Shown: in pieces, positions 1 to 64,000 of the stretch | How positions within the stretch are numbered: position 1 is the stretch's first letter | Layout: each line of letters opens with the position of its first letter | Assembly: GCF_039542905.1 (NCBI RefSeq) | Contig: NZ_BAABIS010000001.1 | Location: 5,084,001-5,148,000 of the forward strand | DNA: 64,000 nucleotides | Direction of reading: 5' to 3' | Origin: Kitasatospora terrestris | GTDB taxonomy: Bacteria; Actinomycetota; Actinomycetes; Streptomycetales; Streptomycetaceae | Notes under the pieces: model-generated | The model's database searches: none | Told to the model about the DNA's origin: nothing | What the model saw: the letters and a program-made list of their open reading frames with translations, nothing else | Position numbers and translations under genes: made by a program

Positions 1-1528
1 TCGGGCCGAGCACCCGGTTGGCGACCGCCACCGCCCGCTCCGGGCCGACCCGCAGCGCGAAGGTGGTGAGCAGCTGGGCCACGTCGATCCGCAGCGTCAG
101 GTCGCCGGCCGCGATGTCGCCGCCGGAGAGGTTGACCAGGCAGCCGGTCTTCTCGTCCACCGCCAGCAGCGACTCGCCGGTCAGCCGGCGGTGGGCGATC
201 CGGCGCTCGTGCAGGGTGCCGACCGACTCCCAGAACGAGGCCATCACCTCGTCGGTGATCTCCTCGTCCGCCAGCTCGTCGAGGGTGCGGCCGGCCACGT
301 TCTCGTAGACCAGGATCGCGGCGTCCGGGCCGAGCTCGGAGGTGGCCACCAGCTGCGGGGCCCGGGCCCCGGAGGCGGCGGCCGCGTACGCGATCAGGGC
401 CTCCTGTTCGAGGGCCTGGCGCAGCGACTGGGGGCTGCGGCGGACCGCCACCGAGCGCAGCCGCAGGCGGCGCCAGGCGCGGTAGAAGAAGCCGGAGGCC
501 TGCTGCTCGCGGTCGATGATGTGGACGTCCAGCAGCGGGCCGTGCTGCTGGGTGACCAGGTAGCGGCGGGTGCCGCCGGGCGCCTCCGGGGCGGTGTGGG
601 CGGCGGACGGCGTGAAGCCGACCTTGCGCAGGCCGATCATCAGGCTCTTGCCGGTCGGCCGGATGTTCGGCGAGCCGATCGCGTACAGCGTGCCGTACGC
701 CACGGACCAGCCGATCAGCACGGTGAGGATCAGCGACAGCGGGGTGGTGTAGCCGCTGATCAGCTCGGTCGCGCCGCTGAGGATCACCACCACCCACAGC
801 GCCACCCGCCAGCGGGGTCTGGAGGACATCCCGACCGCGGTCATGTAGGCGATCACCGGCGCCAGGTAGCCGTGCACCGGGTCGGTCAGGGTGTCCCCGC
901 CGCCCGGGGGGAACTGGGTCAGCGCGTTGCGGATCGCGTCCGGGGCGCTCGCCGCCACCCACCAGTCCACGCCCAGCGAGACGCCGTACGCCAGCACCGA
1001 GGCGAGCACGCCGTCGGCGACCCGCAGGCCGTCCCGCTTGATCAGCCGCTCCACCGCGAACGCCAGCGGCACCGCCAGCACCGCCACGCTGGAGACCAGC
1101 GCGGCGATGGTGGAGAGCACGCTCGGGATGTGCTTGGCGTTGGCGGTGATGTCGCTCTCGATGCCGGTGGTGGTGGAGACCGCCACCTGTGCGAGGACGA
1201 ACACCGCGATGATGCCGAGCACACCGGCGGTGAACCGGATCAGGTCCGAGGGGCGGTGCGCCCGCGGCGGCAGCAGCGGTTCGTCGACCGCCAGGTGCTC
1301 GCCGGTCGGCTCCTCGTCCGGTCCGGTGTCGTCAGGGACCACCCCGTCAGGTGGTCCGTCGTACGCGACCACGTTCTCGTCCTCCCCCGTGCCCGCCTCC
1401 GGAACCGGTCCGGCGGGTGTCTTGTGCAGTGAGACGGCGGGTGGCTCGACCTGCGGGTGCCCGGCAGAACCGTCGGTCGCGGACTCCCCGGAGCCCTCGT
1501 CCACGTTCAATTCTGCCGTCCCGGTCAT
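1..1528 (-). CDS. Membrane protein with kinase-like domain (C-terminus outside window)
   Basis: The ATG lies at 1528 and the frame runs off the left edge, so about 509 N-terminal residues are present. Residues 1-95 are acidic and hydrophilic. About six hydrophobic segments follow between residues 98 and 290 (for example LIRFTAGVLGIIAVFVLAQV). From about residue 300 the protein is soluble and resembles a degenerate kinase fold: ILVYENVAGRTLDEL could be the hinge, and HERRIAHRRLTGESLL sits where a catalytic loop would be but lacks the catalytic Asp. Actinobacterial lysylphosphatidylglycerol-synthase-like membrane proteins (TIGR00374 type) often have this layout followed by a second membrane domain, which would lie outside the window. 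The family call is an inference. The gene is divergent from the alkyltransferase-like gene. Confidence 0.65.
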   Translation of the reverse strand, partial: MTGTAELNVDEGSGESATDGSAGHPQVEPPAVSLHKTPAGPVPEAGTGEDENVVAYDGPPDGVVPDDTGPDEEPTGEHLAVDEPLLPPRAHRPSDLIRFTAGVLGIIAVFVLAQVAVSTTTGIESDITANAKHIPSVLSTIAALVSSVAVLAVPLAFAVERLIKRDGLRVADGVLASVLAYGVSLGVDWWVAASAPDAIRNALTQFPPGGGDTLTDPVHGYLAPVIAYMTAVGMSSRPRWRVALWVVVILSGATELISGYTTPLSLILTVLIGWSVAYGTLYAIGSPNIRPTGKSLMIGLRKVGFTPSAAHTAPEAPGGTRRYLVTQQHGPLLDVHIIDREQQASGFFYRAWRRLRLRSVAVRRSPQSLRQALEQEALIAYAAAASGARAPQLVATSELGPDAAILVYENVAGRTLDELADEEITDEVMASFWESVGTLHERRIAHRRLTGESLLAVDEKTGCLVNLSGGDIAAGDLTLRIDVAQLLTTFALRVGPERAVAVANRVLGP

Positions 1529-1672
1529 CTGGTCTTGTCCTCGTATCACCACGCACTGCCCCGAAGATGCTGCCATGCCGGACGGTCCGGCGCCGGGCAG
1601 GGGGCGCATCAGGCGCGGCGGATCGCCCGCTCGGGGTCCTGGAAATCGACCGGATGGGGAAGAATGCGGCGG

Positions 1673-2026
1673 ATGACCGAGAGTACGCGCGAGGACGGCC
1701 CCGCGGGCGCGGACGACGGCGCGGAGCTGCCGCCGTTCGCGGAGGCCGTGCTCGACCTCACCGAGCGGATCCCACCGGGCCGGGTGATGACCTACGGCGA
1801 CGTCGCCGAGTACCTCGGCCGGGGCGGCCCGCGCCAGGTCGGCCGGGTGATGGCGCTCCACGGCGGCGCCGTGCCCTGGTGGCGGGTGATCCGCGCCGAC
1901 GGCCGCCCGCTGCCCGGCCACGAGCACCGTGCCCTGCCCGAGTACCGTGCCGAGGGCACCCCGCTGCGCACGGTCGGCGACTCGCTCCGGGTCGACCTGC
2001 GACAGGCCCGCTGGGACGGGCGGTAG
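1673..2026 (+). CDS. Alkyltransferase-like (MGMT-family) DNA-binding protein
   Basis: 117 residues with the MGMT C-terminal domain fold: the helix-turn-helix stretch RVMTYGDVAEYLGRGGPRQVGRVM and the G-x-x-PWWRVI motif. In true O6-alkylguanine transferases this motif is PCHRV with the alkyl-accepting Cys. Here the Cys is replaced by Trp, the hallmark of ATL proteins, which bind alkylated guanine and hand the lesion to nucleotide excision repair but cannot reverse it. Two in-frame ATGs are possible (1664 and 1673); 1673 gives the usual length. It lies just upstream of adnA, and in mycobacteria an MGMT-like gene also neighbours adnA. A DNA-damage recognition role is inferred from the family. Confidence 0.85.
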   Translation: MTESTREDGPAGADDGAELPPFAEAVLDLTERIPPGRVMTYGDVAEYLGRGGPRQVGRVMALHGGAVPWWRVIRADGRPLPGHEHRALPEYRAEGTPLRTVGDSLRVDLRQARWDGR

Positions 2027-2153
2027 TCGTCTCTTTTTCGCCCGATCCCGTGCGCGGGAGGGGGTTGTCGGTGCAGGATCGTAGGCTCGGTGCGGGCGAG
2101 GTCCGTTGCGGCCCCGCCCCGCACATGCCCTGGTACAACCCGTCTGGACCGCA

Positions 2154-5100
2154 GTGACCCCGCCCTTCCGCCTGGTGCGCAGCCCCCTCGCACAGCCCGA
2201 GCCGCCCGTCCTGGACCCGTACCAGCAGGCGGTGGTCGAGCACGCCGGTGGGCCGCTGCTGGTGCTGGCCGGGCCCGGCACGGGCAAGACCACCACGTTG
2301 GTCGAGGCCGTCACCCGGCGGATAGCGGACGGCACCGATCCCGAGCGGATCCTGGTCCTCACCTTCGGCCGCAAGGCGGCGATGGAGCTGCGCGACCGGA
2401 TGACCGCCCGGGTCGCCGCGGGCGTCGCCGTGCCGCAGGCGACCACCTTCCACTCCTTCTGCTACGCGCTGCTGCGCGCCCACCAGGACCCTGAGGAGTA
2501 CGCCGAGCCGCTGCGGCTGCTCTCCGGCCCCGAGCAGGACGTGATGGTCCGCGAGCTGCTGGCCGGCGACGCGGAGGACGCCAGGGCCGGCGTCGGACGG
2601 ATCGGCTGGCCGCTCGACCTGCGGGCCTGCCTGACCACCCGCGGGTTCGCCGACGAGGTCCGGGCCGTGCTCGCGCGCAGCCGCGAGCTCGGGCTCGGCG
2701 AGCACGAGCTGGCCCGCTTCGCCGAGGGCGTCCAGCGGCCCGACTGGGCGGCCGCCGCGCACTTCCTCGCGGACTACCTGGACGTCCTGGACATGCGGGG
2801 GGTGCTGGACTACGCGGAGCTGGTCCACCGGGCCGTGCTGCTCGCCGAACGCCCGGAGGTCGGGGACGCGCTGCGCGGCCGGTACGACGTGGTCTTCGTC
2901 GACGAGTACCAGGACACCGACCCCTCCCAGGTGCGGCTGCTGCAGCAGCTCGCCGGAGGCGGCCGCGACCTGGTCGCGGTCGGTGACCCGGACCAGTCGA
3001 TCTACGCCTTCCGCGGCGCCGACATCAACGGCATCCTCGACTTCCCCGACGCCTTCCGGCGGGCCGACGGCCGGCCGGCCGAGGTGGCCGTGCTGCGGGT
3101 GTCCCGGCGGTCCGGGGCGGTGCTGCTGGCCGCCTCGCGGGAGCTCACCCGGCGGATGCCGATGGGCCGGCTGCCCGCCGACAAGCTCGCCCAGCACCGC
3201 GCGCTGCTGCCCTCCCGCGAGGGCGGGGCGGTCGAGGTGTACACCTACCCGACCCCCGGCGCGGAACTGGACTCGGTCGCCGACCTGCTCCGCCGGGCGC
3301 ACCTGGAGGACGGGGTGCCCTGGGGCGAGATGGCGGTGCTGGTCCGCGCCGGCGGGCGGACCATCCCCGGCGTCCGGCGGGCCCTGGGCGCGGCCGGCGT
3401 GCCGCTGGAGATCGACGGCGACGACATCCCGCTGCGCGACGAGCCCGGTGTGGTGCCGCTGCTGACCGCGCTCCGGGTCTGCGCGGAGCCGGCCGAGGCG
3501 ATGACCGTCGACATCGCGCACACCCTGCTCACCGGCCCGATGGGCGGCCTGGACGGCTCCGACCTGCGGCGGCTGGGTCGGGCACTGAGGGAGGAGGCGC
3601 GAGCCGAGGGGCACGAGGTGGTCGCCCCGGCCGAGGCGCTGATCCGGGACGCCCTCGCGGAGCCCGAGCGGCTGATGCTGCTGGACGGCCCCTACGCCCG
3701 CCGCGCCCGCGAGCTCGGGACGCTGCTGCGCAAGGTCCGGGAGCTGCTGTCCGGCGGCGGGGGCGCCGAGGACGCGCTGTGGGAGCTGTGGGACGGCAGC
3801 CGCCGCTGGCGCGAGCGGCTGGAGCGGGCCGCCCTGCGCGGCGGCACCGCCGGCCGCAACGCCGACCGAGACCTGGACGCGCTGTGCGCGCTGTTCGAGA
3901 CCGCCGCGCGGGCGGAGGAGCAGGTGGCGGGCCACCGCAGCGCGCTGGACCTGCTCGCCGAGCTGGAGGCGCAGGACATCGCCGCCGACACCCTCACCGT
4001 GCGCGCCGTGCGGCCGGACGCGGTCCGGCTGATGACCGCGCACCGCTCGAAGGGCCTGGAGTGGCGGGTGGTCGTGGTGGCCGGCGTCCAGGACGGCCTC
4101 TGGCCGGACCTCCGCCGCCGCGGCTCCCTGCTGGAGGCCGACCGGATCGGCCGGGACGGCCTCGCCGAACCGCTCACCCCGGCCGCGCTGCTCGCGGAGG
4201 AGCGGCGCCTCTTCTACACCGCGGCCACCCGCGCCAAGGACCGGCTGATCGTCACCGCGGTGAAGGCCCCCGCCGAGGACGGCGACGAGCCGTCGCGGTT
4301 CCTGCGCGAGCTCTACCGGGAGGAGCTCGACCCGCGGACCGGCAAGGTGCGCTCCCGCACCCCCCAGGTGACCGTCGCCGAGGTGACCAGCCGGCCGCGG
4401 CGGCCGCTGTCGGTGTCCGCCCTGGTGGCGGAGCTGCGCGCGGTCACCGTCGACCCGGCCCGCTCGCCGGAGCTGCGCCGGGCGGCGGCCGAGCGGCTCG
4501 CCCGGCTGGCGTCCGCGCTCGACGAGGACGGCCACCCGCTGGTCCCCTCCGCGCACCCCGACCGCTGGTGGGGCCTGGACGAGCAGACCGCCGCGCCCGA
4601 GCCGCTGCGGGCGGACGGCGTACCGGTCCGGCTGTCCGGCAGCGGCCTGGAACAGCTCGACGACTGCGCGCTCCAGTGGTTCTTGGAGAAGGACGTGAGG
4701 GCCGGCACCACCACCACCGCCGCCCAGGGCTTCGGCAACGTCGTCCACGCGCTGGCCGACGAGGTCGGCTCCGGCCGCACCCCCGCCGACCTCGCCGTCC
4801 TGATGGAGCGGCTGGACACGGTGTGGGACGCGCTGGCCTTCGACGCGCCGTGGAAGTCGCAGCAGGAGAAGGCCGAGGCCCGGGCGGCGCTGGAGCGCTT
4901 CCTGCACTGGCACGTGCTGGAGCGGGAACGCACCCTCGTCGCCACCGAGCACGGCTTCGACCTGACCCTGGACGTCGGCGGGATCGCGGTCCGCATCCGC
5001 GGCTCGATGGACCGCGTCGAGCGGGACGCGGCGGGCCGCGCGTACGTCGTCGACTTCAAGACCGGCAAGCAGATCCCGACCGACAAGTCGCTGCCCGAGC

Positions 5101-5420
5101 ACAAGCAGCTCGCCGTCTACCAGCTGGCCGTGCGCGGCGGCGCGCTGGACGGGCTGCCCGGCTTCGACGACGGCGCCGCCACCCCGGGCGGCGCGGAGCT
5201 GGTGCACCTGCGCGAGCCCGCCAAGGGCGAGCCCGAGGCACCGAAGGTGCAGCGGCAGCTGCCCGCCGAGGGCGAGCCGTGGATCGAGAACCTGCTCGCC
5301 GAGTCGGCCGGCCGGGTGCTCGCCGAGCGCTTCGTCCCCACCGTCGGCGAGGGCTGCGCGCGCTGCGCCTTCCGCGGCAGCTGCTCCGCCCAGCGCGACG
5401 GGCGCCAGCTTGTCGACTGA
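2154..5420 (+). CDS. adnA: ATP-dependent helicase-nuclease subunit AdnA
   Basis: 1088 residues: a UvrD/Rep-type superfamily 1A motor followed by a RecB-like nuclease. Walker A is GPGTGKTT near residues 40-47 and Walker B is DEYQDTD near 248. The later motor motif VRLMTAHRSKGLEWR is also present. The nuclease carries VVDFKTGK near residue 964. Four cysteines (C838 and C1067, C1070, C1076 in GCARCAFRGSC) frame the nuclease as in AddB/AdnA-type iron-sulfur nucleases. With AdnB it should form the heterodimer that resects double-strand breaks in actinobacteria. The start is uncertain: GTG 2154 is the first sensible codon but lacks a Shine-Dalgarno sequence, and GTG 2175 is an alternative. It overlaps or directly abuts adnB. 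Confidence 0.88.
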   Translation: MTPPFRLVRSPLAQPEPPVLDPYQQAVVEHAGGPLLVLAGPGTGKTTTLVEAVTRRIADGTDPERILVLTFGRKAAMELRDRMTARVAAGVAVPQATTFHSFCYALLRAHQDPEEYAEPLRLLSGPEQDVMVRELLAGDAEDARAGVGRIGWPLDLRACLTTRGFADEVRAVLARSRELGLGEHELARFAEGVQRPDWAAAAHFLADYLDVLDMRGVLDYAELVHRAVLLAERPEVGDALRGRYDVVFVDEYQDTDPSQVRLLQQLAGGGRDLVAVGDPDQSIYAFRGADINGILDFPDAFRRADGRPAEVAVLRVSRRSGAVLLAASRELTRRMPMGRLPADKLAQHRALLPSREGGAVEVYTYPTPGAELDSVADLLRRAHLEDGVPWGEMAVLVRAGGRTIPGVRRALGAAGVPLEIDGDDIPLRDEPGVVPLLTALRVCAEPAEAMTVDIAHTLLTGPMGGLDGSDLRRLGRALREEARAEGHEVVAPAEALIRDALAEPERLMLLDGPYARRARELGTLLRKVRELLSGGGGAEDALWELWDGSRRWRERLERAALRGGTAGRNADRDLDALCALFETAARAEEQVAGHRSALDLLAELEAQDIAADTLTVRAVRPDAVRLMTAHRSKGLEWRVVVVAGVQDGLWPDLRRRGSLLEADRIGRDGLAEPLTPAALLAEERRLFYTAATRAKDRLIVTAVKAPAEDGDEPSRFLRELYREELDPRTGKVRSRTPQVTVAEVTSRPRRPLSVSALVAELRAVTVDPARSPELRRAAAERLARLASALDEDGHPLVPSAHPDRWWGLDEQTAAPEPLRADGVPVRLSGSGLEQLDDCALQWFLEKDVRAGTTTTAAQGFGNVVHALADEVGSGRTPADLAVLMERLDTVWDALAFDAPWKSQQEKAEARAALERFLHWHVLERERTLVATEHGFDLTLDVGGIAVRIRGSMDRVERDAAGRAYVVDFKTGKQIPTDKSLPEHKQLAVYQLAVRGGALDGLPGFDDGAATPGGAELVHLREPAKGEPEAPKVQRQLPAEGEPWIENLLAESAGRVLAERFVPTVGEGCARCAFRGSCSAQRDGRQLVD

Positions 5421-5514
5421 CCCCGGCCACCCGGACCCCCTCCCGCCGCGGGCGGAGCCGCTGCGGGAACCCGGGGCGCGGGTGGAGCCGGCCGCGTCGC
5501 TTACGGTTGGGGGC

Positions 5515-8500
5515 GTGCTCAGCGATCCCGAGGAACTCAAGGAGCTGCTCGGGATCCCGTTCAACCCCGAGCAGATGCGGGCCATCGGCGCACCGCTGGA
5601 GCCCGCGGTGATCGTGGCGGGCGCCGGGTCGGGCAAGACCACGGTGATGGCGGCCCGGGTGGTGTGGCTGGTCGGCTCCGGCGCGGTCCGCCCCGAGCAG
5701 GTGCTGGGCCTGACCTTCACCAACAAGGCCGCCGGCGAGCTCGCCGAGCGGGTGCGCACCGCGCTGCTGCGCGCCCGCGTCCTGGACCCGGACGAGGACG
5801 CCCTCGGCGAGCCGCAGATCTCCACCTACCACGCGTTCGCCGGCACTCTGCTCAAGGAGCACGGCCTGCGCCTGGGGATAGAGCCGGACGTCCGGCTGCT
5901 CGCCGACGCGACCCGCTTCCAGCTCGCCGCCAAGGTGCTGCGCTCGGCGCGCGGCCCGTACCCGGCGCTGAGCGGGACCTTCTCCTCCCTGGTCGCCGAG
6001 CTGATCGCGCTCGACTCCGAGCTGGCCGAGCACCTGGTCGACCCGGAGCGGCTGCGCGGCCACGACTCCGAACTGCTCGACACCCTCGCCACCAAGAAGT
6101 TGAGCAACGAGGACCTGCGCGCCGTCCCGAAGGCGGCCCGGGCCCGGCTGGAGCTGCTGGAGCTGGTCGAGGACTACCGGCGGCGCAAGCGGGCCGCCGG
6201 GCTGATGGACTTCGGCGACCAGATCGCCGCCTCCGCCCGGCTCGCCCAGGAGCGGCCGGAGGTCGGCCGGCTGCTGCGCGCCCAGTACCGGGTGGTGCTG
6301 CTGGACGAGTACCAGGACACCTCGGTCGCCCAACGGCTGATGCTGTCCGGCCTGTTCGGCGGCGCGCACAGCACCGGGCACCCGGTGACCGCGGTCGGCG
6401 ACCCCTGCCAGGCGATCTACGGCTGGCGCGGTGCCTCGGTCGCCAACCTGGACGACTTCCCGGCGCACTTCCCCAAGCAGGACGGCTCGCCGGGCGCCCG
6501 GTACGCGCTCAGCGAGAACCGGCGCAGCGGCGGCCGGCTGCTGGCGTTCGCCAACCACCTGGCCGAGCCGCTGCGCGAGATGCACGAGGGCGTGGAGGCG
6601 CTGCGCCCGGCGCCCGGGGCGGAGCGGGACGGCTTCGTCCGGGCCGCGCTGCTGCCCACCCACGCGGAGGAGGTGGCGTGGCTGGGCGACCGGATCGCGC
6701 ACCTGGTCCGCACCGGGACGGCGCCGGGCCGGATCGCGGTGCTGTGCCGGGCGGGCAGCGCCTTCCCGGACATCCACGCGGCGCTGGTCGCCCGGGACGT
6801 GCCGGTCGAGGTGGTGGGCCTCGGCGGCCTGCTGCAACTCCCCGAGGTGGCGGACCTGGTGGCGGTCTGCGAGGTGCTGCAGGACCCGACCGCCAACGCG
6901 GCGCTGGTCCGGCTGCTGATCGGCCCGCGCTGGCGGATCGGCCCGCGCGATCTGGCGCTGCTCGGCCGCCGGGCCGCGGACCTGGTCCGCACCGCCCGCC
7001 CGGACGGCAGCGACCCGCTGGCGGCGGCGGTCGCCGAGACCGACCCGACCGAGGTGGTCTCGCTCGCCGACGCCCTGGAGACCTTCCTCGACGCGGAGCA
7101 GCCCGACGAGCTGCCGTTCTCCCCGGAGGCCAAGGTCCGCTTCGCGCGCCTGGCCCGGGAGGTCCGCGAGCTGCGCCGGGCGCTGGCCGAGCCGCTGATG
7201 GACGTGCTGCACCGGGTGCTCGCGGTGACCGGTCTGGAGGTGGAGCTGTCCGCCTCGCCGCTGGCGCTGGCCGCCCGCCGGCGGGAGACCCTGCACGCCT
7301 TCCTGGACATTGCGGCGGGCTTCGCCGACCTGGACGGCGACCCGGGCCTGGCCGCGTTCCTGGCGTTCCTGCGGGCCGCCCAGGAGTACGAGCGCGGCCT
7401 GGACAACAGCCTGCCCGGCGGCGAGGACACCGTGAAGGTGCTGACCGCGCACAAGTCCAAGGGCCTGGAGTGGGACGTGGTCGCCGTCCCCGGGCTGGTC
7501 AAGGACGCCTTCCCCAGCAACAAGGGCCGCGAGCGCTGGACCAGCACCAAGAAGGTGCTGCCGCACGCGCTGCGCGGCGACGCCGCCACCCTGCCCGCCG
7601 ACCCGGAGTGGACCGGCAAGGGCATGGGCCTGTTCAAGCAGGCGATGATCCGGCACTCGGCGGTCGAGGAACTGCGGCTCGGCTACGTCGCGTTCACCCG
7701 GCCCCGGTCGCTGCTGCTGGCCTCCGGGCACTGGTGGGGGCCGAGCCAGAAGCGCCGGCGCGGCCCGTCCTCCTTCCTGCTGGAGCTGAGGGCGCACTGC
7801 GAGCGGGAGGCGGGCAACGGCGAGTTGGACGTCTGGGCCGAGGAGCCGCTGCCGGACGCCGAGAACCCGGCGTTCGCGGTCTCGGTGGAGACCCCGTGGC
7901 CGCTGCCGCTGGACCCGGCCGCGCAGACCTCCCGGCGGCGGGTGGCGGACGTGGTCCGGGCCCGGCTGGCCGGACTGCCCGCGCCCGAGCCGGAGCGGAT
8001 GGCGGTCGAGGACCAGCGCCTGGTCGCCTCCTGGGACCGCGATCTCGGCGCGCTGCTGGGCGAGTTGGAGCGCTCCCGGCGGGCCGTGCGGGACGTCGAG
8101 CTGCCCGCCTCGCTCTCCGCCACCCAGTTGCTGCGCCTCGCCGCCGACCCGGACGGCTTCGCCGCCGAGCTGGCCCGGCCGATGCCCCGCCCGCCCGCGC
8201 CCGCCGCCCGCCGGGGCACCCGCTTCCACGCCTGGGTGCAGGCGCGGTTCGACCAGCCGCTGCTGCTCGGCCCGGACGCGCTGCCCGGCCTGGACGAGGA
8301 CGGCATCGAGGACGAGAAGGACCTGGAGCGGCTCAAGGAGGCCTTCCTGCGCGGCCCCTACGCGGGCCGCCGGCCGTACCGGGTCGAGGAGCCGTTCCAC
8401 CTGGTGCTGGCGGGGCGGGTGGTGCGCGGCCGGATCGACGCGGTGTACCGCGACCGTGACGGTGGCTCAGCGTCACCGGAGTCGTACCGGTACGAAGTGG

Positions 8501-8703
8501 TCGACTGGAAGACCGGCCGCGAGGAGAGCGCGGACCCGCTGCAGCTCGCCGTCTACCGGCTGGCCTGGGCGGAGCGGACCGGTGTCCCGGCCGAGCAGGT
8601 CACGGCGTCGTTCCTCTACGTGCGCAGTGGCCGGATCGTGAGACCGTCAGGACTTCCCGACCGAAAAGAGTTGAGCGAGCTCCTGATCGGGAATAGCTCA
8701 TAA
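5515..8703 (+). CDS. adnB: ATP-dependent helicase-nuclease subunit AdnB
   Basis: 1062 residues from GTG 5515. An N-terminal UvrD-like motor has Walker A GAGSGKTT at residues 36-43, DEYQDTS near 264 and VKVLTAHKSKGLEWD. A C-terminal RecB-like nuclease has GTRFHAWV, GRIDAVYRDRD and YEVVDWKTG near residue 997. It is the second subunit of the AdnAB double-strand-break resection machine. The frame is open upstream to a TTG at 5410 that overlaps the adnA stop. GTG 5515 is preferred because a G-rich stretch precedes it and homologues begin near LSDPEELKELLGIP. The 94-nt gap or the overlap both fit an operon with adnA. The motor motifs are intact in both subunits. Confidence 0.88.
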   Translation: MLSDPEELKELLGIPFNPEQMRAIGAPLEPAVIVAGAGSGKTTVMAARVVWLVGSGAVRPEQVLGLTFTNKAAGELAERVRTALLRARVLDPDEDALGEPQISTYHAFAGTLLKEHGLRLGIEPDVRLLADATRFQLAAKVLRSARGPYPALSGTFSSLVAELIALDSELAEHLVDPERLRGHDSELLDTLATKKLSNEDLRAVPKAARARLELLELVEDYRRRKRAAGLMDFGDQIAASARLAQERPEVGRLLRAQYRVVLLDEYQDTSVAQRLMLSGLFGGAHSTGHPVTAVGDPCQAIYGWRGASVANLDDFPAHFPKQDGSPGARYALSENRRSGGRLLAFANHLAEPLREMHEGVEALRPAPGAERDGFVRAALLPTHAEEVAWLGDRIAHLVRTGTAPGRIAVLCRAGSAFPDIHAALVARDVPVEVVGLGGLLQLPEVADLVAVCEVLQDPTANAALVRLLIGPRWRIGPRDLALLGRRAADLVRTARPDGSDPLAAAVAETDPTEVVSLADALETFLDAEQPDELPFSPEAKVRFARLAREVRELRRALAEPLMDVLHRVLAVTGLEVELSASPLALAARRRETLHAFLDIAAGFADLDGDPGLAAFLAFLRAAQEYERGLDNSLPGGEDTVKVLTAHKSKGLEWDVVAVPGLVKDAFPSNKGRERWTSTKKVLPHALRGDAATLPADPEWTGKGMGLFKQAMIRHSAVEELRLGYVAFTRPRSLLLASGHWWGPSQKRRRGPSSFLLELRAHCEREAGNGELDVWAEEPLPDAENPAFAVSVETPWPLPLDPAAQTSRRRVADVVRARLAGLPAPEPERMAVEDQRLVASWDRDLGALLGELERSRRAVRDVELPASLSATQLLRLAADPDGFAAELARPMPRPPAPAARRGTRFHAWVQARFDQPLLLGPDALPGLDEDGIEDEKDLERLKEAFLRGPYAGRRPYRVEEPFHLVLAGRVVRGRIDAVYRDRDGGSASPESYRYEVVDWKTGREESADPLQLAVYRLAWAERTGVPAEQVTASFLYVRSGRIVRPSGLPDRKELSELLIGNSS

Positions 8704-8898
8704 GAAGTCACTCAGAGCATCCAAGTCGTCACAAGATCGAGCGAAACCTGTGCGCTGTGCACGTTTCGCGCCTATTGTGGGGTCGGTAACCGGTCATCTC
8801 CCCGTACTCCGGCCGCCGGCAGGGGCCCAGCCCCTGACTTTCCGTCATCACCGCAGGTGTCCACCGGCACCGGCCACCTTCCGCTGGAGAGACCGACG

Positions 8899-10116
8899 TT
8901 GAGCGCGACCGGATGGATCAGGGACAGATTCACCGGCCCGCCCCCGGGGGGCGTGCCGGGCACCGTGACGGGCACCTGGCCGAAGACCTCCCACGCCCTG
9001 CCGCTGATCGGCATGGTGCTGGTGGTCTCCCTCGACTACTTCACCAACAGCGAGGTGACCGTCGAACCGGCGATCACCGCCGTTCCCGCGCTGGCCGCCG
9101 TGGTCAGCCGGCGCACCTGGTACCCGCTCTTCGTCGGCGCCGTCGCCGAGCTCTGCTCCTTCCTGATGGCCTGGTACAACGGCGTGCTCGGGGAGTCCGT
9201 GCACACCGCGACCGTGCTCGCGGTCGCCCTGGTCGCCGGGATCGGGTACGTCAGCGCCACCCTGCGGCTGCGCCAGGAGCAGGCGCTGGCCGACGCCCGG
9301 CTGGTCGCCGACATCGCCCGGCGGGTGCTGCTGCGCCCCGTCCCCGACCGGGTCGGCAGCGTCCGGGCCGCCGTCCACTACGCGGCCGCCGCCGCCCAGG
9401 CCTCGATCGGCGGCGACCTGTACGAGGTGGTCAACACCCGGCACGGCGTCCGGGCCGTGGTCGGCGACGTCCGCGGCAAGGGTCTCGCCGCGGTGGAGAC
9501 CGCGGCGGCCGTGCTCGGCGCGTTCCGCGAGGCCGCGCACCAGGAGCCGGCCCTCGACCGGGTCGCCGGCTGGCTCGCGGTCAGCCTCGACCGCGCCCTG
9601 CACGAGACCGACCACCCCGGGGTGGAGGAGGAGTTCGTCACCCTGGTGCTGATCGGCGTCTGCCCGGACGGCTCGGTGGAGATCGTCAACTGCGGCCACC
9701 CGGCGCCGCTGCTGCTCACCGCCGACGGCTGCCGGGCGGTGGAGCCGGAGGAGCCGGTGCCGCCGCTCGGCGTGCTCGACCCGGCGGACGTTCGGCCGCC
9801 CGTCCAGCGGGTCGCCGTACGGCCGGGGGACCGGGTGCTGCTCTACACCGACGGCGTGATCGAGGCCCGCGACCACCGCGGCTCCTTCTACCCGCTCGCC
9901 GGCCGGATCGGCGAACTCGCCGTCGGCGGGCCGGTCGAGGTGCTCCGGCGCCTCCACGAGGACGTCGTCCGCCACGTCGGCCACAAGCTCGGCGACGACG
10001 CGGCGATGCTGCTGCTGCAGTACGAGCCGCCGGCCCCCGAGCTCCCGCAGCCCCGGCAGGGCCGCGAGGCCCTGCCGGACAGCGGCTCCGCCGCGGGGCG
10101 GGCCACCGGTTCCTAG
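8899..10116 (+). CDS. Membrane-anchored PP2C/SpoIIE-type serine phosphatase
   Basis: 405 residues from TTG 8899, which has GGAGAG seven bases upstream (GTG 8857 is an alternative). Three or four hydrophobic helices occupy residues 30-120, and a short coiled linker (LRLRQEQALADARLVADIARR) leads into a SpoIIE/RsbU phosphatase domain. That domain has the PP2C metal-binding signatures GGDLYEVV, VVGDVRGKGL and GHPAPLLL, with LLYTDGVIEARD and GDDAAML. Such proteins dephosphorylate anti-anti-sigma factors in partner-switching pathways, and their partner here is unknown. The RsbW-like ATPase at 17976-18479 is a candidate in the same window, but linkage is weak. Its stop codon shares a CTAG with the convergent neighbour. 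Confidence 0.85.
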   Translation: MSATGWIRDRFTGPPPGGVPGTVTGTWPKTSHALPLIGMVLVVSLDYFTNSEVTVEPAITAVPALAAVVSRRTWYPLFVGAVAELCSFLMAWYNGVLGESVHTATVLAVALVAGIGYVSATLRLRQEQALADARLVADIARRVLLRPVPDRVGSVRAAVHYAAAAAQASIGGDLYEVVNTRHGVRAVVGDVRGKGLAAVETAAAVLGAFREAAHQEPALDRVAGWLAVSLDRALHETDHPGVEEEFVTLVLIGVCPDGSVEIVNCGHPAPLLLTADGCRAVEPEEPVPPLGVLDPADVRPPVQRVAVRPGDRVLLYTDGVIEARDHRGSFYPLAGRIGELAVGGPVEVLRRLHEDVVRHVGHKLGDDAAMLLLQYEPPAPELPQPRQGREALPDSGSAAGRATGS

Positions 10117-11066
10117 ATCCGTACGTCGACGACCAGGGGCCGGTGGTCGGAGACCGCGGTGCGGGGGGCCGAGACCGAGCCGACGGCGGTGCGCGGGACG
10201 CCGATGCCGAGGATGTGGTCGAACTGGACCGCCGGCCGGTGCGACGGGTAGGTGGGGGTGCGGGCCAGGTCGTACCAGCCCTGGAGGCGCGGGCGCGGCT
10301 CGCGGGTGCGGCGCCGCCGCAGCCCGGTCCGCGCCTGCCGGGCGTTGCGGACGCGCTCGCGCGAGGTGGTGCGCTCGATCGCGGCGGCGCTCCCGAGCAC
10401 GGTCCGCGGCACCGCGCCGATCAGGTTGAAGTCGCCGAGCACCAGGTACGGCTGGGGCAGGTCGGCGATCCAGCGGCGGATCCCGGCGAGCTGGGCGACG
10501 TTCCAGCCGGGCACGAACGACAGGTGCGCGGCGACCACGGTGAACGGCCCCTCGCTGCCCTCCAGGACGGCGGCGATCGCCGCCCGCGGCTCGTCCGGGA
10601 CGGGCGTCAGGCCGCGCCGGCCCGCGACCTTCAGCGGCAGGCCGAACGGCGCGGGCGCGAACCGGCGGGCCCGCCAGTGCCGCACCGGGAGCCGGGTGAG
10701 CAGCGCGGTGCCGTACGAGGGCTGACCGGTGGCGGTGTCGACCTCGGCGGGACCGTACACCTGGAGGCCGGGGAGGTCGGGGTCGGGGAGCCAGCCGGAG
10801 AGCGGCGCGGGGGTGCCGTGCAGGGCGGCGGCGAACCGCCAGTCCGCGGCGCCCATCGCCTTGGCGGCGACGGCGGCCTGGTCGACGCAGCCGGAGCGCT
10901 CCTGGTACCGGTCGACCTCCTGGAGCGCGAGCACGTCCGCGTCCAGGTCGGCGACCGCCTCGCCGAGCGGGGCGCCGGCGTCGGCGGGGTAGGGGTCCGG
11001 GCTGCCGTCGGCGGCCAGCGGCTGACCGTGCAGCAGGTTGTAGGTCGCGATGCGCAGATGGCTCAC
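10113..11066 (-). CDS. Endonuclease/exonuclease/phosphatase-family protein
   Basis: 317 residues from GTG 11066 (GTG 11075 also in frame). The signatures of the EEP fold are in order: LRIATYNLLHG at the N-terminus (Asn metal site), VLALQEVDR (Glu metal site), VVAAHLSFVPGWN, YLVLGDFNLIG (Asp-Asn pair) and AVSDHRPLVVDV (Asp-His pair) at the C-terminus. All catalytic residues appear intact, so it should be an active metal-dependent phosphodiesterase. The substrate (DNA, phosphoinositide or other) cannot be read from sequence. No signal peptide is visible. It converges on the PP2C gene with overlapping stops and is divergent from the PadR operon. Confidence 0.85.
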   Translation of the reverse strand: MSHLRIATYNLLHGQPLAADGSPDPYPADAGAPLGEAVADLDADVLALQEVDRYQERSGCVDQAAVAAKAMGAADWRFAAALHGTPAPLSGWLPDPDLPGLQVYGPAEVDTATGQPSYGTALLTRLPVRHWRARRFAPAPFGLPLKVAGRRGLTPVPDEPRAAIAAVLEGSEGPFTVVAAHLSFVPGWNVAQLAGIRRWIADLPQPYLVLGDFNLIGAVPRTVLGSAAAIERTTSRERVRNARQARTGLRRRRTREPRPRLQGWYDLARTPTYPSHRPAVQFDHILGIGVPRTAVGSVSAPRTAVSDHRPLVVDVRI

Positions 11067-11136
11067 CGGACTCACGGTACCGGCTGCGCGTGAACGCCCT
11101 GTTGCCCGCCGCCCTCCGTCGTGCGAGGGGGGTGCG

Positions 11137-11177
11137 TTGCCGGACGCCGTGCATACCGGGTATACATACTCGGTATG
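11137..11177 (+). promoter_or_regulatory. PadR operon promoter with overlapping palindromic operator
   Basis: CATACCG (11152-11158) and CGGTATG (11171-11177) form a perfect 7-bp inverted repeat around a centre containing GTATAC. The right arm includes the ATG of the PadR gene. A plausible promoter is TTGCCG (11137-11142), 18 bases, TATACA (11161-11166). That puts the transcript start at about the ATG, so the mRNA is probably leaderless. PadR repressors usually bind such ATAC-rich palindromes at their own promoter, so autorepression is likely. Confidence 0.6.
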
Positions 11178-11780
11178 TCGATCCGTCACGGCCTGCTCGC
11201 CCTGCTCGACCAGGGCCCGCGCTACGGCTACCAACTGCGCACCGAGTTCGAGGCCCGCACCGGCGCCACCTGGCCGCTCAACGTCGGCCAGGTCTACACC
11301 ACGCTGGGGCGCCTGGAGCGCGACGGCCTGGTGGAGCCCGCCGGTGAGGACGCCGAGGGGCACCAGTTCTACGCCGTCACTGAGGAAGGACGCGCGGAAC
11401 TGCGCCGCTGGTTCGACAGCCCGGTGCAGCGGACCAATCCGCCGCGCGACGAGCTGGCGATCAAGCTGGCGATGGCCGTCACCGTGCCCGGGGTGGACGT
11501 CACCGCCGTGGTGCAGGGACAGCGCCGGCACAGCATGCAGGCGCTGCAGGACTACACCCGGCTGAAGGGCCAGGCACTGGTCAACGACACGGGGGCCGGC
11601 GAGGACCTGGCGTGGCTGCTGGTGCTGGAGCAACTGATCTTCCAGGCCGAGGCGGAGATCCGCTGGCTGGACCACTGCGAGACCCGGCTGGCCCGGCACG
11701 CGGAGCGTGCGCGGGCCGAGGTGCCCGCGACCACCGAGGCGCCGGCGAACGCCCCGCGCCGCCGCAGCCGCATCCGATGA
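11175..11780 (+). CDS. PadR-family transcriptional regulator
   Basis: 201 residues from ATG 11175. The N-terminal winged helix is typical of PadR: SIRHGLLALLDQGPRYGYQL, then VYTTLGRLERDGLV and the wing sequence GHQFYAVTEEGRAELRRW. A C-terminal alpha-helical Vir_act_alpha_C-like dimerization region follows (about residues 95-185). It is the first gene of an operon with the ABC transporter, overlapping the next frame by ATGA. By analogy with LmrR-type regulators it probably represses the operon until a ligand, perhaps the transported compound, binds. The operator described at 11152-11177 overlaps its start codon. Confidence 0.9.
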   Translation: MSIRHGLLALLDQGPRYGYQLRTEFEARTGATWPLNVGQVYTTLGRLERDGLVEPAGEDAEGHQFYAVTEEGRAELRRWFDSPVQRTNPPRDELAIKLAMAVTVPGVDVTAVVQGQRRHSMQALQDYTRLKGQALVNDTGAGEDLAWLLVLEQLIFQAEAEIRWLDHCETRLARHAERARAEVPATTEAPANAPRRRSRIR

Positions 11781-11794
11781 ACATGGGGGAAGCC

Positions 11795-12559
11795 ATGAGT
11801 ACAACCGAGTCCCAGGCCCCGGTGCTGCACCTGGAGCAGGTCAGCCGGGTGCACGGCCACGGCGCCGCCGAGGTGCACGCGCTGCGCGCCGTCGACCTGA
11901 AGGTGCACCCGGGCGAACTGGTCGCCGTGATGGGCCCGTCCGGGTCCGGCAAGTCCACCCTGCTCACCCTGGCCGGCGGCCTCGACGCCCCGACCGGCGG
12001 CCGGGTCCTGGTCGAGGGCGCCGACCTCGGCGCGCTCTCCCGCAAGCAGCAGGCGGCGGTGCGCCGCCGCTCGGTCGGGTACGTGTTCCAGGACTACAAC
12101 CTGATACCGGCGCTGACCGCCGCCGAGAACATCGCGCTGCCCCGCGAGCTGGACGGCGTCTCCGCCCGGGCCGCCCGCCGGGAGGCGCTGGCCGCGCTGG
12201 AGGAGCTCGGCATCGCCGAGCTCGCCGACCGCTTCCCGGACGACATGTCCGGCGGCCAGCAGCAGCGCGTCGCGATCGCCCGCGCGCTGATCGGCGACCG
12301 CCGCCTGGTGCTGGCGGACGAGCCGACCGGCGCCCTGGACTCCACCACCGGCGAGACGGTGCTGGCCGTGCTGCGGGCCCGCTGCGACGCCGGCGCGGCC
12401 GCGATGCTGGTCACCCACGAGGCGCGGCACGCCGCCTGGGCGGACCGGGTGGTCTTCCTGCGCGACGGCCGGATGGTCGACGAGACCGCCAACACGGACG
12501 CCGCGGGCCTGCTGGTCGCCGCCGCGACCAACAGCGTGAAGGGCGGCGACGAGGCGTGA
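11795..12559 (+). CDS. ABC transporter ATP-binding protein (MacB/LolD type)
   Basis: 254 residues. Walker A is GPSGSGKST, the Q-loop lies in YVFQDYNLIP, the signature motif is MSGGQQQRVAIARAL, Walker B is LVLADEPTGALD and the H-loop is MLVTHEARHA. The LADEPTGALD form and the partner type place it with the MacB/LolD/FtsE-like ATPases that work with FtsX-like permeases. Three in-frame ATGs exist (11777, 11783, 11795); 11795 has GGGGGA just upstream, while 11777 would overlap the PadR stop as ATGA. It powers the permease encoded next, with which it overlaps by GTGA. Confidence 0.9.
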   Translation: MSTTESQAPVLHLEQVSRVHGHGAAEVHALRAVDLKVHPGELVAVMGPSGSGKSTLLTLAGGLDAPTGGRVLVEGADLGALSRKQQAAVRRRSVGYVFQDYNLIPALTAAENIALPRELDGVSARAARREALAALEELGIAELADRFPDDMSGGQQQRVAIARALIGDRRLVLADEPTGALDSTTGETVLAVLRARCDAGAAAMLVTHEARHAAWADRVVFLRDGRMVDETANTDAAGLLVAAATNSVKGGDEA

Positions 12560-15402
12560 GGATCACCGCCTGGCGGGCCGCCCTGCGGATCGCCCGCCGT
12601 GACGCGATGCGGGCCAAGGGCCGCTCCGCCCTGGTCCTGGCCATGATCGCGCTGCCGGTGCTCGGCGTGGCCGGCGTGGACGTGGTCGCCCGCAGCGCCC
12701 AGCTGGAGCCCGCGGAGCAGGCCGTCCGGATGATGGGCGGCGCCGACGCCCTGGTCTCGCTCGACGGGCGCGGCTCGACGGTGCTGCAGGCCCCCAACCA
12801 CCGCGCGGAGAGCCAGACGGTCGGCCCGACCGAGGGCCAGGCCCCGACCCCCGAGCAGAAGCGCAGCTCCGGGACCGAGCCCGACGTGCTGCTCCCGCAG
12901 CTGCTGCCGCCCGGCACCACCCTGGTCCCGGTGCCGTTCGGACCCCGGGCCTCCGCCACCACCAAGGAGGGCCGGCTCTCCGTCGGCACCACCGAGGCCG
13001 ACCTGACCGACCCGGTCTGGCGCGGTCTGCTGGACGTGGTCGAGGGCGCGGCCCCGAGCGGGGACCGGCAGGTCGCCGCCACCCGGGCCTTCCTCGACCA
13101 GTCCGGTCTGCGGATCGGTGACTCCACCGCCCTGCGCGGGCTGGAGGCCACCCCGTACACCATCACCGGCGTGGTCGAGTACCCCGAGGACCTGGGCTCC
13201 GTCGAACTCGTGGCCCGCCCGGGCGGGTTGATCGCCGCGCTGGACAAGGCCCGCGGCTCCGAGCAGGGCGACCGGGGGAACCCCGGCCGCGGTGGCGACT
13301 GGCTGGTGAAGCTGCCCGCCGGGCAGACCCTGGGCTGGCCGCAGGTGCTGGAGCTCAACAAGTACGGCTTCGGCGCCACCAGCCGCACCGTGCTGCTGGA
13401 CCCGCCGGCCCGCTCCGAGGTGCCGCTGTACGCGTACAAGGCCCAGCACGGCTACGACGACAGCCGGATCGACGCCGCCGCGCTCGCCGTGGTCGCCACC
13501 GTGGTCGGCATGGCCCTGCTGGAGATCGTGCTGCTGGCCGGCCCGGCCTTCGCGGTCGGCGCCCGCCGCTCGCGCCGCCAGCTCGGACTGATCGCGGCCG
13601 GCGGCGGCGACCGCTCGCACGTACGGGCCGTGGTGCTCGGCGGCGGCGTGGTGCTCGGCCTGGCCGGCGCCGTGGTCGGCGTGGTGCTCGCCGTGGCGCT
13701 GGTCGCGGTCGGCCGCCCCTGGCTGGAGGAGTGGGGCGGCCAGCGCTTCGGCCACTTCGACCTGCACCCGCTGGACCTGCTCGGCATCGCCGCGGTCGGC
13801 CTGGTCACCGGCCTGCTGGCGGCCGTGGTGCCGGCCGTCCAGGCCGCCCGGCAGAACGTGGTGGAGGCGCTCACCGGCCGCGGCTCGCTCAAGCCCGCCA
13901 ACCGCTGGATCGCGATGCTCGGCCTCGTGATGGTCGCCGGCGGCGCCGCGCTCGCGCTGCTCGGCAGCGCCCTCGGCGCGGGCCGCGGCCTGCCGGTGCT
14001 CGGCGGCTCGGTGATCGCCGAGCTCGGCATGGTGCTGTGCACCCCGGTCCTGGTCGGCCTGTTCGGCCGGCTCGGCCGACTGCTCCCGCTCAGCCCCCGG
14101 CTGGCGCTGCGCGACGCGGTCCGCCACCGCGGCCGGACCGCCCCCGCGGTGGCCGCCGTGATGGCCGCCGTGGCCGGCTCGGTCGCCGTCGGCATCTACA
14201 CCACCAGCTCCGACGAGCAGAACCGCCGCGAGTACGTGGCCACCGTCCCGTCCGGCGCCGTGGTCCTGCGGGCCGGCTGGAACCCCGATTCCACCGACCG
14301 GTTGCCGCAGCTGAGGGCCGCCGTCGAGCAGTCGGTCTCCGACCTCGGCCCGCGCGGCGACACCTGGGACGTCAGCTACGGCGGCGACTGCCGCAAGGCA
14401 CCCGGCAGCTGCGGCGACGTGCGGCCGAAGCTGCCCGCGGAGCTGCGCTGCCCCGCCGACGAGCTGCAGGAGGCCGGCGAGGTCGGCGTCGGCCGGCCGA
14501 CGGACGACCCGCGCTGCCGCCTCCACGGCGGCCGGGAGGACCGGTACGGCATGTCGCTCGGCGACGCGACCGTGCTGCACAACCTCTTCGCGGTCCACGA
14601 CCCCGCCGCCGAGCAGGCCCTCGCCCAGGGCAAGGCGGTGGTCTTCGACCAGCGGTACGTCAAGAACGGCAAGCTGATCCTGGCCCTCACCGAGCCGGTG
14701 CGCGCCGAGGAGGAGGCCAAGGCGGCAGCCGAGGGACGCCGGGTCCGTCCGGCCACCCACGAGATCACCGTGGACGCGGTGTACGCCGCGCCCACGACGC
14801 CCGGTGAACTCGCCCTGCTCACCCCGCAGGCGGCCCGCGCCGCCGGGCTCGGCGCGACCGAGTCCGGGTCGGTCTGGCTCCCCGCGGCGGCGCCGGCCGG
14901 GGTCGCCCAGCAGCGGGCCGACGCGGCCCTCTCCAAGGTCGACGAGGACGCCTTCCTCCAGGTCGAGCGCGGCTACGAGGGCGGACGCGACCTGTACGCG
15001 CTCGGCCTGACCGGCTTCGCCGCGCTGGTCGCGCTCGGCGCGGCCGGCATCGCCACCGGCCTGGCCTCCGCCGACTCGCAGAACGACCTGGCCACCCTGG
15101 CCGCGGTCGGGGCGACCGGCGGGATCCGGCGACGGCTGTCCGGCTTCCAGTGCGGGGTGATCGCCGCCATGGGCGCGGTGCTCGGCACCCTGTGCGGCGT
15201 CGTCCCGGCGGTCGCGCTGCGCCGGCTGGAGGCCGCCTCGCAGAGCGCGGTCACGGAGGCCGGCGGCATTCCCCGGGAGACCGTGATCGCCTTCCCGTGG
15301 CTGAACCTGGGCCTCACGCTGATCGTGCTGCCCGCGCTCGCCTGCGGCCTCGCGATGCTGGTCACCCGTTCCCGGCTGGTGCTGGCCCGCCGCGCGGGCT
15401 GA
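12556..15402 (+). CDS. FtsX-like ABC transporter permease
   Basis: 948 residues from GTG 12556, overlapping the ATPase stop. One transmembrane helix lies near residues 20-45 and a large extracytoplasmic domain covers about 50-300. A first FtsX-type helix cluster (about 305-420, with the AARQNVVEALTGRG cytoplasmic turn) and further helices (about 445-550) follow. A second extracytoplasmic domain covers about 560-810, and a second FtsX cluster ends the protein. The second external domain contains several cysteines (DCRKAPGSCGDV, LRCPADE, DPRCRLHGG), possibly disulfide-bonded. This double-FtsX layout is typical of actinobacterial exporters of peptides or drugs that respond to cell-envelope stress. 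The substrate is unknown. Confidence 0.88.
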   Translation: MRITAWRAALRIARRDAMRAKGRSALVLAMIALPVLGVAGVDVVARSAQLEPAEQAVRMMGGADALVSLDGRGSTVLQAPNHRAESQTVGPTEGQAPTPEQKRSSGTEPDVLLPQLLPPGTTLVPVPFGPRASATTKEGRLSVGTTEADLTDPVWRGLLDVVEGAAPSGDRQVAATRAFLDQSGLRIGDSTALRGLEATPYTITGVVEYPEDLGSVELVARPGGLIAALDKARGSEQGDRGNPGRGGDWLVKLPAGQTLGWPQVLELNKYGFGATSRTVLLDPPARSEVPLYAYKAQHGYDDSRIDAAALAVVATVVGMALLEIVLLAGPAFAVGARRSRRQLGLIAAGGGDRSHVRAVVLGGGVVLGLAGAVVGVVLAVALVAVGRPWLEEWGGQRFGHFDLHPLDLLGIAAVGLVTGLLAAVVPAVQAARQNVVEALTGRGSLKPANRWIAMLGLVMVAGGAALALLGSALGAGRGLPVLGGSVIAELGMVLCTPVLVGLFGRLGRLLPLSPRLALRDAVRHRGRTAPAVAAVMAAVAGSVAVGIYTTSSDEQNRREYVATVPSGAVVLRAGWNPDSTDRLPQLRAAVEQSVSDLGPRGDTWDVSYGGDCRKAPGSCGDVRPKLPAELRCPADELQEAGEVGVGRPTDDPRCRLHGGREDRYGMSLGDATVLHNLFAVHDPAAEQALAQGKAVVFDQRYVKNGKLILALTEPVRAEEEAKAAAEGRRVRPATHEITVDAVYAAPTTPGELALLTPQAARAAGLGATESGSVWLPAAAPAGVAQQRADAALSKVDEDAFLQVERGYEGGRDLYALGLTGFAALVALGAAGIATGLASADSQNDLATLAAVGATGGIRRRLSGFQCGVIAAMGAVLGTLCGVVPAVALRRLEAASQSAVTEAGGIPRETVIAFPWLNLGLTLIVLPALACGLAMLVTRSRLVLARRAG

Positions 15403-15429
15403 CGGGCACGGCCGACGTGATGCGGCCCG

Positions 15430-15457
15430 CCCCCGGGTGACGGTCGTCACCCGGGGG
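15430..15457. terminator. 12-bp GC hairpin after the ABC operon
   Basis: CCCCCGGGTGAC (15430-15441) and GTCACCCGGGGG (15446-15457) are perfectly complementary with a 4-base loop (GGTC). There is no T-run, so it may be a GC-type terminator or a mRNA-end stabilizer for the permease transcript. It could also be an operator for the dipeptidase gene that starts 46 bases later. Confidence 0.5.
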
Positions 15458-15503
15458 AAACCCGGGCCGCATCCACCCGCCCGGGCGAACTAAAGTCGTC
15501 CGT

Positions 15504-16901
15504 ATGACGAAAACCCCGGACAGCGTCGTCCGCTCCTACATCGACCAGCACGAGGCCGGCTTCCTCCAGGACCTCGCGGACTGGCTGCGCATTCCCTCGG
15601 TCTCCGCCGATCCCGGCCGGGCCGACGAGGTCCGCCGCTCCGCCGAGTGGCTGGCCGCGAAGCTGCGCGGGACCGGGTTCCCGGTCGCCGAGGTGTGGGA
15701 GACCGACGGTCTGCCGGCGGTGTTCGCCGAGTGGCCCTCCGGCGACGCCGGGGCGCCCACCGTGCTGGTCTACGGCCACCACGACGTGCAGCCCGCCGCC
15801 AAGGAGGACGGCTGGGACACCGAGCCGTTCGAGCCCACCGTGGTCGGCCGCCGGATGTACGCCCGCGGCGCGGCCGACGACAAGGGCCAGGTCTTCTTCC
15901 ACACCCTCGGGGTGCGGGCCCACCTCGCCGCCACCGGCCGGACCGCCCCCGCGGTCAACCTCAAGCTGCTGATCGAGGGCGAGGAGGAGTCCGGCTCGCC
16001 GAACTTCGGCGCGCTGATCCGCCGCGAGGCCGAGCGGCTGGCCGCCGACGTGGTGATCATCTCCGACACCGGGATGTGGTCCGAGACCACCCCGACCGTC
16101 TGCACCGGCATGCGCGGCCTGGCCGACGCCCAGATCGACCTCTTCGGCCCGGACAGCGACATCCACTCCGGCTCCTTCGGCGGGGCGGTGCCGAACCCGG
16201 CCGACGTCGCGGCCTCGCTGGTCGCCGCGCTGCACGACGCCGACCGCCGGGTGGCCGTCCCCGGCTTCTACGACGGCGTGGTCGAGCTGACCGCCGAGGA
16301 GCGGGCGCTCTTCGCCGAGCTGCCCTTCGACGAGGCCCAGTGGCTGAAGGTCGCCAAGTCGTACGGCACCCTCGGCGAGGCCGGCTACTCCACCCTGGAG
16401 CGGGTCTGGGCCCGGCCCACCGCCGAGGTCAACGGCATCTGGGGCGGCTACACCGGCCCGGGCCAGAAGACCATCGTCCCGGCCGAGGCGCACGTCAAGC
16501 TCTCCTTCCGGCTGGTGGCCGGCCAGGAGGTGGAGAAGGTCCGCGAGGCCGTCCGCTCCTGGGTCGCCGAGCAGGTGCCCGAGGGCATCCGGTACGAGCT
16601 GGTCTTCCCGGGCGCCACCCGCCCGTGCCTGACCCCGCTGGACCACCCGGCGCTGCAGTCCACCGCCCGGGCGATGGGCCGGGCCTTCGAGCAGAAGATC
16701 CTCTTCACCCGCGAGGGCGGCTCCGGCCCCGCCGCGGACCTGCAGGACGTGCTCGGCGCCCCGGTGCTGTTCCTCGGCATCTCGGTGCCCTCCGACGGCT
16801 GGCACTCGATCAACGAGAAGGTCGAGCTGGACCTGCTGCGCAAGGGCGTGGAGGCCTCCGCGTACCTCTGGGCCGACCTGGCCGAGACCTTCCGGCCGTG
16901 A
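15504..16901 (+). CDS. M20-family dipeptidase
   Basis: 465 residues. The M20 metallopeptidase motifs are present in order: VLVYGHHDVQP (His metal ligand and catalytic-side Asp), GAADDKGQ (bridging Asp), LLIEGEEESGSP (catalytic Glu plus metal Glu), ISDTGMW (Asp) and, near the C-terminus, GWHSINEKV (His). A lid/dimerization domain lies at about 190-380 with DIHSGSFGG. It is a cytosolic di-zinc dipeptidase of the CNDP/DapE-related group; exact peptides are unknown. The ATG at 15504 is 12-15 bases after an actinobacterial -10-like TAAAGT (15491-15496), so the transcript may be very short-leadered. It overlaps or abuts nudC. Confidence 0.9.
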   Translation: MTKTPDSVVRSYIDQHEAGFLQDLADWLRIPSVSADPGRADEVRRSAEWLAAKLRGTGFPVAEVWETDGLPAVFAEWPSGDAGAPTVLVYGHHDVQPAAKEDGWDTEPFEPTVVGRRMYARGAADDKGQVFFHTLGVRAHLAATGRTAPAVNLKLLIEGEEESGSPNFGALIRREAERLAADVVIISDTGMWSETTPTVCTGMRGLADAQIDLFGPDSDIHSGSFGGAVPNPADVAASLVAALHDADRRVAVPGFYDGVVELTAEERALFAELPFDEAQWLKVAKSYGTLGEAGYSTLERVWARPTAEVNGIWGGYTGPGQKTIVPAEAHVKLSFRLVAGQEVEKVREAVRSWVAEQVPEGIRYELVFPGATRPCLTPLDHPALQSTARAMGRAFEQKILFTREGGSGPAADLQDVLGAPVLFLGISVPSDGWHSINEKVELDLLRKGVEASAYLWADLAETFRP

Positions 16902-16981
16902 CCACCGTGAGCACCACCGCGAGCGGCGCCACGAGCACCACCACGAGCACCACCGCCGAGAGTTCGACGACGCGAACGGGG

Positions 16982-17923
16982 ATGGACGAGTTGAGCAGTC
17001 TGCCGGAGACCCAGCCGCTGGCCCTGGCCCGCGCCGGGGTGGACCGCGCCGCGCACCACCGCTTCGACGAGCCGTGGCTCGCCGCGGCCTGGAGCCACCC
17101 GACCACCAAGGTGCTGCCGATCGCCGGCGGCGAGGCGTTCGTGGTCGACACCGAGGCCGGCAGCGAACTGGTGCTGCTGCCCTCCTTCGAGGCGCCGGAG
17201 GCCGGGGACCGCTTCTTCCTCGGCACCGACGAGGACGGGGTCAACTACTTCGCGCTGGCCGGCGAGAGCCTGCCGGGCCGGCTGGACGGCGACGCCCGTC
17301 CGGCCGGACTGCGCGAGGTCGGCGGCTCGCTCTCCGACCGCGACGCCGGGCTGCTGGTGCACGCGGTGGCGCTGGAGCACTGGCACCGGCTGCACAGCTT
17401 CTGCTCCCGCTGCGGCCACCCGACCGAGAAGGCCGGGGCCGGCCACGTCCGCCGCTGCACCTCCTGCGCGGCCGAGCACTACCCGCGGACCGACCCGGCG
17501 GTGATCATGCTGATCACCGACGGCGAGGACCGCTGCCTGCTGGGCCGTCAGGCGCTCTGGCCGGAGGGCCGCTGGTCGACCCTGGCGGGCTTCGTCGAGC
17601 CCGGCGAGTCGATCGAGCAGGCGGTGGTCCGCGAGGTGCTGGAGGAGGCCGGGGTCCGGGTCGGCGAGGTGCAGTACGTGGCCAGCCAGCCCTGGCCGTT
17701 CCCGTCCAGCCTGATGCTGGGCTTCCTCGGCAAGGCCGACCCGGCGGGCACCGCGATCACCGTGGACGGCGAGGAGCTGTCCGAGGCGCGCTGGTTCTCC
17801 CGCGCGGAGCTCAAGGCGGGCATGGAGGCGGGCGAGATCCTGCCGCCGTCCGGCATTTCGATCGCCCGGCACCTGGTCGAACTCTGGTACGGCGGTCCGC
17901 TGCCCGCGGCGGCCCGCTGGTAA
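16982..17923 (+). CDS. nudC: NAD(+) diphosphatase NudC (Nudix)
   Basis: 313 residues. It has an N-terminal NUDIX-like domain, a zinc ribbon with four cysteines (CSRCG and CTSCA), then the Nudix domain with the box GFVEPGESIEQAVVREVLEE, followed by the SQPWPFPSSLMLGF motif (SQPWPFPxS) that defines NudC. It hydrolyses NAD(H) to NMN(H) and AMP and can decap NAD-capped RNA. The frame extends upstream to GTG 16898, which overlaps the dipeptidase stop, but that adds 28 residues made almost only of Thr, Ser and Ala. ATG 16982 matches the usual distance from start to the conserved RAAHHR. A strong terminator follows. Confidence 0.9.
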   Translation: MDELSSLPETQPLALARAGVDRAAHHRFDEPWLAAAWSHPTTKVLPIAGGEAFVVDTEAGSELVLLPSFEAPEAGDRFFLGTDEDGVNYFALAGESLPGRLDGDARPAGLREVGGSLSDRDAGLLVHAVALEHWHRLHSFCSRCGHPTEKAGAGHVRRCTSCAAEHYPRTDPAVIMLITDGEDRCLLGRQALWPEGRWSTLAGFVEPGESIEQAVVREVLEEAGVRVGEVQYVASQPWPFPSSLMLGFLGKADPAGTAITVDGEELSEARWFSRAELKAGMEAGEILPPSGISIARHLVELWYGGPLPAAARW

Positions 17924-17935
17924 TGGCCCGGAACG

Positions 17936-17975
17936 ATAAAGGGGGCGCGCGATTTATGTCGCGCGCCCCCTTTAT
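17936..17975. terminator. Strong bidirectional intrinsic terminator
   Basis: A 17-bp perfect stem (17936-17952 with 17959-17975) carries a 6-base loop (TTTATG). The stem core is GGGGGCGCGCGA and is flanked by A-rich and T-rich ends on both sides. It therefore works for nudC on the plus strand and for the ATP-binding regulator gene converging from the minus strand. Confidence 0.85.
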
Positions 17976-18479
17976 TCATTTCACTTCGATCGGCGGCGGC
18001 TCGACCGCCAGCCAGCAGCTGACCGTCTTCCCGGTCAGCCGGGTGGTGACCGCCCAGCGGGTGCACAGCGCGGAGACGATCGCCAGCCCGCGGCCGTTGG
18101 AGTCCTCCTCGCCGGCCGCGCGCATCTGCGGCATGCCGTGGCCGTAGTCGGCGACCGAGATCTGCAGCGCCGACTCCTGCAGCGTCAGGCTGATCGACAC
18201 CGCCCCCCGGCCGTACCGCACGGCATTGGTGACCAGCTCGGACACCACCAGTTCGACGCTGTCCGCCAGGTGCTTGACGCCCCAGGCGGACAGCGCGGTA
18301 CTCGCCAGCCGGCGGGCCCGGGCGACGTTCCGCGGCAGCGGCGGGAAGGTGGCCCCCGCCGTCCAGGCGCCGCGCTCGGCGGCGGGGAGGACCCGGCCGG
18401 GGCGCGCCTCGGCGCCGGACGAGTCGGTCGTGTCGGCGTGACGTGCGCTCCGCCGTTGCGGGGTACTGCTCACGGGCAT
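17976..18479 (-). CDS. RsbW-like ATP-binding regulatory protein
   Basis: 167 residues from ATG 18479 with a G-rich ribosome-binding stretch upstream. Residues 1-45 are polar and low in complexity. The rest is a HATPase_c fold: the N-box VVSELVTNAVRYG, the G1-like VADYGHGMP and the G2-like SNGRGLAIVSAL, ending with TVSCWLAVEP. Streptomyces genomes hold dozens of these stand-alone GHKL ATPases of the anti-sigma (RsbW) family, and most have unknown partners. Convergent with nudC across a terminator and divergent from the GntR gene. Confidence 0.85.
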   Translation of the reverse strand: MPVSSTPQRRSARHADTTDSSGAEARPGRVLPAAERGAWTAGATFPPLPRNVARARRLASTALSAWGVKHLADSVELVVSELVTNAVRYGRGAVSISLTLQESALQISVADYGHGMPQMRAAGEEDSNGRGLAIVSALCTRWAVTTRLTGKTVSCWLAVEPPPIEVK

Positions 18480-18550
18480 GGATCCGCCCCCGGGGTGTGC
18501 GTGGTCAGTAATACATTCGAATGCGATCGAAAGGATCCGGGCCAGGGTAC

Positions 18551-18575
18551 GGAATCCCCAATCCCGGCCAATGTT
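18551..18575 (+). promoter_or_regulatory. Possible ECF-sigma-type promoter of the GntR gene
   Basis: GGAAT (18551-18555) and GTT (18573-18575) are separated by 17 bases. Sigma-R-like promoters use GGAAT-N18/19-GTT, so the spacer is one base short. It lies 30 bases before the ATG of the GntR gene, the right place for a promoter. Weak evidence. Confidence 0.3.
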
Positions 18576-18605
18576 GACGGGTTTCGCTGAAAAGGCGCAA
18601 GCAGA

Positions 18606-19493
18606 ATGGCTACATTCACTCGGGTGACGATCCCCCGGGGCGGTGCGCCCGCTCCCAAGTACCAGCGGCTCGCGGCGGACCTGCGCCGCCGCATCGAGGC
18701 CGGCGAATGGCAGGACGGCGCCCAGCTCCCGGTCGAGGGCGAGCTGGAGGAGCAGTACGGGGTGGCCCGGAACACCGTCCGCCTCGCGGTGGACGTGCTG
18801 GTCAACGAGGGCCGGCTGGTCCGGATGCAGGGCAAGGGCACCTACCTGCGGCACCGGCCGGTGCTGGACCACCGGGCCCACCGGCCGTCCCGGCTCCCCG
18901 GCCAGCGCGGCGCCCTGGCCGACCCCGGCGAGCTGTACGCGCGCGAGGCCGCGCTGGCCGGGCGGCAGCTGACCGTGGAGTTCGACGTGATGGTGGTGCG
19001 GGCCCGGGCCGACATCGCCGAGCTGCTCCGACTCCCGGCCGGCGACGCGGTGATGGTGCGCCGTCAGCTGCGGCTGATGGGCCGCGAGCCGTACTCGATC
19101 GAGGAGAGCCACTACCGGGCCGGGCTGGCCGCCGGCACGCCGCTGATGGAGCCCGATCCGGTGCCCGGCGGCGACGAGGTGGTGCTGGCCGCGCTCGGGC
19201 GGACCGAGACCACCGCGGTGGACCGGGTGGCGGCCCGGATGCCCGGGCCCGAGGAGGCGGCCTGGTTCGAGATCGGCCCCGGCGTGCCGCTGCTGGTGCA
19301 GACCCGGGTCACCCACGACCGGCGCGGCCCGGTGCGGGTGGTGGAGACCCGCTACGCGGCCGACCGCTGCCGGCTGGTCTTCGAGGTCGGCGACGGCCAC
19401 GGCACGGGCGAGGGACACGGAGCCGGCGAGGGGCACGGGGCCGGCCAGGGGCACGGCAAGGGTCAGGGGCGCGAGCCGGACTCGCGCCCCTGA
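18606..19493 (+). CDS. GntR/HutC-family transcriptional regulator
   Basis: 295 residues. The N-terminal winged helix is typical GntR: YQRLAADLRRRIEAGEWQ, LPVEGELEEQYGVARNTVRLAVDVLVNEGRLV and GKGTYL. A UTRA ligand-binding domain (about residues 100-265) places it in the HutC subfamily, which usually senses small carbon or amino-acid metabolites. The last 25-30 residues are unusual: a Gly-His-Glu repeat (GHGTGEGHGAGEGHGAGQGH) encoded by near-perfect 18-bp DNA repeats at about 19393-19465, a possible metal-binding tail. The regulated genes are unknown. A 16-bp hairpin overlaps its stop. Confidence 0.88.
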   Translation: MATFTRVTIPRGGAPAPKYQRLAADLRRRIEAGEWQDGAQLPVEGELEEQYGVARNTVRLAVDVLVNEGRLVRMQGKGTYLRHRPVLDHRAHRPSRLPGQRGALADPGELYAREAALAGRQLTVEFDVMVVRARADIAELLRLPAGDAVMVRRQLRLMGREPYSIEESHYRAGLAAGTPLMEPDPVPGGDEVVLAALGRTETTAVDRVAARMPGPEEAAWFEIGPGVPLLVQTRVTHDRRGPVRVVETRYAADRCRLVFEVGDGHGTGEGHGAGEGHGAGQGHGKGQGREPDSRP

Positions 19494-19496
19494 CCC
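19460..19496. terminator. Bidirectional terminator between gntR-type gene and mycoredoxin gene
   Basis: A 16-bp perfect stem (19460-19475 with 19481-19496) has a 5-base loop (CCGGA). The GntR-gene stop codon lies inside the 3' arm and the mycoredoxin gene converges from the other side, with its stop only 16 bases beyond the GntR stop. Confidence 0.7.
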
Positions 19497-19509
19497 GTGG
19501 CCCGTCGGG

Positions 19510-19761
19510 TCAGACCAGGGCGGCCTGGACCTGGCGCAGGCTCGGGTTGGTCATCACGGTCCGCTCGCCGGAGGCGGAGACGACGACCACGGTCGGGACG
19601 GTCTGGTTGCCGTTGTTGACCGACTCCACGAACTCCGCCGACGCCGGGTCCTGCTCGATGTTGATCTCGGTGTAGCCGATGCCCTCGCGGCCGAGCTGGC
19701 CCTTGAGGCGGTTGCAGTAGCCGCACCAGGTCGTGCTGTACATCGTCACGGTGCCGGACAT
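19510..19761 (-). CDS. mrx1: Mycoredoxin (glutaredoxin-like, mycothiol-dependent)
   Basis: 83 residues, a complete glutaredoxin/thioredoxin fold with the active site WCGYC near residues 12-16, the cis-Pro motif QTVPTVVV and a C-terminal helix. Actinobacteria use such proteins with mycothiol to reduce S-mycothiolated proteins. GAAGGAG precedes the ATG at a good distance. A canonical sigma-R promoter (GGAAT-N18-GTT) lies upstream at 19831-19806, consistent with the known membership of mycoredoxin genes in thiol-stress regulons. It is divergent from uvrD2. Confidence 0.9.
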   Translation of the reverse strand: MSGTVTMYSTTWCGYCNRLKGQLGREGIGYTEINIEQDPASAEFVESVNNGNQTVPTVVVVSASGERTVMTNPSLRQVQAALV

Positions 19762-19805
19762 GGCAGTGGACTCCTTCGTGGTGGAGGTGGACGGTCGCCG
19801 GGTGC

Positions 19806-19831
19806 AACGTCCACCGGTGCGGGCTCATTCC
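19806..19831 (-). promoter_or_regulatory. Sigma-R promoter of the mycoredoxin gene
   Basis: On the minus strand, GGAAT (19831-19827) is followed after exactly 18 bases by GTT (19808-19806). This is the Streptomyces sigma-R consensus. The transcript would begin near 19799 and the ATG is at 19761. Confidence 0.75.
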
Positions 19832-19924
19832 GAGCAGTCTTCAGGGTGTGATTATCGGAGCGATCTGGTGGGCCTGTGGACGGAGCGCCGCAGACTGTCA
19901 GGTGTGCCTGAGAGGATGGAAGGC

Positions 19925-22168
19925 ATGCAGGAAGAGCTTCTCGGTATGACCGGCCCCTCCGACGGCCCGGGCCCCGGCGCGTTCGGCCCGTCGATCGGGG
20001 CCGACGCGGTGCTGGCCGGGCTCGACCCCGAGCAGCGGGCCGTCGCCACCGCCCTGCACGGCCCGGTCTGCGTGCTGGCCGGCGCCGGCACCGGCAAGAC
20101 CCGGGCCATCACCCACCGGATCGCCTACGGCGTGCGCAGCGGCGTCTACCAGCCGCAGCAGGTGCTCGCCGTCACCTTCACCGCCCGCGCCGCCGGCGAG
20201 ATGCGCGGCCGGCTCCGCCAGCTCGGGGCGGACGGCGTGCAGGCCCGCACCTTCCACTCCGCCGCGCTGCGCCAGCTCCAGTACTTCTGGCCGCGCGCCG
20301 TCGGCGGCGAGCTGCCCCGGCTGCTGGAGCGCAAGGTCCAGCTGGTCGCCGAGTCGGCCGGCCGCAGCGGCCTGCGGGTCCAGCGCACCGAACTGCGCGA
20401 CCTCACCGCCGAGATCGAGTGGGCCAAGGTCACCCAGATCGTTCCGGACGACTACCCGACCGCCGTCGCCAAGTCCTCCCGCGAGGCCCCGCGCGACCCC
20501 GCCGAGATCGCCAAGGTCTACGCCGCGTACGAGCAGGCCAAGCGCGACCGCAACGTGATCGACTTCGAGGACGTGCTGCTCCTCACCGCCGCCATCCTGG
20601 AGGACCGTCCGGAGATCGCCGACCGGGTCCGCGCCCAGTACCGGCACTTCACCGTCGACGAGTACCAGGACGTCTCCCCGCTCCAGCAGCGCCTCCTCGA
20701 CCAGTGGACCGGCGGCGGCGCCAGCCTCTGCGTGGTCGGCGACGCCAGCCAGACCATCTACTCCTTCACCGGTGCCACCCCCGACTACCTGCTCGGCTTC
20801 CGCACCCGCCACCCCGAGGCCACCGTGGTCAAGCTGGTCCGGGACTACCGCTCCACCCCGCAGGTGGTGCACCTCGCCAACGGGCTGCTCTCGCAGGCCC
20901 GCGGCCAGGCCGCCCAGCACCGGCTGGAGCTGGTCTCCCAGCGCGAGGCCGGCCCCGAGCCGGTCTACCGCGAGTACCCGGACGAGCCGACCGAGGCCGA
21001 GTCCACCGCCCACCTGATCAAGGACCTGCTGGCGAGCGGCGAGCGGGCCAGCGAGATCGCCGTGCTGTTCCGCACCAACAGCCAGTCCGAGGTGTACGAG
21101 CAGGCGCTGGCCGACCTCGGCATCTCGTACCAGCTCAAGGGCGCCGAGCGCTTCTTCGAGCGCCCCGAGGTGCGCGAGGCGGGCGTCCTGCTGCGCGGCG
21201 CCGCCCGCGCCGGCGACGACCCGCTGACCACCGGCGCGCCCGACCTGGCCGCCCAGGTGCGCGCCGTGCTCGCCACCCGCGGCTTCACCGCCGACCCGCC
21301 GGCCGGCTCCGGCGCGGTCCGCGAGCGGTGGGAGTCGCTGGCCGCCCTGGTCCGGCTCGCCGAGGAGTTCGAGGCCACCCGCCGGGAGGCCGGCGGGCGC
21401 GCCGACCTCGCGGCCTACGTCGCCGAGCTGGACGCCCGCGCCGCCGCCCAGCACGCCCCCGCCGTCGAGGGCGTCACGCTGGCCTCGCTGCACGCCGCCA
21501 AGGGCCTGGAGTGGGACGCGGTCTTCCTGGTCGGCCTGACCGAGGGCACCCTGCCGATCATCTACGCCAAGACCGACGAGCAGGTCGAGGAGGAGCGCCG
21601 GCTGCTCTACGTCGGCGTCACCCGGGCCCGCCGGGTGCTCACCCTCTCCTGGGCGCTCTCCCGTTCGCCGGGCGGGCGCGCGAGCCGCAAGCCCACCCGC
21701 TTCCTGGACGGGCTGCGCCCCGGCTCCTCCGCCGCCGGCCCGCGCTCCCGGGGCGGCTCCGGCGGCATCGAGCGCGGCGAGCGCTCCGCCGGACGCAAGG
21801 CGCGCGGCCCGGTCAAGTGCCGGGTCTGCGAGCGCACCCTGATCGACGCGGTCGAGCGCAAGCTCCGCCGCTGCGAGGGCTGCCCGTCCACCATGGACGA
21901 GGGGCTGTTCGAGCGGCTGCGGGAGTGGCGGGCCGCCAAGGCCAAGGCGCAGGGCGCCCCGGCCTACGTGGTCTTCACCGACGCCACCCTGATGGCCATC
22001 GCGGAGGACTGCCCGGGCACCCCGCAGGAGCTCGCCCTGATCTCCGGAGTGGGTGCGATGAAGCTGGACAAGTACGGCTCCGACGTGCTCTTGTTGTGTG
22101 CGGGGGAGGTTCCGGAGCTCGTTGACGAGCCCGTTGAGCAATCGGTTCTGAACTCGCCGGAAAAATAG
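19925..22168 (+). CDS. uvrD2: ATP-dependent DNA helicase UvrD2
   Basis: 747 residues from ATG 19925 (an in-frame ATG at 19916 is possible; AGAGGA lies about 10 bases upstream of 19925). The superfamily 1A motor has Walker A GAGTGKT, Walker B DEYQDVS, GDASQTIYSF, LASLHAAKGLEWD and VGVTRARRVL. The C-terminus has the features that separate UvrD2 from UvrD1: a four-cysteine cluster (CRVCERTL...CEGCPS, near residues 635-660) and an HRDC domain (about 668-735). It unwinds DNA in repair or replication and is essential in mycobacteria. The wblC promoter overlaps its stop codon. Confidence 0.9.
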   Translation: MQEELLGMTGPSDGPGPGAFGPSIGADAVLAGLDPEQRAVATALHGPVCVLAGAGTGKTRAITHRIAYGVRSGVYQPQQVLAVTFTARAAGEMRGRLRQLGADGVQARTFHSAALRQLQYFWPRAVGGELPRLLERKVQLVAESAGRSGLRVQRTELRDLTAEIEWAKVTQIVPDDYPTAVAKSSREAPRDPAEIAKVYAAYEQAKRDRNVIDFEDVLLLTAAILEDRPEIADRVRAQYRHFTVDEYQDVSPLQQRLLDQWTGGGASLCVVGDASQTIYSFTGATPDYLLGFRTRHPEATVVKLVRDYRSTPQVVHLANGLLSQARGQAAQHRLELVSQREAGPEPVYREYPDEPTEAESTAHLIKDLLASGERASEIAVLFRTNSQSEVYEQALADLGISYQLKGAERFFERPEVREAGVLLRGAARAGDDPLTTGAPDLAAQVRAVLATRGFTADPPAGSGAVRERWESLAALVRLAEEFEATRREAGGRADLAAYVAELDARAAAQHAPAVEGVTLASLHAAKGLEWDAVFLVGLTEGTLPIIYAKTDEQVEEERRLLYVGVTRARRVLTLSWALSRSPGGRASRKPTRFLDGLRPGSSAAGPRSRGGSGGIERGERSAGRKARGPVKCRVCERTLIDAVERKLRRCEGCPSTMDEGLFERLREWRAAKAKAQGAPAYVVFTDATLMAIAEDCPGTPQELALISGVGAMKLDKYGSDVLLLCAGEVPELVDEPVEQSVLNSPEK

Positions 22169-22199
22169 TTTGCGCGCCGCGTGTAAGGCGCAATAGCCT
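22161..22199 (+). promoter_or_regulatory. wblC promoter with AT-rich WblC recognition element
   Basis: The sequence shows AAAAATAG (22161-22168) directly before TTGCGC (22170-22175, -35) and TAGCCT (22194-22199, -10) after 18 bases. WhiB7/WblC activates promoters that have an AT-rich block next to the -35, bound by its AT-hook, so positive autoregulation is expected. The element overlaps the uvrD2 stop codon. The transcript would begin near 22206, leaving a leader of almost 700 bases. Confidence 0.65.
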
Positions 22200-22327
22200 G
22201 CCGGAGCGGTCAAGGGGACGAGACCGCAGCGCTCGCGAAGGGCTTCCTTCCGCCTGCGCGCGACCATAATCAGACATCGGGGCCCGGGTGACCGGGCACC
22301 GCGAGACGCCGAGAGGAGGCGAGTGCA

Positions 22328-22732
22328 GTGAAGATCAACAACGTGACCAAAATGACTGGCCAGACCGTTGTCCTCGGCATGCCCTCGCGCACCTCGGCGT
22401 TCGGTCTGGGTCTCGGTACCACCGGTCTCTCCGTTGCCGGCCCCTGCCTTGTCAGTGGCCCGCGCAATGCTGAGGGCACCCGTGTCGAGACGGGTCTGTC
22501 CCGTGACTGGGCGACGTTTGTCGACGGCCTCGAGCTGCGTGATGAGCGACCGACCCAGGCACCGAAGGCAGAGGTAGCAGCGGCCGAGCACGGCCACTAT
22601 GCCGCCGCAGTCGGTGCCGGATCCGAGCAGCAGGACCAGCAGATTCACCAGGCCATGGCCGCCTTCTCGGGCGCCAAGGCCATCCGGATGCGGGCCTTCC
22701 GCGGGCCTGAACCCTGGAGCGAACGAACCTGA
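22328..22732 (+). CDS. Leader ORF (uORF) of the wblC attenuator
   Basis: A 134-codon frame from GTG 22328 with an excellent ribosome-binding site (GAGAGGAGG about 8-10 bases upstream). It ends at TGA 22730-22732, only 24 bases before the intrinsic terminator that precedes wblC. The product has no domain I recognize: a basic, Gly/Ser/Thr-rich first half and an Ala/Glu/Gln-rich second half, ending PEPWSERT. ATG 22352 is a later in-frame start. uORFs control whiB7/wblC attenuation in other actinomycetes. Here the last codons (bases 22698-22719) form the 5' arms of an antiterminator, so its translation, rather than its product, is probably what matters. A separate function of the peptide is not excluded. 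Confidence 0.7.
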   Translation: MKINNVTKMTGQTVVLGMPSRTSAFGLGLGTTGLSVAGPCLVSGPRNAEGTRVETGLSRDWATFVDGLELRDERPTQAPKAEVAAAEHGHYAAAVGAGSEQQDQQIHQAMAAFSGAKAIRMRAFRGPEPWSERT

Positions 22733-22766
22733 GTCAGCCTCAGGTCGGCTTCTCCAGGGCCGCGGA
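22698..22766 (+). promoter_or_regulatory. wblC antiterminator structure
   Basis: TCCGCGG (22698-22704) pairs with CCGCGGA (22760-22766), and CCCTGGAG (22712-22719) pairs with CTCCAGGG (22752-22759). On the 3' side these two helices are contiguous (15 bases); on the 5' side they are separated by a 7-base bulge. The 3' strand contains the whole 5' arm of the terminator, so the two structures exclude each other. A small hairpin (22728-22733 with 22739-22744) holds the uORF stop codon within the loop. Confidence 0.7.
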
Positions 22767-22800
22767 ACCCGTCACATTGGGATCCGCGGCCCTTCTGTTT
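22757..22800 (+). terminator. Intrinsic terminator in the wblC leader (attenuator)
   Basis: GGGCCGCGGA (22757-22766) pairs perfectly with TCCGCGGCCC (22783-22792). Beyond an A-A mismatch, the stem continues with CCC/GGG inside the loop, and the run TTCTGTTTTG follows. It lies about 100 bases before the wblC start and should stop transcription when the uORF is translated normally. Confidence 0.85.
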
Positions 22801-22901
22801 TGTCCGGTACGCAAGACCCACCCAAGGCCCCTCGGGGCCTCCGGCCCAGCCCACCAGCCAACTGGGCCGGATCCACATCGAAGACGAGGAAGACGCCCAC
22901 A

Positions 22902-23267
22902 GTGTCCACGGTCATCACACCGCCCCTCCCGTCCGTACCGACCGACAAGACCGTCAAGGCCGACCAGGCCGACCCCCCGGAGGTAACACTCATGCAGCTC
23001 ACCGCCATCGACGAGGCCGACACCCTCGGCCTTCCGATCCCGTGCCGCGCCTTCGACCCGGAGGTGTTCTTCGCGGAGACCCCCGCCGATGTCGAGTACG
23101 CGAAGTCCCTCTGCGGCACCTGCCCCGTGAAGGCCTCCTGCCTGGCCGGCGCCCTCGAGCGCCGCGAGCCGTGGGGCGTCTGGGGTGGCGAGCTCTTCGT
23201 CCAGGGTGTGGTCGTGGCCCGCAAGCGGCCTCGTGGCCGCCCGCGCAAGACCGAGGTCATGGCGTGA
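22902..23267 (+). CDS. wblC: WblC (WhiB7), antibiotic-responsive transcription factor
   Basis: 121 residues. The four iron-sulfur-ligand cysteines occur in the WhiB pattern: one in PIPCRAFDPEVFF, two in SLCGTCPVK and one in ASCLAG. Then come the sigma-binding turn GVWGGE and a C-terminal AT-hook RKRPRGRPRK, which is diagnostic for WhiB7/WblC. It binds primary sigma factor and activates ribosome-protection, efflux and other intrinsic-resistance genes. GTG 22902 gives the family's usual length before the first Cys; ATG 22992 has a better ribosome site (GGAGG, 8 bases) but would remove the variable N-terminus. Position next to uvrD2 is conserved with mycobacteria. Its stop overlaps the next gene by GTGA. 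Confidence 0.9.
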   Translation: MSTVITPPLPSVPTDKTVKADQADPPEVTLMQLTAIDEADTLGLPIPCRAFDPEVFFAETPADVEYAKSLCGTCPVKASCLAGALERREPWGVWGGELFVQGVVVARKRPRGRPRKTEVMA

Positions 23268-23686
23268 TTTCCGCCGCTCCGATCTCCGGTCACGGATCCG
23301 GTGCCGTCCGCAGGGGAGAGCAGCCCCCGCTGGACACCGCACTGCGCCGCTCCGTACGCCGCGCCGCCGCCAAGGCCGACGCAGCCCTCGCCCGCACCAC
23401 TCCGACGACGCACCACGAGCAGGACCACCACATGAACCCGTCCTTCGACACCGCGGCCCGCCGCACCACCCGCCGCGAGCAGACCACCGAACTCCAGATC
23501 CGGAACAGGACCCTCGAAATGCATCTCATGCACGAATCCCTCGCCCGCGCCCATATGCAGGAACGCCTCCACGAGGCTGAGGAGCAACGCCTCGGCCTGC
23601 GCGTCCTGCAGGCGGCACGGCTCCGACGGAAGGCCGAACGGGCCTCCCTCCGCGCCCGCAAGGCGCTCGCCGTCGCCCTGATGTAA
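23264..23686 (+). CDS. Small basic coiled-coil protein, function unknown
   Basis: 140 residues if started at GTG 23264, overlapping the wblC stop (GTGA), so translation is probably coupled. ATG 23431 is a later alternative. The protein is very rich in Arg, Ala and His, and the second half (about residues 60-138) is predicted by eye to be one long amphipathic helix or coiled coil (QIRNRTLEMHLMHESLARAH, then HEAEEQRLGLRVLQAARLRR). I recognize no family. Co-transcription with wblC suggests a role in the antibiotic or stress response. A long hairpin follows. Confidence 0.6.
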   Translation: MISAAPISGHGSGAVRRGEQPPLDTALRRSVRRAAAKADAALARTTPTTHHEQDHHMNPSFDTAARRTTRREQTTELQIRNRTLEMHLMHESLARAHMQERLHEAEEQRLGLRVLQAARLRRKAERASLRARKALAVALM

Positions 23687-23715
23687 CACCACGCGCAGCC
23701 GCACGATCCCCTGTC

Positions 23716-23777
23716 CGCCGATGGCCGGCCCGCCCGCTCCCCCCACCCCCCGGGAGCCCGCGGGCCGGCCATCGGCG
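23716..23777. terminator. 18-bp hairpin between the wblC operon and the ABC1 kinase gene
   Basis: The arms 23716-23733 and 23760-23777 are perfectly complementary over 18 bp (core GATGGCCGGCCCGC), with a 26-base C-rich loop. It sits between convergent genes and lacks a T-run; it is probably a bidirectional GC-type terminator. Confidence 0.65.
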
Positions 23778-23836
23778 CGTGCGGACTCCTCGGCGGGCGG
23801 ACCCCTCGACGGGCGGTGGCCCCGGCGTGCGGACCC

Positions 23837-25180
23837 TCAGCGGGCCGGGGCCTCCTCGGCGAAGCCGGGCAGCCATTCGAGCATCTCGGCGCGGAACGGC
23901 GCGTTGGCGCCGAGCTGGCACAGCACGCCGATGGTGGAGAGGGTCACCCGGTGGATCAGGAGGTAGGCCGGGGGGAGGTTGAGCTGCTTGCCGAGGTCGT
24001 AGGCGGGGGAGCGGGGGTCGGCGATCCGGGCGGCCTGGGAGCGCATCCAGGCACGGGTGAAGTGGAAGGTCTCCACGGTGGCCGGCTCGATGATCGGCAG
24101 CAGGTAGTCGAGCACCGCGTCGGCGTCCAGCTGGATGGAGGGCTTGACGAAGCCCTCCTCGCGGAGCCGCTCCAGCACGCCCGCCGCGTCGCCGGCCAGG
24201 GCCATCCGCAGCGAGTCGCCGATCGGCGCGGGCAGCCCGCCGGGCAGCCGGTCGACCGTGCCGAAGTCCATCACGCCGAGCCGCCAGCCCTCGACCGGGC
24301 CGTCGTCCTTGATCAGCCGGAAGTTGCCCGGGTGCGGATCGGCGTGCAGCAGCCCCGTCCGGGACGGGCCGGCGAACAGGAAGCGGGCCAGCAGCTGCCC
24401 GGCCCGGTCGCGCTCCGCCTGGCTGCCGCGGGCGATCACCCGGGCGAGCGGCACCCCGTCCATCCACTCGGTGACCAGCACCTGGTCGGCCTGGGCGACC
24501 ACCCCCGGCACCCGGATGTCCGGGTCGTCGGCGAACTCCTCCGCATGCCGGCGCTGCGCCTCGGCCTCCAGGCCGTAGTCCAGCTCCTCGGCGACCCGCT
24601 CGCGCAGCTCGGTGATCAGCGGCTTGATGTCCAGCCCCGGGATCAGCGGACCGAGCAGCCAGGCGACCCGGCTGAGCTGGCCCAGGTCGGAGAGCAGCGC
24701 GTCGCCCGCGCCCGGGTACTGCACCTTGACCGCGACGGCCCGGCCGTCCCGCCAGACGGCCCGGTGCACCTGCCCGATCGAGGCGGCGGCGGCCGGACGG
24801 TCCTCGAAGCTGCGGAACTTGCGCCGCCAGGTCTTCCCGAGGCGCTGCTCCAGGACGGCGTGCACGGTGGCGGCGGGCATCGGCGGGGCGGCGTCCTGAA
24901 GCTTCGTCAGGGCGGCCCGGTACGGCCCGGCGACCTCCTCGGGCAGGGCTGCCTCGAAGACCGACAGGGCCTGCCCGAACTTCATCGCGCCGCCCTTCAA
25001 CTCCCCCAGCACCTTGAAGAGCTGATCGGCGGTGGCCTGCTGGAGCTCGGCCGTGACCACCTCGGCGGAGCGGCCGCCGATCCGCTTGCCCAGGCCGAGG
25101 GTGGCCCGGCCGGCGATCCCGAGCGGCAGGGCGGCCAGCCTCGCCGTACGGGTCACTGCCTTGCGCGGAAGATCGCTCAC
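23837..25180 (-). CDS. ABC1/AarF-UbiB-family atypical kinase
   Basis: 447 residues from GTG 25180, with GGGAGG seven bases upstream. It has the ABC1 family features: the KxGQ-like motif ELKGGAMKFGQALS, the A-rich nucleotide loop ASIGQVHRAVW, VAVKVQYPG (the ATP-site Lys), EELDYGLEAEAQ, HADPHPGNFRL (catalytic-loop Asp and Asn) and GVMDFGTVDRL (DFG). UbiB-type proteins are ATPases or kinases that support isoprenoid-quinone or lipid metabolism. Streptomyces makes menaquinone, so a ubiquinone role is excluded and the target is unknown. The next minus-strand gene upstream, the E1-like gene, ends 51 bases away and may be in the same transcript. Confidence 0.88.
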   Translation of the reverse strand: MSDLPRKAVTRTARLAALPLGIAGRATLGLGKRIGGRSAEVVTAELQQATADQLFKVLGELKGGAMKFGQALSVFEAALPEEVAGPYRAALTKLQDAAPPMPAATVHAVLEQRLGKTWRRKFRSFEDRPAAAASIGQVHRAVWRDGRAVAVKVQYPGAGDALLSDLGQLSRVAWLLGPLIPGLDIKPLITELRERVAEELDYGLEAEAQRRHAEEFADDPDIRVPGVVAQADQVLVTEWMDGVPLARVIARGSQAERDRAGQLLARFLFAGPSRTGLLHADPHPGNFRLIKDDGPVEGWRLGVMDFGTVDRLPGGLPAPIGDSLRMALAGDAAGVLERLREEGFVKPSIQLDADAVLDYLLPIIEPATVETFHFTRAWMRSQAARIADPRSPAYDLGKQLNLPPAYLLIHRVTLSTIGVLCQLGANAPFRAEMLEWLPGFAEEAPAR

Positions 25181-25231
25181 CCCAGGCCTCCCAATCAGCC
25201 GCACCGGCCGGCACGCCACCGGCGGTGGTCA

Positions 25232-26341
25232 CTACGCCATTGTGCCCGCTCGACCCGCCGTGACGGACTGCCAGAGACAGCCGCAGTCCGGGTGGCTGCG
25301 GAGCCGCAGCCGGCGGGTCATTCCGTCCGCCGCGGACAGCTCGCACCAGCCGTCCACGCTCGGTGGCAGCACGCCGTCCAGGTACAGCTGGACGTGCAGC
25401 GCGGCCAGCCCGGCGATCGCGGTGGCCAGCGCGCTGTCGCAGGCCGGGACGCGGGCCCGGCCCGGGCCGCTGTCGATCAGCTGGGCCAGCAGCCGGGGCC
25501 AGGCCTCGTCCTCGTCCCGCCGGGACAGGGTGGCGCAGCTGCCGCACGCGGAGGCGCCGGGCACGACCAGCGGCCCGACCACGCCCAGGTGCTCCAGCAC
25601 CCCCGTGTACAGGTGGGGGACGCCGGCCCGCATCAGCTCCTGCGCCTCCACCGCGGCGCCGGTGAAGGCGCCGGAGCCGTCGCGGGGGGCCAGCACCACC
25701 AGGGCGGGCGGGGGCGGTGCGGCCGGCGAGCGGCGGTACCGCTCGCCGACCGCAGCCCCGGCGGCCCGGTGCACCACCTCGCGCCCGGCGGTGGCCCGCA
25801 GCCGCCCGACCTCGGTGGGCGGGAAGCCGGCCGGCGAGACGTCCCGGGCGGCGACCCGGCCGCGGTCGAGCAGGGCGACGTCGCCGACCCCGCCGGCCGC
25901 CAGCACGGCGGCGGTCGCCGCGCCGACCCGGCCCGCGCCGCGCACTTCGACCCGGGCGCCGGCCCTGGCGCGCAGCACCGCCGCGGCCTCGCCCGGGGCC
26001 GGGTGGACCAGGGAGAGCGAGGCGAGGTCGGGCACCAGCTGCTCGCGGCGCGGCGGCGGGAAGGCGGTGAGCGCCTGCCGGCCCGCCTCGGCGTCGTCGA
26101 GCAGCTCGCTGCGGGCCAGCGAGTCGAGCATGGCCTCGCAGTACTCCGCGTCGAGGCCGAGCCGCTGCCCGGCGGCGACCAGGGCGGGCCCGTCCCGGGT
26201 GCCGTCGATCAGGTCGAGGAAGGCGGCGAGCGGCCGGTCGACGTCGTCGATCAGCCGGGCGTGCCGGCGCACGGTGCCGAACTGCAGGGTCTGCTTCTCC
26301 CGCCACAGCCGGGAGAGGGCGGGCTTGAGGACGGGGCGCAT
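25232..26341 (-). CDS. Orphan E1/ThiF-like protein (cyclodehydratase-partner type)
   Basis: 369 residues from ATG 26341 (AGGAGG six bases upstream). The N-terminus (MRPVLKPALSRLWREKQTLQ, then LDLIDGTRD) resembles the leader-peptide-recognition region of TOMM/thiazole-oxazole E1-like proteins. A degenerate Rossmann segment follows (VEVRGAGRVGAATAAVLAAGGVGDVALLD). CGSC and CGC cysteine motifs near residues 260 and 355 could hold a structural zinc. The usual catalytic pieces of ubiquitin-type E1 enzymes are not clear. No YcaO cyclodehydratase, oxidase or precursor peptide is encoded nearby. It may therefore be a conserved orphan that binds a peptide tag. Function is unproven. Confidence 0.7.
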   Translation of the reverse strand: MRPVLKPALSRLWREKQTLQFGTVRRHARLIDDVDRPLAAFLDLIDGTRDGPALVAAGQRLGLDAEYCEAMLDSLARSELLDDAEAGRQALTAFPPPRREQLVPDLASLSLVHPAPGEAAAVLRARAGARVEVRGAGRVGAATAAVLAAGGVGDVALLDRGRVAARDVSPAGFPPTEVGRLRATAGREVVHRAAGAAVGERYRRSPAAPPPPALVVLAPRDGSGAFTGAAVEAQELMRAGVPHLYTGVLEHLGVVGPLVVPGASACGSCATLSRRDEDEAWPRLLAQLIDSGPGRARVPACDSALATAIAGLAALHVQLYLDGVLPPSVDGWCELSAADGMTRRLRLRSHPDCGCLWQSVTAGRAGTMA

Positions 26342-26415
26342 GGTGACCTCCTGGCCGGGTCGGGATCCGCTCGGTGGATGCAGGATGCCCGGGGCCGCAG
26401 GAGGTGGGAAGCGCG

Positions 26416-26471
26416 TTGTCCACAGGCCCGAGCCGATCATCCGAAGATCTGTTTGCACACCCTGTGGACAA
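26416..26471. promoter_or_regulatory. Pair of inverted DnaA boxes
   Basis: TTGTCCACAGG (26416-26426) and CCTGTGGACAA (26461-26471) form an 11-bp inverted repeat 34 bases apart. Each arm contains TTGTCCACA, the preferred Streptomyces DnaA box. They lie in the divergent promoter region between the E1-like and metalloprotease genes. Confidence 0.6.
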
Positions 26472-26526
26472 CTTCACGGCGCGGGCACCGGGTTTCTGTC
26501 GGTGCGAGCGGGTACCGTCGTGTGCC

Positions 26527-27138
26527 ATGGCAGCCGAACGGGACTCCCAGGCGGCGGCGTCCCGGTCGGCGGCAGCGTCCGCGACGGCGCCCGCGCCGAT
26601 CGACCGTGCCAAGGTCGAGGTCCGACGCAGTGCCCGCCGCAGCCGGACGGTCTCCGCGTACCGCGAGGGCGACCGGACGATCGTGCTGATCCCGGCGCGG
26701 ATGTCGCACAGCGAGGAGCAGCGCTGGGTCGCCCAGATGCTCGACAAGCTGGCGGCCCAGGAGAGCCGGCGGATGCTGGGGGACGACGCGCTGGAGGCGA
26801 AGGCCCGCGAGCTGTCCCGGGCGTACCTGGGCGGGCGGGCGGTGCCCGGCAACGTCCGCTGGGTGACCAACCAGAACACCCGCTGGGGGTCCTGCACGCC
26901 GAGCGAGCGGACGATCCGGCTGTCGCACCGGCTGCAGGGCATGCCGGAGTACGTCATCGACTACGTGCTGCTGCACGAGCTGGCGCACCTGCTGGTGCCG
27001 GACCACGGGCCCCGGTTCTGGGCCCTGCTGGACGGCTACCCGCGGACGGAGCGGGCCCGCGGCTACCTGGAGGGGGTCGCCTCGGCGGCCCGGCTGCCGC
27101 ACGTCCCCGGCCAGGGGAGCGACTGCGGGGCGGACTGA
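26527..27138 (+). CDS. YgjP/WSS-like zinc metallopeptidase (DUF45)
   Basis: 203 residues from ATG 26527. The C-terminal domain carries TRWGSCTPSERTIRLSHRL and the zinc motif HELAHLLVPDHGPRFW (HExxH plus a downstream His), the signature of the YgjP/DUF45 metallopeptidase family. The N-terminal 35 residues are Ala/Ser-rich. There is no ribosome-binding site, and a -10-like TACCGT lies about 16 bases upstream, so the mRNA may be leaderless. Family members are poorly characterized; related WSS1 proteases act in DNA-protein-crosslink repair, but that role is only a suggestion here. Confidence 0.85.
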   Translation: MAAERDSQAAASRSAAASATAPAPIDRAKVEVRRSARRSRTVSAYREGDRTIVLIPARMSHSEEQRWVAQMLDKLAAQESRRMLGDDALEAKARELSRAYLGGRAVPGNVRWVTNQNTRWGSCTPSERTIRLSHRLQGMPEYVIDYVLLHELAHLLVPDHGPRFWALLDGYPRTERARGYLEGVASAARLPHVPGQGSDCGAD

Positions 27139-27161
27139 CCGGGTGCCCCGGGGGCACCCGG
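27139..27161. terminator. 9-bp hairpin between convergent genes
   Basis: CCGGGTGCC (27139-27147) pairs with GGCACCCGG (27153-27161) across a 5-base loop. It lies immediately after the metallopeptidase stop and just before the Nudix-gene stop on the other strand. Confidence 0.55.
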
Positions 27162-27170
27162 CCGGTCGGG

Positions 27171-27749
27171 TCAGTCCACCAGCCCGCGGGCCAGGGCCAC
27201 CAGGTCGCGGACGGAGACGTCCGTCAGCTCCGGCAGGTGGTCGTACTCGAACCAGCGGAGGTCCAGGGACTCCTCGCTGATCATCTCCTCGGCGTGGGCC
27301 GGGGCGAGGGCGACGTACTGGACGTCGAGGTGGGTGTTGGCGGGCTGGTCCTTGCCGGTGCAGTGGACCCGGTGGCGGTCGAGCTTGACCGGGCGGACGG
27401 CGCCGTCGAGGGCGAGCAGTTCGAGGCCGGGGATGCCGGACTCCTCGGTGGCCTCGCGGAGCGCGGCGGCGGCGAGCGTGGCGTCGCCGGGCTCGCAGTG
27501 GCCGCCCATCTGCAGCCACATGCCGACCTTGGGGTGCAGGGTGAGCAGCACCCGCCCGCCGGCCGGGTCGACGACCACCGCGCTGGCGGTGATGTGGGCT
27601 GGCAGGCAGGCCCGCCACATGCCGTCGGGGCGGTCGGCGAGGTGGTCGAGGTAGTCGCGGCGGAGCCGGTCCTGGTCGGGGTCGGCGACCGCCCACCCGT
27701 CGAGGGCGCGGACGGCGTCGGCGTGCAGGGCGGTGGCGGCGGCCGTCAC
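27171..27749 (-). CDS. Nudix hydrolase
   Basis: 192 residues from GTG 27749, overlapping the zincin stop (GTGA) and so translationally coupled to it. The Nudix box reads GGHCEPGDATLAAAALREATEESG, close to GX5EX7REUXEEXGU with all catalytic glutamates. ITASAVVVDPAGGRVLLTLH opens the domain. The substrate is unknown; the second half (HLDVQYVALAPAHAE, SEESLDLRWFEYDHLPE) is typical of actinobacterial Nudix proteins of broad specificity. Confidence 0.88.
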   Translation of the reverse strand: MTAAATALHADAVRALDGWAVADPDQDRLRRDYLDHLADRPDGMWRACLPAHITASAVVVDPAGGRVLLTLHPKVGMWLQMGGHCEPGDATLAAAALREATEESGIPGLELLALDGAVRPVKLDRHRVHCTGKDQPANTHLDVQYVALAPAHAEEMISEESLDLRWFEYDHLPELTDVSVRDLVALARGLVD

Positions 27750-29314
27750 TCGGCGGTCCCGTCCTTCCGGTCCTCGTCCCTGCCGCGGCCTTCGCCCGCG
27801 CCGCCTTCGCCGCCGTCGCCCTTGCCGTCGGTGGGGGCGTCGTTCGCCGGGCCCGCGCCCGCGGGGCCGCCCTTCCTGCCCTCGGCGGCCTCGCCGAGCA
27901 GCTTGTCGAGCGCGTCGAAGTCGAAGCCGCCCTCCAGCGCGTCGCCGGCGGTGTCGCGGTGCACGAAGCCGTCCGGGTCGTCCAGGTCGGCCGCGGTGGG
28001 CAGCATGTCGGGGTGGTTCCACAGGGCGTCGCGGCCGTCGATGCCGCGGGCGTCGGCGAGCGAGGCCCACAGCCGGGAGGCGTCGCGCAGGCGGCGCGGG
28101 CGCAGCTCCAGGCCGACCAGGGTGGCGAAGGTCTGCTCGGCGGGGCCGCCGGTGGCGCGGCGGCGACGGAGGGTCTCGCGCAGGGCGCCGGCCTGCGGGA
28201 GGTGGGGCTCGGCGGCGGCGTGGACGACGGCGTCGACCCAGCCCTCGACGAGGGCGAGCGCGGTCTCCAGGCGGGCCAGGGCGGCCTTCTGCTCGGGGGT
28301 GTCCTCGGGCTGGAGCAGGCCGCCGGCGAGGGCCTCCTGGAGGGCCTCGGGGTTGGTGGGGTCGAGCTGGCCGGCCAGCTCCTCCATCCGGGAGGTGTCG
28401 ACCTTGATGCCGCGGGCGTAGGCCTCGACGGCGCCGAACAGGTGGGCGCGCAGCCACGGCACGTGGGCGAACAGGCGCTGGTGGGCGGCCTCGCGCAGGG
28501 CCAGGTAGAGCCGGACCTCCTCGGCGGGCACGCTCAGGCCCTCGCCGAACTCGGCGATGTTCTGCGGCAGCAGGGCCGCCTTGCCGGAGGGGGCCAGCGG
28601 CAGGCCGACGTCGGTGGAGCCGAGCACCTCGGCGGCGAGCGCGCCGAGCGCCTGGCCGATCTGGGTGCCGAACATGGCGCCGCCCATCGAGCGCATCACG
28701 CCCATCAGCGGACCGGCCATCGCCTGCATCTCGGGCGGCAGCACGCCGCCCATCGCGTTGCCGACCCGCTCGGCGACCGGGTCGACGAGGTCCTTCCAGA
28801 CCGGGAGGGTGGCCTCGATCCACTCGGCGCGGCTCCACGCGACGGCGGTGGAGGAGGCGGTGGGGAACTCGGTGGCGGAGTCCAGCCACAGGTCGGCGAG
28901 CCGGACCGCCTCGGTGACCGCGGTGCGCTCGGCGTCGCCGACCGAGCGGTCCTTGGACCGGCCCTCGGGCTGCTCGGCGACCACGGTCTGCCGGGCGATG
29001 TTCTTGGCGAGCTCCCAGTTGACCGGACCGCCCTCGAAGGACAGCATCTGGCCGAGCTGCTGGAAGGCGGCGCCCAGGTCGTTCGGGTTGAGGCCGCCCA
29101 TCATCGCGGCGAAGGGGTTGTCCGCCCCGGCGCCGCCGCCGGGGCCGCCCATGCCGAACAGCGCCCCGAGCGGGTTGCCCGTGCCGAAGCCGAACGGCTG
29201 CTGCGGAGCGGAGCCGCCCTGGTCACCGCCCTGCTCGCCGTCCTTCTTGCCCTTGTTGTCGCCGTCCTCGGGCTCCTCGGGGGGAACTCCGAATCCGAAG
29301 GGGAGGTCGCTCAC
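27746..29314 (-). CDS. Zincin-like metallopeptidase (DUF2342 family)
   Basis: 522 residues from GTG 29314. The N-terminal 75 residues are Gly/Pro/Asp-rich. The conserved domain (about 80-470) has the family signatures: LALREAAHQRLFAHVPWL, which holds the shortened EAAH zinc site, YARGIKVD, and VEGWVDAVVHAAAEPHLP. The C-terminal 60 residues are charged and disordered. This actinobacterial family is annotated as zinc-dependent metallopeptidase, with little experimental data. It is upstream of and coupled to the Nudix gene and divergent from the epimerase gene. Confidence 0.85.
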   Translation of the reverse strand: MSDLPFGFGVPPEEPEDGDNKGKKDGEQGGDQGGSAPQQPFGFGTGNPLGALFGMGGPGGGAGADNPFAAMMGGLNPNDLGAAFQQLGQMLSFEGGPVNWELAKNIARQTVVAEQPEGRSKDRSVGDAERTAVTEAVRLADLWLDSATEFPTASSTAVAWSRAEWIEATLPVWKDLVDPVAERVGNAMGGVLPPEMQAMAGPLMGVMRSMGGAMFGTQIGQALGALAAEVLGSTDVGLPLAPSGKAALLPQNIAEFGEGLSVPAEEVRLYLALREAAHQRLFAHVPWLRAHLFGAVEAYARGIKVDTSRMEELAGQLDPTNPEALQEALAGGLLQPEDTPEQKAALARLETALALVEGWVDAVVHAAAEPHLPQAGALRETLRRRRATGGPAEQTFATLVGLELRPRRLRDASRLWASLADARGIDGRDALWNHPDMLPTAADLDDPDGFVHRDTAGDALEGGFDFDALDKLLGEAAEGRKGGPAGAGPANDAPTDGKGDGGEGGAGEGRGRDEDRKDGTAE

Positions 29315-29457
29315 GGGGTCCTCGATCTGGTCGGCCGTCACGCGGGGGAGTGGCGGGTGGTGGTGAAGCGATCGGATGCGCGCCGTAACAATGGTCTCGC
29401 GGACCGCACGTGCCGGGCGCACCGCTGGGCCCGAGCCTCGGGCAGGATGGACCGTAC

Positions 29458-29485
29458 GTGACACTCGTACGTACGCACATAAGCT
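29458..29485 (+). promoter_or_regulatory. Probable housekeeping promoter of the epimerase gene
   Basis: GTGACA (29458-29463), 16 bases, TAAGCT (29480-29485) match a -35/-10 pair. They lie within the repeated CGTACG palindromes of the divergent region; the GTG start is at 29504. Confidence 0.45.
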
Positions 29486-29503
29486 AACCGTGGAGGATGG
29501 CCG

Positions 29504-30652
29504 GTGAGTTCCCCGCCTTCGGACGTTCGCTCTGGGCTGACCGGGGACGAGGACGTGCCGGCTGCGGCCGGTTCGCCGTCTCCAGCCTACGGCGGCAAGC
29601 CGTTGACCGTGGCGGTCACCGGTGCCGCCGGGGTGCTGGGCGAGCGGGTCGCGGCCCGCATGGTCGCCTCGCCGCACGTGCGCAAGGTGCTCGCGGTGGA
29701 CGACCGCCGCGGCGAGGTCGCCGGGGTGCAGTGGCGGGTGCTGGACGTCCGCGACCCGGCGGTGGCCGAGCGGCTGGCCGGGGTGGACGTGGTGGTCCAC
29801 CTGGCCATGGACCTGGGCATGGAGTCCGACCCGCGCGCCCGGAGCGCGTACAACGTGCGGGGCGCGCAGACCGTGCTGACCGCCGCCGCGGCCGCCGGAG
29901 TGCACCGGGTGGTGCTGTGCACCTCGGCGATGGTCTACGGCGCGCTCCCCGACAACGAGGTGCCGCTGGCCGAGGAGTCCGAGCTGCGGGCCACCGAGGA
30001 GGCCTCGCTGGTCGGCGACCTGATGGAGATCGAGCGGCTGGCCCGCCGCGCCCCGCGCGCCCACCCGGGCCTGCAGGTGACGGTGCTGCGCCCGGCGGTG
30101 GTGGTCGGCCCCGGCATCGACACCGTGCTGACCCGGCACTTCGAGGCGCCCCGGCTGCTGGTGGTCGCCGGCTCCCGGCCGTGCTGGCAGTTCTGCCACC
30201 TGGACGACCTGGTCGCGGCGGTGGAGTACGCCGCGCTCGGGCTGGTCGAGGGCGAGGTGACGGTCGGCTGCGACGGCTGGCTGGAGCAGGAGGACGTGGA
30301 GACGCTGTCCGGGATCCGGCGGATGGAGCTGCCGGCCTCGCTGGCCCTCGGCACCGCCGCCCGGCTGCACCGGCTCGGCCTCACCCCGGCGCCGGCCGCG
30401 GACCTGGCGTACACCATGTACCCCTGGGTGGTCTCCGGCAGCCGGCTGCACGAGGCGGGCTGGCGGCCGCGGTTCACCAACGAGGAGGTGCTGGCCGAGC
30501 TGCTGGCCCAGGTCTCGGGCAAGCACGCGGTGGCGGGCCGGCGGCTCGGCGGCAAGGAGGCCGCCACCAGCCTGGGCGCGGCCGGTGCGACGGTGGCGCT
30601 GGTCGGTACGGCCGCACTGGTCCGGCGGGCGAGGAAGCGCCGCGCCTTCTAA
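29504..30652 (+). CDS. NAD-dependent epimerase/dehydratase (SDR) protein
   Basis: 382 residues from GTG 29504 with GGAGG seven bases upstream. An extended SDR fold begins at residue 34: VAVTGAAGVLGERVA is the nucleotide-binding loop. DVVVHLAMDLG and the catalytic region VVLCTSAMVYG follow, but the usual YxxxK is not evident (VGDLMEIERLARR occupies the place), so catalysis may be lost or altered. PAVVVGPGID and a C-terminal hydrophobic helix with a basic tail (ATVALVGTAALVRRARKRRA) suggest membrane association. The substrate is unknown. Confidence 0.82.
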   Translation: MSSPPSDVRSGLTGDEDVPAAAGSPSPAYGGKPLTVAVTGAAGVLGERVAARMVASPHVRKVLAVDDRRGEVAGVQWRVLDVRDPAVAERLAGVDVVVHLAMDLGMESDPRARSAYNVRGAQTVLTAAAAAGVHRVVLCTSAMVYGALPDNEVPLAEESELRATEEASLVGDLMEIERLARRAPRAHPGLQVTVLRPAVVVGPGIDTVLTRHFEAPRLLVVAGSRPCWQFCHLDDLVAAVEYAALGLVEGEVTVGCDGWLEQEDVETLSGIRRMELPASLALGTAARLHRLGLTPAPAADLAYTMYPWVVSGSRLHEAGWRPRFTNEEVLAELLAQVSGKHAVAGRRLGGKEAATSLGAAGATVALVGTAALVRRARKRRAF

Positions 30653-30726
30653 GTAGATTTTCGTATTGCGGAATGACGGAATCGTGATGTGGAATCACCT
30701 GCCCGGGTCGGCCGGGATGGGGAATC

Positions 30727-31176
30727 ATGGTGACCATGTCCGAGAACCACGACCCGATCCGCCTGCTCGCCATCCGCGACACCCCGCTGTCGCTGGACGA
30801 GGTGTACGCCGCCGTCGGTGACGACGCCGCCGGCGGCACCACGCTCTTCGTCGGGACGGTCCGCGACCACGACGGCGGCAAGTCGGTCGCCGCGCTGGAG
30901 TACAGCGCGCACCCGAGCGCCGAGCGGGAGATGCGCCGGATCGCCGAGAAGATCTGCGCGGACTTCCCGGTCCGCGCGCTGGCCGCGGTGCACCGGGTGG
31001 GCCGGCTGGAGATCACCGACAGGGCGGTGATCGTCGCCGTCTCCTGCGCCCACCGCGGCGAGGCGTTCGCGGCCGCCCGGCGGCTGATCGACGACCTCAA
31101 GCACGAGGTGCCGATCTGGAAGCACCAGGTCTTCGCCGACGGCGAGGAGGAGTGGGTCGGCGCCGGGGAGTGCTGA
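30727..31176 (+). CDS. moaE: Molybdopterin synthase catalytic subunit MoaE
   Basis: 149 residues. MoaE landmarks: GTTLFVGTVRDHDGG near residues 38-52, the active-site-forming ALEYSAHPSAEREM, VHRVGRLEITDRAVIVAVSCAHRGEAF, and the C-terminal signature KHEVPIWKHQVFADGEEEWVG with its catalytic lysines. With MoaD it inserts sulfur into precursor Z to make molybdopterin. No other cofactor genes lie in the window. Two close ATGs (30727, 30736) are possible. The 74 bases before it contain four GGAAT-like motifs and a GTGAT/ATCAC inverted repeat whose meaning is unclear. Confidence 0.9.
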   Translation: MVTMSENHDPIRLLAIRDTPLSLDEVYAAVGDDAAGGTTLFVGTVRDHDGGKSVAALEYSAHPSAEREMRRIAEKICADFPVRALAAVHRVGRLEITDRAVIVAVSCAHRGEAFAAARRLIDDLKHEVPIWKHQVFADGEEEWVGAGEC

Positions 31177-31341
31177 GCGGCCACCGGGCCCTCGCTCGCC
31201 CGTTCGGCGGCCTGCGGTACGACGAATACCCCCCGGAGGTGAGCGCGGAATCGGGGCCGTAACCCGGACGGCGCCCGCACCGTTCCCGTGTCGTGCAGTT
31301 AATCTGCTGATAGACACGACGAGCCTGTGGGGAGTACGGAT

Positions 31342-31530
31342 ATGGCTGCGCTCGCCTGGTTGATCATCCCGATCGTCGCCGCGCTGCTGGCGATGGTGTG
31401 GGCCGGCTGGGCGGCCCGCCCGCCGAGGGCCATGACCGATCCCAGCTCGCTCGCCGAGCACCAGCGCTTCCTCGCCGCGATGGAGCGCAGCACCGCCGGC
31501 GGCGGGTCCGGTGAACGCGTCGGCGAGTGA
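31342..31530 (+). CDS. Small single-span membrane protein
   Basis: 62 residues from ATG 31342 with GGGGAG seven bases upstream. One transmembrane helix (LAWLIIPIVAALLAMVWAGW) is followed by a polar tail with SLAEHQRFLAAME. The gene directly precedes the Lon-like PDZ protease gene, and a GTG of that longer frame (31511) overlaps its end. The two may be co-transcribed. Function unknown. Confidence 0.75.
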   Translation: MAALAWLIIPIVAALLAMVWAGWAARPPRAMTDPSSLAEHQRFLAAMERSTAGGGSGERVGE

Positions 31531-31585
31531 TCCCGCGCGCCACCCGGAGGGCACGCGGAAGCGGTCGTCCCGTACTGTCGGACCC

Positions 31586-32665
31586 ATGCCACGCCGCTCC
31601 GCGACGATGCTCGCCGCCACGCTCCTGCTGATAGGCCTGCTCTGCGCCTCCGTGCTGATGAAGGTGCCGTACACGGAGATGAGCCCCGGGCCGACCTACA
31701 ACACGCTCGGCCAGCAGGACCGGACCGGCGAGCCGGTGATCACCATCACCGGGCGCGAGACGTACCCGACCTCCGGGCACCTCAACATGACGACCGTCCA
31801 GGTCACCGGCGCCAACTACGAGCCGAGCCTGGTCTCGGCGGTGGTCGGCTGGCTGCGCGACGACGTGCTGGTGGTGCCGCACGAGAACGTCTACCCCGAG
31901 GGCCAGACCGACCAGGAGGCCCAGGAGCAGAACGCGGAGGAGTTCGCCTCCTCCGAGGACAGCGCCAAGACGGCGGCGCTCAACCAGCTGGGCATCCCGG
32001 TCGGCACCGAGATCCGGGTGCGGGCGGTCAGCTCCGGCGGTCCCTCCGAGGGCAAGCTGCACGCGGGCGACCAGATCATCGCGGTGGACGGCGCCAGGGT
32101 CACCACCCGGGAGGGCGTCGCCGAGCAGGTCACCAAGCACAAGCCGGGCGAGACGACGGTCTTCACCGTCGTGCCGCACGACAAGGCGGGCCCCTCGCAC
32201 ACGGCGGCGGACGAGGTGCAGGTGCCGATCACCACGGCGAAGGCGCCCGACGGGGACCGGGCGATCGTCGGGATCACCCCCGCGGCGGTGCACACCTACC
32301 CGTTCACCATCGACATCGGGCTGCAGGACGTCGGCGGGCCCAGCGCCGGCCTGATGTTCGCGCTCGGGATCATCGACAAGCTGACGCCGGACGACCTGAC
32401 CGGCGGCAAGTTCGTGGCCGGCACCGGGACGATCACCGACAACGGCGAGGTCGGGCCGATCGGCGGCATCCAGATGAAGCTGATCGCCGCCCGCGACAAG
32501 GGCGCCGAGTACTTCTTCACCCCGGCGGAGAACTGCACCGAGGCGGTGAAGAACACCCCGGACGGGCTGACCCTGGTGAAGGTGGACACCCTCGGCCAGG
32601 CGATGGACGCCCTCGGGAAGATCAAGGCCGGCGAGAAGGCCGGCCTGCCGAGCTGCGCGAAGTGA
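31586..32665 (+). CDS. PDZ-domain Lon-like serine protease (YlbL type)
   Basis: 359 residues from ATG 31586. An N-terminal signal anchor (ATMLAATLLLIGLLCASVLM), a PDZ domain (about residues 145-235, AGDQIIAVDGARV) and a C-terminal Lon proteolytic domain follow each other. The catalytic Ser lies in DVGGPSAGLMFAL and the catalytic Lys in GGIQMKLIAA, so the Ser-Lys dyad is intact. These membrane-anchored enzymes face outside; in Bacillus YlbL helps remove a cell-division inhibitor. TACTGT about 14 bases before the ATG is a -10 suggesting a leaderless mRNA. The frame is open back to GTG 31511. Confidence 0.88.
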   Translation: MPRRSATMLAATLLLIGLLCASVLMKVPYTEMSPGPTYNTLGQQDRTGEPVITITGRETYPTSGHLNMTTVQVTGANYEPSLVSAVVGWLRDDVLVVPHENVYPEGQTDQEAQEQNAEEFASSEDSAKTAALNQLGIPVGTEIRVRAVSSGGPSEGKLHAGDQIIAVDGARVTTREGVAEQVTKHKPGETTVFTVVPHDKAGPSHTAADEVQVPITTAKAPDGDRAIVGITPAAVHTYPFTIDIGLQDVGGPSAGLMFALGIIDKLTPDDLTGGKFVAGTGTITDNGEVGPIGGIQMKLIAARDKGAEYFFTPAENCTEAVKNTPDGLTLVKVDTLGQAMDALGKIKAGEKAGLPSCAK

Positions 32666-32692
32666 ACGCCCCCGGCGGGGCGCCCACACCCG

Positions 32693-33250
32693 TCAGGAGA
32701 AGGTGGCGAGCAGCGCCCCGGTCAGGTTGGGGACCAGGTCGGGGCCGGTGAGGACCTCGCGGGCGACGTCCTTCTCGCGCAGCCGCAGGGCGCACTCCTT
32801 GGCGCCGTCGCGCAGGACGGCGGCGGTGATCCGCACCTCCTGGCGCTGAGGGTGCTCGGCGATCCAGGCGGCGATCTCCTTCTCGGTGGCGTTCTTCGGC
32901 CGGGAGGACTCGGCACCGGGCGGCAGCATCAGCCGCTCGACCACCAGGGCGCAGCCGACCACGCCGTCGGGCCAGGCGATGGTGCCGAGGAACTTGTCCA
33001 GCTCCATGCCGGCGGGCAGTTCCTCCTGTTCGACCGGGGTGAGGCCGGTCGGGTTGTCGGTCAGGCCGAGCTGCTTGGCGAGCCTCGGATTCGCCTTCAG
33101 CATCTGGGCGTTGTCGACCAGGGCGAACAGCCGGGCGGGCATGTCCCAGCCGAGGGAGGAGGCGTGCTCGTCGATCTCCAGCGCGGCCCGGGTGAGCGGA
33201 GTCGCGGCCGGCAGGCCGGCGGCGGCGGAAAGGTCAGGGGCTTCGGACAT
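32693..33250 (-). CDS. PPA1309-like conserved protein
   Basis: 185 residues from ATG 33250 with GAGG upstream. It is a compact soluble protein with a conserved actinobacterial pattern: [40 protein letters not shown], then [30 protein letters not shown] recognize it as the conserved family called PPA1309, usually next to UPF0182 membrane proteins and PDZ proteases, as here. No catalytic motif is visible and the function is unknown. Convergent with the protease gene and divergent from the UPF0182 gene. Confidence 0.8.
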
Positions 33251-33392
33251 GCCCCAATCCTCACACGGCGGGGGCGGGCTCCCGAACTCCGACGCAATCC
33301 GTGGGAACTCCGGTAAAGACCGATTAAGTTGCACAGGAGACCGAGAGACCACGACGACACGACACAGCCGAGGTGGAGCCTTGACCTTCCAG

Positions 33393-36311
33393 ATGCCGGA
33401 CCGCCCGGGCCCGGGGCCCGGATTCCGAGCGAGAGTCGGGCCGCCGTCCCGCCGGACCAAGGTGCTGCTGCTGACCTTGGGCGTCCTGGCGGCGCTCTTC
33501 CTGCTGTTCGTCCTGGTCTCCGGGCTGTGGACCGACTGGCTGTGGTTCAAGTCCGTCGACTACTCCTCGGTGTTCCGTTCGCAACTGCTGACCAAGGCGG
33601 CGCTGTTCGCCGTGTTCGGTGTGCTGATGGCCGTCGTCGTGGGCGCGAACATCTGGCTGGCGTACCGGCTGCGGCCGCCGCTGGCCGCGATGTCGGTGGA
33701 GCAGCAGTCGCTGGACCGCTACCGGATGGGCATCGCCCCGTTCCGCCGCTGGGCGCTGATCGGCGTCTCGCTGCTGGTCGGCGCGGCCGCCGGCGCCGCG
33801 GCCTCCGGCCAGTGGCGCACGTGGATGCTGTGGACGAACGAGACCCCGTTCGGCGTGAAGGACAGCCAGTTCCACCTGGACGTCTCGTACTACGCCTTCG
33901 AGCTGCCCTGGTACGAGTTCCTGCTGGGCTTCGCGTTCAGCGCGGTGATCGTCTCGCTGCTGGCCTCGGTGCTGGTGCACTACCTGTACGGCGGCCTGCG
34001 CCTGCAGGGCCCCGGCCGGCGGGCCAGCCGCGGCGCGCAGGGGCACCTGGCGGTGCTGCTGGGCGTCTTCGTGCTGCTGAAGGCGGTGGCGTACTGGCTG
34101 GACCGGTACGCGCTGGTGGTGAAGACCGGCTCGTACAAGCAGGTCGACGGCTGGACCGGCCTGCGCTACGTGGACGCCAACGCGTTCCTGCCGGCCAAGA
34201 CCATCCTGTTCTTCGTGGCGATCATCTGCGCGCTGCTGTTCTTCCTGACCCCGATCCGGCGGACCTGGGCGCCGGCGCTGATCGGCTTCGGCCTGATGGC
34301 GCTCTCCGCGGTGCTGATCGGCGGGGTGTACCCGGCGATCGTGCAGCAGTTCCAGGTCAAGCCGAACGAGCAGGCCAAGGAGACGCCGTACATCCAGAAG
34401 AACATCGACGCGACCCGGCAGGCGTACGGCATCTCCGCGAGCGAGTCGCAGCCGTACGACCCGAAGGTCACGACCAGCGCCGACGCGGTCAAGCCGGACG
34501 CCCAGACCATCGCCGACATCCGGCTGCTGGACCCGAACGTGGTGTCGCCGACCTTCCAGCAGAACGAGGCCCTGCGGAAGTACTACGCCTTCCCGCGGAC
34601 GCTGGACGTCGACCGGTACGGCCAGCAGGACACCGTGCTGGGCGTGCGCGAGCTGGACCTGAGCGGCGTCCAGCAGCGCAACTTCATCAACGACCACTTC
34701 CAGTACACCCACGGCTACGGCGTCGTCGCGGCCAAGGGCAACCAGGTCGACAAGAACGGCAACCCGGTCTACACCGAGCAGTCGCTGCCGACCACCGGCA
34801 CCCTCGGCACCTACGAGCAGCGGGTGTACTACGGCGAGAAGACCGCCGGCTACTCGATCGTCGGCGGCGCCGGGATGTCGGAGATCGACTACACCTCCGA
34901 GTCCGGTGCGGTGCAGTCCTTCACCTACAACGGCGGCAGCGGCGTCTCGCTGGACAACGCGCTGACCCGGGCCGCGTACGCGGTGAAGTTCGCCGAGCCG
35001 CAGATCCTCTACTCCGGGGCGATCAAGGACGGCGCGCGGATCCTCTACGACCGCACCCCGAAGGAGCGGGTGGAGAAGGTCGCGCCGTGGCTGTCGATCG
35101 ACGCCGACCCGTACCCGGTGGTGCAGGGCGGCCGGCTGGTCTGGGTGCTGGACGGCTACACCACCTCGGACGGCTACCCGTTCTCCTCGAAGACCACCCT
35201 GGGCGACGTCACCAAGGACTCGCTGACCGACCAGCGCGGCCGCACCCTGACCGCGGTCAACAAGGTCAACTACATCCGCAACTCGGTGAAGGCCACCGTC
35301 GACGCGTACACCGGTGAGGTCACCCTCTACCAGTGGGACGAGGCCGACCCGGTGCTGAAGACCTGGATGAAGGCGTTCCCCGGCACGGTGGAGGCGAAGA
35401 CGGCCATCCCGGCCGACCTGCTGCCGCACCTGCGCTACCCGCAGGACCTCTTCAAGGTGCAGCGCGACCTGCTCGGCCAGTACCACATGACCGACGCGAC
35501 CAGCTTCTTCAACGGCACCGACATCTGGCAGGTGCCGATCGACCCGACCACCAACTCGGGCGAGGTGCAGCCGCCGTACTACCTGACGGTCCGGATGCCC
35601 GACCAGCAGGACGCCACCTTCTCGCTGACCACCTCGTTCGTGCCCAGCGGCCGCGACAACCTGGCGGCCTTCGTGGCGGTCAACGCCGACCCGGGGCCGG
35701 ACTACGGCACGATGCGCATCCTCAAGGTGCCGACCGGATCCAGCGCGCTCGGGCCCAAGCTGACCCAGGCGAAGCTCAACTCCGACCCGGCGGTGGCCAA
35801 CCAGCTGACCCTGCTGAAGACCGGCACCGACTCCGACATCGAGTACGGCAACCTGCTGACCCTCCCGGTCGGCGGCGGCTTCCTCAACGTCGAGCCGGTG
35901 TACCTGCTCGGCCGCAGCGCCAAGGCGCCGGTGCTGCAGAAGGTGCTCGCGGTCTACGGCAACTCGGTCGCCCTGGAGGACAACCTCGCCAAGGCGCTGG
36001 AGAAGGTCCTGTCGGGCGCCGCGTCCGGCGCGACCACCACGCCGACCGCCCCCACCACCCCCACCGCGCCCGGCACCACCACACCCGGTGGCACCACGAG
36101 CCCCGAGCTGACCAAGGCGCTGGCGGCGGCCCAGAAGGCGTACGACGACGCGCTGGCCGCCCAGCGGGCCGGCGACTGGGCGGCGTACGGCGTGGCCCAG
36201 AAGGCGCTCGGCGACGCCCTCAAGGCGGCCGCCGACGCCCAGGCGAAGAGCGGCGCGCCGACGTCCTCGCCGTCGCCCTCGGCCTCGCCCCCACCGAGCG
36301 CGAGCCCCTGA
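33393..36311 (+). CDS. UPF0182-family large membrane protein
   Basis: 972 residues from ATG 33393 (TTG 33381 is in frame but has poor ribosome-site spacing). Seven transmembrane helices fall within about residues 25-320, including [20 protein letters not shown] and [14 protein letters not shown] large soluble domain of about 550 residues follows (NATR-like [52 protein letters not shown]), as in other UPF0182 members. The C-terminus is a Pro/Thr/Ser linker and an Ala-rich helix. The family is nearly universal in actinobacteria and has no settled role. Confidence 0.9.
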
Positions 36312-36367
36312 GCTGCGACAACCGATTGTTGGTTCACCCCGCGACCGTGCTATGGTTCAACCACCGA

Positions 36368-36441
36368 CGCGGGGTGGAGCAGCTCGGTAGCTCGCTGGGC
36401 TCATAACCCAGAGGTCGCAGGTTCAAATCCTGTCCCCGCTA
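36368..36441 (+). tRNA. Initiator tRNA-fMet (CAT)
   Basis: The acceptor GCGGGG pairs with CCCCGC, leaving C1 unpaired opposite T72, the initiator feature needed for formylation. The D-arm (GAGCAGCTCGGTAGCTC) and the anticodon arm CTGGG-CTCATAA-CCCAG are present; the three consecutive G-C pairs next to the anticodon loop are the second initiator hallmark. The T-arm is GCAGG-TTCAAAT-CCTGT. The CCA end is not encoded. A strong terminator follows. Confidence 0.95.
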
Positions 36442-36451
36442 CTCAGTAGCA

Positions 36452-36483
36452 CGAAGGCCCGGAGGCTCGCCTCCGGGCCTTCG
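36452..36483 (+). terminator. Terminator of the initiator tRNA gene
   Basis: CGAAGGCCCGGAGGC (36452-36466) pairs with GCCTCCGGGCCTTCG (36469-36483) in a perfect 15-bp inverted repeat with almost no loop. Confidence 0.75.
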
Positions 36484-36775
36484 GCATGCCCGCCGCCGTG
36501 TCCGGCGCCATTTGTGGGGGAGAAGTGGTGATCGACTCCGGTACTATGCGTGGCCGGGGTTTGTGGGGCTCAAGTGTCGGGAAATCGACAAAGCGCTGAA
36601 GCAATCTCGCCGGGCTTCGGCCCCGCTCCGCCCAATTCGGTCGGAGCCGGTGTACGCGGGTTGCGGGTGATGCGACGATGGACCACATGGGGGATGGGGC
36701 AAGGCCGTTGACCGGCCGTCGGCTCCGTGGCGCCCCCGGCCAAAGGCTCGGCACTCGGGGGGAGCGGGAGTCGGC

Positions 36776-38704
36776 ATGAAGCTTATCGGCAGGAACGGGA
36801 CGGGAGAAGAGCTGCCGGGTCGCGCACACACGGACGTCGACACCGAGTCCTGGGCCCAGAGCCCCGACGACCCGAACCGCACGCTGCCCGGCCAGCGCAC
36901 CTCGGCCGGCTACGGCCCGGAGAGTCTGGTCCACCTGACGGCCCGGCAGGTGGCCGACACCGCCGCGCCGCACCGCGCCGCCCTGGTCGTCGACGAGCCC
37001 GAGCAGGCCGCCAGCTTCGAGACCGTGCTCGCCGCCCGCGAGCAGGCCGCCCTGGAGGCCCGCCACCGCGCCGCCGCCGACGACGGCGACCCGAACGCCG
37101 CGAGCCAGCTCGGCGCGCTGCTGCTGCGCCGCGGCGACCTCGCCGACGCCGAACCGTACCTGCGCCGGGCCGCCGCCGCCGGGCTGCGCGCCGCCGCCAA
37201 CAACCTCGGGGTGCTGCTGCACCAGCAGGGCCACCGGGCCGAGGCCGCCCAGTGGTGGCGGCAGGCCGCCGTGGCCGGCTCCGCGCCGGCCGCGCACGCG
37301 CTCGGGCTGCAGCTGCGCGACCAGGGCGAGGAGGAGGCCGCCGAGTACTGGCTGCACTTCGCCGCCGAGCACGGCCACCCGCTGGGCGCGTACGCGCTCG
37401 GCGACCTGATGGAGCACCGGCGGGACGTCCGCGCCGAGCGCTGGTTCAAGCTCGCCGCCGACTCCGGCCACCGCGAGGCCGCGTACCGGCTCGCCCGGAT
37501 GCGCGAGGCCGCCGGCGACAAGGAGACCGCCGAGACCTGGTACCGCACCGCCGCCGCGCGCAGCCACGCCCGCGCCGCGCTGCGGCTCGGCGTGCTGCTC
37601 GAGGAGCGCGCCGCCGAGGAGCCCGGCTGCCTCGACGAGGCCGCCCGCTGGTACCGGCAGTCCGCGCAGAACGGCGAGCCGCGGGCCGCCTGCGCCCTCG
37701 GCTTCCTGCTGCGCGACGCGGGGGACGCCGCCGCCGCTGCCGACTGGTGGCAGGAGGCCGCCGAGGCCGGGGACGGCACCGCCGCCAACGCGCTCGGCGC
37801 GCTGCACGCCGGCCGGGGCGAGGCCGCCGAGGCCGAGCGCTGGTACCGCATGGCGCTGGACGCCGGCGACCACAACGGCGCCTTCAACCTGGGCCTGCTG
37901 TGCGCGGGCGCCGGGCGCGGCACCCAGGCCGAGCAGTGGTACCGCAAGGCCGCCTACGCCGGGCACCGCGAGGCCTGCAACGCGCTCGCCGTGCTGCTGC
38001 TGCAGCGCGGCGACGAGTCCGGGGCCGAGCCGTGGTTCTCCAAGGCGGCGGAGGCCGGCAGCGTCGACGGCGCCTTCAACCTGGGCGTGCTGCACGCCGG
38101 GCGCGGCGAGCACCGGCACGCCCAGGAGTGGTACGCGCGGGCGGCCGCCGAGGGGCACGGCGAGGCGGCGCTGCAGCTGGCCGTGGCCCAGGAGCAGCGC
38201 GGCAACCCGACGGGCGCCCTGGAGCGCTACCGGCAGGCGGCCGGCGGCGGCTCCGTGGAGGGCGCGTTCCGGCTCGCCTCGATGCTCGACCGGCGCGGCG
38301 ACGCGGACGCGGAGGCCGAGCACTGGTACGCGGTCGCCGCCGACGCCGGGCACCGCCGGGCGCAGGTCCGGATGGGCGTCCGGGCGGCCGAGCGCGGGGC
38401 GCTGCAGATCGCCGAGAGCTGGTACCGGCGGGCCGCCGAGGCGGGCAGCCGCAGTGCCGCGTTCAACCTCGGGCTGCTGCTGGCCCGGCAGGACGCTGAG
38501 GCGGAGGCGATGCTCTGGTACACCCGGGCCGCCGACGCCGGGCACGGGCGGGCCGCGCTGCGGCTCGCGCTGCTCGCGCTGCGCCGCGGCGAGCCGGTGC
38601 AGGCGGAGAACTGGTGCAAGCGGGCCGCCGAGTACGGGCCGGCCGAGGTGGCGGAGCGGGCGGCGCGGCTGCTGGGTGCCCTGCACTCGGAGCTGAGCGC
38701 GTAG
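36776..38704 (+). CDS. Sel1/TPR-repeat protein with 16 repeats
   Basis: 642 residues. After about 100 unstructured residues, I count 16 tandem Sel1-like repeats of 31-37 residues (pattern AAxxLGxLLxxRGdxxeAExWYRxAAexGhx), running to the C-terminus. There is no signal peptide or membrane segment. Sel1 repeats form alpha-solenoids that scaffold protein complexes. Streptomyces carries several paralogues, often near regulatory kinases, but nothing adjacent indicates a partner. The ATG has a GGAG stretch about 10-12 bases upstream. The 290 bases before it hold the tRNA terminator and a -10-like TACTAT near 36542, but no other gene that I can support. Confidence 0.88.
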   Translation: MKLIGRNGTGEELPGRAHTDVDTESWAQSPDDPNRTLPGQRTSAGYGPESLVHLTARQVADTAAPHRAALVVDEPEQAASFETVLAAREQAALEARHRAAADDGDPNAASQLGALLLRRGDLADAEPYLRRAAAAGLRAAANNLGVLLHQQGHRAEAAQWWRQAAVAGSAPAAHALGLQLRDQGEEEAAEYWLHFAAEHGHPLGAYALGDLMEHRRDVRAERWFKLAADSGHREAAYRLARMREAAGDKETAETWYRTAAARSHARAALRLGVLLEERAAEEPGCLDEAARWYRQSAQNGEPRAACALGFLLRDAGDAAAAADWWQEAAEAGDGTAANALGALHAGRGEAAEAERWYRMALDAGDHNGAFNLGLLCAGAGRGTQAEQWYRKAAYAGHREACNALAVLLLQRGDESGAEPWFSKAAEAGSVDGAFNLGVLHAGRGEHRHAQEWYARAAAEGHGEAALQLAVAQEQRGNPTGALERYRQAAGGGSVEGAFRLASMLDRRGDADAEAEHWYAVAADAGHRRAQVRMGVRAAERGALQIAESWYRRAAEAGSRSAAFNLGLLLARQDAEAEAMLWYTRAADAGHGRAALRLALLALRRGEPVQAENWCKRAAEYGPAEVAERAARLLGALHSELSA

Positions 38705-38903
38705 CGCCTGCCGCGGGCGGGGCCTGCTGCCGGTGCGCGACCGCGGGCCGTGCGCTCCCGCCGCGCGCCCCGCGGCGGAGCCGCTGGTCGACGGAGCCTC
38801 GCCCCTGTCGGGCCGCCCGCGTCCGGGCTGGAATCTCCCCCGGGGGGAGGTCGTACCTTCTCGATCGGCCGCAGGGCGCGGCCGGCCGAGAGGGGTGTGT
38901 GTC

Positions 38904-39620
38904 ATGGCGACGTTCGTTCTGGTGCCCGGGCTGTTCATGGGCGGCTGGGCGTGGGAGGCGGTGGCCGCCGAGCTGGAGGCCGCGGGGCACCGGGCGGTGG
39001 CGGTGACGCTGCCGGCGGAGCCGGCGGCCGGGCTGGCGGACCACGTGGACGCAGTGGCGCAGGTGCTCGCCGCCGAGGGGCCGGGGACGGTGCTGGTGGC
39101 GCACAGCTACGGGGCGTTCCCGGCCGTGGGCGCGGTGGACCGGCAGCCGGAGCTGGTGTCGCGGGTGGTCTTCGTGGACACCGGCTACCCGGAGTCGGGT
39201 GAGTCGGTGGTGCTGTCGATGCCGCAGGTGGACCTGCTGTCGGGGGTGACGGGGGACGTCGTCCCGGTGCCGAAGGAGATCCCGGCGGTGCACGCCGTGC
39301 CGGAGGCGGAGCACGAGCGCTGGAAGCGGCTGGCCGTCCCGCAGCCGGTGCGGACGGTCACCGACCCGATCGAGCTGACCGGGGCGTGGCTGCGGGTGCC
39401 GACCACCGGGGTGTTCTGCCTGGCGAGCAGGTTGAGCATCGAGTTCGCCCGGTCGCTGCACGCGACCGGCATGCCGCGGTTCGCCAAGCTCGCCGAGCCG
39501 GGGGTGACCTTCTTCGAGCTGCCGACCGGCCACTACCCGATGCTGTCGGCGCCGAAGGAGCTGGCGGACGTGCTGGAGCGCGCCGCGGACGGCGGGGGCG
39601 TCGGCCTGTACGAGGACTGA
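38904..39620 (+). CDS. Alpha/beta hydrolase
   Basis: 238 residues from ATG 38904, with GAGAGG about nine bases upstream. The fold begins with FVLVPGLFMGGWAW (oxyanion HG-like region). The nucleophile elbow is VAHSYGAF (GxSxG-like, AHSYG), an Asp candidate lies in VVFVDTGYPESGE, and the His is in ELPTGHYPMLSAPKELADVL. It resembles the small esterase/hydroxynitrile-lyase-like hydrolases common in soil actinobacteria. Substrate unknown. It converges on the Fur-family gene with only seven bases between stops. Confidence 0.85.
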   Translation: MATFVLVPGLFMGGWAWEAVAAELEAAGHRAVAVTLPAEPAAGLADHVDAVAQVLAAEGPGTVLVAHSYGAFPAVGAVDRQPELVSRVVFVDTGYPESGESVVLSMPQVDLLSGVTGDVVPVPKEIPAVHAVPEAEHERWKRLAVPQPVRTVTDPIELTGAWLRVPTTGVFCLASRLSIEFARSLHATGMPRFAKLAEPGVTFFELPTGHYPMLSAPKELADVLERAADGGGVGLYED

Positions 39621-39627
39621 GCCGGTC

Positions 39628-40050
39628 CTACCGGGCCTGGCCCGCGCAGTTCGGGCACAGGCCGCGGTAGGTGATCTCGGCGCTGGAGATGACAAACCCG
39701 AAGCGTTCGGCGGCCGGGAGGGCGGAGAGCGGGTCACCCTGGGGGTGGACGTCGCGGATGGCCCCGCAGCCGGAGCAGACCAGGTGCTGGTGGGCGTGGT
39801 GGGCGTTCGGGTCGTAGCGCTTGGCCCGGCCGTCGGTGGAGACCTCCAGGACCTCGCCGAGGACGACCAGCTCGCCCAGCGTGTTGTAGACGGTCGCCCG
39901 GCTGATCTCGGGGAGCCGCTCCACCGCGCGGGCGTGCACCTCGTCCGCCGTGAGGTGGACATGATCACCGTCGAGTACCTCGGCGACCACCCGGCGCTGC
40001 GAAGTCAGGCGCCAGCCCCGTCCGCGAAGTCGTTCCAACAGGTCGCTCAT
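39628..40050 (-). CDS. catR: Fur-family peroxide-sensing repressor (CatR/PerR type)
   Basis: 140 residues from ATG 40050 (GTG 40056 also in frame). The winged helix includes RLTSQRRVVAEVL and ISRATVYNTLGELV. The dimerization half has the regulatory-metal ligands HHAHQHLVC and the structural-zinc cysteine pairs CSGC and CPNC. Divergent from a catalase gene, with an operator between them, it matches the Streptomyces CatR arrangement: the Fe/Mn-bound repressor loses DNA binding on histidine oxidation by H2O2, and catalase is induced. I infer the symbol from context. Confidence 0.85.
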   Translation of the reverse strand: MSDLLERLRGRGWRLTSQRRVVAEVLDGDHVHLTADEVHARAVERLPEISRATVYNTLGELVVLGEVLEVSTDGRAKRYDPNAHHAHQHLVCSGCGAIRDVHPQGDPLSALPAAERFGFVISSAEITYRGLCPNCAGQAR

Positions 40051-40089
40051 GAGCACAGACTAAGCGACGATCCGAACTTGGTTCCAGTG

Positions 40090-40117
40090 TTGACTTAGAC
40101 AAAGTCCAAGTTAGGAT
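40090..40117 (+). promoter_or_regulatory. Catalase promoter with Fur-family operator in the spacer
   Basis: TTGACT (40090-40095) and TAGGAT (40112-40117) are separated by 16 bases. The 19-bp imperfect palindrome ACTTAGAC-AAA-GTCCAAGT (40093-40111, 7 of 8 positions symmetric) occupies the spacer. A bound repressor would occlude the promoter. Confidence 0.75.
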
Positions 40118-40155
40118 CGAGTCGTTCCGACCGGACAACGCGGAGGCAATACCCG

Positions 40156-41634
40156 ATGACCACCCAGGACGAGCTGCGTCCCACCCTCACCACGGAGTCC
40201 GGCGCTCCCGTGGCGGACAACCAGAACACCGAGACCGCCGGCGTCGGCGGCCCGGCGCTGATCCAGGACCAGCTGCTGTTCGAGAAGCTCGCGCACTTCA
40301 ACCGCGAGCGGATCCCGGAGCGCGTGGTGCACGCCCGCGGCGCCGGCGCCTACGGCACCTTCACGGTGACCGCGGACGTCACGGCGTACACCCGGGCGAA
40401 GTTCCTGTCCGAGGTCGGCAAGCAGACCGAGACGTTCCTGCGCTTCTCCACGGTGGCGGGCAACCTCGGCGCGGCGGACGCGGTGCGCGACCCGCGCGGC
40501 TGGGCGCTGAAGTTCTACACCGAGGAGGGCAACTACGACCTCGTCGGCAACAACACCCCGGTGTTCTTCATCAAGGACGCCATCAAGTTCCCGGACTTCA
40601 TCCACACCCAGAAGCGCGACCCGTACACCGGCTCGCAGGAGGCGGACAACGTCTGGGACTTCTGGAGCCTGTCGCCCGAGTCGACCCACCAGGTGACCTG
40701 GCTCTTCGGCGACCGCGGCATCCCGGCGTCCTACCGCCACATGGACGGCTTCGGCTCGCACACCTTCCAGTGGGAGAACGAGGCCGGCGAGTACTTCTGG
40801 GTGAAGTACCACTTCAAGACCGACCAGGGCATCAGGAACCTCACCCAGGACGAGGCCAACAGGCTGGCCGGTGAGGACCCGGACAGCCACCAGCGCGACC
40901 TGCGCGAGTCGATCGAGCGCGGCGACTTCCCGACCTGGACCGTGCAGGTCCAGATCATGCCGGCGGCGGACGCGGCGACCTACCGCTTCAACCCCTTCGA
41001 CCTGACCAAGGTCTGGCCGCACGCGGACTACCCGCCGATCGAGATCGGCAAGCTGGAGCTCAACCGCAACCCCGACAACGTCTTCGCCGAGGTCGAGCAG
41101 TCGATCTTCTCCCCGGGCCACTTCGTCCCCGGCATCGGCCCGTCCCCGGACAAGATGCTGCAGGGCCGCCTGTTCGCCTACCCGGACGCGCACCGCTACC
41201 GCGTCGGCATCAACGCCGACCACCTGCCGGTCAACCGCCCGCACGCCACCGAGGCGCGCACCAACGGCCGCGACGGCCACCTCTACGACGGCCGCCACGG
41301 CCGCCGGAAGAACTACGAGCCGAACAGCTTCGGCGGGCCGGTGCAGACCGGCCGTCCGCTCTGGGCCGCCGTCCCGGTCAACGGCCTGACCGGCAACCAC
41401 GTCGCGCCGGTGCACGCCGAGGACGACGACTTCGTGCAGGCCGGCAACCTCTACCGGCTGATGGGCGAGGACGAGAAGCAGCGCCTGGTCGCCAACCTCG
41501 GCGGCTTCATCGCCAAGGTCTCCGCCGACCGCGACGACATCGTCGAGCGGGCGATCGAGAACTTCCGCAGGGCGGACGCCGACTACGGCCGCCGCCTGGA
41601 GGAGACGGTGCGCGAGCTGCGCAAGCAGAAGTAA
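40156..41634 (+). CDS. katA: Monofunctional heme catalase
   Basis: 492 residues, the size of clade 3 small-subunit catalases. Landmarks are the distal His in [20 protein letters not shown], the distal Asn region [15 protein letters not shown] and the proximal heme Tyr motif [12 protein letters not shown]. All catalytic residues are present. GGAGG lies about 10 bases before the ATG. It decomposes H2O2 in the cytosol and is probably repressed by the divergent CatR-type regulator until peroxide appears. Confidence 0.93.
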
Positions 41635-41648
41635 CGCGCCCCACGACT

Positions 41649-41685
41649 GCGGGCCCCGGGACGCGTGGTGCTCCCCGGGGCCCGC
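41649..41685. terminator. Terminator between catalase and the conservon genes
   Basis: GCGGGCCCCGGG (41649-41660) pairs with CCCGGGGCCCGC (41674-41685) across 13 bases. It lies between convergent genes 95 bases apart. Confidence 0.65.
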
Positions 41686-41729
41686 GACCACGCCCGGTCG
41701 CGACCGCGCCCGGCCGCGGCCGCAGCGGA

Positions 41730-42077
41730 TCACAGCCGCAGCAGCCCGTCCCTGATCCGCTCCAGCAGCGCCACCGACGGGTCGCCCGCGAGCTGCTCGT
41801 GGACCGTCACGTACCGCTCCGCCGCCAGGTCGGCCACCAGCACCCGGGCCACCCCGAGCGGCACCGGCAGCAGCGCCGCCAGCTCCGCCACCGAGCGCGG
41901 GTACTGGCACAGCTCGACGATCCGGTGGCGCTCGAAGCCGAGCGGCGCGGAGAGCGCGGCGGGCGCCGCCGACACCAGCGTCTCGATCCGCAGCTCCTCG
42001 CGGACCGGCCGGGTCCGCCCCGCCGTCACCACGAACGGGCGGACCACCTCGCCCTGCTCGAAGCCGGACCCGCTCAC
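41730..42077 (-). CDS. DUF742 protein (CvnC-like)
   Basis: 115 residues from GTG 42077, overlapping the sensor-kinase stop (GTGA). It has the DUF742 pattern: VVRPFVVTAGRTRP, a variable loop, then a winged-helix-like core HRIVELCQYPRSVAELAALLPVPLGVARVLVADLAAERYVTVH. DUF742 proteins are the third component (CvnC) of Streptomyces conservons, which normally are CvnA kinase, CvnB roadblock protein, CvnC and CvnD GTPase. Here it follows the kinase directly and no B or D gene is present. Confidence 0.85.
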   Translation of the reverse strand: MSGSGFEQGEVVRPFVVTAGRTRPVREELRIETLVSAAPAALSAPLGFERHRIVELCQYPRSVAELAALLPVPLGVARVLVADLAAERYVTVHEQLAGDPSVALLERIRDGLLRL

Positions 42078-43942
42078 ACCGGCACCTCCGCCCGGGCCAG
42101 CAGGCCCTCCGGCAGCAGCACGCTCGCCGTCACCCCGTTCACCGGCGAGGGCGTCAGCCGGACCCGCGCCCCCAGCCGGGCCGCCAGCCGGCCCGCCACG
42201 TAGTGGCCCAGCAGCCCGTCCCGGCCGACCAGGAAGCTCTCCCGGCCGCTCAACCGGGCGTTGGCCAGCTCCAGCTCGCCGTCCGCCATGCCGCGGCCCC
42301 GGTCCACCACCGCCACCAGGTAGCCCCCGGAGCCGCGCCGGGCCCAGACCTCCACGTCGGTGTCCGGCGGCGAGGCGGCCAGCGCGTTCTCGATCAGCTC
42401 GGCCAGCAGGTGGGCGACCTCGGCGACCGCCCCGCCGTCCAGCCGGGCCTCGTCGACCTGCCGCAGCACCACCCGCCGGTAGTCCTCCACCTCGCCGAGC
42501 GCCGAGCGGATCACGTCGCCCATCCCGACCGGCAGCTCCCAGCGGCGCGGGCTCACCTCGCCGACCAGCACCAGCAGCGACTCGGCGTTGCGCCGCATCC
42601 GGGTGGCCAGGTGGTCCAGCTCGAACAGGTTGGCCAGCACCCCCGGGTCGTGCTCGCCGCGCTCCAGCGCCGACAGGAAGCCCAGCTGACGGGTGACCAG
42701 CGCCTGGTTGCGGCGGCCCAGGTTGGCCAGCGACTCGGCGGTGTTGCGGCGCAGCGCCGACTGCTCGACCGCGAGGCGCACCGCGGTCGCCGAGACCCGG
42801 TCCAGGGCGGCACCGAGCGCCACCAGCTCCGCGGGCCCGCCGACGGCGGTCGGCGCGGTCGGCCCGGCCGCCCCGCCCTCCTGGGCCCGCGCCACCGCGG
42901 CCGGCAGGACGGCCTCGGCCAGCTCCTCGGCCCCGGCGACCAGCGCCGCCACCGGGCGGGTGACCGACCGGGTGGCCAGCCGGCCGAGCGCCGCCGCCCC
43001 GGCGACCGCCGCCAGCGCCAGGCCGACGTCCAGCAGCAGCCCGCGCAGCGCCGCCGAGCGCAGCGCCGCGGCCCGGGCCCGGGCCTCCGCGGCGGCCTCC
43101 GACTCCACCCGGTGCAGGTCGTCCACCAGGGTGGACGCCGCCTGCCACCAGTCCGCCGCGCGGACCGGCAGCCGCTCGGCGGCGAAGCCGTTCAGGGCCT
43201 GCTGCTCCATGCCCGCGACCGCGGTGGCGGCGGGGGTGCGCAGTGCCGCGTCCAGCGAGCCGGTCCGGGCCGCGGTCGCGGTGCGCGGCACCCGGTCCAG
43301 CGCGGCGCCCTTCACCGCGGTGATCCGCACGAACGCGGGGTAGTCGCCGCCCCGGAAGGCGCCCGCCGCCAGCACGCCGTTGAGCGTGCCGCGCTCCAGG
43401 GCCGCGGCCTCGGTGGCGTCCGCCAGCGAGCGCAGCGTGGCGAGCGCGGCCGCCAGCTGCGGGTCGGCGCCGCCGGTGGCGTCGGTGAAGGCGGCCGCGG
43501 TCAGACCGGTGACCGCGTCGGTGAAGAAGGCGAGCGCCTCGGTGCGGGTGGCCGTCCCGGTGTCCGCGCGGCCGCGCAGGGCGGCCAGCCCGGTCAGCGG
43601 CGCCAGCGCCCGGCGGACCGGCCCGGCGCCCGGCGGGTCGCCGGCGAGGAGGCGGTCCAGGGCCTGCCGGGCCTGGTCGGCCGCCGCCCGCCGGGCGCCG
43701 AGCTGCGCCCGGAAGCCCTCCTCGCCGCCGAGCAGGCCGGCCGTCAGCCCGCGCTCGCGCTGGAGTTCGCGGACCAGGTCCTCGGTACCGGCCACCACGG
43801 CCACCCGGTCACCTGTCCGGCCGGCCTCGGCGTACCGGCCGGCCTGCGCGGCGGTACCCGTCGCGGCCAGCACCACCAGGGCGCCGGTGGGCAGGGCGAG
43901 CAGCAGCGCCAGCCGGTGGCGGATCGTGCGGAGCGTACGCAC
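42074..43942 (-). CDS. Conservon-type sensor histidine kinase (CvnA-like, nitrate-sensing domain)
   Basis: 622 residues from GTG 43942, which has a G6 run eight bases upstream (TTG 43957 also possible). A first transmembrane helix (about 15-35) and an extracytoplasmic helical domain of the nitrate/nitrite-sensing NIT type follow (about 40-300, LQRERGLTAGLLGG is its start). A second transmembrane segment (about 310-330) leads to a HAMP-like region and a dimerization helix ending FELDHLATRMRRNAESLLVL, in place of a standard H-box. The HATPase_c domain has the N-box ELIENALAASP and a G-box DRGRGM. The His in DHLATR is the probable phospho-acceptor. Coupled to the DUF742 gene. Confidence 0.88.
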   Translation of the reverse strand: MRTLRTIRHRLALLLALPTGALVVLAATGTAAQAGRYAEAGRTGDRVAVVAGTEDLVRELQRERGLTAGLLGGEEGFRAQLGARRAAADQARQALDRLLAGDPPGAGPVRRALAPLTGLAALRGRADTGTATRTEALAFFTDAVTGLTAAAFTDATGGADPQLAAALATLRSLADATEAAALERGTLNGVLAAGAFRGGDYPAFVRITAVKGAALDRVPRTATAARTGSLDAALRTPAATAVAGMEQQALNGFAAERLPVRAADWWQAASTLVDDLHRVESEAAAEARARAAALRSAALRGLLLDVGLALAAVAGAAALGRLATRSVTRPVAALVAGAEELAEAVLPAAVARAQEGGAAGPTAPTAVGGPAELVALGAALDRVSATAVRLAVEQSALRRNTAESLANLGRRNQALVTRQLGFLSALERGEHDPGVLANLFELDHLATRMRRNAESLLVLVGEVSPRRWELPVGMGDVIRSALGEVEDYRRVVLRQVDEARLDGGAVAEVAHLLAELIENALAASPPDTDVEVWARRGSGGYLVAVVDRGRGMADGELELANARLSGRESFLVGRDGLLGHYVAGRLAARLGARVRLTPSPVNGVTASVLLPEGLLARAEVPV

Positions 43943-44140
43943 AGGGGAGCCCCCCAAGCAGCAGCCCGGCGGGGTGGCGCACGGGGGAACGGGGGCCGGC
44001 CGCGGTGCCGGCCCTTGGCCCGACCGAGCCTAGGGGCCGCCGGTTGCACCGGGGTTGCGCCCGGCTCAGCGCCGCCGGAACGCCGAAGCGGGCCGCCGGA
44101 AACCCCGGAGACCCGCGTCCGAAACCCCGCTGTCGATCCG

Positions 44141-44938
44141 TCAGACGGACAGGCGGTGCAGCGCCTCCGCGTGCAGCAGGCCGTTGGAGGCGACGGCGTC
44201 GGCGCCGTTCGGGCCGTCGAAGCCGTCCAGGCCGGTGAACCGGCCGCCGGCCTCCTGCACCACGATGCACGGGGCCGCCATGTCCCACAGGCTCAGCTCC
44301 GGCTCGGCGGCGATGTCCACCGCGCCCTCGGCGACCATCATGTACGACCAGAAGTCGCCGTACGCCCGGGTCCGCCAGCAGGCCCGGGTCAGGTCCAGGA
44401 ACGGGTCGAGGCGGCCGCGCTCCTCCCAGCCGGTCAGCGAGGAGTAGGAGAACGAGGCGTCCTCGATCCGGGACACCTTGGAGACGCCGATCCGGCTCGC
44501 CTTCGCCAGGCTGCGGCCCGCGAACGCGCCCAGGTCCCTGGCCGCCCACCAGCGGCGGTTCAGCGCCGGCGCCGAGACGATGCCGACCACCGGCTGCAGC
44601 TCGCCGTCCGGCTGCTCCTCCAGCAGCGCGATCAGCGTCGCCCAGACCGGGACGCCGCGCACGTAGTTCTTGGTCCCGTCGATCGGGTCGATCACCCAGC
44701 GGCGCGGGCCGGTGCCCTGCAGACCGTACTCCTCGCCCATCACCGCGTCCCGCGGGCGGGCCCGCTGCAGCACGCTGCGCACCAGCTCCTCGGCGGCCTT
44801 GTCGGCGTCGCTGACCGGCGTCAGGTCGGGCTTGGTCTCGACCTTCAGGTCCAGGGCCCTGAAGCGCTCCATGGTGATCGAGTCGGCCGAGTCGGCGAGG
44901 ACGTGGGCGAGTCGGAGGTCGTCGTGGTAGTCGGCCAT
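44141..44938 (-). CDS. hisN: Histidinol-phosphatase (inositol-monophosphatase fold)
   Basis: 265 residues. IMPase-family metal sites are clear: MGEEYG (Glu), [15 protein letters not shown] (Asp-Pro-Ile-Asp-Gly-Thr) and [18 protein letters not shown] (Asp near the C-terminus). The form [14 protein letters not shown] and the overall length match actinobacterial HisN, which removes phosphate from L-histidinol phosphate in histidine biosynthesis. Other inositol-phosphatase-like substrates cannot be excluded. It begins 19 bases after the SMR-gene stop and may be co-transcribed with it. Confidence 0.85.
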
Positions 44939-44956
44939 GCCCGAACCCTAGCGGAC

Positions 44957-45280
44957 TCAGTGGCCGCTGCCGCTGAGCTGGAGACCGATCACGCCGGAGA
45001 TCACCAGGGTGATCGAGACCAGCTTCAGGGTGCTCGTCGACTCCCCCAGGAAGACCATGCCGTAGACGGCGGTGCCGGCCGCCCCGATGCCGGTCCAGAC
45101 CGCGTAGGCGCTGCCCACCGGGAGCGTCTTCAGCGACAGGGTGAGCAGGCCGAAGCTGCCGAGGGCGAAGACGCAGAAGCTGACGGTGGGCCAGAGCTTG
45201 GTGAAACCGTGGCTCAGCTTGAGATTGACCGCGAAGCCCGTCTCCAGCAGACCGGCGAGGATCACCATGGCCCATGCCAT
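44957..45280 (-). CDS. Small multidrug resistance (SMR) exporter, SugE/Gdx-like
   Basis: 107 residues with four transmembrane helices. The conserved membrane Glu of SMR proteins lies in AGLLETGFAVNLKLSHGF. Features that lean to the SugE/Gdx (guanidinium) branch are GFTKLWPT, LPVGSAYAVWTGIGAAG and FLGES. GGGAG lies about nine bases before the ATG. The upstream region contains a CGGCTG/CAGCCG inverted repeat but no guanidine riboswitch that I can recognize. The substrate is uncertain: guanidinium or quaternary ammonium compounds. Confidence 0.85.
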   Translation of the reverse strand: MAWAMVILAGLLETGFAVNLKLSHGFTKLWPTVSFCVFALGSFGLLTLSLKTLPVGSAYAVWTGIGAAGTAVYGMVFLGESTSTLKLVSITLVISGVIGLQLSGSGH

Positions 45281-45359
45281 CGGGTTGTCTCCCTGTCGGA
45301 GGGGAATCGGCTGACCTTCCTATGATCGCCAGCCGACCCGGATCCGACACCTCGACACG

Positions 45360-46418
45360 TCAGTCGCCCTCGTGGGCTTCCTTGGTCGACAGCAGGCGGC
45401 GCAGCGAGTACAACCGGGCCGGGTCGGCGTGGCCGTCGGCGACCCAGGCGTCCAGCGCGCAGTCCTGCTCGTCGTGGCTGCAGGCGCGCGGGCACTCGAC
45501 GGTTCCGGGCTCCAGGTCGGGGAAGGCCAGGATCACCCGGGACGGGTCGATGTGGGAGAGGCCGAAGGAGCGGAAGCCCGGGGTGTCGATCACCCAGCCC
45601 GGGTCCAGCGCCTTCTTCGAGCCGGGCCTGGCGCCGGGCGGCGGGGGCAGCCGCAGCGCCAGCGCGGAGACGGTGGTGTGCCGGCCGCGCCCGGTGACCG
45701 CGTTGACGTGCCCGGTGGACCGCCGGCGCTCCGGGACCAGCGCGTTGACCAGGGTGGTCTTGCCGACGCCGGAGTGCCCGATGAAGACCGTGGTCCGCCC
45801 GCGCAGGTGCTCGCGCACCGCCTCGGCACCGGCCGTCTCCAGCTCGTCCTGGCGGGTCACCACGTAGCGGATGCCGAGCGTCGCGTACGACTCCAGCAGC
45901 CGCTCCGGCGGGGCCAGGTCGGACTTGGTGAGGACGAGCAGCGGCTCCATCCCGGCGTCGTACGCGGCGACCAGGCAGCGGTCGATCAGCCGCGGCCGCG
46001 GCTCCGGGTTGGCCAGCGCGGTGACGATGGCCATCTGCTCGGCGTTGGCGACGACGATCCGCTCGTACGGGTCGTCGTCGTCGTCCGCGGTGCGGCGCAG
46101 CACCGAGCTGCGCTCGGAGACCCGGACGATCCGGGCGAGGGTGTCCGGCTCGCCGGAGAGGTCGCCGACCACGCTGACGGTGTCGCCGACCACCACGCCC
46201 TTGCGGCCCAGCTCGCGGGACTTCATGGCGACGACCTGCCGCTCCTGCTTGGTGCCGCCGTCGACCAGGCAGGTCAGCCGTCCCCGGTCCACGGTGAGGA
46301 TCATCGCGTCCGCGGCGTCCTCGTGCTTGGGCCGGATCCGGGTGCGGGGGCGGGAGCCCTTGCGACCCGGGCGGTTGCGGATGTCGTCCTCGTCGGCGTC
46401 CTTGCCGTAGCGGCGCAT
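45360..46418 (-). CDS. rsgA: Ribosome small-subunit-dependent GTPase A
   Basis: 352 residues. An N-terminal OB fold (about 35-110) precedes a circularly permuted GTPase in which motif order is G4 (LVLTKSDLA), G1 (GHSGVGKTTLVNAL) and G3 (DTPGFRSFG). A C-terminal zinc site has CPRACSHDEQDC. This layout defines RsgA, which releases assembly factor RbfA and checks 30S maturation. It starts 16 bases after the aroA stop, an arrangement kept in Streptomyces. Confidence 0.93.
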   Translation of the reverse strand: MRRYGKDADEDDIRNRPGRKGSRPRTRIRPKHEDAADAMILTVDRGRLTCLVDGGTKQERQVVAMKSRELGRKGVVVGDTVSVVGDLSGEPDTLARIVRVSERSSVLRRTADDDDDPYERIVVANAEQMAIVTALANPEPRPRLIDRCLVAAYDAGMEPLLVLTKSDLAPPERLLESYATLGIRYVVTRQDELETAGAEAVREHLRGRTTVFIGHSGVGKTTLVNALVPERRRSTGHVNAVTGRGRHTTVSALALRLPPPPGARPGSKKALDPGWVIDTPGFRSFGLSHIDPSRVILAFPDLEPGTVECPRACSHDEQDCALDAWVADGHADPARLYSLRRLLSTKEAHEGD

Positions 46419-46433
46419 GCTCGTCGTCCCCCG

Positions 46434-47753
46434 TCAGCCCTGGCCGAGGAGGTCGGCCCACATCTGCGGGAAGTCGGGCAGGGTCTTGGCCGTGGTGGCC
46501 ACGTTCTCGACCTGGACGCCCTCCACCGCGAGGCCGATCACCGCGGCGGCGGTGGCCAGCCGGTGGTCCTCGTAGGTGTGGAAGACCCCGCCGTGCAGCG
46601 GGCGCGGCCGGATCCGCAGGCCGTCCTCGGTCTCGGTGACGTCGCCGCCCAGGTCGTTGATCTCCTTGGCGAGCGCGGCGAGCCGGTCGGTCTCGTGCAG
46701 GCGCAGGTGCGAGATGCCGTACAGGTGCGACTCGGAGTCGGCTAGCGCGGCGACCGCGGCGATCACCGGGGTGAGCTCGCCGACGTCGTGCAGGTCGACC
46801 TCGATGCCGTGCACCTTGCCGGTGCCGGTGAACTCCAGGCCCTCGTCGGAGAAGCGGCACGAGCCGCCCATCGCGGTGTAGATCTCGCGCAGCTGGTCGC
46901 CCGGCTGGTAGGTGTGCTTCGGCCAGTCCCGGACGGTCACCCGGCCGCCGGTGACCAGCGCGGCGGCGAAGAACGGCGCGGCGTTGGACAGGTCCGGCTC
47001 GACCACCAGGTCGCGGCCGAGCAGCGCGCCCGGGGTGACCCGCCAGACGTCCTTCTCGCCGCCGTCCTCGGGGGCGTCCACCTGGCCGCCGGCCTTGCGG
47101 ATCATGTCGACGGTCATCCGGATGTGCGGCAGCGAGGGGACCGTCCCGCCGGTGTTGCGGATCTCCACGCCGTTGTTGAAGCGGGCGCCGGAGAGCAGCA
47201 GGGCGGAGATGAACTGCGAGGAGGAGGAGGCGTCCACGTCGACCGGGCCGCCGTCCAGCGCGCCGGTGCCGTGCACGGTCAGCGGGAAGCCGCCGCGGCC
47301 GCCGTCGTCGATCCGGGCGCCGAGGGCGCGCAGCGCGTTGATCACGCCGTGCTGGGGGCGCTCGTACGAGCGCGGGTCGCCGTCGAAGTGGACCGCGCCG
47401 TCCGCGAGCGCCGCGACCGGCGGCAGGAAGCGCATCACCGTGCCGGCGTTGCCCACGTCCACCTGGGCCGGGCCGTGCAGCTGGGCGGCCGGGATGACCC
47501 GCCACGCCTCGCCGCCGCCGGTGCCGCCGCTGGCCGCGTTGACCGTCTCCTCGACGGTCACGCCGAGCGCCCGCAGGCCGTCCGCCATCAGCTGCGAGTC
47601 GCGGCTGCGCAGCGGCCGGCGCACCCAGCCCGGGCCGTCCGCCAGGGCGGCCAGCACCAGCGCGCGGTTGGTCGCCGACTTGGAGCCGGGGATGGTCACG
47701 GTCGCGTCCACGGCGGCGGTGGCGACGGGAGCGGGCCACAGGGTCTCGGTCAT
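46434..47753 (-). CDS. aroA: 3-phosphoshikimate 1-carboxyvinyltransferase (EPSP synthase)
   Basis: 439 residues. Substrate-binding motifs are all present: IPGSKSATNRAL, VGNAGTVMRFLPPVAAL, DASSSSQFISALLLSG, DLSNAAPFFAAAL, LHDVGELTPVIAAVAAL, HLRLHETDRLAALAKEIN and YEDHRLATAAAV. It makes EPSP from shikimate-3-phosphate and PEP in aromatic amino-acid synthesis. The first glyphosate-contact region reads GNAGTVMRF, where class I enzymes have GNAGTAMRPL, so inhibitor sensitivity may differ. Leads the aroA-rsgA transcript. Confidence 0.95.
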   Translation of the reverse strand: MTETLWPAPVATAAVDATVTIPGSKSATNRALVLAALADGPGWVRRPLRSRDSQLMADGLRALGVTVEETVNAASGGTGGGEAWRVIPAAQLHGPAQVDVGNAGTVMRFLPPVAALADGAVHFDGDPRSYERPQHGVINALRALGARIDDGGRGGFPLTVHGTGALDGGPVDVDASSSSQFISALLLSGARFNNGVEIRNTGGTVPSLPHIRMTVDMIRKAGGQVDAPEDGGEKDVWRVTPGALLGRDLVVEPDLSNAAPFFAAALVTGGRVTVRDWPKHTYQPGDQLREIYTAMGGSCRFSDEGLEFTGTGKVHGIEVDLHDVGELTPVIAAVAALADSESHLYGISHLRLHETDRLAALAKEINDLGGDVTETEDGLRIRPRPLHGGVFHTYEDHRLATAAAVIGLAVEGVQVENVATTAKTLPDFPQMWADLLGQG

Positions 47754-47807
47754 GCGCCAAGTCTATGGGCGCGGCGGGAGGGCGGGGCGCTCCCCGACCC
47801 GGGCCTG

Positions 47808-48515
47808 TCAGGTGCCGGAGACCAGCCAGGTGGCGCCCGCCAGCAGGCAGGCGAGGGCGAGCACCAGGAAGAGCGTCACCCAGAGGATCGCGCCCACTCC
47901 GGTCAGCCGGGCCAGCTGGTCCGCGTCCGAGTCGCGCGCCCCGCCCTGCCGCCGCTTCGCCTGCAGCTCCACCACCGGCCGCACCCCGGCGAGCAGCAGG
48001 AACCAGACGCCCAGGTAGGCGAACGCCGCCTGCAGCTCGGTCGAGCCGTACCAGGAGATGGCGAGGAACGCCCCGCCGGTGGCCAGCACCGAGACCACGC
48101 CGAAGGCGTTGCGGATCATCAGCAGCATGCCGGCGAGCAGCGCGATCGAGATCCACAGCAGCGCGGTGATGTGCCCGGAGGCGAGCAGCGCGGCGCCGCC
48201 GAGGCCGAGCAGGGACGGCGCGGTGTAGCCCGCGGCGGCGGTCAGCACCATGCCCGGGCCGGTCGGCGGACCGGAGGAGAGGGTCAGGCCGGAGGTGTCC
48301 GAGTGCAGCCGGATGCCGGACAGCCGGCGGCGGGTGAGCACCGCGACCAGGCCGTGGCCGCCCTCGTGCGCGATGGTCACCACGTTGCGGCTCAGCCGCC
48401 AGAGCGGGCGGACGGCCACCGCGAGCAGGGCGATCCCGGCCGCGCCCAGGACCAGCCAGCGCGGCGGATCCGGCTGGACGTCCACCAGCCGGTGCCAGAT
48501 CTCGGAGATGTCCAC
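47808..48515 (-). CDS. M50-type intramembrane metalloprotease
   Basis: 235 residues from GTG 48515. The zinc motif HEGGH lies in VVTIAHEGGHGLVAVLTRR near residue 50, preceded by one transmembrane helix. Five or more hydrophobic helices follow. This is the short actinobacterial M50B-like family, without a PDZ domain. A second metal ligand (NxxPxxxLDG in S2P) is not obvious, so activity is not assured. It precedes nothing in its strand except aroA 54 bases away and may be a separate unit. The target is unknown. Confidence 0.8.
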   Translation of the reverse strand: MDISEIWHRLVDVQPDPPRWLVLGAAGIALLAVAVRPLWRLSRNVVTIAHEGGHGLVAVLTRRRLSGIRLHSDTSGLTLSSGPPTGPGMVLTAAAGYTAPSLLGLGGAALLASGHITALLWISIALLAGMLLMIRNAFGVVSVLATGGAFLAISWYGSTELQAAFAYLGVWFLLLAGVRPVVELQAKRRQGGARDSDADQLARLTGVGAILWVTLFLVLALACLLAGATWLVSGT

Positions 48516-48651
48516 GGGTTCCCGCCTTCCGCCGCTCGGAGCCGCTGCCGAACGGGCAGCCTCCCACGAGGGGACGGCCCGGCGGTAGCAGCGGGTTGCC
48601 CCGACGGGAGGACGACCTGGCGGAAGGCGTCCGCGTGGCAAGCTGGCCGCC

Positions 48652-49401
48652 ATGTGCGGACGCTTCGCCTCCACCACCGAGCCCGAGGACCTGGTCGAGA
48701 TGTTCGGCGTCCAGCAGTGGGACCCGAGCGAGACCCTGGCCCCCAGCTGGAACGTCGCGCCGACCGACTCGGCGTTCGTGGTCCTCGACCGGGCGCCCAG
48801 GGGAGAGCGGCAGCCGGTCCGGCAGCTGCGGGTGCTGCGGTGGGGGCTGGTGCCGTCCTGGGCGAGGTCGGCCGAGACCGCGGTGAAGATGATCAACGCG
48901 CGGGCCGACACCGTGCACGAGAAGCCCGCCTACCGGCAGGCCTTCGCCTCGCGGCGCTGCCTGCTGCCGGTCGACGGCTACTACGAGTGGCAGACCACGG
49001 GCACCGAGGGCAGGCGGGGCCCGCGGCAGCCCTACTTCGTCAGCCGGGTCGACGGGGCGCCGCTCGCGCTCGCCGGGCTGTACGAGTTCTGGCGCGACCG
49101 GTCGGTGCCCGCCGACCACCCGGACGCCTGGCTGGTCACCTGCACCGTGGTCACCACCGAGGCGGAGCCGCTGCTCGCCCCGATCCACGAGCGGATGCCG
49201 CTCTTCCTCGACCCCGGCGCGTTCGACGCCTGGCTGGACCCCTCGCTGGACGACCCCGACGAGGTGCGGCGCCTGCTGGTGCCGCCGGGCCCGGGCGCCC
49301 TGCGGGTCCACGAGGTCGGGCCGGCGGTCGGCAACATCCGCAACAACTCGCCGGACCTGGTGCGGGAGCTCACCGACGAGGACCGGACGACGTTGTTCTG
49401 A
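48652..49401 (+). CDS. HMCES/YedK-type SOS-response-associated peptidase
   Basis: 249 residues. The catalytic Cys is residue 2 (MCGRFAS) and must be exposed by Met removal. The active-site Asn is in INARADTVHEKPAYR, the Glu in GYYEWQ and the His in IHERMPLFL. SRAP-family proteins form a stable thiazolidine crosslink to abasic sites in single-stranded DNA and shield them at forks. It is a soluble protein starting the plus-strand run toward sigR and fits the DNA-repair theme of the window. Confidence 0.92.
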   Translation: MCGRFASTTEPEDLVEMFGVQQWDPSETLAPSWNVAPTDSAFVVLDRAPRGERQPVRQLRVLRWGLVPSWARSAETAVKMINARADTVHEKPAYRQAFASRRCLLPVDGYYEWQTTGTEGRRGPRQPYFVSRVDGAPLALAGLYEFWRDRSVPADHPDAWLVTCTVVTTEAEPLLAPIHERMPLFLDPGAFDAWLDPSLDDPDEVRRLLVPPGPGALRVHEVGPAVGNIRNNSPDLVRELTDEDRTTLF

Positions 49402-49442
49402 TCGGCGAACGCGCCCGGGCCGGCGTCCGTACCCTCGGAACC

Positions 49443-50075
49443 GTGCAGGAGATCATCGGGACCCCGGTCGGGGATGCGCGGTTGACGTGGTTCGAGGCGG
49501 CGCGGGCGAAGGCACTGGTGGTGCTGGGGCACGGCGCGGGCGGCGGGGTGGAGGCGGCGGACCTGCAGGCCCTGGCGCGGGCGCTGCCGGGCCGGGGGAT
49601 CACCGTGGTGCTCGCGGAGCAGCCGTGGCGGGTGGCGGGCAAACGGCTCGCACCGGCGCCGAAGACGCTGGACGCCGGCTGGCTGCCGGTGGTGGAGCGG
49701 GTGCGGCGGGCGGGGCCGCCGGTGTTCGCGGGCGGCCGGAGCGCCGGGGCGCGGATGGCGTGCCGGACCGGCCGGCAGGCCGGGGCGGCGGGCGTGGTGG
49801 CGCTGGCGTTCCCGCTGCATCCGCCGGGGAAGCCGGAGCGGAGCCGGGCCGAGGAGCTGCTGGCCACCGGGCTGCCCACGCTGGTGGTGCAGGGCGGCGC
49901 GGACACCTTCGGCGGGCCGGAGGAGTTCCCGGCCCTGCCGGGGGGCCACCGGATGGTGGAGGTGCCGTACGGCTCGCACGGGTTCGGGGTCCCCAAGCGG
50001 GCCCCGGTGGACGGGGCGGCGACGCTGGGGCTGATCACCGGGGCGGTCGGCGACTGGATCCTGGAGATGACCTGA
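49443..50075 (+). CDS. Alpha/beta-hydrolase-family protein (KANL3/Tex30-like)
   Basis: 210 residues from GTG 49443. VVLGHGAGGGVEA is the oxyanion loop, GGRSAGARMA the nucleophile elbow (GRSAG), TLVVQGGADTFG carries the likely acid, and VPYGSHGFGVP the His. This matches small actinobacterial hydrolases of the TEX30/KANL3 family. A TACCCT -10 lies 14 bases before the GTG and there is no ribosome site, so the transcript may be leaderless. Substrate unknown. Confidence 0.82.
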   Translation: MQEIIGTPVGDARLTWFEAARAKALVVLGHGAGGGVEAADLQALARALPGRGITVVLAEQPWRVAGKRLAPAPKTLDAGWLPVVERVRRAGPPVFAGGRSAGARMACRTGRQAGAAGVVALAFPLHPPGKPERSRAEELLATGLPTLVVQGGADTFGGPEEFPALPGGHRMVEVPYGSHGFGVPKRAPVDGAATLGLITGAVGDWILEMT

Positions 50076-50091
50076 CGGATCGCGGCGCGTC

Positions 50092-50118
50092 GGGAATGTA
50101 CCGGGCTCCGGCGGGGTT
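50092..50118 (+). promoter_or_regulatory. Sigma-R autoregulatory promoter of sigR
   Basis: GGGAAT (50092-50097) is followed after exactly 18 bases by GTT (50116-50118), the sigma-R consensus. The start site would be near 50125, upstream of the ATG at 50163, so this transcript encodes the long isoform. Confidence 0.85.
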
Positions 50119-50162
50119 GACTCGTACCGTCAGCAGTGGTGTCCGGGTGAAAGGCAGCGTCC

Positions 50163-51071
50163 ATGGGTTCGATCGCGTGCCCCGAGCGGCCGGAGGAGCG
50201 TGCGGCGCACCAGTCGCTCGTGCCCGACTGGTCGGAATGGCTTGTCGCGGGCGAGAAGCCGGTGGCCCCGATATCCTCGCTCTCGGGTCGGCCCGCGGTG
50301 GGTCGTGCCCGCGATGCCGAGGAGGTGGGTCCGGTCGTCGGGACCGAGGACGAGGCCGTGTCGGGCGCGGGAGACTCCGAGGAGGGTCTGCCGGTGGGCG
50401 AGGCGCTCTCCGGTGACGAGCTGGCCGAGGCGATCGGCGAGGACACCTTCCGGGTGTCCGCGGACGAGAGCGAGGAGAGCAGGCGGGAGCGCTTCGAGCG
50501 CGACGCGCTGGGCTACCTCGATCCGATGTACTCGGCCGCGCTGCGGATGACCCGCAACCCGGCCGACGCGGAGGACCTGCTCCAGGAGGCGTTCGCCAAG
50601 GCGTACGCGTCCTTCCACCAGTTCCGCGAGGGCACCAACCTCAAGGCGTGGCTGTACCGCATCCTCACCAACACGTTCATCAACTCGTACCGCAAGAAGC
50701 AGCGGGAGCCCCAGCGCACCGCGGCGGAGGAGATCGAGGACTGGCAGCTGGCCCGGGCCGAGTCGCACATGTCGACCGGTCTGCGCTCGGCGGAGGCCCA
50801 GGCGCTCGACCACCTGCCGGACAGCGACGTGAAGGACGCCCTGCAGGCGATCCCGGAGGAATTCCGGATCGCGGTCTACCTCGCGGATGTCGAGGGCTTT
50901 GCGTACAAGGAGATCGCGGACATCATGGGTACACCCATCGGTACGGTGATGTCGCGACTGCACCGGGGCCGCCGCCAGTTGCGCGGCATGCTGGAGGACT
51001 ACGCCCGTGAGCGCGGGCTCGTTCCGGCGGGCAGCGGTGCAGGGCAGGAAGCGAAGGGCGCGCGCTCATGA
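50163..51071 (+). CDS. sigR: ECF sigma factor SigR (long isoform frame)
   Basis: 302 residues from ATG 50163; the short form starts at GTG 50325, 54 codons later, matching the two-isoform design known in S. coelicolor (the longer sigma-R' is unstable). Sigma region 2 spans about residues 115-180 ([20 protein letters not shown], then [15 protein letters not shown]). Region 4 spans 235-285 ([20 protein letters not shown], then [20 protein letters not shown]). It directs the thiol-oxidative-stress regulon. The long N-terminal region is acidic and poorly conserved. The stop overlaps rsrA as ATGA. Confidence 0.95.
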
Positions 51072-51421
51072 GCTGCGGCGATCCGCACGAGACCGAGTGT
51101 GGCGAGGTGCTCGACCACCTCTACGAATTCCTCGACAACGAGATGGCCGAGGGCGACTGCGCCAAGCTGCGCGTGCACTTCGAGGAGTGCTCGCCCTGCC
51201 TGGAGAAGTACGGCCTGGAGCAGGCGATCAAGGCATTGATCAAGCGTTCCTGCGGCTGTGACGACACCCCGGTGGACCTGCGGACCAAGGTGCTGGCCCG
51301 GATCGACTCGATCCGCGCCAAGCAGCGGTCCGGCGAGGGCGTCGAGGTGGTGGAGTCCACCGAGATCACCGTGACGGTCGAGGGCTCGGCCGGGCACGGC
51401 GCAGCGGTCGCGGCGGAGTAG
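51068..51421 (+). CDS. rsrA: Redox-sensing zinc anti-sigma factor RsrA
   Basis: 117 residues. The zinc-binding cluster is complete: C3, C11 and the HxxxCxxC motif H37-C41-C44 (HFEECSPC), with a further CGC at 62-64. In S. coelicolor the key redox cysteines are C11 with C41 or C44: disulfide stress ejects zinc, releases SigR and induces the regulon, while thioredoxin resets it. The C-terminal 30 residues are acidic. Translationally coupled to sigR, followed by a strong terminator. Confidence 0.95.
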
Positions 51422-51441
51422 CGGACAGCGGAGCCGGACGA

Positions 51442-51480
51442 CGCGAAGGCCCCGGGGCGCACAGCCCCGGGGCCTTCGCG
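51442..51480. terminator. Strong terminator after sigR-rsrA
   Basis: A 17-bp perfect stem (51442-51458 with 51464-51480) has the loop GCACA. Core sequence GCGAAGGCCCCGGGGC. Confidence 0.85.
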
Positions 51481-51704
51481 CACCGGTACGCCCGCGCATG
51501 CTCCGCCGTCACCCGTTCGAGTGAGCTGTCGCTGCTCCGACTGCGGCAATCCGCGATCGTGCGGCCCAGCCCCCGGACCGGGCCCTATCCTCCTGACGGG
51601 CCCTCACACCCGGGAGGGCCGGGAAGCGGGGCGGGGAGGCCGACATCGCCAGCGAACGCGAGGGCGCGGCCCTGTCCGGACCGGCGATCGGATACGTCGC
51701 CGCG

Positions 51705-53090
51705 GTGCTGCTCGCCGTGCCGGCCTGCCTGCTGTGGCCGGTCTCCGGCGGGCAGGTCGACTGGCCCCGGGTCGCGCTGCTGGCGCTGCTGCACGGCTGC
51801 CTGGAGTCGCTCGCCCAGGGGGCGCCCACGCCGTGCGCCCGGCTCTGGTACCGGCTGCGCGGGCGGACCGTGCCCGAGGCCCCGGCGGAGGGCGGGCCGC
51901 GCGGCGGCAGCTTCTTCCCGGTGCTGTTCGCGGCGGTGCTGATGCTGCCGCCGGCCGCGGCCGCGCTGGTCGCCGTGCCCGGGGCACTGCTCGGGCCGAC
52001 CACCGCCCCGCGCACCCTGCGCCGGGTGTGGAACGCGGCCCAGCTCGCGCTCGCCGCGTTCGCCGCGGCGGCGGTGTTCCGCGTCCTCGGCGGGGAGCGG
52101 CTGCTGGCCGGTTCGCGCTTCCCCGGGGCGGCGCTCGGCGCGCTGGCCGCGGTGCTGGCGTTCTGCCTGGTCAACGGCGTGCTGGTGGGGGTGATGCGGC
52201 GGCTGGCCGGCTGCCGCTCGGGCACCGGGCGGGCCGGCCGGCGGCTGGCCGGGTCGGTGCCGCCGGCCCTGCTGCACGGCGCCGGCGGGCTGATGATCGC
52301 GGTGCTCTGGCAGGGCACGTACGGGGCGTTCGCCGCGGTGCTGGGGCTGCTGCCGCTGTCCATCTCGGCGTGGGTCTCGGCCCAGGGCGACCGGGAGCAG
52401 GCCGCGCACCGGGCGACCGTCCGGGCGCTGGTGCAGGCGGTGGAGATCAAGGACGCGTACACCCGCGGCCACAGCGAACGGGTCGGGCGGGCCTCGGTGC
52501 TGATCGCCCGCCAGCTCGGCATGGCGGAGGAGCGGGTCCGCACCCTGCACTTCGCCGGGACGCTGCACGACGTCGGGAAGCTGGCGGTCGCCACCGAGCT
52601 GCTGCGGCGCAACGGGCCGCTGACCGAGGCGGAGCGGCGGGCGGTGGAGGTGCACCCGGTCTTCGGGCACCGGCTGGTCCGCGAGCTGGCCTTCCTCGGC
52701 GAGGCCCGGGAGGGCATCCTGCACCACCACGAGCGGATGGACGGGCGCGGCTACCCGCACGGGCTGGAGGGGGACGGCATCCCGGAGTTCGCCCGGATCA
52801 TCTCGGTGGCGGACGCCTTCGACTCGATGACCTCGACCCGGTCCTACCGGCGGGGGCGACCGGTCGAGGAGGCGGTGGCGGAGCTGGAGCGGTGCGCGGG
52901 CAGCCAGTTCGACCCGGTGATGGTGCGGGCGCTGGTGGTCGCCGTCGGCGAGCACGGGTGGCAGCCGGAGCCCGCGCCGCCCGGTGGGTGGGACGGCGAG
53001 GTGCCGGACATCCCGCTCGGGGTGCCGGAGCCGGCCCGGCGGCTGCCCGCGCAGGGGCGGGCGGTGTCGACCGGCGGGGGGTCCCCGTGA
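51705..53090 (+). CDS. Membrane HD-GYP-domain phosphohydrolase
   Basis: 461 residues counted from GTG 51705, the first conventional start. The frame stays open back to a stop at 51594, and a good ribosome site (GGGGAGG, 51633-51639) sits five bases before ATC 51645, so the real start is unclear. About six transmembrane helices cover residues 1-225. The HD-GYP domain follows: HSERVGRASVL, AGTLHDVGKLAV (HD pair) and HHHERMDGRGYPHGL (the GYP motif), then ISVADAFDSMTS. HD-GYP enzymes hydrolyse cyclic di-GMP, which controls sporulation timing in Streptomyces. Overlaps the next HD gene by GTGA. Confidence 0.85.
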   Translation: MLLAVPACLLWPVSGGQVDWPRVALLALLHGCLESLAQGAPTPCARLWYRLRGRTVPEAPAEGGPRGGSFFPVLFAAVLMLPPAAAALVAVPGALLGPTTAPRTLRRVWNAAQLALAAFAAAAVFRVLGGERLLAGSRFPGAALGALAAVLAFCLVNGVLVGVMRRLAGCRSGTGRAGRRLAGSVPPALLHGAGGLMIAVLWQGTYGAFAAVLGLLPLSISAWVSAQGDREQAAHRATVRALVQAVEIKDAYTRGHSERVGRASVLIARQLGMAEERVRTLHFAGTLHDVGKLAVATELLRRNGPLTEAERRAVEVHPVFGHRLVRELAFLGEAREGILHHHERMDGRGYPHGLEGDGIPEFARIISVADAFDSMTSTRSYRRGRPVEEAVAELERCAGSQFDPVMVRALVVAVGEHGWQPEPAPPGGWDGEVPDIPLGVPEPARRLPAQGRAVSTGGGSP

Positions 53091-54463
53091 GACGGGTCCG
53101 GCCGACCGCGGCCGGGGCGGTGCGCGGCGCGGCCGCACTGCTGCTGTGCACGGCCGCCGTCCACCTGGCGGCGGACGGGCTGGTCGAGCCGGAGGTGGCG
53201 CTGGCGTTCGGCGGGCTGGTGGCGCTCGGCGAGTGCGTCCGGGTCACCCTGCCCGGCGACCGCGAGCAGGCGCCGATCGGGACGGCGGCGGCGCTGGCGT
53301 ACGCGCTGCTCGGGCCGCTGCGCGGGCTGCCGACCGCGCACGGGGTGCTGCAGGTGGTGGTGGTCGCGGGGGCCGGGACGCTGGTGGGCGCGACGCTGGC
53401 CGGGGCCGGCCGGCTGCTGCGGCGGCGGGCGGAACGGGCCGGCCGGGCCGGTCGGGGACGGCGGTGGGGGAGCGCCCCGGCCCCCGCTGCCCGACCGGGC
53501 GGCGGTGCCGTGCGGGCGGACGTGTCCGCGGGCGCGCAGCGGGTGCTGGTGGTGGGGTTCGCGGCGGTGGTCTTCCAGCCGCTGTACAACGGCGGGGTGC
53601 TCGACCGGCTGGTGGGGGCGGGGCCCGGGTACTGGGTGGTTCCGGCGGGCGTGGCGGCGCTCGCCGCGCTGGCCGACGCGGCGCTGGCCGCGGTGCTGGA
53701 GCGGGAGCGCACCGGCCTGCGGTTCGGTGCGGCGCTGGACGACCGGCTGCGGTCGCTGCTGTCGATCGGATCGGCGATCGTCGCGACCGGGCTGCTGCTG
53801 AGCCTGCTGGCGGGCGAGGTGGGACTGTGGGCGCTGCCGCTGTTCTGCGTGCCGCTGCTGCTGGCGCAGACCTCGTTCCGGCGGGCGGCGGCGGTCCGGG
53901 CCACGACCGGGCAGACCATCGGGACGCTGGCGCGGGCGACCGAGGTGGCGGGCTACACCACGCCGGGGCACGCGCGCCGGGTGGCGGACACGGCGTGCGC
54001 GCTGGGGCGCGAGCTGGGCCTGGGGAGCCGGGACCTCGCCCTGCTGGAGTACGCGGCGCTGATGCACGACATCGGCCAGCTGTCGCTGGTGGAGCCGGTG
54101 CCGGGCGGGGCGACGGCACTGCTGCCCGACCCCGAGCAGCAGCGGATCGCCCGGCTGGGCAGCGAGGTGATCCGGCGGACGGGTGTGCCGCACCAGGTGT
54201 GGCAGCAGGTCGCCCGGCTGGCGGACCCGTGCCGGCTGCCGGACGGCCGCCCGGACGCCACGCTGCCGCTGGCGGCACGGATCATCCGGGTGGCGAACGC
54301 GCACGACGACCTGGTGACCGCGGCCCGGGACCGCGGGGTGCCGGAGCCGGCCGGAGGGTTGGAGGCGCTGGAGCGGCTGCGCCTGGAACGGGGCCGCTCC
54401 TACGATCCGGCGGTGCTGGACGCGCTGGCCAGAGTGGGCAGCAGGGTCCGCGGAGCGGACTGA
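53087..54463 (+). CDS. Membrane HD-domain phosphohydrolase
   Basis: 458 residues from GTG 53087, overlapping the preceding gene. Five or six transmembrane helices, a short linker and a C-terminal HD domain (GHARRVADTACALGRELGL, then ALMHDIGQLSLVEP with the HD pair, and ARIIRVANAHDDLV). The HHE and GYP elements of HD-GYP are missing; RKTG-like EVIRRTGVPHQVW stands where they would be. It is therefore a degenerate relative of its upstream neighbour, perhaps a regulatory partner arising by duplication. Catalysis is doubtful. Confidence 0.82.
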   Translation: MRRVRPTAAGAVRGAAALLLCTAAVHLAADGLVEPEVALAFGGLVALGECVRVTLPGDREQAPIGTAAALAYALLGPLRGLPTAHGVLQVVVVAGAGTLVGATLAGAGRLLRRRAERAGRAGRGRRWGSAPAPAARPGGGAVRADVSAGAQRVLVVGFAAVVFQPLYNGGVLDRLVGAGPGYWVVPAGVAALAALADAALAAVLERERTGLRFGAALDDRLRSLLSIGSAIVATGLLLSLLAGEVGLWALPLFCVPLLLAQTSFRRAAAVRATTGQTIGTLARATEVAGYTTPGHARRVADTACALGRELGLGSRDLALLEYAALMHDIGQLSLVEPVPGGATALLPDPEQQRIARLGSEVIRRTGVPHQVWQQVARLADPCRLPDGRPDATLPLAARIIRVANAHDDLVTAARDRGVPEPAGGLEALERLRLERGRSYDPAVLDALARVGSRVRGAD

Positions 54464-54556
54464 ACGGGTGTGCGGGGAGCGCGGCCGGCGGGTGCCGTGG
54501 TTGGATGCGGTCGAGAGGGGAACACCACCCGGTGACCACGACGGCAGGGACGGAAC

Positions 54557-55543
54557 GTGAGGATCTTCCATCGCGCACGGCACCGGCCGTCTGCCACCTG
54601 GCGGCAGACGACCGACCGGGCCTTCACGCTGATCGGCGACGGCCGGTACGAGGACGCGGGGGCGCTGCTGGTGATGGCGGCCGACCTGGAGCCGTGGCTG
54701 TCCGACTCCTGGTTCAACCTGGCCCTGCTGCACAAGTTCCGCCGGGACTGGGAGCAGGCCCGCAGCGCGGGCCTGCGCGCGGTCGCGCTGCTCGACCGCC
54801 AGCACGGCGCCCCGGACTGGTGGAACCTCGGCATCACCGCGACCGCCCTCCAGGACTGGCCGCTGGCCCGCCGGGCCTGGCAGGCGTACGGCCTGCGGCT
54901 GCCCGGCGCGACGGTCGGCGCGGACGGCCCGATCGAGCTTGACCTGGGCACCACGCCGGTGCGGCTCTCCCCGGACGGCGAGTCCGAGGTGGTGTGGGGC
55001 CGGCGGCTGGACCCGGCCCGGATCGAGGTGCTGTCGATCCCGCTGCCGTCCTCCGGCCGCCGCTGGGGCGAGGTGGTGCTGCACGACGGCGCCCCGCACG
55101 GCGAGCGGGTCGCGGACGGGGTGGCGTACCCGGTCTTCGACGAGATCGAGCTGTGGGCGCCCTCGCCGGTGCCGACCTGGGTGGTGCTGCTGCAGGCGGC
55201 GACCGCCGGCGACCGGGACGCGCTGGAGCGGCTGGTCGCGGACGCCGGGTACGCGGCGGAGGACTGGACGTCCTCGGTGCGGCTGCTGTGCCGGGCCTGC
55301 TCGGAGAGCCGGATGGCGATCGACGACGGCCACACCGCGCACCACGACCCGCACGACGACGGCGATCCGCTGCACCCCGGGCACCTGAGCCACCTGAGCC
55401 AGGCGGGCGCCGGGATGTCCTGGCTGGTCGAGCGGGAGTGCGGGATCGCCGCGCCCGCCTCGCTGGTGCGCACCCTGCTGGACCGCTGGGTGGCGGCGTC
55501 CCCGGCCACCCGGGCGTACCGGGATCTCGAGGAAGTGTGCTGA
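54557..55543 (+). CDS. TPR-repeat protein of unknown function
   Basis: 328 residues from GTG 54557. The N-terminal third has two or three TPR-like helical pairs (GRYEDAGALLVMAADLEPWLSD, NLALLHKFRRDWEQARSAGL). A middle beta-rich region covers about 125-220 (PVRLSPDGESEVVWGRRLDP, RIEVLSIPLPSSGRRWGEVVL). An acidic/His segment is present (DDGHTAHHDPHDDG, about 255-270). I know similar Streptomyces proteins only as TPR-containing hypotheticals. It sits 59 bases before peptide deformylase but no functional link is visible. Confidence 0.8.
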   Translation: MRIFHRARHRPSATWRQTTDRAFTLIGDGRYEDAGALLVMAADLEPWLSDSWFNLALLHKFRRDWEQARSAGLRAVALLDRQHGAPDWWNLGITATALQDWPLARRAWQAYGLRLPGATVGADGPIELDLGTTPVRLSPDGESEVVWGRRLDPARIEVLSIPLPSSGRRWGEVVLHDGAPHGERVADGVAYPVFDEIELWAPSPVPTWVVLLQAATAGDRDALERLVADAGYAAEDWTSSVRLLCRACSESRMAIDDGHTAHHDPHDDGDPLHPGHLSHLSQAGAGMSWLVERECGIAAPASLVRTLLDRWVAASPATRAYRDLEEVC

Positions 55544-55602
55544 TCCGCCCCGTAGGCTGGACCGGTACACCCCGAGTGGATCGACACGGAGCGGATTGAG
55601 GC

Positions 55603-56229
55603 ATGGCGGACGAGCACGACCACGAGCACGACCACGAGCACGACGAGACCCAGGTCCAGAAGGTGGTCGGTCAGGAGCCGGACCTCAGCAGGGGCACCGC
55701 GCGTCCGATCACCGTGGTCGGCAACCCGGTGCTGCACCGCGAGACGAAGACGGTGACCGAGTTCGACGCCGGGCTGTCCGCGCTGATCGACGACATGTTC
55801 CAGTCGATGTACGCGGCCGAGGGCGTGGGCCTGGCGGCCAACCAGATCGGCGTCGACCTGAAGGTCTTCGTCTACGACTGCCCGGACGACGAGGGCGTGC
55901 GCCACATCGGCCACGTGGTCAACCCGGTGCTGGAGGACCTGCCGGCCGGCCGCCGCACCCTGGACGACTCGCAGGAGGGCTGCCTGTCGGTGCCCACCGC
56001 CTACCAGGAGCTGGCCCGCCCGGACCACGCCGCGGTCACCGGCCAGGACAAGGACGGCAACCCGATCCGGGTCGAGGGCAGCGGCTTCTTCGCGCGCTGC
56101 CTGCAGCACGAGACCGACCACCTCTACGGCTACCTGTACATCGACCGGCTGTCCAAGCGCGACCGCAAGGACGCGCTGCGGCAGATGGCCGAGGGCACGC
56201 CCAAGTACGCGACCGTGCCGAACGACTGA
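55603..56229 (+). CDS. def: Peptide deformylase
   Basis: 208 residues. The three deformylase motifs are intact: [17 protein letters not shown] (metal Cys) and QHETDHL (HExxH). It removes the formyl group from nascent proteins. The N-terminus carries an added His/Asp/Glu tract ([15 protein letters not shown]) encoded by near-perfect 12-bp repeats at 55605-55650. The tract could bind the catalytic metal or be a neutral expansion. About 25 extra N-terminal residues precede the usual start of the domain. Followed by a terminator, then the putative peptide locus. Confidence 0.95.
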
Positions 56230-56241
56230 CGGGTCGTCGGG

Positions 56242-56278
56242 CGAAGGGCCGCTCCCGCGGGTCGGGGGCGGCCCTTCG
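56242..56278 (+). terminator. Terminator after peptide deformylase
   Basis: CGAAGGGCCGC (56242-56252) pairs with GCGGCCCTTCG (56268-56278) over 11 bp with a 15-base loop. It isolates the following peptide locus from def transcription. Confidence 0.7.
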
Positions 56279-56290
56279 TGCTGCCGGGAC

Positions 56291-56335
56291 GCGAGAGCGC
56301 GGCCACACCGCCGCCACACCGCGGCTGCCTAGATT
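56291..56335 (+). promoter_or_regulatory. Predicted SARP-bound direct repeats and -10 of the peptide operon
   Basis: GCCACACCGC occurs at 56302-56311 and again at 56313-56322, an 11-bp period. A weaker copy, GCGAGAGCGC, is in register at 56291-56300. The -10 TAGATT (56330-56335) starts seven bases after the second copy. SARP regulators bind heptamer direct repeats spaced 11 or 22 bp, about 8 bp upstream of the -10. A start near 56342 leaves a 29-base leader to the peptide gene. Confidence 0.6.
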
Positions 56336-56370
56336 CGGTGGCACCTGACAGCTATCGGAGAGGAGACGAC

Positions 56371-56493
56371 ATGCCGTCCCAGACCGTGGAACTGCCGAAG
56401 ACCGAGGTGGCCGCCGAGTCGGCGCCCAGCATCACCACCGACGCGCCGCACGAGCGCGCGTGGTTCCCGCCGTACCTCGCCCCGGCGAAGTAG
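56371..56493 (+). CDS. Precursor-like peptide of a putative RiPP locus
   Basis: 40 residues from ATG 56371 with a strong ribosome site (GGAGAGGAG). The first 25 residues are polar and acidic like a leader (MPSQTVELPKTEV, then APSITTDAP); the C-terminal 13 are quite different, HERAWFPPYLAPAK being rich in aromatic residues and proline, and look like a core peptide. There are no cysteines, so it is not a lanthipeptide or lasso type with Cys rings. It sits directly in front of a HExxH peptide-hydroxylase-type gene with a PqqD-like domain. The assignment is from context and peptide design; no known precursor family was recognized. Confidence 0.65.
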   Translation: MPSQTVELPKTEVAAESAPSITTDAPHERAWFPPYLAPAK

Positions 56494-56503
56494 CGGCACC
56501 GGC

Positions 56504-56545
56504 GGCGGGCCGGTCACCCCGGGCGACCGGGGTGACCGGCCCGCC
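56504..56545 (+). other. 19-bp hairpin between peptide and modifying-enzyme genes
   Basis: The arms 56504-56522 and 56527-56545 match perfectly over 19 bp with the loop GCGA, a GNRA tetraloop. There is no T-run. It could be a partial terminator or an RNA-stabilizing element making more peptide than enzyme mRNA, as in many RiPP operons. Confidence 0.8.
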
Positions 56546-56591
56546 GTCCGCGCGCAGCCAGGTCCGCACTCCGATCCCATGAGGTGAAGCC

Positions 56592-58052
56592 TTGCCGTCC
56601 TCCGCACCGATCGACCGCATCCTCGGCACGGACCCGCAGTTCGGGGACAGCGCCGCCATCGAGGCCAGGAACATCGCCCGGTTCCGGCTCGGTCTGACCG
56701 TCCTCGCCCGCCGCTTCCCCGAGGCGGCCGACCGCTTCGAGCGGCTGGGCCGGGAGGCCGACCCGGTGCTCCGCCCGTTCCTCTACGACCCGGTGCTGCG
56801 CAACGCCTTCGAGGACGACCTGGTCGCGCTGGAGAACCACCGGCAGGACCCGAGTGAGCTGGCCGCCCACCTGGGCGCGGCCGACCTGGACGCCGCCGAC
56901 GGGCTCGGCCCGTGCGAGCGGCTGATGGACCCGCGCCACCGCCCCTGGCCCGGCCGCGGCGTCGGCTGGGTGTGGACCGACGTCCGCCCCGGCACCGGCG
57001 CACTGCCGCTCGCCGCCCGGCTGGAGGAGCTCTGCGCGGGCACCTTCGCCGACCTGCGCGGCGCCCGCCGGGTCAGCCCCGACGAGAAGGCCGTCACGGG
57101 TCTGACCCGGGGCGCCGAACTGCTCGCCGAACTCCTGCCGCACTCCGGGGCCGGCGTCTTCCCGCACATCTCGCTGGTGGGCCTGGCCCGCGGCGAGACC
57201 GACGACGGCGAGCTGTACTCGCTCTCCGGCGGCGACCCGCTGCCCTCGGCGCTGTTCATCGCGCCGGAGCACCTGGACGACCCGTGGGCGACCGCCGAGA
57301 TCCTGCTCCACGAGGGCCTGCACCTCAAGCAGTTCGACGTGCTGCGCACCGGCTCGCTGGTCGCCGACCCCGGCCACCAGGTGGAGATCCCGTGGCGGCT
57401 GTCACCCTGGTCGCTGACCCGGGTGCTGGCGGCGCTGCACGTCTACGCCCACATGGTGCTGTTCTTCGCGGCCGCCGCCGAGGCGCCGGCCGGGCTGCGC
57501 GAGCGCTTCGGCGAGCCGCCCGTCACCGAGGACGTCGGCGTGCCCACCCCCGGCAGCCGGGCCGCGCTGGAGGGCGGGTTCACCACCAGCGCCCAGCGGG
57601 CCACCTACCTCGGGTACCAGGCGCTCCAGGTGCACGGCGGGGCGCTGACCCCGGCCGGGCGGCGGTTCGTCGAGTGGCTGCTGGACGCGGTCGCGCCGCT
57701 GGTGCCCGCGGTGCGGACCCCCGAGCCGGCCGCCGACGGCCGCGCCGACGCGCCGGCCGCCGACCGCTCCGGCGAGCCGCCCGCGCCGGAGCCGCGCGGC
57801 TACCGCAAGGTCGAGCCGGTGGCGGTCTGCGCACTGCCCGAACAGCGTCAACTGCTGGCGTACGCGCCCGGGCCGGCCAGGTTCCACTGGTTGAACGAGC
57901 ACGCCTGGCTGATCTACGCGCTCTGCGACGGCAGCCCCCTGGGCGCGATCGAGGAGCGGTACGCCGCGCAACTGGGCACGGTGGACCGGCGCCTGGCAGC
58001 CGGACTGGCCGGCCTGGTGGCGGCCGGGCTCGTCGCCCCGGTCGGCGACTGA
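56592..58052 (+). CDS. aKG-HExxH-type peptide beta-hydroxylase-like enzyme with PqqD-like domain
   Basis: 486 residues from TTG 56592, with GAGGTGA just upstream. The central domain carries the metal motif HEGLH at residues 240-244 (EILLHEGLHLKQF) followed by HQVEIPWRLSPWSLTRVLAA, a pattern of the HExxH peptide-modification proteins associated with RiPPs and recently linked to alpha-ketoglutarate-dependent beta-hydroxylation. A Pro/Ala linker (about 375-400) joins a C-terminal 85-residue domain. That domain (FHWLNEHAWLIYALCDGSPL, then GLAGLVAAGLVAP) resembles PqqD-type RiPP recognition elements, which bind leader peptides. It would bind and hydroxylate the 40-residue peptide. Substrate and chemistry are inferred. 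Confidence 0.75.
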   Translation: MPSSAPIDRILGTDPQFGDSAAIEARNIARFRLGLTVLARRFPEAADRFERLGREADPVLRPFLYDPVLRNAFEDDLVALENHRQDPSELAAHLGAADLDAADGLGPCERLMDPRHRPWPGRGVGWVWTDVRPGTGALPLAARLEELCAGTFADLRGARRVSPDEKAVTGLTRGAELLAELLPHSGAGVFPHISLVGLARGETDDGELYSLSGGDPLPSALFIAPEHLDDPWATAEILLHEGLHLKQFDVLRTGSLVADPGHQVEIPWRLSPWSLTRVLAALHVYAHMVLFFAAAAEAPAGLRERFGEPPVTEDVGVPTPGSRAALEGGFTTSAQRATYLGYQALQVHGGALTPAGRRFVEWLLDAVAPLVPAVRTPEPAADGRADAPAADRSGEPPAPEPRGYRKVEPVAVCALPEQRQLLAYAPGPARFHWLNEHAWLIYALCDGSPLGAIEERYAAQLGTVDRRLAAGLAGLVAAGLVAPVGD

Positions 58053-58186
58053 GGGGCCGCGCCACCACCTGGCGGATCCGGCACACGGAAGTTCGAGTGC
58101 GGTGCATCCTGGTAGTCCTTGAACCGGGCACGACCGGGATGCCCCCGGGACGCCCGGCTGCGACACCCGGTGGAGGGGAACCCTGC

Positions 58187-59008
58187 ATGACCGTCCTGTC
58201 TGACCTACCGGCCCCGGCCGCCACCGCGGCCGGGCCGGCCGGACCCGAGCAGCACCGGACCACCCGTCTCGGACTGCTCGGCCCGCTCCGACTGTGCCGC
58301 CAGGGCACCGAGATCGCCGTCCCGGCACCCAAGCACCGCGCCCTGCTGGCCCTGCTGGCGATCAACGCCAACCGGCCCGTCCAGGTCGACCGCATCATCG
58401 GCGAACTGTGGCAGGACCGCGAACCCAAGACCGCCCGCAAGACCCTGCAGGGCTACGTCTGGCGGCTGCGCACCCTGCTCGGACCCGGCGCGCTGCACAC
58501 CACCGGCAACGGGTACGAACTGCGCGCCGCCGCCGACGCGATCGACGCGGTGCGCTTCGGGATGCTCGCCGAGCGGGGCCGGGCCGAGCTGCTGGCCGGC
58601 CGGCCCGAGCAGGCGGCGCGCCTGCTGCGCCCGGCCCTGGGCCTGTGGCGCGGCCCGGCGCTGGCCGACGTGCCGGTGGCGCCCGGCGCGTACGCGTACG
58701 CCAGCCGGCTGGAGGAGGAGCGGCTGACCGCCACCGAGTGGCTCATCGAGGCGGAGCTGGCGCTCGGCCGGCACGCCGAGGCGGTGCCGGTGCTGCGTGA
58801 GCTGGTGGTCGGGCAGCCGCTGCGCGAGGGGCTGCGGGCGCAGCTGATGCTGGCGCTGTTCCGCAGCGGCCGGCAGGCGGAGGCGCTGGCCGAGTACGGC
58901 GAGCTGCGGGCCCTGCTGCGGGAGGAACAGGGGCTGGACCCGGGCCGTGCGGTGTCCGAGCTCCAGGCCCGGATCCTGGCCGGCGACGCGGGGCTGGAGA
59001 ACGGCTGA
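58187..59008 (+). CDS. SARP-family transcriptional activator
   Basis: 273 residues from ATG 58187, with GGAGGGG about nine bases upstream. An OmpR-like winged-helix domain (about 24-115: RLGLLGPLRLCRQGTEIAVP, then ALLALLAINANRPVQVDRII and TARKTLQGYVWRLRTLLGPG) is followed by a bacterial transcriptional activation domain (about 120-265, with the helical repeats FGMLAERGRAELLAGRPEQA and RLTATEWLIEAELALGRHAE). This is the short SARP architecture of pathway-specific activators. It ends the putative peptide locus and could bind the repeats at 56291-56322. A 16-bp palindrome covers its stop. Confidence 0.9.
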   Translation: MTVLSDLPAPAATAAGPAGPEQHRTTRLGLLGPLRLCRQGTEIAVPAPKHRALLALLAINANRPVQVDRIIGELWQDREPKTARKTLQGYVWRLRTLLGPGALHTTGNGYELRAAADAIDAVRFGMLAERGRAELLAGRPEQAARLLRPALGLWRGPALADVPVAPGAYAYASRLEEERLTATEWLIEAELALGRHAEAVPVLRELVVGQPLREGLRAQLMLALFRSGRQAEALAEYGELRALLREEQGLDPGRAVSELQARILAGDAGLENG

Positions 59009-59040
59009 GGGGGGTGCCGCCCGCGGGCGGCACCCCCCTC
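59007..59040. terminator. Bidirectional terminator between SARP gene and nrdB
   Basis: A 16-bp perfect stem (59007-59022 with 59025-59040) contains GGGGGGTGCCGCCC and includes the end of the SARP stop codon. It serves two convergent genes. Confidence 0.75.
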
Positions 59041-59063
59041 GGGGTCGGGCAGGGGCCCGTCGC

Positions 59064-60080
59064 CTAGAAGTCGTCGTCGAAGGAGACCGAGCCCTCGACG
59101 GCGACCTGGTAGGCGGAGACCCGGCGCTCGAAGAAGTTGGTCAGCTCCTGGACGTTCTGCAGCTCCATGAACCCGAACGGGTTGGTCGAGCCGTACCGGA
59201 TCGGCAGGCCGAGCCGGGCCAGGCGCTGGTCGGCCACCGCCTGCAGGTACTCGCGCATCGACTCGGTGTTCATGCCGGGCAGGCCCTCGCCGCACAGGTC
59301 GCGGGCGAACTGGAGCTCGGCCTCGACGGCCTCCTCCAGCATCTCGGTGACCTGCTTGGCCATCTCGTCGTCGAAGAGGTCGGGCTCCTCCTCGCGGACG
59401 GTGTCCACCACCGAGAACGCGAAGTCCATGTGCATGGACTCGTCACGGAACACCCAGTTGGTGCCGGTGGCCAGGCCGTGCAGCAGGCCGCGGCTGCGGA
59501 ACCAGTACACGTACGCGAAGGCGCCGTAGAAGAACAGGCCCTCGACGCAGGCCGCGAAGCAGATCAGGTTCAGGAGGAACGCCCGGCGGTCCTCCTTGGT
59601 GCGCAGCGAGTCGATGTGGTCGACCGCGTTCATGTACTTGAAGCAGAACTGCGCCTTCTGGTGGATGGAGGGGATGTTCTCCACCGCGGCGAAGGCCGCG
59701 TTGCGGTCCTCCGGGTCGGGCAGGTAGGTGTCGAGCAGCGTCAGGTAGAACTGGACGTGCACGGCCTCCTCGAACAGCTGGCGCGACAGGTACAGCCGCG
59801 CCTCCGGGGAGTTGATGTGCTTGTAGAGGCTCAGCACCACGTTGTTGGCGACGATCGAGTCACCGGTCGCGAAGAAGGCGACCAGCCGGCCGATCATGTG
59901 CCGCTCGCCCTCGCTCAGCTTGGCGAGGTCGGCGACGTCGGAGTGCAGGTCCACCTCCTCGACGGTCCAGGTGTTCTTGATCGCGTCCCGGTACCGGTCG
60001 TAGAACGACGGGTAGCGCATCGGACGGAGGGTCAGCTCGAAGCCCGGGTCGAGCAGCATCTTGCGGTTCTCGGTGCTCAT
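59064..60080 (-). CDS. nrdB: Ribonucleotide reductase class Ia beta subunit NrdB
   Basis: 338 residues. Di-iron ligands are visible: LFEEAVHVQFY, where Glu and His are three residues apart and Tyr is seven after the Glu, the spacing of E115-H118-Y122 in E. coli, so the radical tyrosine is kept. The second pair is in RDESMHMDF. The C-terminus SVSFDDDF is the tail that docks on NrdA. It supplies the tyrosyl radical for deoxyribonucleotide synthesis. The ATG overlaps the nrdA stop (TGATG), so the two are coupled. Confidence 0.95.
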   Translation of the reverse strand: MSTENRKMLLDPGFELTLRPMRYPSFYDRYRDAIKNTWTVEEVDLHSDVADLAKLSEGERHMIGRLVAFFATGDSIVANNVVLSLYKHINSPEARLYLSRQLFEEAVHVQFYLTLLDTYLPDPEDRNAAFAAVENIPSIHQKAQFCFKYMNAVDHIDSLRTKEDRRAFLLNLICFAACVEGLFFYGAFAYVYWFRSRGLLHGLATGTNWVFRDESMHMDFAFSVVDTVREEEPDLFDDEMAKQVTEMLEEAVEAELQFARDLCGEGLPGMNTESMREYLQAVADQRLARLGLPIRYGSTNPFGFMELQNVQELTNFFERRVSAYQVAVEGSVSFDDDF

Positions 60081-62521
60081 CACTGGCAGGCCTCGCAGGA
60101 CTCGGGGTTCTCCAGCGAGCAGGCGATGGCGTCCTGCTCCTCCTGGGAGAGGGTCGGGGTGTTGACGGGCTGCGGCGCGGCGGTGCGGGCGGCGCCGGAG
60201 GCGGCCTGGGCGATCCGGGTGGCCGGGCGCGAGCGCAGGTAGTAGGTGGTCTTCAGACCGACCTTCCACGCGTAGGCGTACATCGAGCTGAGCTTGCCGA
60301 TGGTCGGCGCCGCCATGAAGAGGTTCAGCGACTGGCTCTGGTCGATGTACGGCATGCGGGCCGCGGCCAGGTCGATCAGCGCGCGCTGGGGCAGCTCCCA
60401 CGCCGTGCGGTACAGCGAGCGGACCTCCTGCGGCAGCCAGTTCAGCTCCTGGACGGAGCCGTTGGCGTCGCGCAGCGCGTCCCGGGTCTGCTGGTCCCAG
60501 ACGCCGAGCTCCTTGAGCTCGCGCACCAGGTACGGGTTGACCTGGAGGAACTCGCCGGACAGCGTCTCGCGCTTGAACAGGTTGGAGACCTGCGGCTCGA
60601 TGCACTCGTAGACGCCGGCGATCGAGGCGATGGTCGCGGTCGGCGCGATCGCCAGCAGCAGCGAGTTGCGCAGGCCGGTGGTGGCGATCCGGGCGCGCAG
60701 CGCCTCCCAGCGGCCGGCCCACTGCGGGGCGGCGGTCGGGAAGTGGTCGATGTGCAGCTCGCCGCGGGCGGCGCGGGTCTCGCCGTACGCCTCGTGGCGG
60801 CCGAACTGCTCGGCCAGGTCCGCGGAGCGCTCGTAGGCGGTGAGCATGATGCGCTCGGAGATCAGGGTGGAGAGGGTCTTCGCGTCGGCGGAGTCGAAGT
60901 CGATCCGCAGCTGGAAGAAGACGTCCTGCAGGCCCATCACGCCGAGGCCCACCGGCCGCCAGCGGGAGTTGGAGGTGCCGGCCTCGGTGGTCGGGTAGAA
61001 GTTGATGTCGATGACCCGGTCCAGGAAGGTCACCGCGGTGCGCACGGTGGCGTCCAGGCGGTCCCAGTCCATCGCGTTCACCAGGTCGGCGGCGGTGGCG
61101 CCGGCGGCGACGTGGGCACCGAGGTTGACCGAGCCGAGGTTGCAGACCGCGGTCTCGGAGTCGTCGGTGACCTCCAGGATCTCGGTGCACAGGTTGGAGG
61201 AGTGCACCGTGCGGCCCGGCAGCGCGGTCTGGTTGGCGGCCCGGTTGGAGGCGTCCTTGAAGGTCATCCAGCCGTTGCCGGTCTGCGCCAGGGTGCGCAT
61301 CATCCGGGCGTACAGGGTCTGCGCCGGGATGGTGCGGACGGCCTTGCCGGCCTGCTCGGCCTTGCGGTACGCCTCGTCGAAGTCGGCGCCCCACAGGTCG
61401 ACCAGCTCGGGGACGTCGGCGGGGGAGAACAGCGACCACTCCTGGTCGGCGTTGACCCGGCGCATGAACTCGTCCGGGATCCAGTGCGCCAGGTTGAGGT
61501 TGTGGGTCCGGCGGGCCTCCTCGCCGGTGTTGTCGCGCAGCTCCAGGAACTCCTCGATGTCCGCGTGCCAGGTCTCCAGGTAGACGCAGGCCGCGCCCTT
61601 GCGGCGGCCGCCCTGGTTGACGGCGGCGACCGAGGCGTCCAGGGTGCGCAGGAACGGCACGATGCCGTTGGACTTGCCGTTGGTGCCGCGGATCAGCGAA
61701 CCGCGCGAGCGGATCCGGGAGTAGGACAGGCCGATGCCGCCGGCGTGCTTGGACAGCCGGGCGATCTGCGCGTAGCGGTTGTAGATCGAGTCCAGGTTGT
61801 CCAGCGGCGAGTCCAGCAGGTAGCAGGAGGACATCTGCGGGTGCTTGGTGCCGGAGTTGAACAGCGTCGGGGAGCTGGTCAGGTACTCCAGACGGCTCAT
61901 CAGGGTGTAGAGCTCGGCCACCTCGGCGACCGACTCCTCGGTGTCGCCGACCGCCAGGCCCGCCGCCACGCGGAGCAGGAAGTGCTGCGGGGTCTCGACG
62001 ACCTTGCGGGTGATCGGGTGGCGCAGCAGGTAGCGGGACTGCACGGTGCGCAGGCCGAAGTACTCGAAGCGGTCGTCGCCCTGCTGGTCGATCAGCGCGT
62101 CGAAGGCGTCCGCGTGCTTCGCGACGAAGGCCGCGGTGACGTCGCCGATCAGGCCCTCGGCGTGGCCGACGGCGATCGAGGCGGCGAAGGAGACGGCGCC
62201 CTGGGAGACCGCCTCGTCCTGGATCTCCAGGGCGAGCAGGCGGGCCGCGAGCTTCGAGTACTGCGGGTCCTCGGCGATCATCGACGCGGCGGCCTCCACG
62301 GCCAGCCCGCGCAGCTCGGCGAAGTCCGAACCGGCGTGGCGGCCGCGCAGCGCGGCGGCGGCGACGTGGCCGGGGTCCACCTGGGGGAGGTCGGTGCTGC
62401 GGTCGGTGAGCAGCCGAAGCAGTTCTGCCCCGGGGTCGGTGAAGGCGATGGGGGCACCTCCCGGCCCAAGGCTGGGGGAGGATCCCTGGGCGGGCAGGGT
62501 GACTGAGGCAGCGACGGTCAA
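60080..62521 (-). CDS. nrdA: Ribonucleotide reductase class Ia alpha subunit NrdA
   Basis: 813 residues from TTG 62521 with AGGAGA about nine bases upstream. Active-site features: MSSCYLLDSP (redox Cys), GGRRKGAACVYLETWHADIEEF (thiyl Cys region), NLCTEI (Asn and Glu), AVCNLGSVNL (second redox Cys), PTATIASIAG. The C-terminal pair PESCEACQ carries the swinging-arm cysteines. No N-terminal ATP-cone is evident. Streptomyces also has a B12-dependent class II enzyme, and the class Ia operon is switched off by cobalamin; the riboswitch is upstream here. I do not see the third gene (nrdS) that follows nrdB in some species. Confidence 0.95.
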   Translation of the reverse strand: MTVAASVTLPAQGSSPSLGPGGAPIAFTDPGAELLRLLTDRSTDLPQVDPGHVAAAALRGRHAGSDFAELRGLAVEAAASMIAEDPQYSKLAARLLALEIQDEAVSQGAVSFAASIAVGHAEGLIGDVTAAFVAKHADAFDALIDQQGDDRFEYFGLRTVQSRYLLRHPITRKVVETPQHFLLRVAAGLAVGDTEESVAEVAELYTLMSRLEYLTSSPTLFNSGTKHPQMSSCYLLDSPLDNLDSIYNRYAQIARLSKHAGGIGLSYSRIRSRGSLIRGTNGKSNGIVPFLRTLDASVAAVNQGGRRKGAACVYLETWHADIEEFLELRDNTGEEARRTHNLNLAHWIPDEFMRRVNADQEWSLFSPADVPELVDLWGADFDEAYRKAEQAGKAVRTIPAQTLYARMMRTLAQTGNGWMTFKDASNRAANQTALPGRTVHSSNLCTEILEVTDDSETAVCNLGSVNLGAHVAAGATAADLVNAMDWDRLDATVRTAVTFLDRVIDINFYPTTEAGTSNSRWRPVGLGVMGLQDVFFQLRIDFDSADAKTLSTLISERIMLTAYERSADLAEQFGRHEAYGETRAARGELHIDHFPTAAPQWAGRWEALRARIATTGLRNSLLLAIAPTATIASIAGVYECIEPQVSNLFKRETLSGEFLQVNPYLVRELKELGVWDQQTRDALRDANGSVQELNWLPQEVRSLYRTAWELPQRALIDLAAARMPYIDQSQSLNLFMAAPTIGKLSSMYAYAWKVGLKTTYYLRSRPATRIAQAASGAARTAAPQPVNTPTLSQEEQDAIACSLENPESCEACQ

Positions 62522-62659
62522 GGCGCACTCTCTCCTGTGGCGGCAGCGGACGGTACGAACCCGGACGCGCGCACAGGCAGGGGAGGAGGGCACGCCGAAA
62601 CGCTTCAAGCGCGCGAAGATCCACCCCCGGCCCGCCCACGAGGCCCGGACGGCACAGCT

Positions 62660-62815
62660 GTGCACCGAGGCGTCTGCGGGGAAGCCGTGTGCACACCGTC
62701 GGCAGGTCCTCGGACTGTGCGGGCCGGGGTACGCCGAGCCCGCTCACCGTTGCGGGGCAGTCCCGGACTCGCACCGGGTTCCCCTGCGTTCGACAGCGAG
62801 AGTGAGCATACATGT
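62660..62815 (-). promoter_or_regulatory. Cobalamin (B12) riboswitch of nrdAB
   Basis: Read on the minus strand, the core GGGGAACCCGGTGCGAGTCC, then GGGACTGCCCCGCAACGGTGA (62788-62744) matches the adenosylcobalamin aptamer. AGTCCGAGGACCTGCC (62716-62701) is a near-match to the B12 box. Downstream, TTCCCC-GC (near 62675-62685) could pair with GCAGGGGAA of the aptamer as part of the switch. It lies about 140 bases before the nrdA start. Outer boundaries are approximate. The rest of the 387 bases from 62522 to 62908 shows no gene that I can support. Confidence 0.9.
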
Positions 62816-62908
62816 AGTGGCGCGGGGAGCTGGAAGCCCCAGATGTAGTGTCGGCGTGTCGTGTCCGTGCGGTGTCCGTGCGGTCGCGCGGAGCCACCCT
62901 ACGACCCG

Positions 62909-63403
62909 TCAGAAGGCCAACGCGTACACCAGGAGGTCGATTCCGGGCCGCGGCTCCCAGTCCCGGGAAGGGGTCCGGACGAAGCCCAGGCGCTCGTACA
63001 GGCGGTGCGCGGCGGTCATCGCGGGCCGGGTGGAGAACGCCATCCCGGCCAGCCCCAGCTCGCGGCTGCGGTCCATCGCCGCCCGCACCAGCGCCTCGCC
63101 GACCCCGCGCCCGCGGGCGGCCGCGCCGACCGCGAGCATCCGGATCTCGCCCTCCTCGGGTCGGGCGATGTCGGCCCACTCGGTGCCGCCGACCGCGAAG
63201 GTCACGCAGCCGAGCACTCTCCCGTCCGCGGCGTCGACCGCGACGAGGAGCTCGGCCTCCGCGCTGCGCCGGACGGTGTCGCGCAGGAGCCGGACGTAGT
63301 CGCCGTCCGCAGGGGTGTGGCCGTCGCCGACGAACGCCTCGACGGTGACGTCACCCGCGGCGACGAGGTCCTCGGGGCGGGCGCGGCGGATGACGGTGTC
63401 CAT
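62909..63403 (-). CDS. GNAT-family N-acetyltransferase
   Basis: 164 residues from ATG 63403. Typical GNAT motifs: VIRRARPEDLVAAGDV, LGCVTFAV, IRMLAVGAAARGRGVGEALV (acetyl-CoA pyrophosphate loop RGRGVG), GLAGMAFSTRPAM and AHRLYERLGFVRTPSRDW. It transfers acetyl to an unknown small molecule or protein amine. It lies upstream of the nrdAB riboswitch on the same strand; a separate promoter for nrdAB probably starts after its stop. Confidence 0.9.
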   Translation of the reverse strand: MDTVIRRARPEDLVAAGDVTVEAFVGDGHTPADGDYVRLLRDTVRRSAEAELLVAVDAADGRVLGCVTFAVGGTEWADIARPEEGEIRMLAVGAAARGRGVGEALVRAAMDRSRELGLAGMAFSTRPAMTAAHRLYERLGFVRTPSRDWEPRPGIDLLVYALAF

Positions 63404-63585
63404 CCGGACAGTCTGCCGGAAGGGCCGTGCAGCCGGTCGGGGAGGGCCGGGTCCACCGGGTAGCCGCCCGGGCGGTGCCAGTTGTCCCGGCCGTGCCGGC
63501 CGGTGCGCTCCAGGTCGCGGCCGACCAGGGCGCCGAGCAGTCCGAAGGTGCCGATGATGCCCATCAGGGCGAGCGCTGAGGTCAT
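63202..63585 (-). CDS. Doubtful small membrane protein overlapping the GNAT gene
   Basis: From ATG 63585 the first 55 residues look genuine: a membrane helix (LALMGIIGTFGLLGALVG) and a polar motif (RDNWHRPGGYPVDPALPDRL) that I associate with small conserved actinobacterial proteins. After that, the frame runs through the GNAT start and becomes a Ser/Pro/Thr-rich shadow for about 65 codons until the stop at 63202. Either the gene really overlaps GNAT by 200 bases or a frameshift has removed its proper stop. Confidence 0.4.
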   Translation of the reverse strand: MTSALALMGIIGTFGLLGALVGRDLERTGRHGRDNWHRPGGYPVDPALPDRLHGPSGRLSGWTPSSAAPAPRTSSPRVTSPSRRSSATATPLRTATTSGSCATPSGAARRPSSSSRSTPRTGECSAA

Positions 63586-63673
63586 GCCCCCCACTCTCCC
63601 GGGGTGCCGACCGCCCCACGAGTGGCAGAAACGCACACTTGCCGAAAGATCCTGCCAGCGGCATCCTGGAGCC

Positions 63674-64000
63674 ATGCTGAAGAACGTCGTCGCCGTGGTC
63701 CTGGAAGAGGTCCACCCCTTCGAACTCGGGGTCGCCTGCGAGGTCTTCGGCCTCGACCGCGGCGAGGAGGGCCTGCCGGTCTACGACTTCGCCCTGGTCG
63801 GCGACCGGCCCGGCCCGATGCGCACCCACGCGGGCTTCACCGTCGACGTCCCGCACGGCCCCGAGCGGATCGCGCAGGCCGACCTGGTCGTCGCCACCGC
63901 CACCGGGGTCCGCGACAGCTACCCGGAGCCGCTGCTGGAGGCGCTGCGCGCGGCCCACGACCGCGGCGCGTACCTGCTCTCCATCTGCAGCGGCAGCTTC
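63674..64000 (+). CDS. GlxA-type transcriptional regulator (N-terminal part)
   Basis: 109 codons from ATG 63674 to the window edge. The visible part is a DJ-1/PfpI-like amidotransferase fold (VVLEEVHPFELGVACEVFGL, then FTVDVPHGPERIAQADLVVA), and the edge falls in the nucleophile-elbow region YLLSICSGSF. Such domains, followed by two AraC helix-turn-helix motifs, form the GlxA/FtrA regulator family. The AraC part would be outside the window, so the family call rests on the N-terminus. Divergent from the small minus-strand genes. Confidence 0.8.
   Translation, partial: MLKNVVAVVLEEVHPFELGVACEVFGLDRGEEGLPVYDFALVGDRPGPMRTHAGFTVDVPHGPERIAQADLVVATATGVRDSYPEPLLEALRAAHDRGAYLLSICSGSF

Follow-up and report, generated by a model that had tools for sequence, protein, structure and literature searches.

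Three plus-strand genes within 2.7 kb of the genome of a Kitasatospora, a soil actinomycete, encoding a 40-residue peptide, an HExxH-type enzyme and a SARP, raise the question of whether so compact a locus could be a minimal RiPP operon, in which one enzyme modifies one peptide under its own switch. αKG-HExxH enzymes are recent, and the available text of a 2026 preprint places the reactions of MNIO and αKG-HExxH enzymes currently beyond prediction (PMC13060819).

Organization of the Locus

All three genes were picked by codon-model gene calling over the whole window (the 64,000-nucleotide stretch of DNA analyzed), confirming the plus-strand arrangement put forward in the original prediction (Table 1). 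They are flanked upstream by a peptide deformylase gene and on the other side by ribonucleotide-reductase-like genes (the latter labeled by eye), and the gene list between these neighbors comprises these three calls alone and, read by eye, contains no transporter or protease gene, bearing out an absence that had been claimed. Anti-sense ORFs of 200–300 aa across the locus were rejected, being unselected in the window-wide gene call. ORFs of such length are usual shadows of high-G+C coding sequence, and the one anti-sense ORF called from a 3-kb fragment is an artefact of short input. No relative was found in the viral contigs searched, and neither the enzyme nor the SARP matched PADLOC at E ≤ 0.01.

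Table 1. Coordinates in the window of the genes and sequence elements of the locus.
Feature	Position	Strand	Remarks
G+C-rich hairpin after deformylase gene	56240..56280 (limits approximate)	+	-50.4 kcal/mol (56230-56310 folded); no T-run
SARP-type operator (predicted)	56304..56321	+	CACACCG x2, 11 bp apart; precedes peptide gene
Putative -10 element TAGATT	56330..56335	+	exactly 8 bp past second repeat
Putative precursor peptide MPSQTVELPKTEVAAESAPSITTDAPHERAWFPPYLAPAK	56371..56493	+	40 aa; conserved beside enzyme
Leader segment VELPKT	56386..56403	+	family consensus [VI]xxPx[LIF]; own last residue T departs
Core motif R-A-W-F-P-P-Y	56455..56475	+	family R-x-W-x-P-x-[Y/F/D]
G+C stem	56503..56546	+	between peptide and enzyme genes; 20 bp uninterrupted, 4-base loop, longer with bulges
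αKG-HExxH-type enzyme, putative peptide oxidase	56592..58052	+	486 aa, TTG start; C-terminal RRE-like domain
HEGLH metal site (predicted)	57309..57323	+	residues 240-244
PqqD-like domain, putative RRE	57798..58049	+	residues 403-486
Small SARP-family activator	58187..59008	+	273 aa; Pfam BTAD + Trans_reg_C
Hairpin after SARP gene	59007..59040	+	no T-run found

A Conserved Peptide Beside the Enzyme

A peptide with the motif R-x-W-x-P-x-[Y/F/D] is encoded next to 18 of the 20 full-length enzyme homologues, at loci that are related by descent rather than independent, with one chance ORF in 419 kb; of the two loci without it, one lies at a contig edge and the other has a destroyed core. The conservation check proposed for the small ORF therefore came out in its favor. 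The motif peptide is also found at all three loci with a split enzyme and at none of six other distant HExxH loci, and a branch with support of 100/100 separates enzymes with the peptide from the rest of a tree from which L057 was excluded. Among 394 family genomes, the DNA pattern of the core was present in nine and the enzyme in 11, with eight carrying both (Fisher p = 1.1e-13, a test that assumes independence among genomes that are in fact related); in the ninth genome the pattern falls inside an unrelated 202-aa ORF. Occurrence is patchy, with four of 70 genus genomes positive, and the large searches scored only four or seven first-look candidates per genome, so that prevalence figures may be lower bounds. 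Two natural variants were observed: Root107, where the core has been lost, constitutes a natural null, and L057 a natural enzyme deletion.

The set comprises 20 distinct peptides with nine different heptamer cores. In the alignment the core is conserved far more than the tail that follows it, which is variable in sequence and 4–8 residues in length, and the core amino acids are common to widely diverged peptides. R, W and P are invariant by construction, since all 21 peptides were found with the motif, and the final Y is present in 19 of the 21, being replaced by D in L013 and by F in L056. The leader motif [VI]xxPx[LIF] is present in 18 of 19 leaders, the sole exception being that of the window. 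In all 15 peptide pairs compared, pN/pS is less than 1, with small counts and up to 0.91 in one pair. The window peptide matched no family model, and the literature searched yielded no mention of the motif strings. A chance ORF is ruled out by recurrence beside the enzyme, by pN/pS and by the co-occurrence of core pattern and enzyme across genomes.

The Enzyme and Its C-Terminal Domain

The original assignment of the enzyme to an HExxH hydroxylase-like family holds, with HEGLH in place and a TIGR04267 match of 66.1 bits (E = 3.8e-18) against a cut-off of 40; TIGR04267 was also matched by ten of ten members scanned (E ≤ 1), and a profile search identified ChlH (8s5f) as a relative in the PDB (E = 2.9e-4). 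HExxH is retained in 28 of 29 aligned enzymes, a count that omits the misaligned rSAM row L067, and the 29th, L057, has that region deleted. Candidate third metal ligands are H283, present in all 28 enzymes keeping the region, and H287, present in 24; the ChlH profile alignment sets H287 against a ChlH histidine. An AlphaFold2 model of the full-length enzyme, built from two sequences, had a pLDDT of 40 and was unusable.

The C-terminal domain of the window enzyme scores 15.4 bits against Pfam PqqD, under the gathering score of 23.4, and nine of ten enzyme members match this family at E ≤ 1 (best 7.3e-7). The stand-alone PqqD-like protein of L021 lies above the cut-off (25.8 bits), L042 and L055 fall under it (18.6 and 20.7 bits) and L056 shows no PqqD match. 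Modeled on its own (pLDDT 69), the window domain consists of strands followed by helices, and its best VIA match is the lasso RRE TbiB1 (Z 7.9, rmsd 3.9, 83 residues). The six top-ranking entries in VIA (TbiB1 twice, ThcOx, lasso B1, TigE and a heterocyclase), which we take to be RRE-bearing proteins, have Z of 5.7–7.9, all below 8; VIA also gives some unrelated proteins Z of 4–6, and the best Foldseek E was 0.15. Taken with the matches in homologues, these modest scores suggest an RRE-like, PqqD-related domain, as had been anticipated.

Activator, Operator, and Hairpins

Both domains expected of the claimed SARP activator were matched (BTAD, 6.5e-44 and 150 bits; Trans_reg_C, 1.5e-7 and 31.8 bits). 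Small SARPs 58–76% identical to it occur in L013, L014, L056, and L057, and because only five of the 20 full-length loci show a small SARP in the available sequence, it does not belong to the core module. The predicted promoter of the peptide gene conforms to the spacing rule given in the available text of PMC10936776, with repeats spaced by 11 bp and 8 bp to the -10. This layout is common to the five small-SARP loci and L022, with no further match on either strand of 419 kb for a loose pattern derived from those same six loci. Searching all 8.57 Mb of the genome for the operator plus -10 of the window, with three mismatches allowed, gave this site alone; the pattern was taken from the site itself and could overlook targets that have diverged further. 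ACACCG repeats at two other places in the genome were discounted as SARP targets, since each lies within a called gene or at its end and lacks a recognizable -10. A scan for a canonical sigma-70 hexamer pair found none at the locus. We infer that the SARP encoded beside this SARP-type promoter would bind at the operator.

The original description of the locus as insulated by terminators stands in part: strong G+C hairpins do follow the deformylase and SARP genes, but no stem in a terminator scan had a T-run after it. A third hairpin, absent from that description, separates the peptide and enzyme genes. Predicted hairpins 3' of the peptide gene were present in 18 of 18 loci folded (L021, L042, L043, and L022 were left out), with 13–26 pairs, starts 1–36 bases past the stop and z from -0.5 to -6.2 (-4.7 in the window). 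Such a hairpin is probably a partial terminator that sets the peptide above the enzyme.

A Probable Minimal RiPP Operon and Its Alternatives

We have good reason to read the locus as a minimal RiPP operon, in which the HExxH/RRE enzyme would carry out a leader-guided oxidation of the core under SARP control. The genes, the catalytic-domain family, the co-occurrence, the core and leader motifs, the PqqD similarity in homologues and the SARP-type promoter are read from the sequence; from them we infer that peptide and enzyme react, together with the type and site of the reaction, export, and function. This reading had been advanced in the original prediction, and neither the ORF-conservation nor the RRE-similarity check refuted it. 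The small SARP would bind the two repeats and turn on transcription of the peptide gene, of which only part would pass the hairpin and reach the enzyme. The PqqD-like RRE would hold the N-terminal half of the peptide, with its [VI]xxPx[LIF]-type leader, and present the R-x-W-x-P-x-Y core, at the C-terminal end, to the HExxH site with its Fe and αKG, where the core would be oxidized, most likely by β-hydroxylation. The favored target, tentatively, is the conserved proline; tryptophan is a more doubtful candidate, followed by Y or R. Leader and tail may then be removed by the enzyme itself or by proteases encoded elsewhere.

An unlikely course of events, although one worth considering, is that the enzyme oxidatively cleaves the backbone, with or without hydroxylation, taking off the tail and leaving the peptide amidated at its new C-terminus, close to the WxPxY core. 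The available text of PMC12636437 describes such a precedent in PflC/PosC, which cut at ARMD, and cleavage by the enzyme would account for the missing protease gene and fits a tail of variable sequence and length; however, the peptide alignment has no conserved ARMD-like tail, and the same source indicates that some RiPP pathways are served by proteases encoded elsewhere. HExxH is also the zincin signature, and PflC given a truncated substrate hydrolyzes at the same site (PMC12636437, available text), so a conventional zinc metalloprotease, one trimming the peptide with the RRE serving cleavage, was weighed as well; the TIGR04267 score well over cut-off, the ChlH profile match and a core far more conserved than the tail make it quite improbable. 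As for the peptide, the suggestion that the 40-residue ORF is no gene, its conservation stemming from an RNA or promoter element, draws on its shortness, the lack of a family-model match and the adjoining strong hairpins, but is hardly credible given pN/pS below 1 in every pair, core amino acids shared across wide divergence and a sister peptide curated as a RiPP.

The role of the product invites a separate alternative, rather unlikely as it stands, in which the mature peptide acts not as an effector such as an antibiotic but as a signal or in the manner of a cofactor. That the core is so strongly conserved between genera and families (it occurs in two bacterial families, f1 and f17) would fit a fixed receptor or role, the window locus has no visible exporter, and oligopeptide-binding-like genes (family F2, labeled by eye) lie near five of ten non-window loci compared. 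On the other hand, patchy distribution and SARP control resemble secondary metabolism, and three loci of the Streptomyces genus (L017, L036, and L037) have MFS-like genes, identified by eye, next to the peptide. A speculative reading, to which we give a similarly low probability, is that of a one-enzyme RiPP class: a single αKG-HExxH/RRE protein would oxidize the core, perhaps through a W–Y linkage or hydroxylation of the intervening proline, and would also cut the backbone to release it, making a separate protease unnecessary, and the product would have a role conserved in two actinomycete families.

As a minimal RiPP operon, the locus would bring enzyme, leader-binding domain, 40-residue substrate and switch together in 2.7 kb, with no second modifying enzyme to confuse an assay and with a natural series at hand in the distinct peptides and cores, the null and the enzyme deletion. 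The leader motif, if this is true, suggests reuse of a lasso-type leader code by an oxidase, and recurrence of the same peptide-plus-enzyme pair in distant relatives makes for a readily testable branch of RiPP natural products.

Comparison with Known Systems

FxSxx-COOH systems have an rSAM enzyme in the locus and a peptide ending in FxSxx; this and the fused rSAM-HExxH arrangement were rejected for the window, which has no rSAM gene at the locus and a peptide ending in LAPAK. ChlH/ChlBH, PflC/PosC, PesO, and BipH/BpmH share with the window enzyme a TIGR04267-type domain with HExxH and act on RiPP precursors, but belong to larger clusters (rSAM fusion, MNIO, nitroreductase, nitrile synthetase), whereas in the window the HExxH enzyme is the only modifying enzyme seen and the core is WxPxY. 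The window enzyme carries its own C-terminal RRE-like domain. Characterized αKG-HExxH enzymes hydroxylate His, Asp, Phe, Gln, and Pro (PMC13060819, available text). In fold, the C-terminal domain is matched best by a lasso B1 RRE (TbiB1), and the family leader resembles the lasso motif YxxPxL (PMC10368454, available text) with a hydrophobic residue in place of Tyr; the window leader, unlike YxxPxL, lacks the last hydrophobic residue, and its locus, unlike lasso clusters, shows no lasso protease or cyclase gene. With small SARP systems the window shares Trans_reg_C and BTAD, 11-bp direct repeats and the 8-bp distance to the -10, its own repeat being CACACCG, with one genomic target found by a pattern from this site.

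A further parallel is RiPP_LWPPW (NCBIfam NF052677, "LWPPW motif RiPP peptide"), likewise a short precursor beside a TIGR04267 enzyme and a PqqD-like domain. In that group, however, the RRE is a separate gene, the peptide lies downstream and the leader lacks [VI]xxPx[LIF], and its model matched neither the peptide of the window, with E values to 10 allowed, nor seven other ERAW-type peptides. The peptide of L021, the tested member of the split-enzyme group, does match it (101 bits, cut-off 50); the RiPP_LWPPW core, RLWPPWY, fits the R-x-W-x-P-x-Y of the window family, and the enzymes of both groups join with support of 100/99 in a 22-row set (midpoint root).

Peptide and enzyme as a conserved pair

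The locus, in a Kitasatospora genome, most probably belongs to a RiPP family built on a WxPxY core and served by a single putative αKG-HExxH enzyme with a fused RRE-like domain, to which this lineage adds a SARP of its own. The original prediction of a minimal RiPP locus is right in the main, and the three genes on which it was built (a 40-residue ORF, an HExxH protein and a SARP) are real, all three being picked by a gene finder that uses codon statistics learned from the window. A peptide deformylase gene flanks them on one side and ribonucleotide reductase subunit-like genes (by eye) on the other.

Features of the locus and of other loci (L numbers; coordinates oriented with the enzyme on the plus strand, those of L067 genomic)
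Locus	Coordinates	Feature	Detail
Window	56304-56335	SARP-type operator and putative -10 element, upstream of peptide gene	CACACCG-N4-CACACCG-N8-TAGATT
Window	56371-56493	40-residue peptide ORF	gene finder
Window	56592-58052	HExxH protein gene	gene finder
Window	58187-59008	SARP gene	gene finder
L019	9488-15251	class I lanthipeptide-like genes	beside HExxH-peptide pair
L039	8813-14570	class I lanthipeptide-like genes	beside HExxH-peptide pair
L015	5897-7288, 9123-14278	class I lanthipeptide-like genes	beside HExxH-peptide pair
L060	6106-6291	precursor-like ORF upstream of distant HExxH enzyme	ends in RCPVLYCAAMYDSGP
L061	6941-7126	precursor-like ORF upstream of distant HExxH enzyme	ends in RCPVLYCAAMYDSGP
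L044	6901-7089	small ORF preceding distant HExxH enzyme	His/Asp-rich tail (DHDHDH)
L059	6902-7096	small ORF preceding distant HExxH enzyme	His/Asp-rich tail (DHDHDH)
L013 (Kitasatospora)	5693-7246	oligopeptide-binding protein-like gene	between deformylase gene and peptide
L022 (Kitasatospora)	4812-6302	oligopeptide-binding protein-like gene	between deformylase gene and peptide
L067	G000:C1:4726416-4726931	second TIGR04267 domain of that genome	166 bits

Among 29 loci, gathered one per genome, 21 have a small ORF close to the enzyme with R-x-W-x-P-x-[Y/F/D] within its last 25 residues, and the full 419 kb, read on both strands, contains just one other such ORF. The motif peptide is present at 18 of 20 loci with full-length homologues and, downstream of the enzyme, in all three split-enzyme loci. 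The two misses are L028, where the contig stops 184 bases before the enzyme, and L022, where the leader (MPSQTVELP..AESAP) is retained and the core replaced. The latter (Kitasatospora sp. Root107, also L002) is a decaying locus, keeping operator and intact enzyme frame, with no SARP homologue found within its 16 kb. The motif peptide is absent at six other distant HExxH loci (L044, L058-L062), where the small ORFs that precede the enzyme are of a quite different kind (by eye). R, W and P are invariant in the 21 peptides by construction of the search, and the core Y is found in 19.

In a second test, a DNA pattern for [DEHQ]-E-R-A-W-x-P-x-Y was scanned in 394 family genomes and matched nine, eight of them (by genome handle) among the 11 enzyme-bearing genomes of the same draw and the ninth within an unrelated 202-aa ORF (Fisher p 1.1e-13, treating genomes as independent). 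Three enzyme-bearing genomes show no match because their core is a variant (REWLPSD in G013, RLWPPWY in G184) or has been lost (G035, Root107). All 15 peptide pairs compared give pN/pS values under 1 (0 to 0.91, from small counts). In a tree that omits L057, a branch supported at 100/100 sets the peptide-bearing enzymes apart, with the full-length relatives L022 and L028 placed among them.

The claim of an HExxH peptide-modifying enzyme is supported by a score of 66.1 bits (cut-off 40) against NCBIfam TIGR04267 'aKG-HExxH-type peptide beta-hydroxylase', matched by all ten homologues scanned, and by a ten-homologue profile that finds ChlH (PDB 8s5f) over the HExxH region (E 2.9e-4); the predicted model of the whole enzyme was useless. 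HExxH is intact in 28 of 29 aligned relatives, the region being deleted in L057 (G1164), a locus with intact peptide, operator and SARP whose enzyme lacks ~135 residues. The stronger, second TIGR04267 domain of G000 sits in a long frame resembling a fused rSAM-HExxH protein (by eye).

Regulation and genomic setting

According to PMC10936776, the repeats of SARP promoters recur at an 11-bp spacing, and 8 bp separate the 3' repeat from the -10 element. The operator arrangement occurs in five small-SARP loci (window, L013, L014, L056, L057) and in L022, and a loose pattern drawn from those six found no further instance on either strand of the 419 kb. The window's full pattern has a single match in its whole 8.57-Mb genome at up to 3 mismatches, the bare repeats having two further matches, inside or at the end of genes. 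The other four small SARPs are 58-76% identical to the window's; L041, L055 and L018 carry larger SARP-type genes (38-41% identity over the small-SARP part), and several Streptomyces-genus loci a LuxR-type response regulator-like gene on the opposite strand (by eye). Given these differing regulators, the peptide-enzyme pair is the core module and the regulator is exchangeable. Between the large SARP-type gene and the peptide, L041 carries two tandem copies of another 11-bp sequence, GTTATGCGCCC, and L055 a similar repeat, possibly a parallel operator.

A hairpin of 13-26 pairs is predicted to begin 1-36 bases past the peptide stop codon in all 18 loci folded, with z-scores of -0.5 to -6.2, so that some are individually no better than shuffles. 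The window's hairpin, after which no T-run was found, most likely terminates transcription only in part; partial terminators are common between precursor and enzyme genes.

Other precursor-like ORFs accompany some loci. The lanthipeptide-like neighbours in L019, L039 and L015 are LanB/LanC-like by eye, and in L019 and L039 include a precursor-like ORF with GGFSNWYSCKG. The precursor-like ORF of L060 and L061, where LanB-like genes (by eye) lie downstream of the enzymes, is likely a separate RiPP family, and the tails of the L044 and L059 ORFs fit known Asp/His hydroxylation.

Leader recognition and relation to known systems

The proposed PqqD-like C-terminal domain is upheld in the homologues, nine of ten of which match PqqD (best 7.3e-7), although the window's own residues 403-486 score 15.4 bits, under the Pfam cut-off. 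The split-enzyme relative L021 encodes this domain in a gene of its own, which scores over the cut-off; L056 shows no PqqD match. The best structural alignment of a model of the domain (pLDDT 69) is to the lasso RRE TbiB1 (Z 7.9, 83 residues), a modest score, all matches lying at Z <8, unrelated proteins at Z 4-6 and the best Foldseek E at 0.15. Next come ThcOx, lasso B1, TigE, a heterocyclase and MccB; all six presumably bear such a recognition domain. The leader motif [VI]xxPx[LIF] occurs within the first 16 residues of 18 of 19 full-length-type leaders, the window's own VELPKT being the sole departure, and is absent from three LWPPW-type peptides.

The LWPPW branch already has RiPP status, since the L021 peptide matches the curated precursor family NF052677 RiPP_LWPPW (NCBIfam) at 101 bits. 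None of eight ERAW-type peptides scanned matches that family; their sole match of any kind, a weak one for L013 (E 0.18), is spurious. Motif strings of the family have no match among the open-access papers searched, where LWPPW strings return two unrelated papers; subscription papers could describe the family.

Among members of the αKG-HExxH family, ChlBH hydroxylates Asp and His following cyclophane formation and PflC/PosC combine Gln hydroxylation with oxidative backbone cleavage (PMC12636437), PesO acts on Pro (PMC13060819), and BipH is a further member (PMC12707348). On the recognition side, the family leader motif resembles the lasso leader motif YxxPxL (PMC10368454) and the closest structural match of the RRE is a lasso RRE, so that the two systems probably share a mode of leader recognition.
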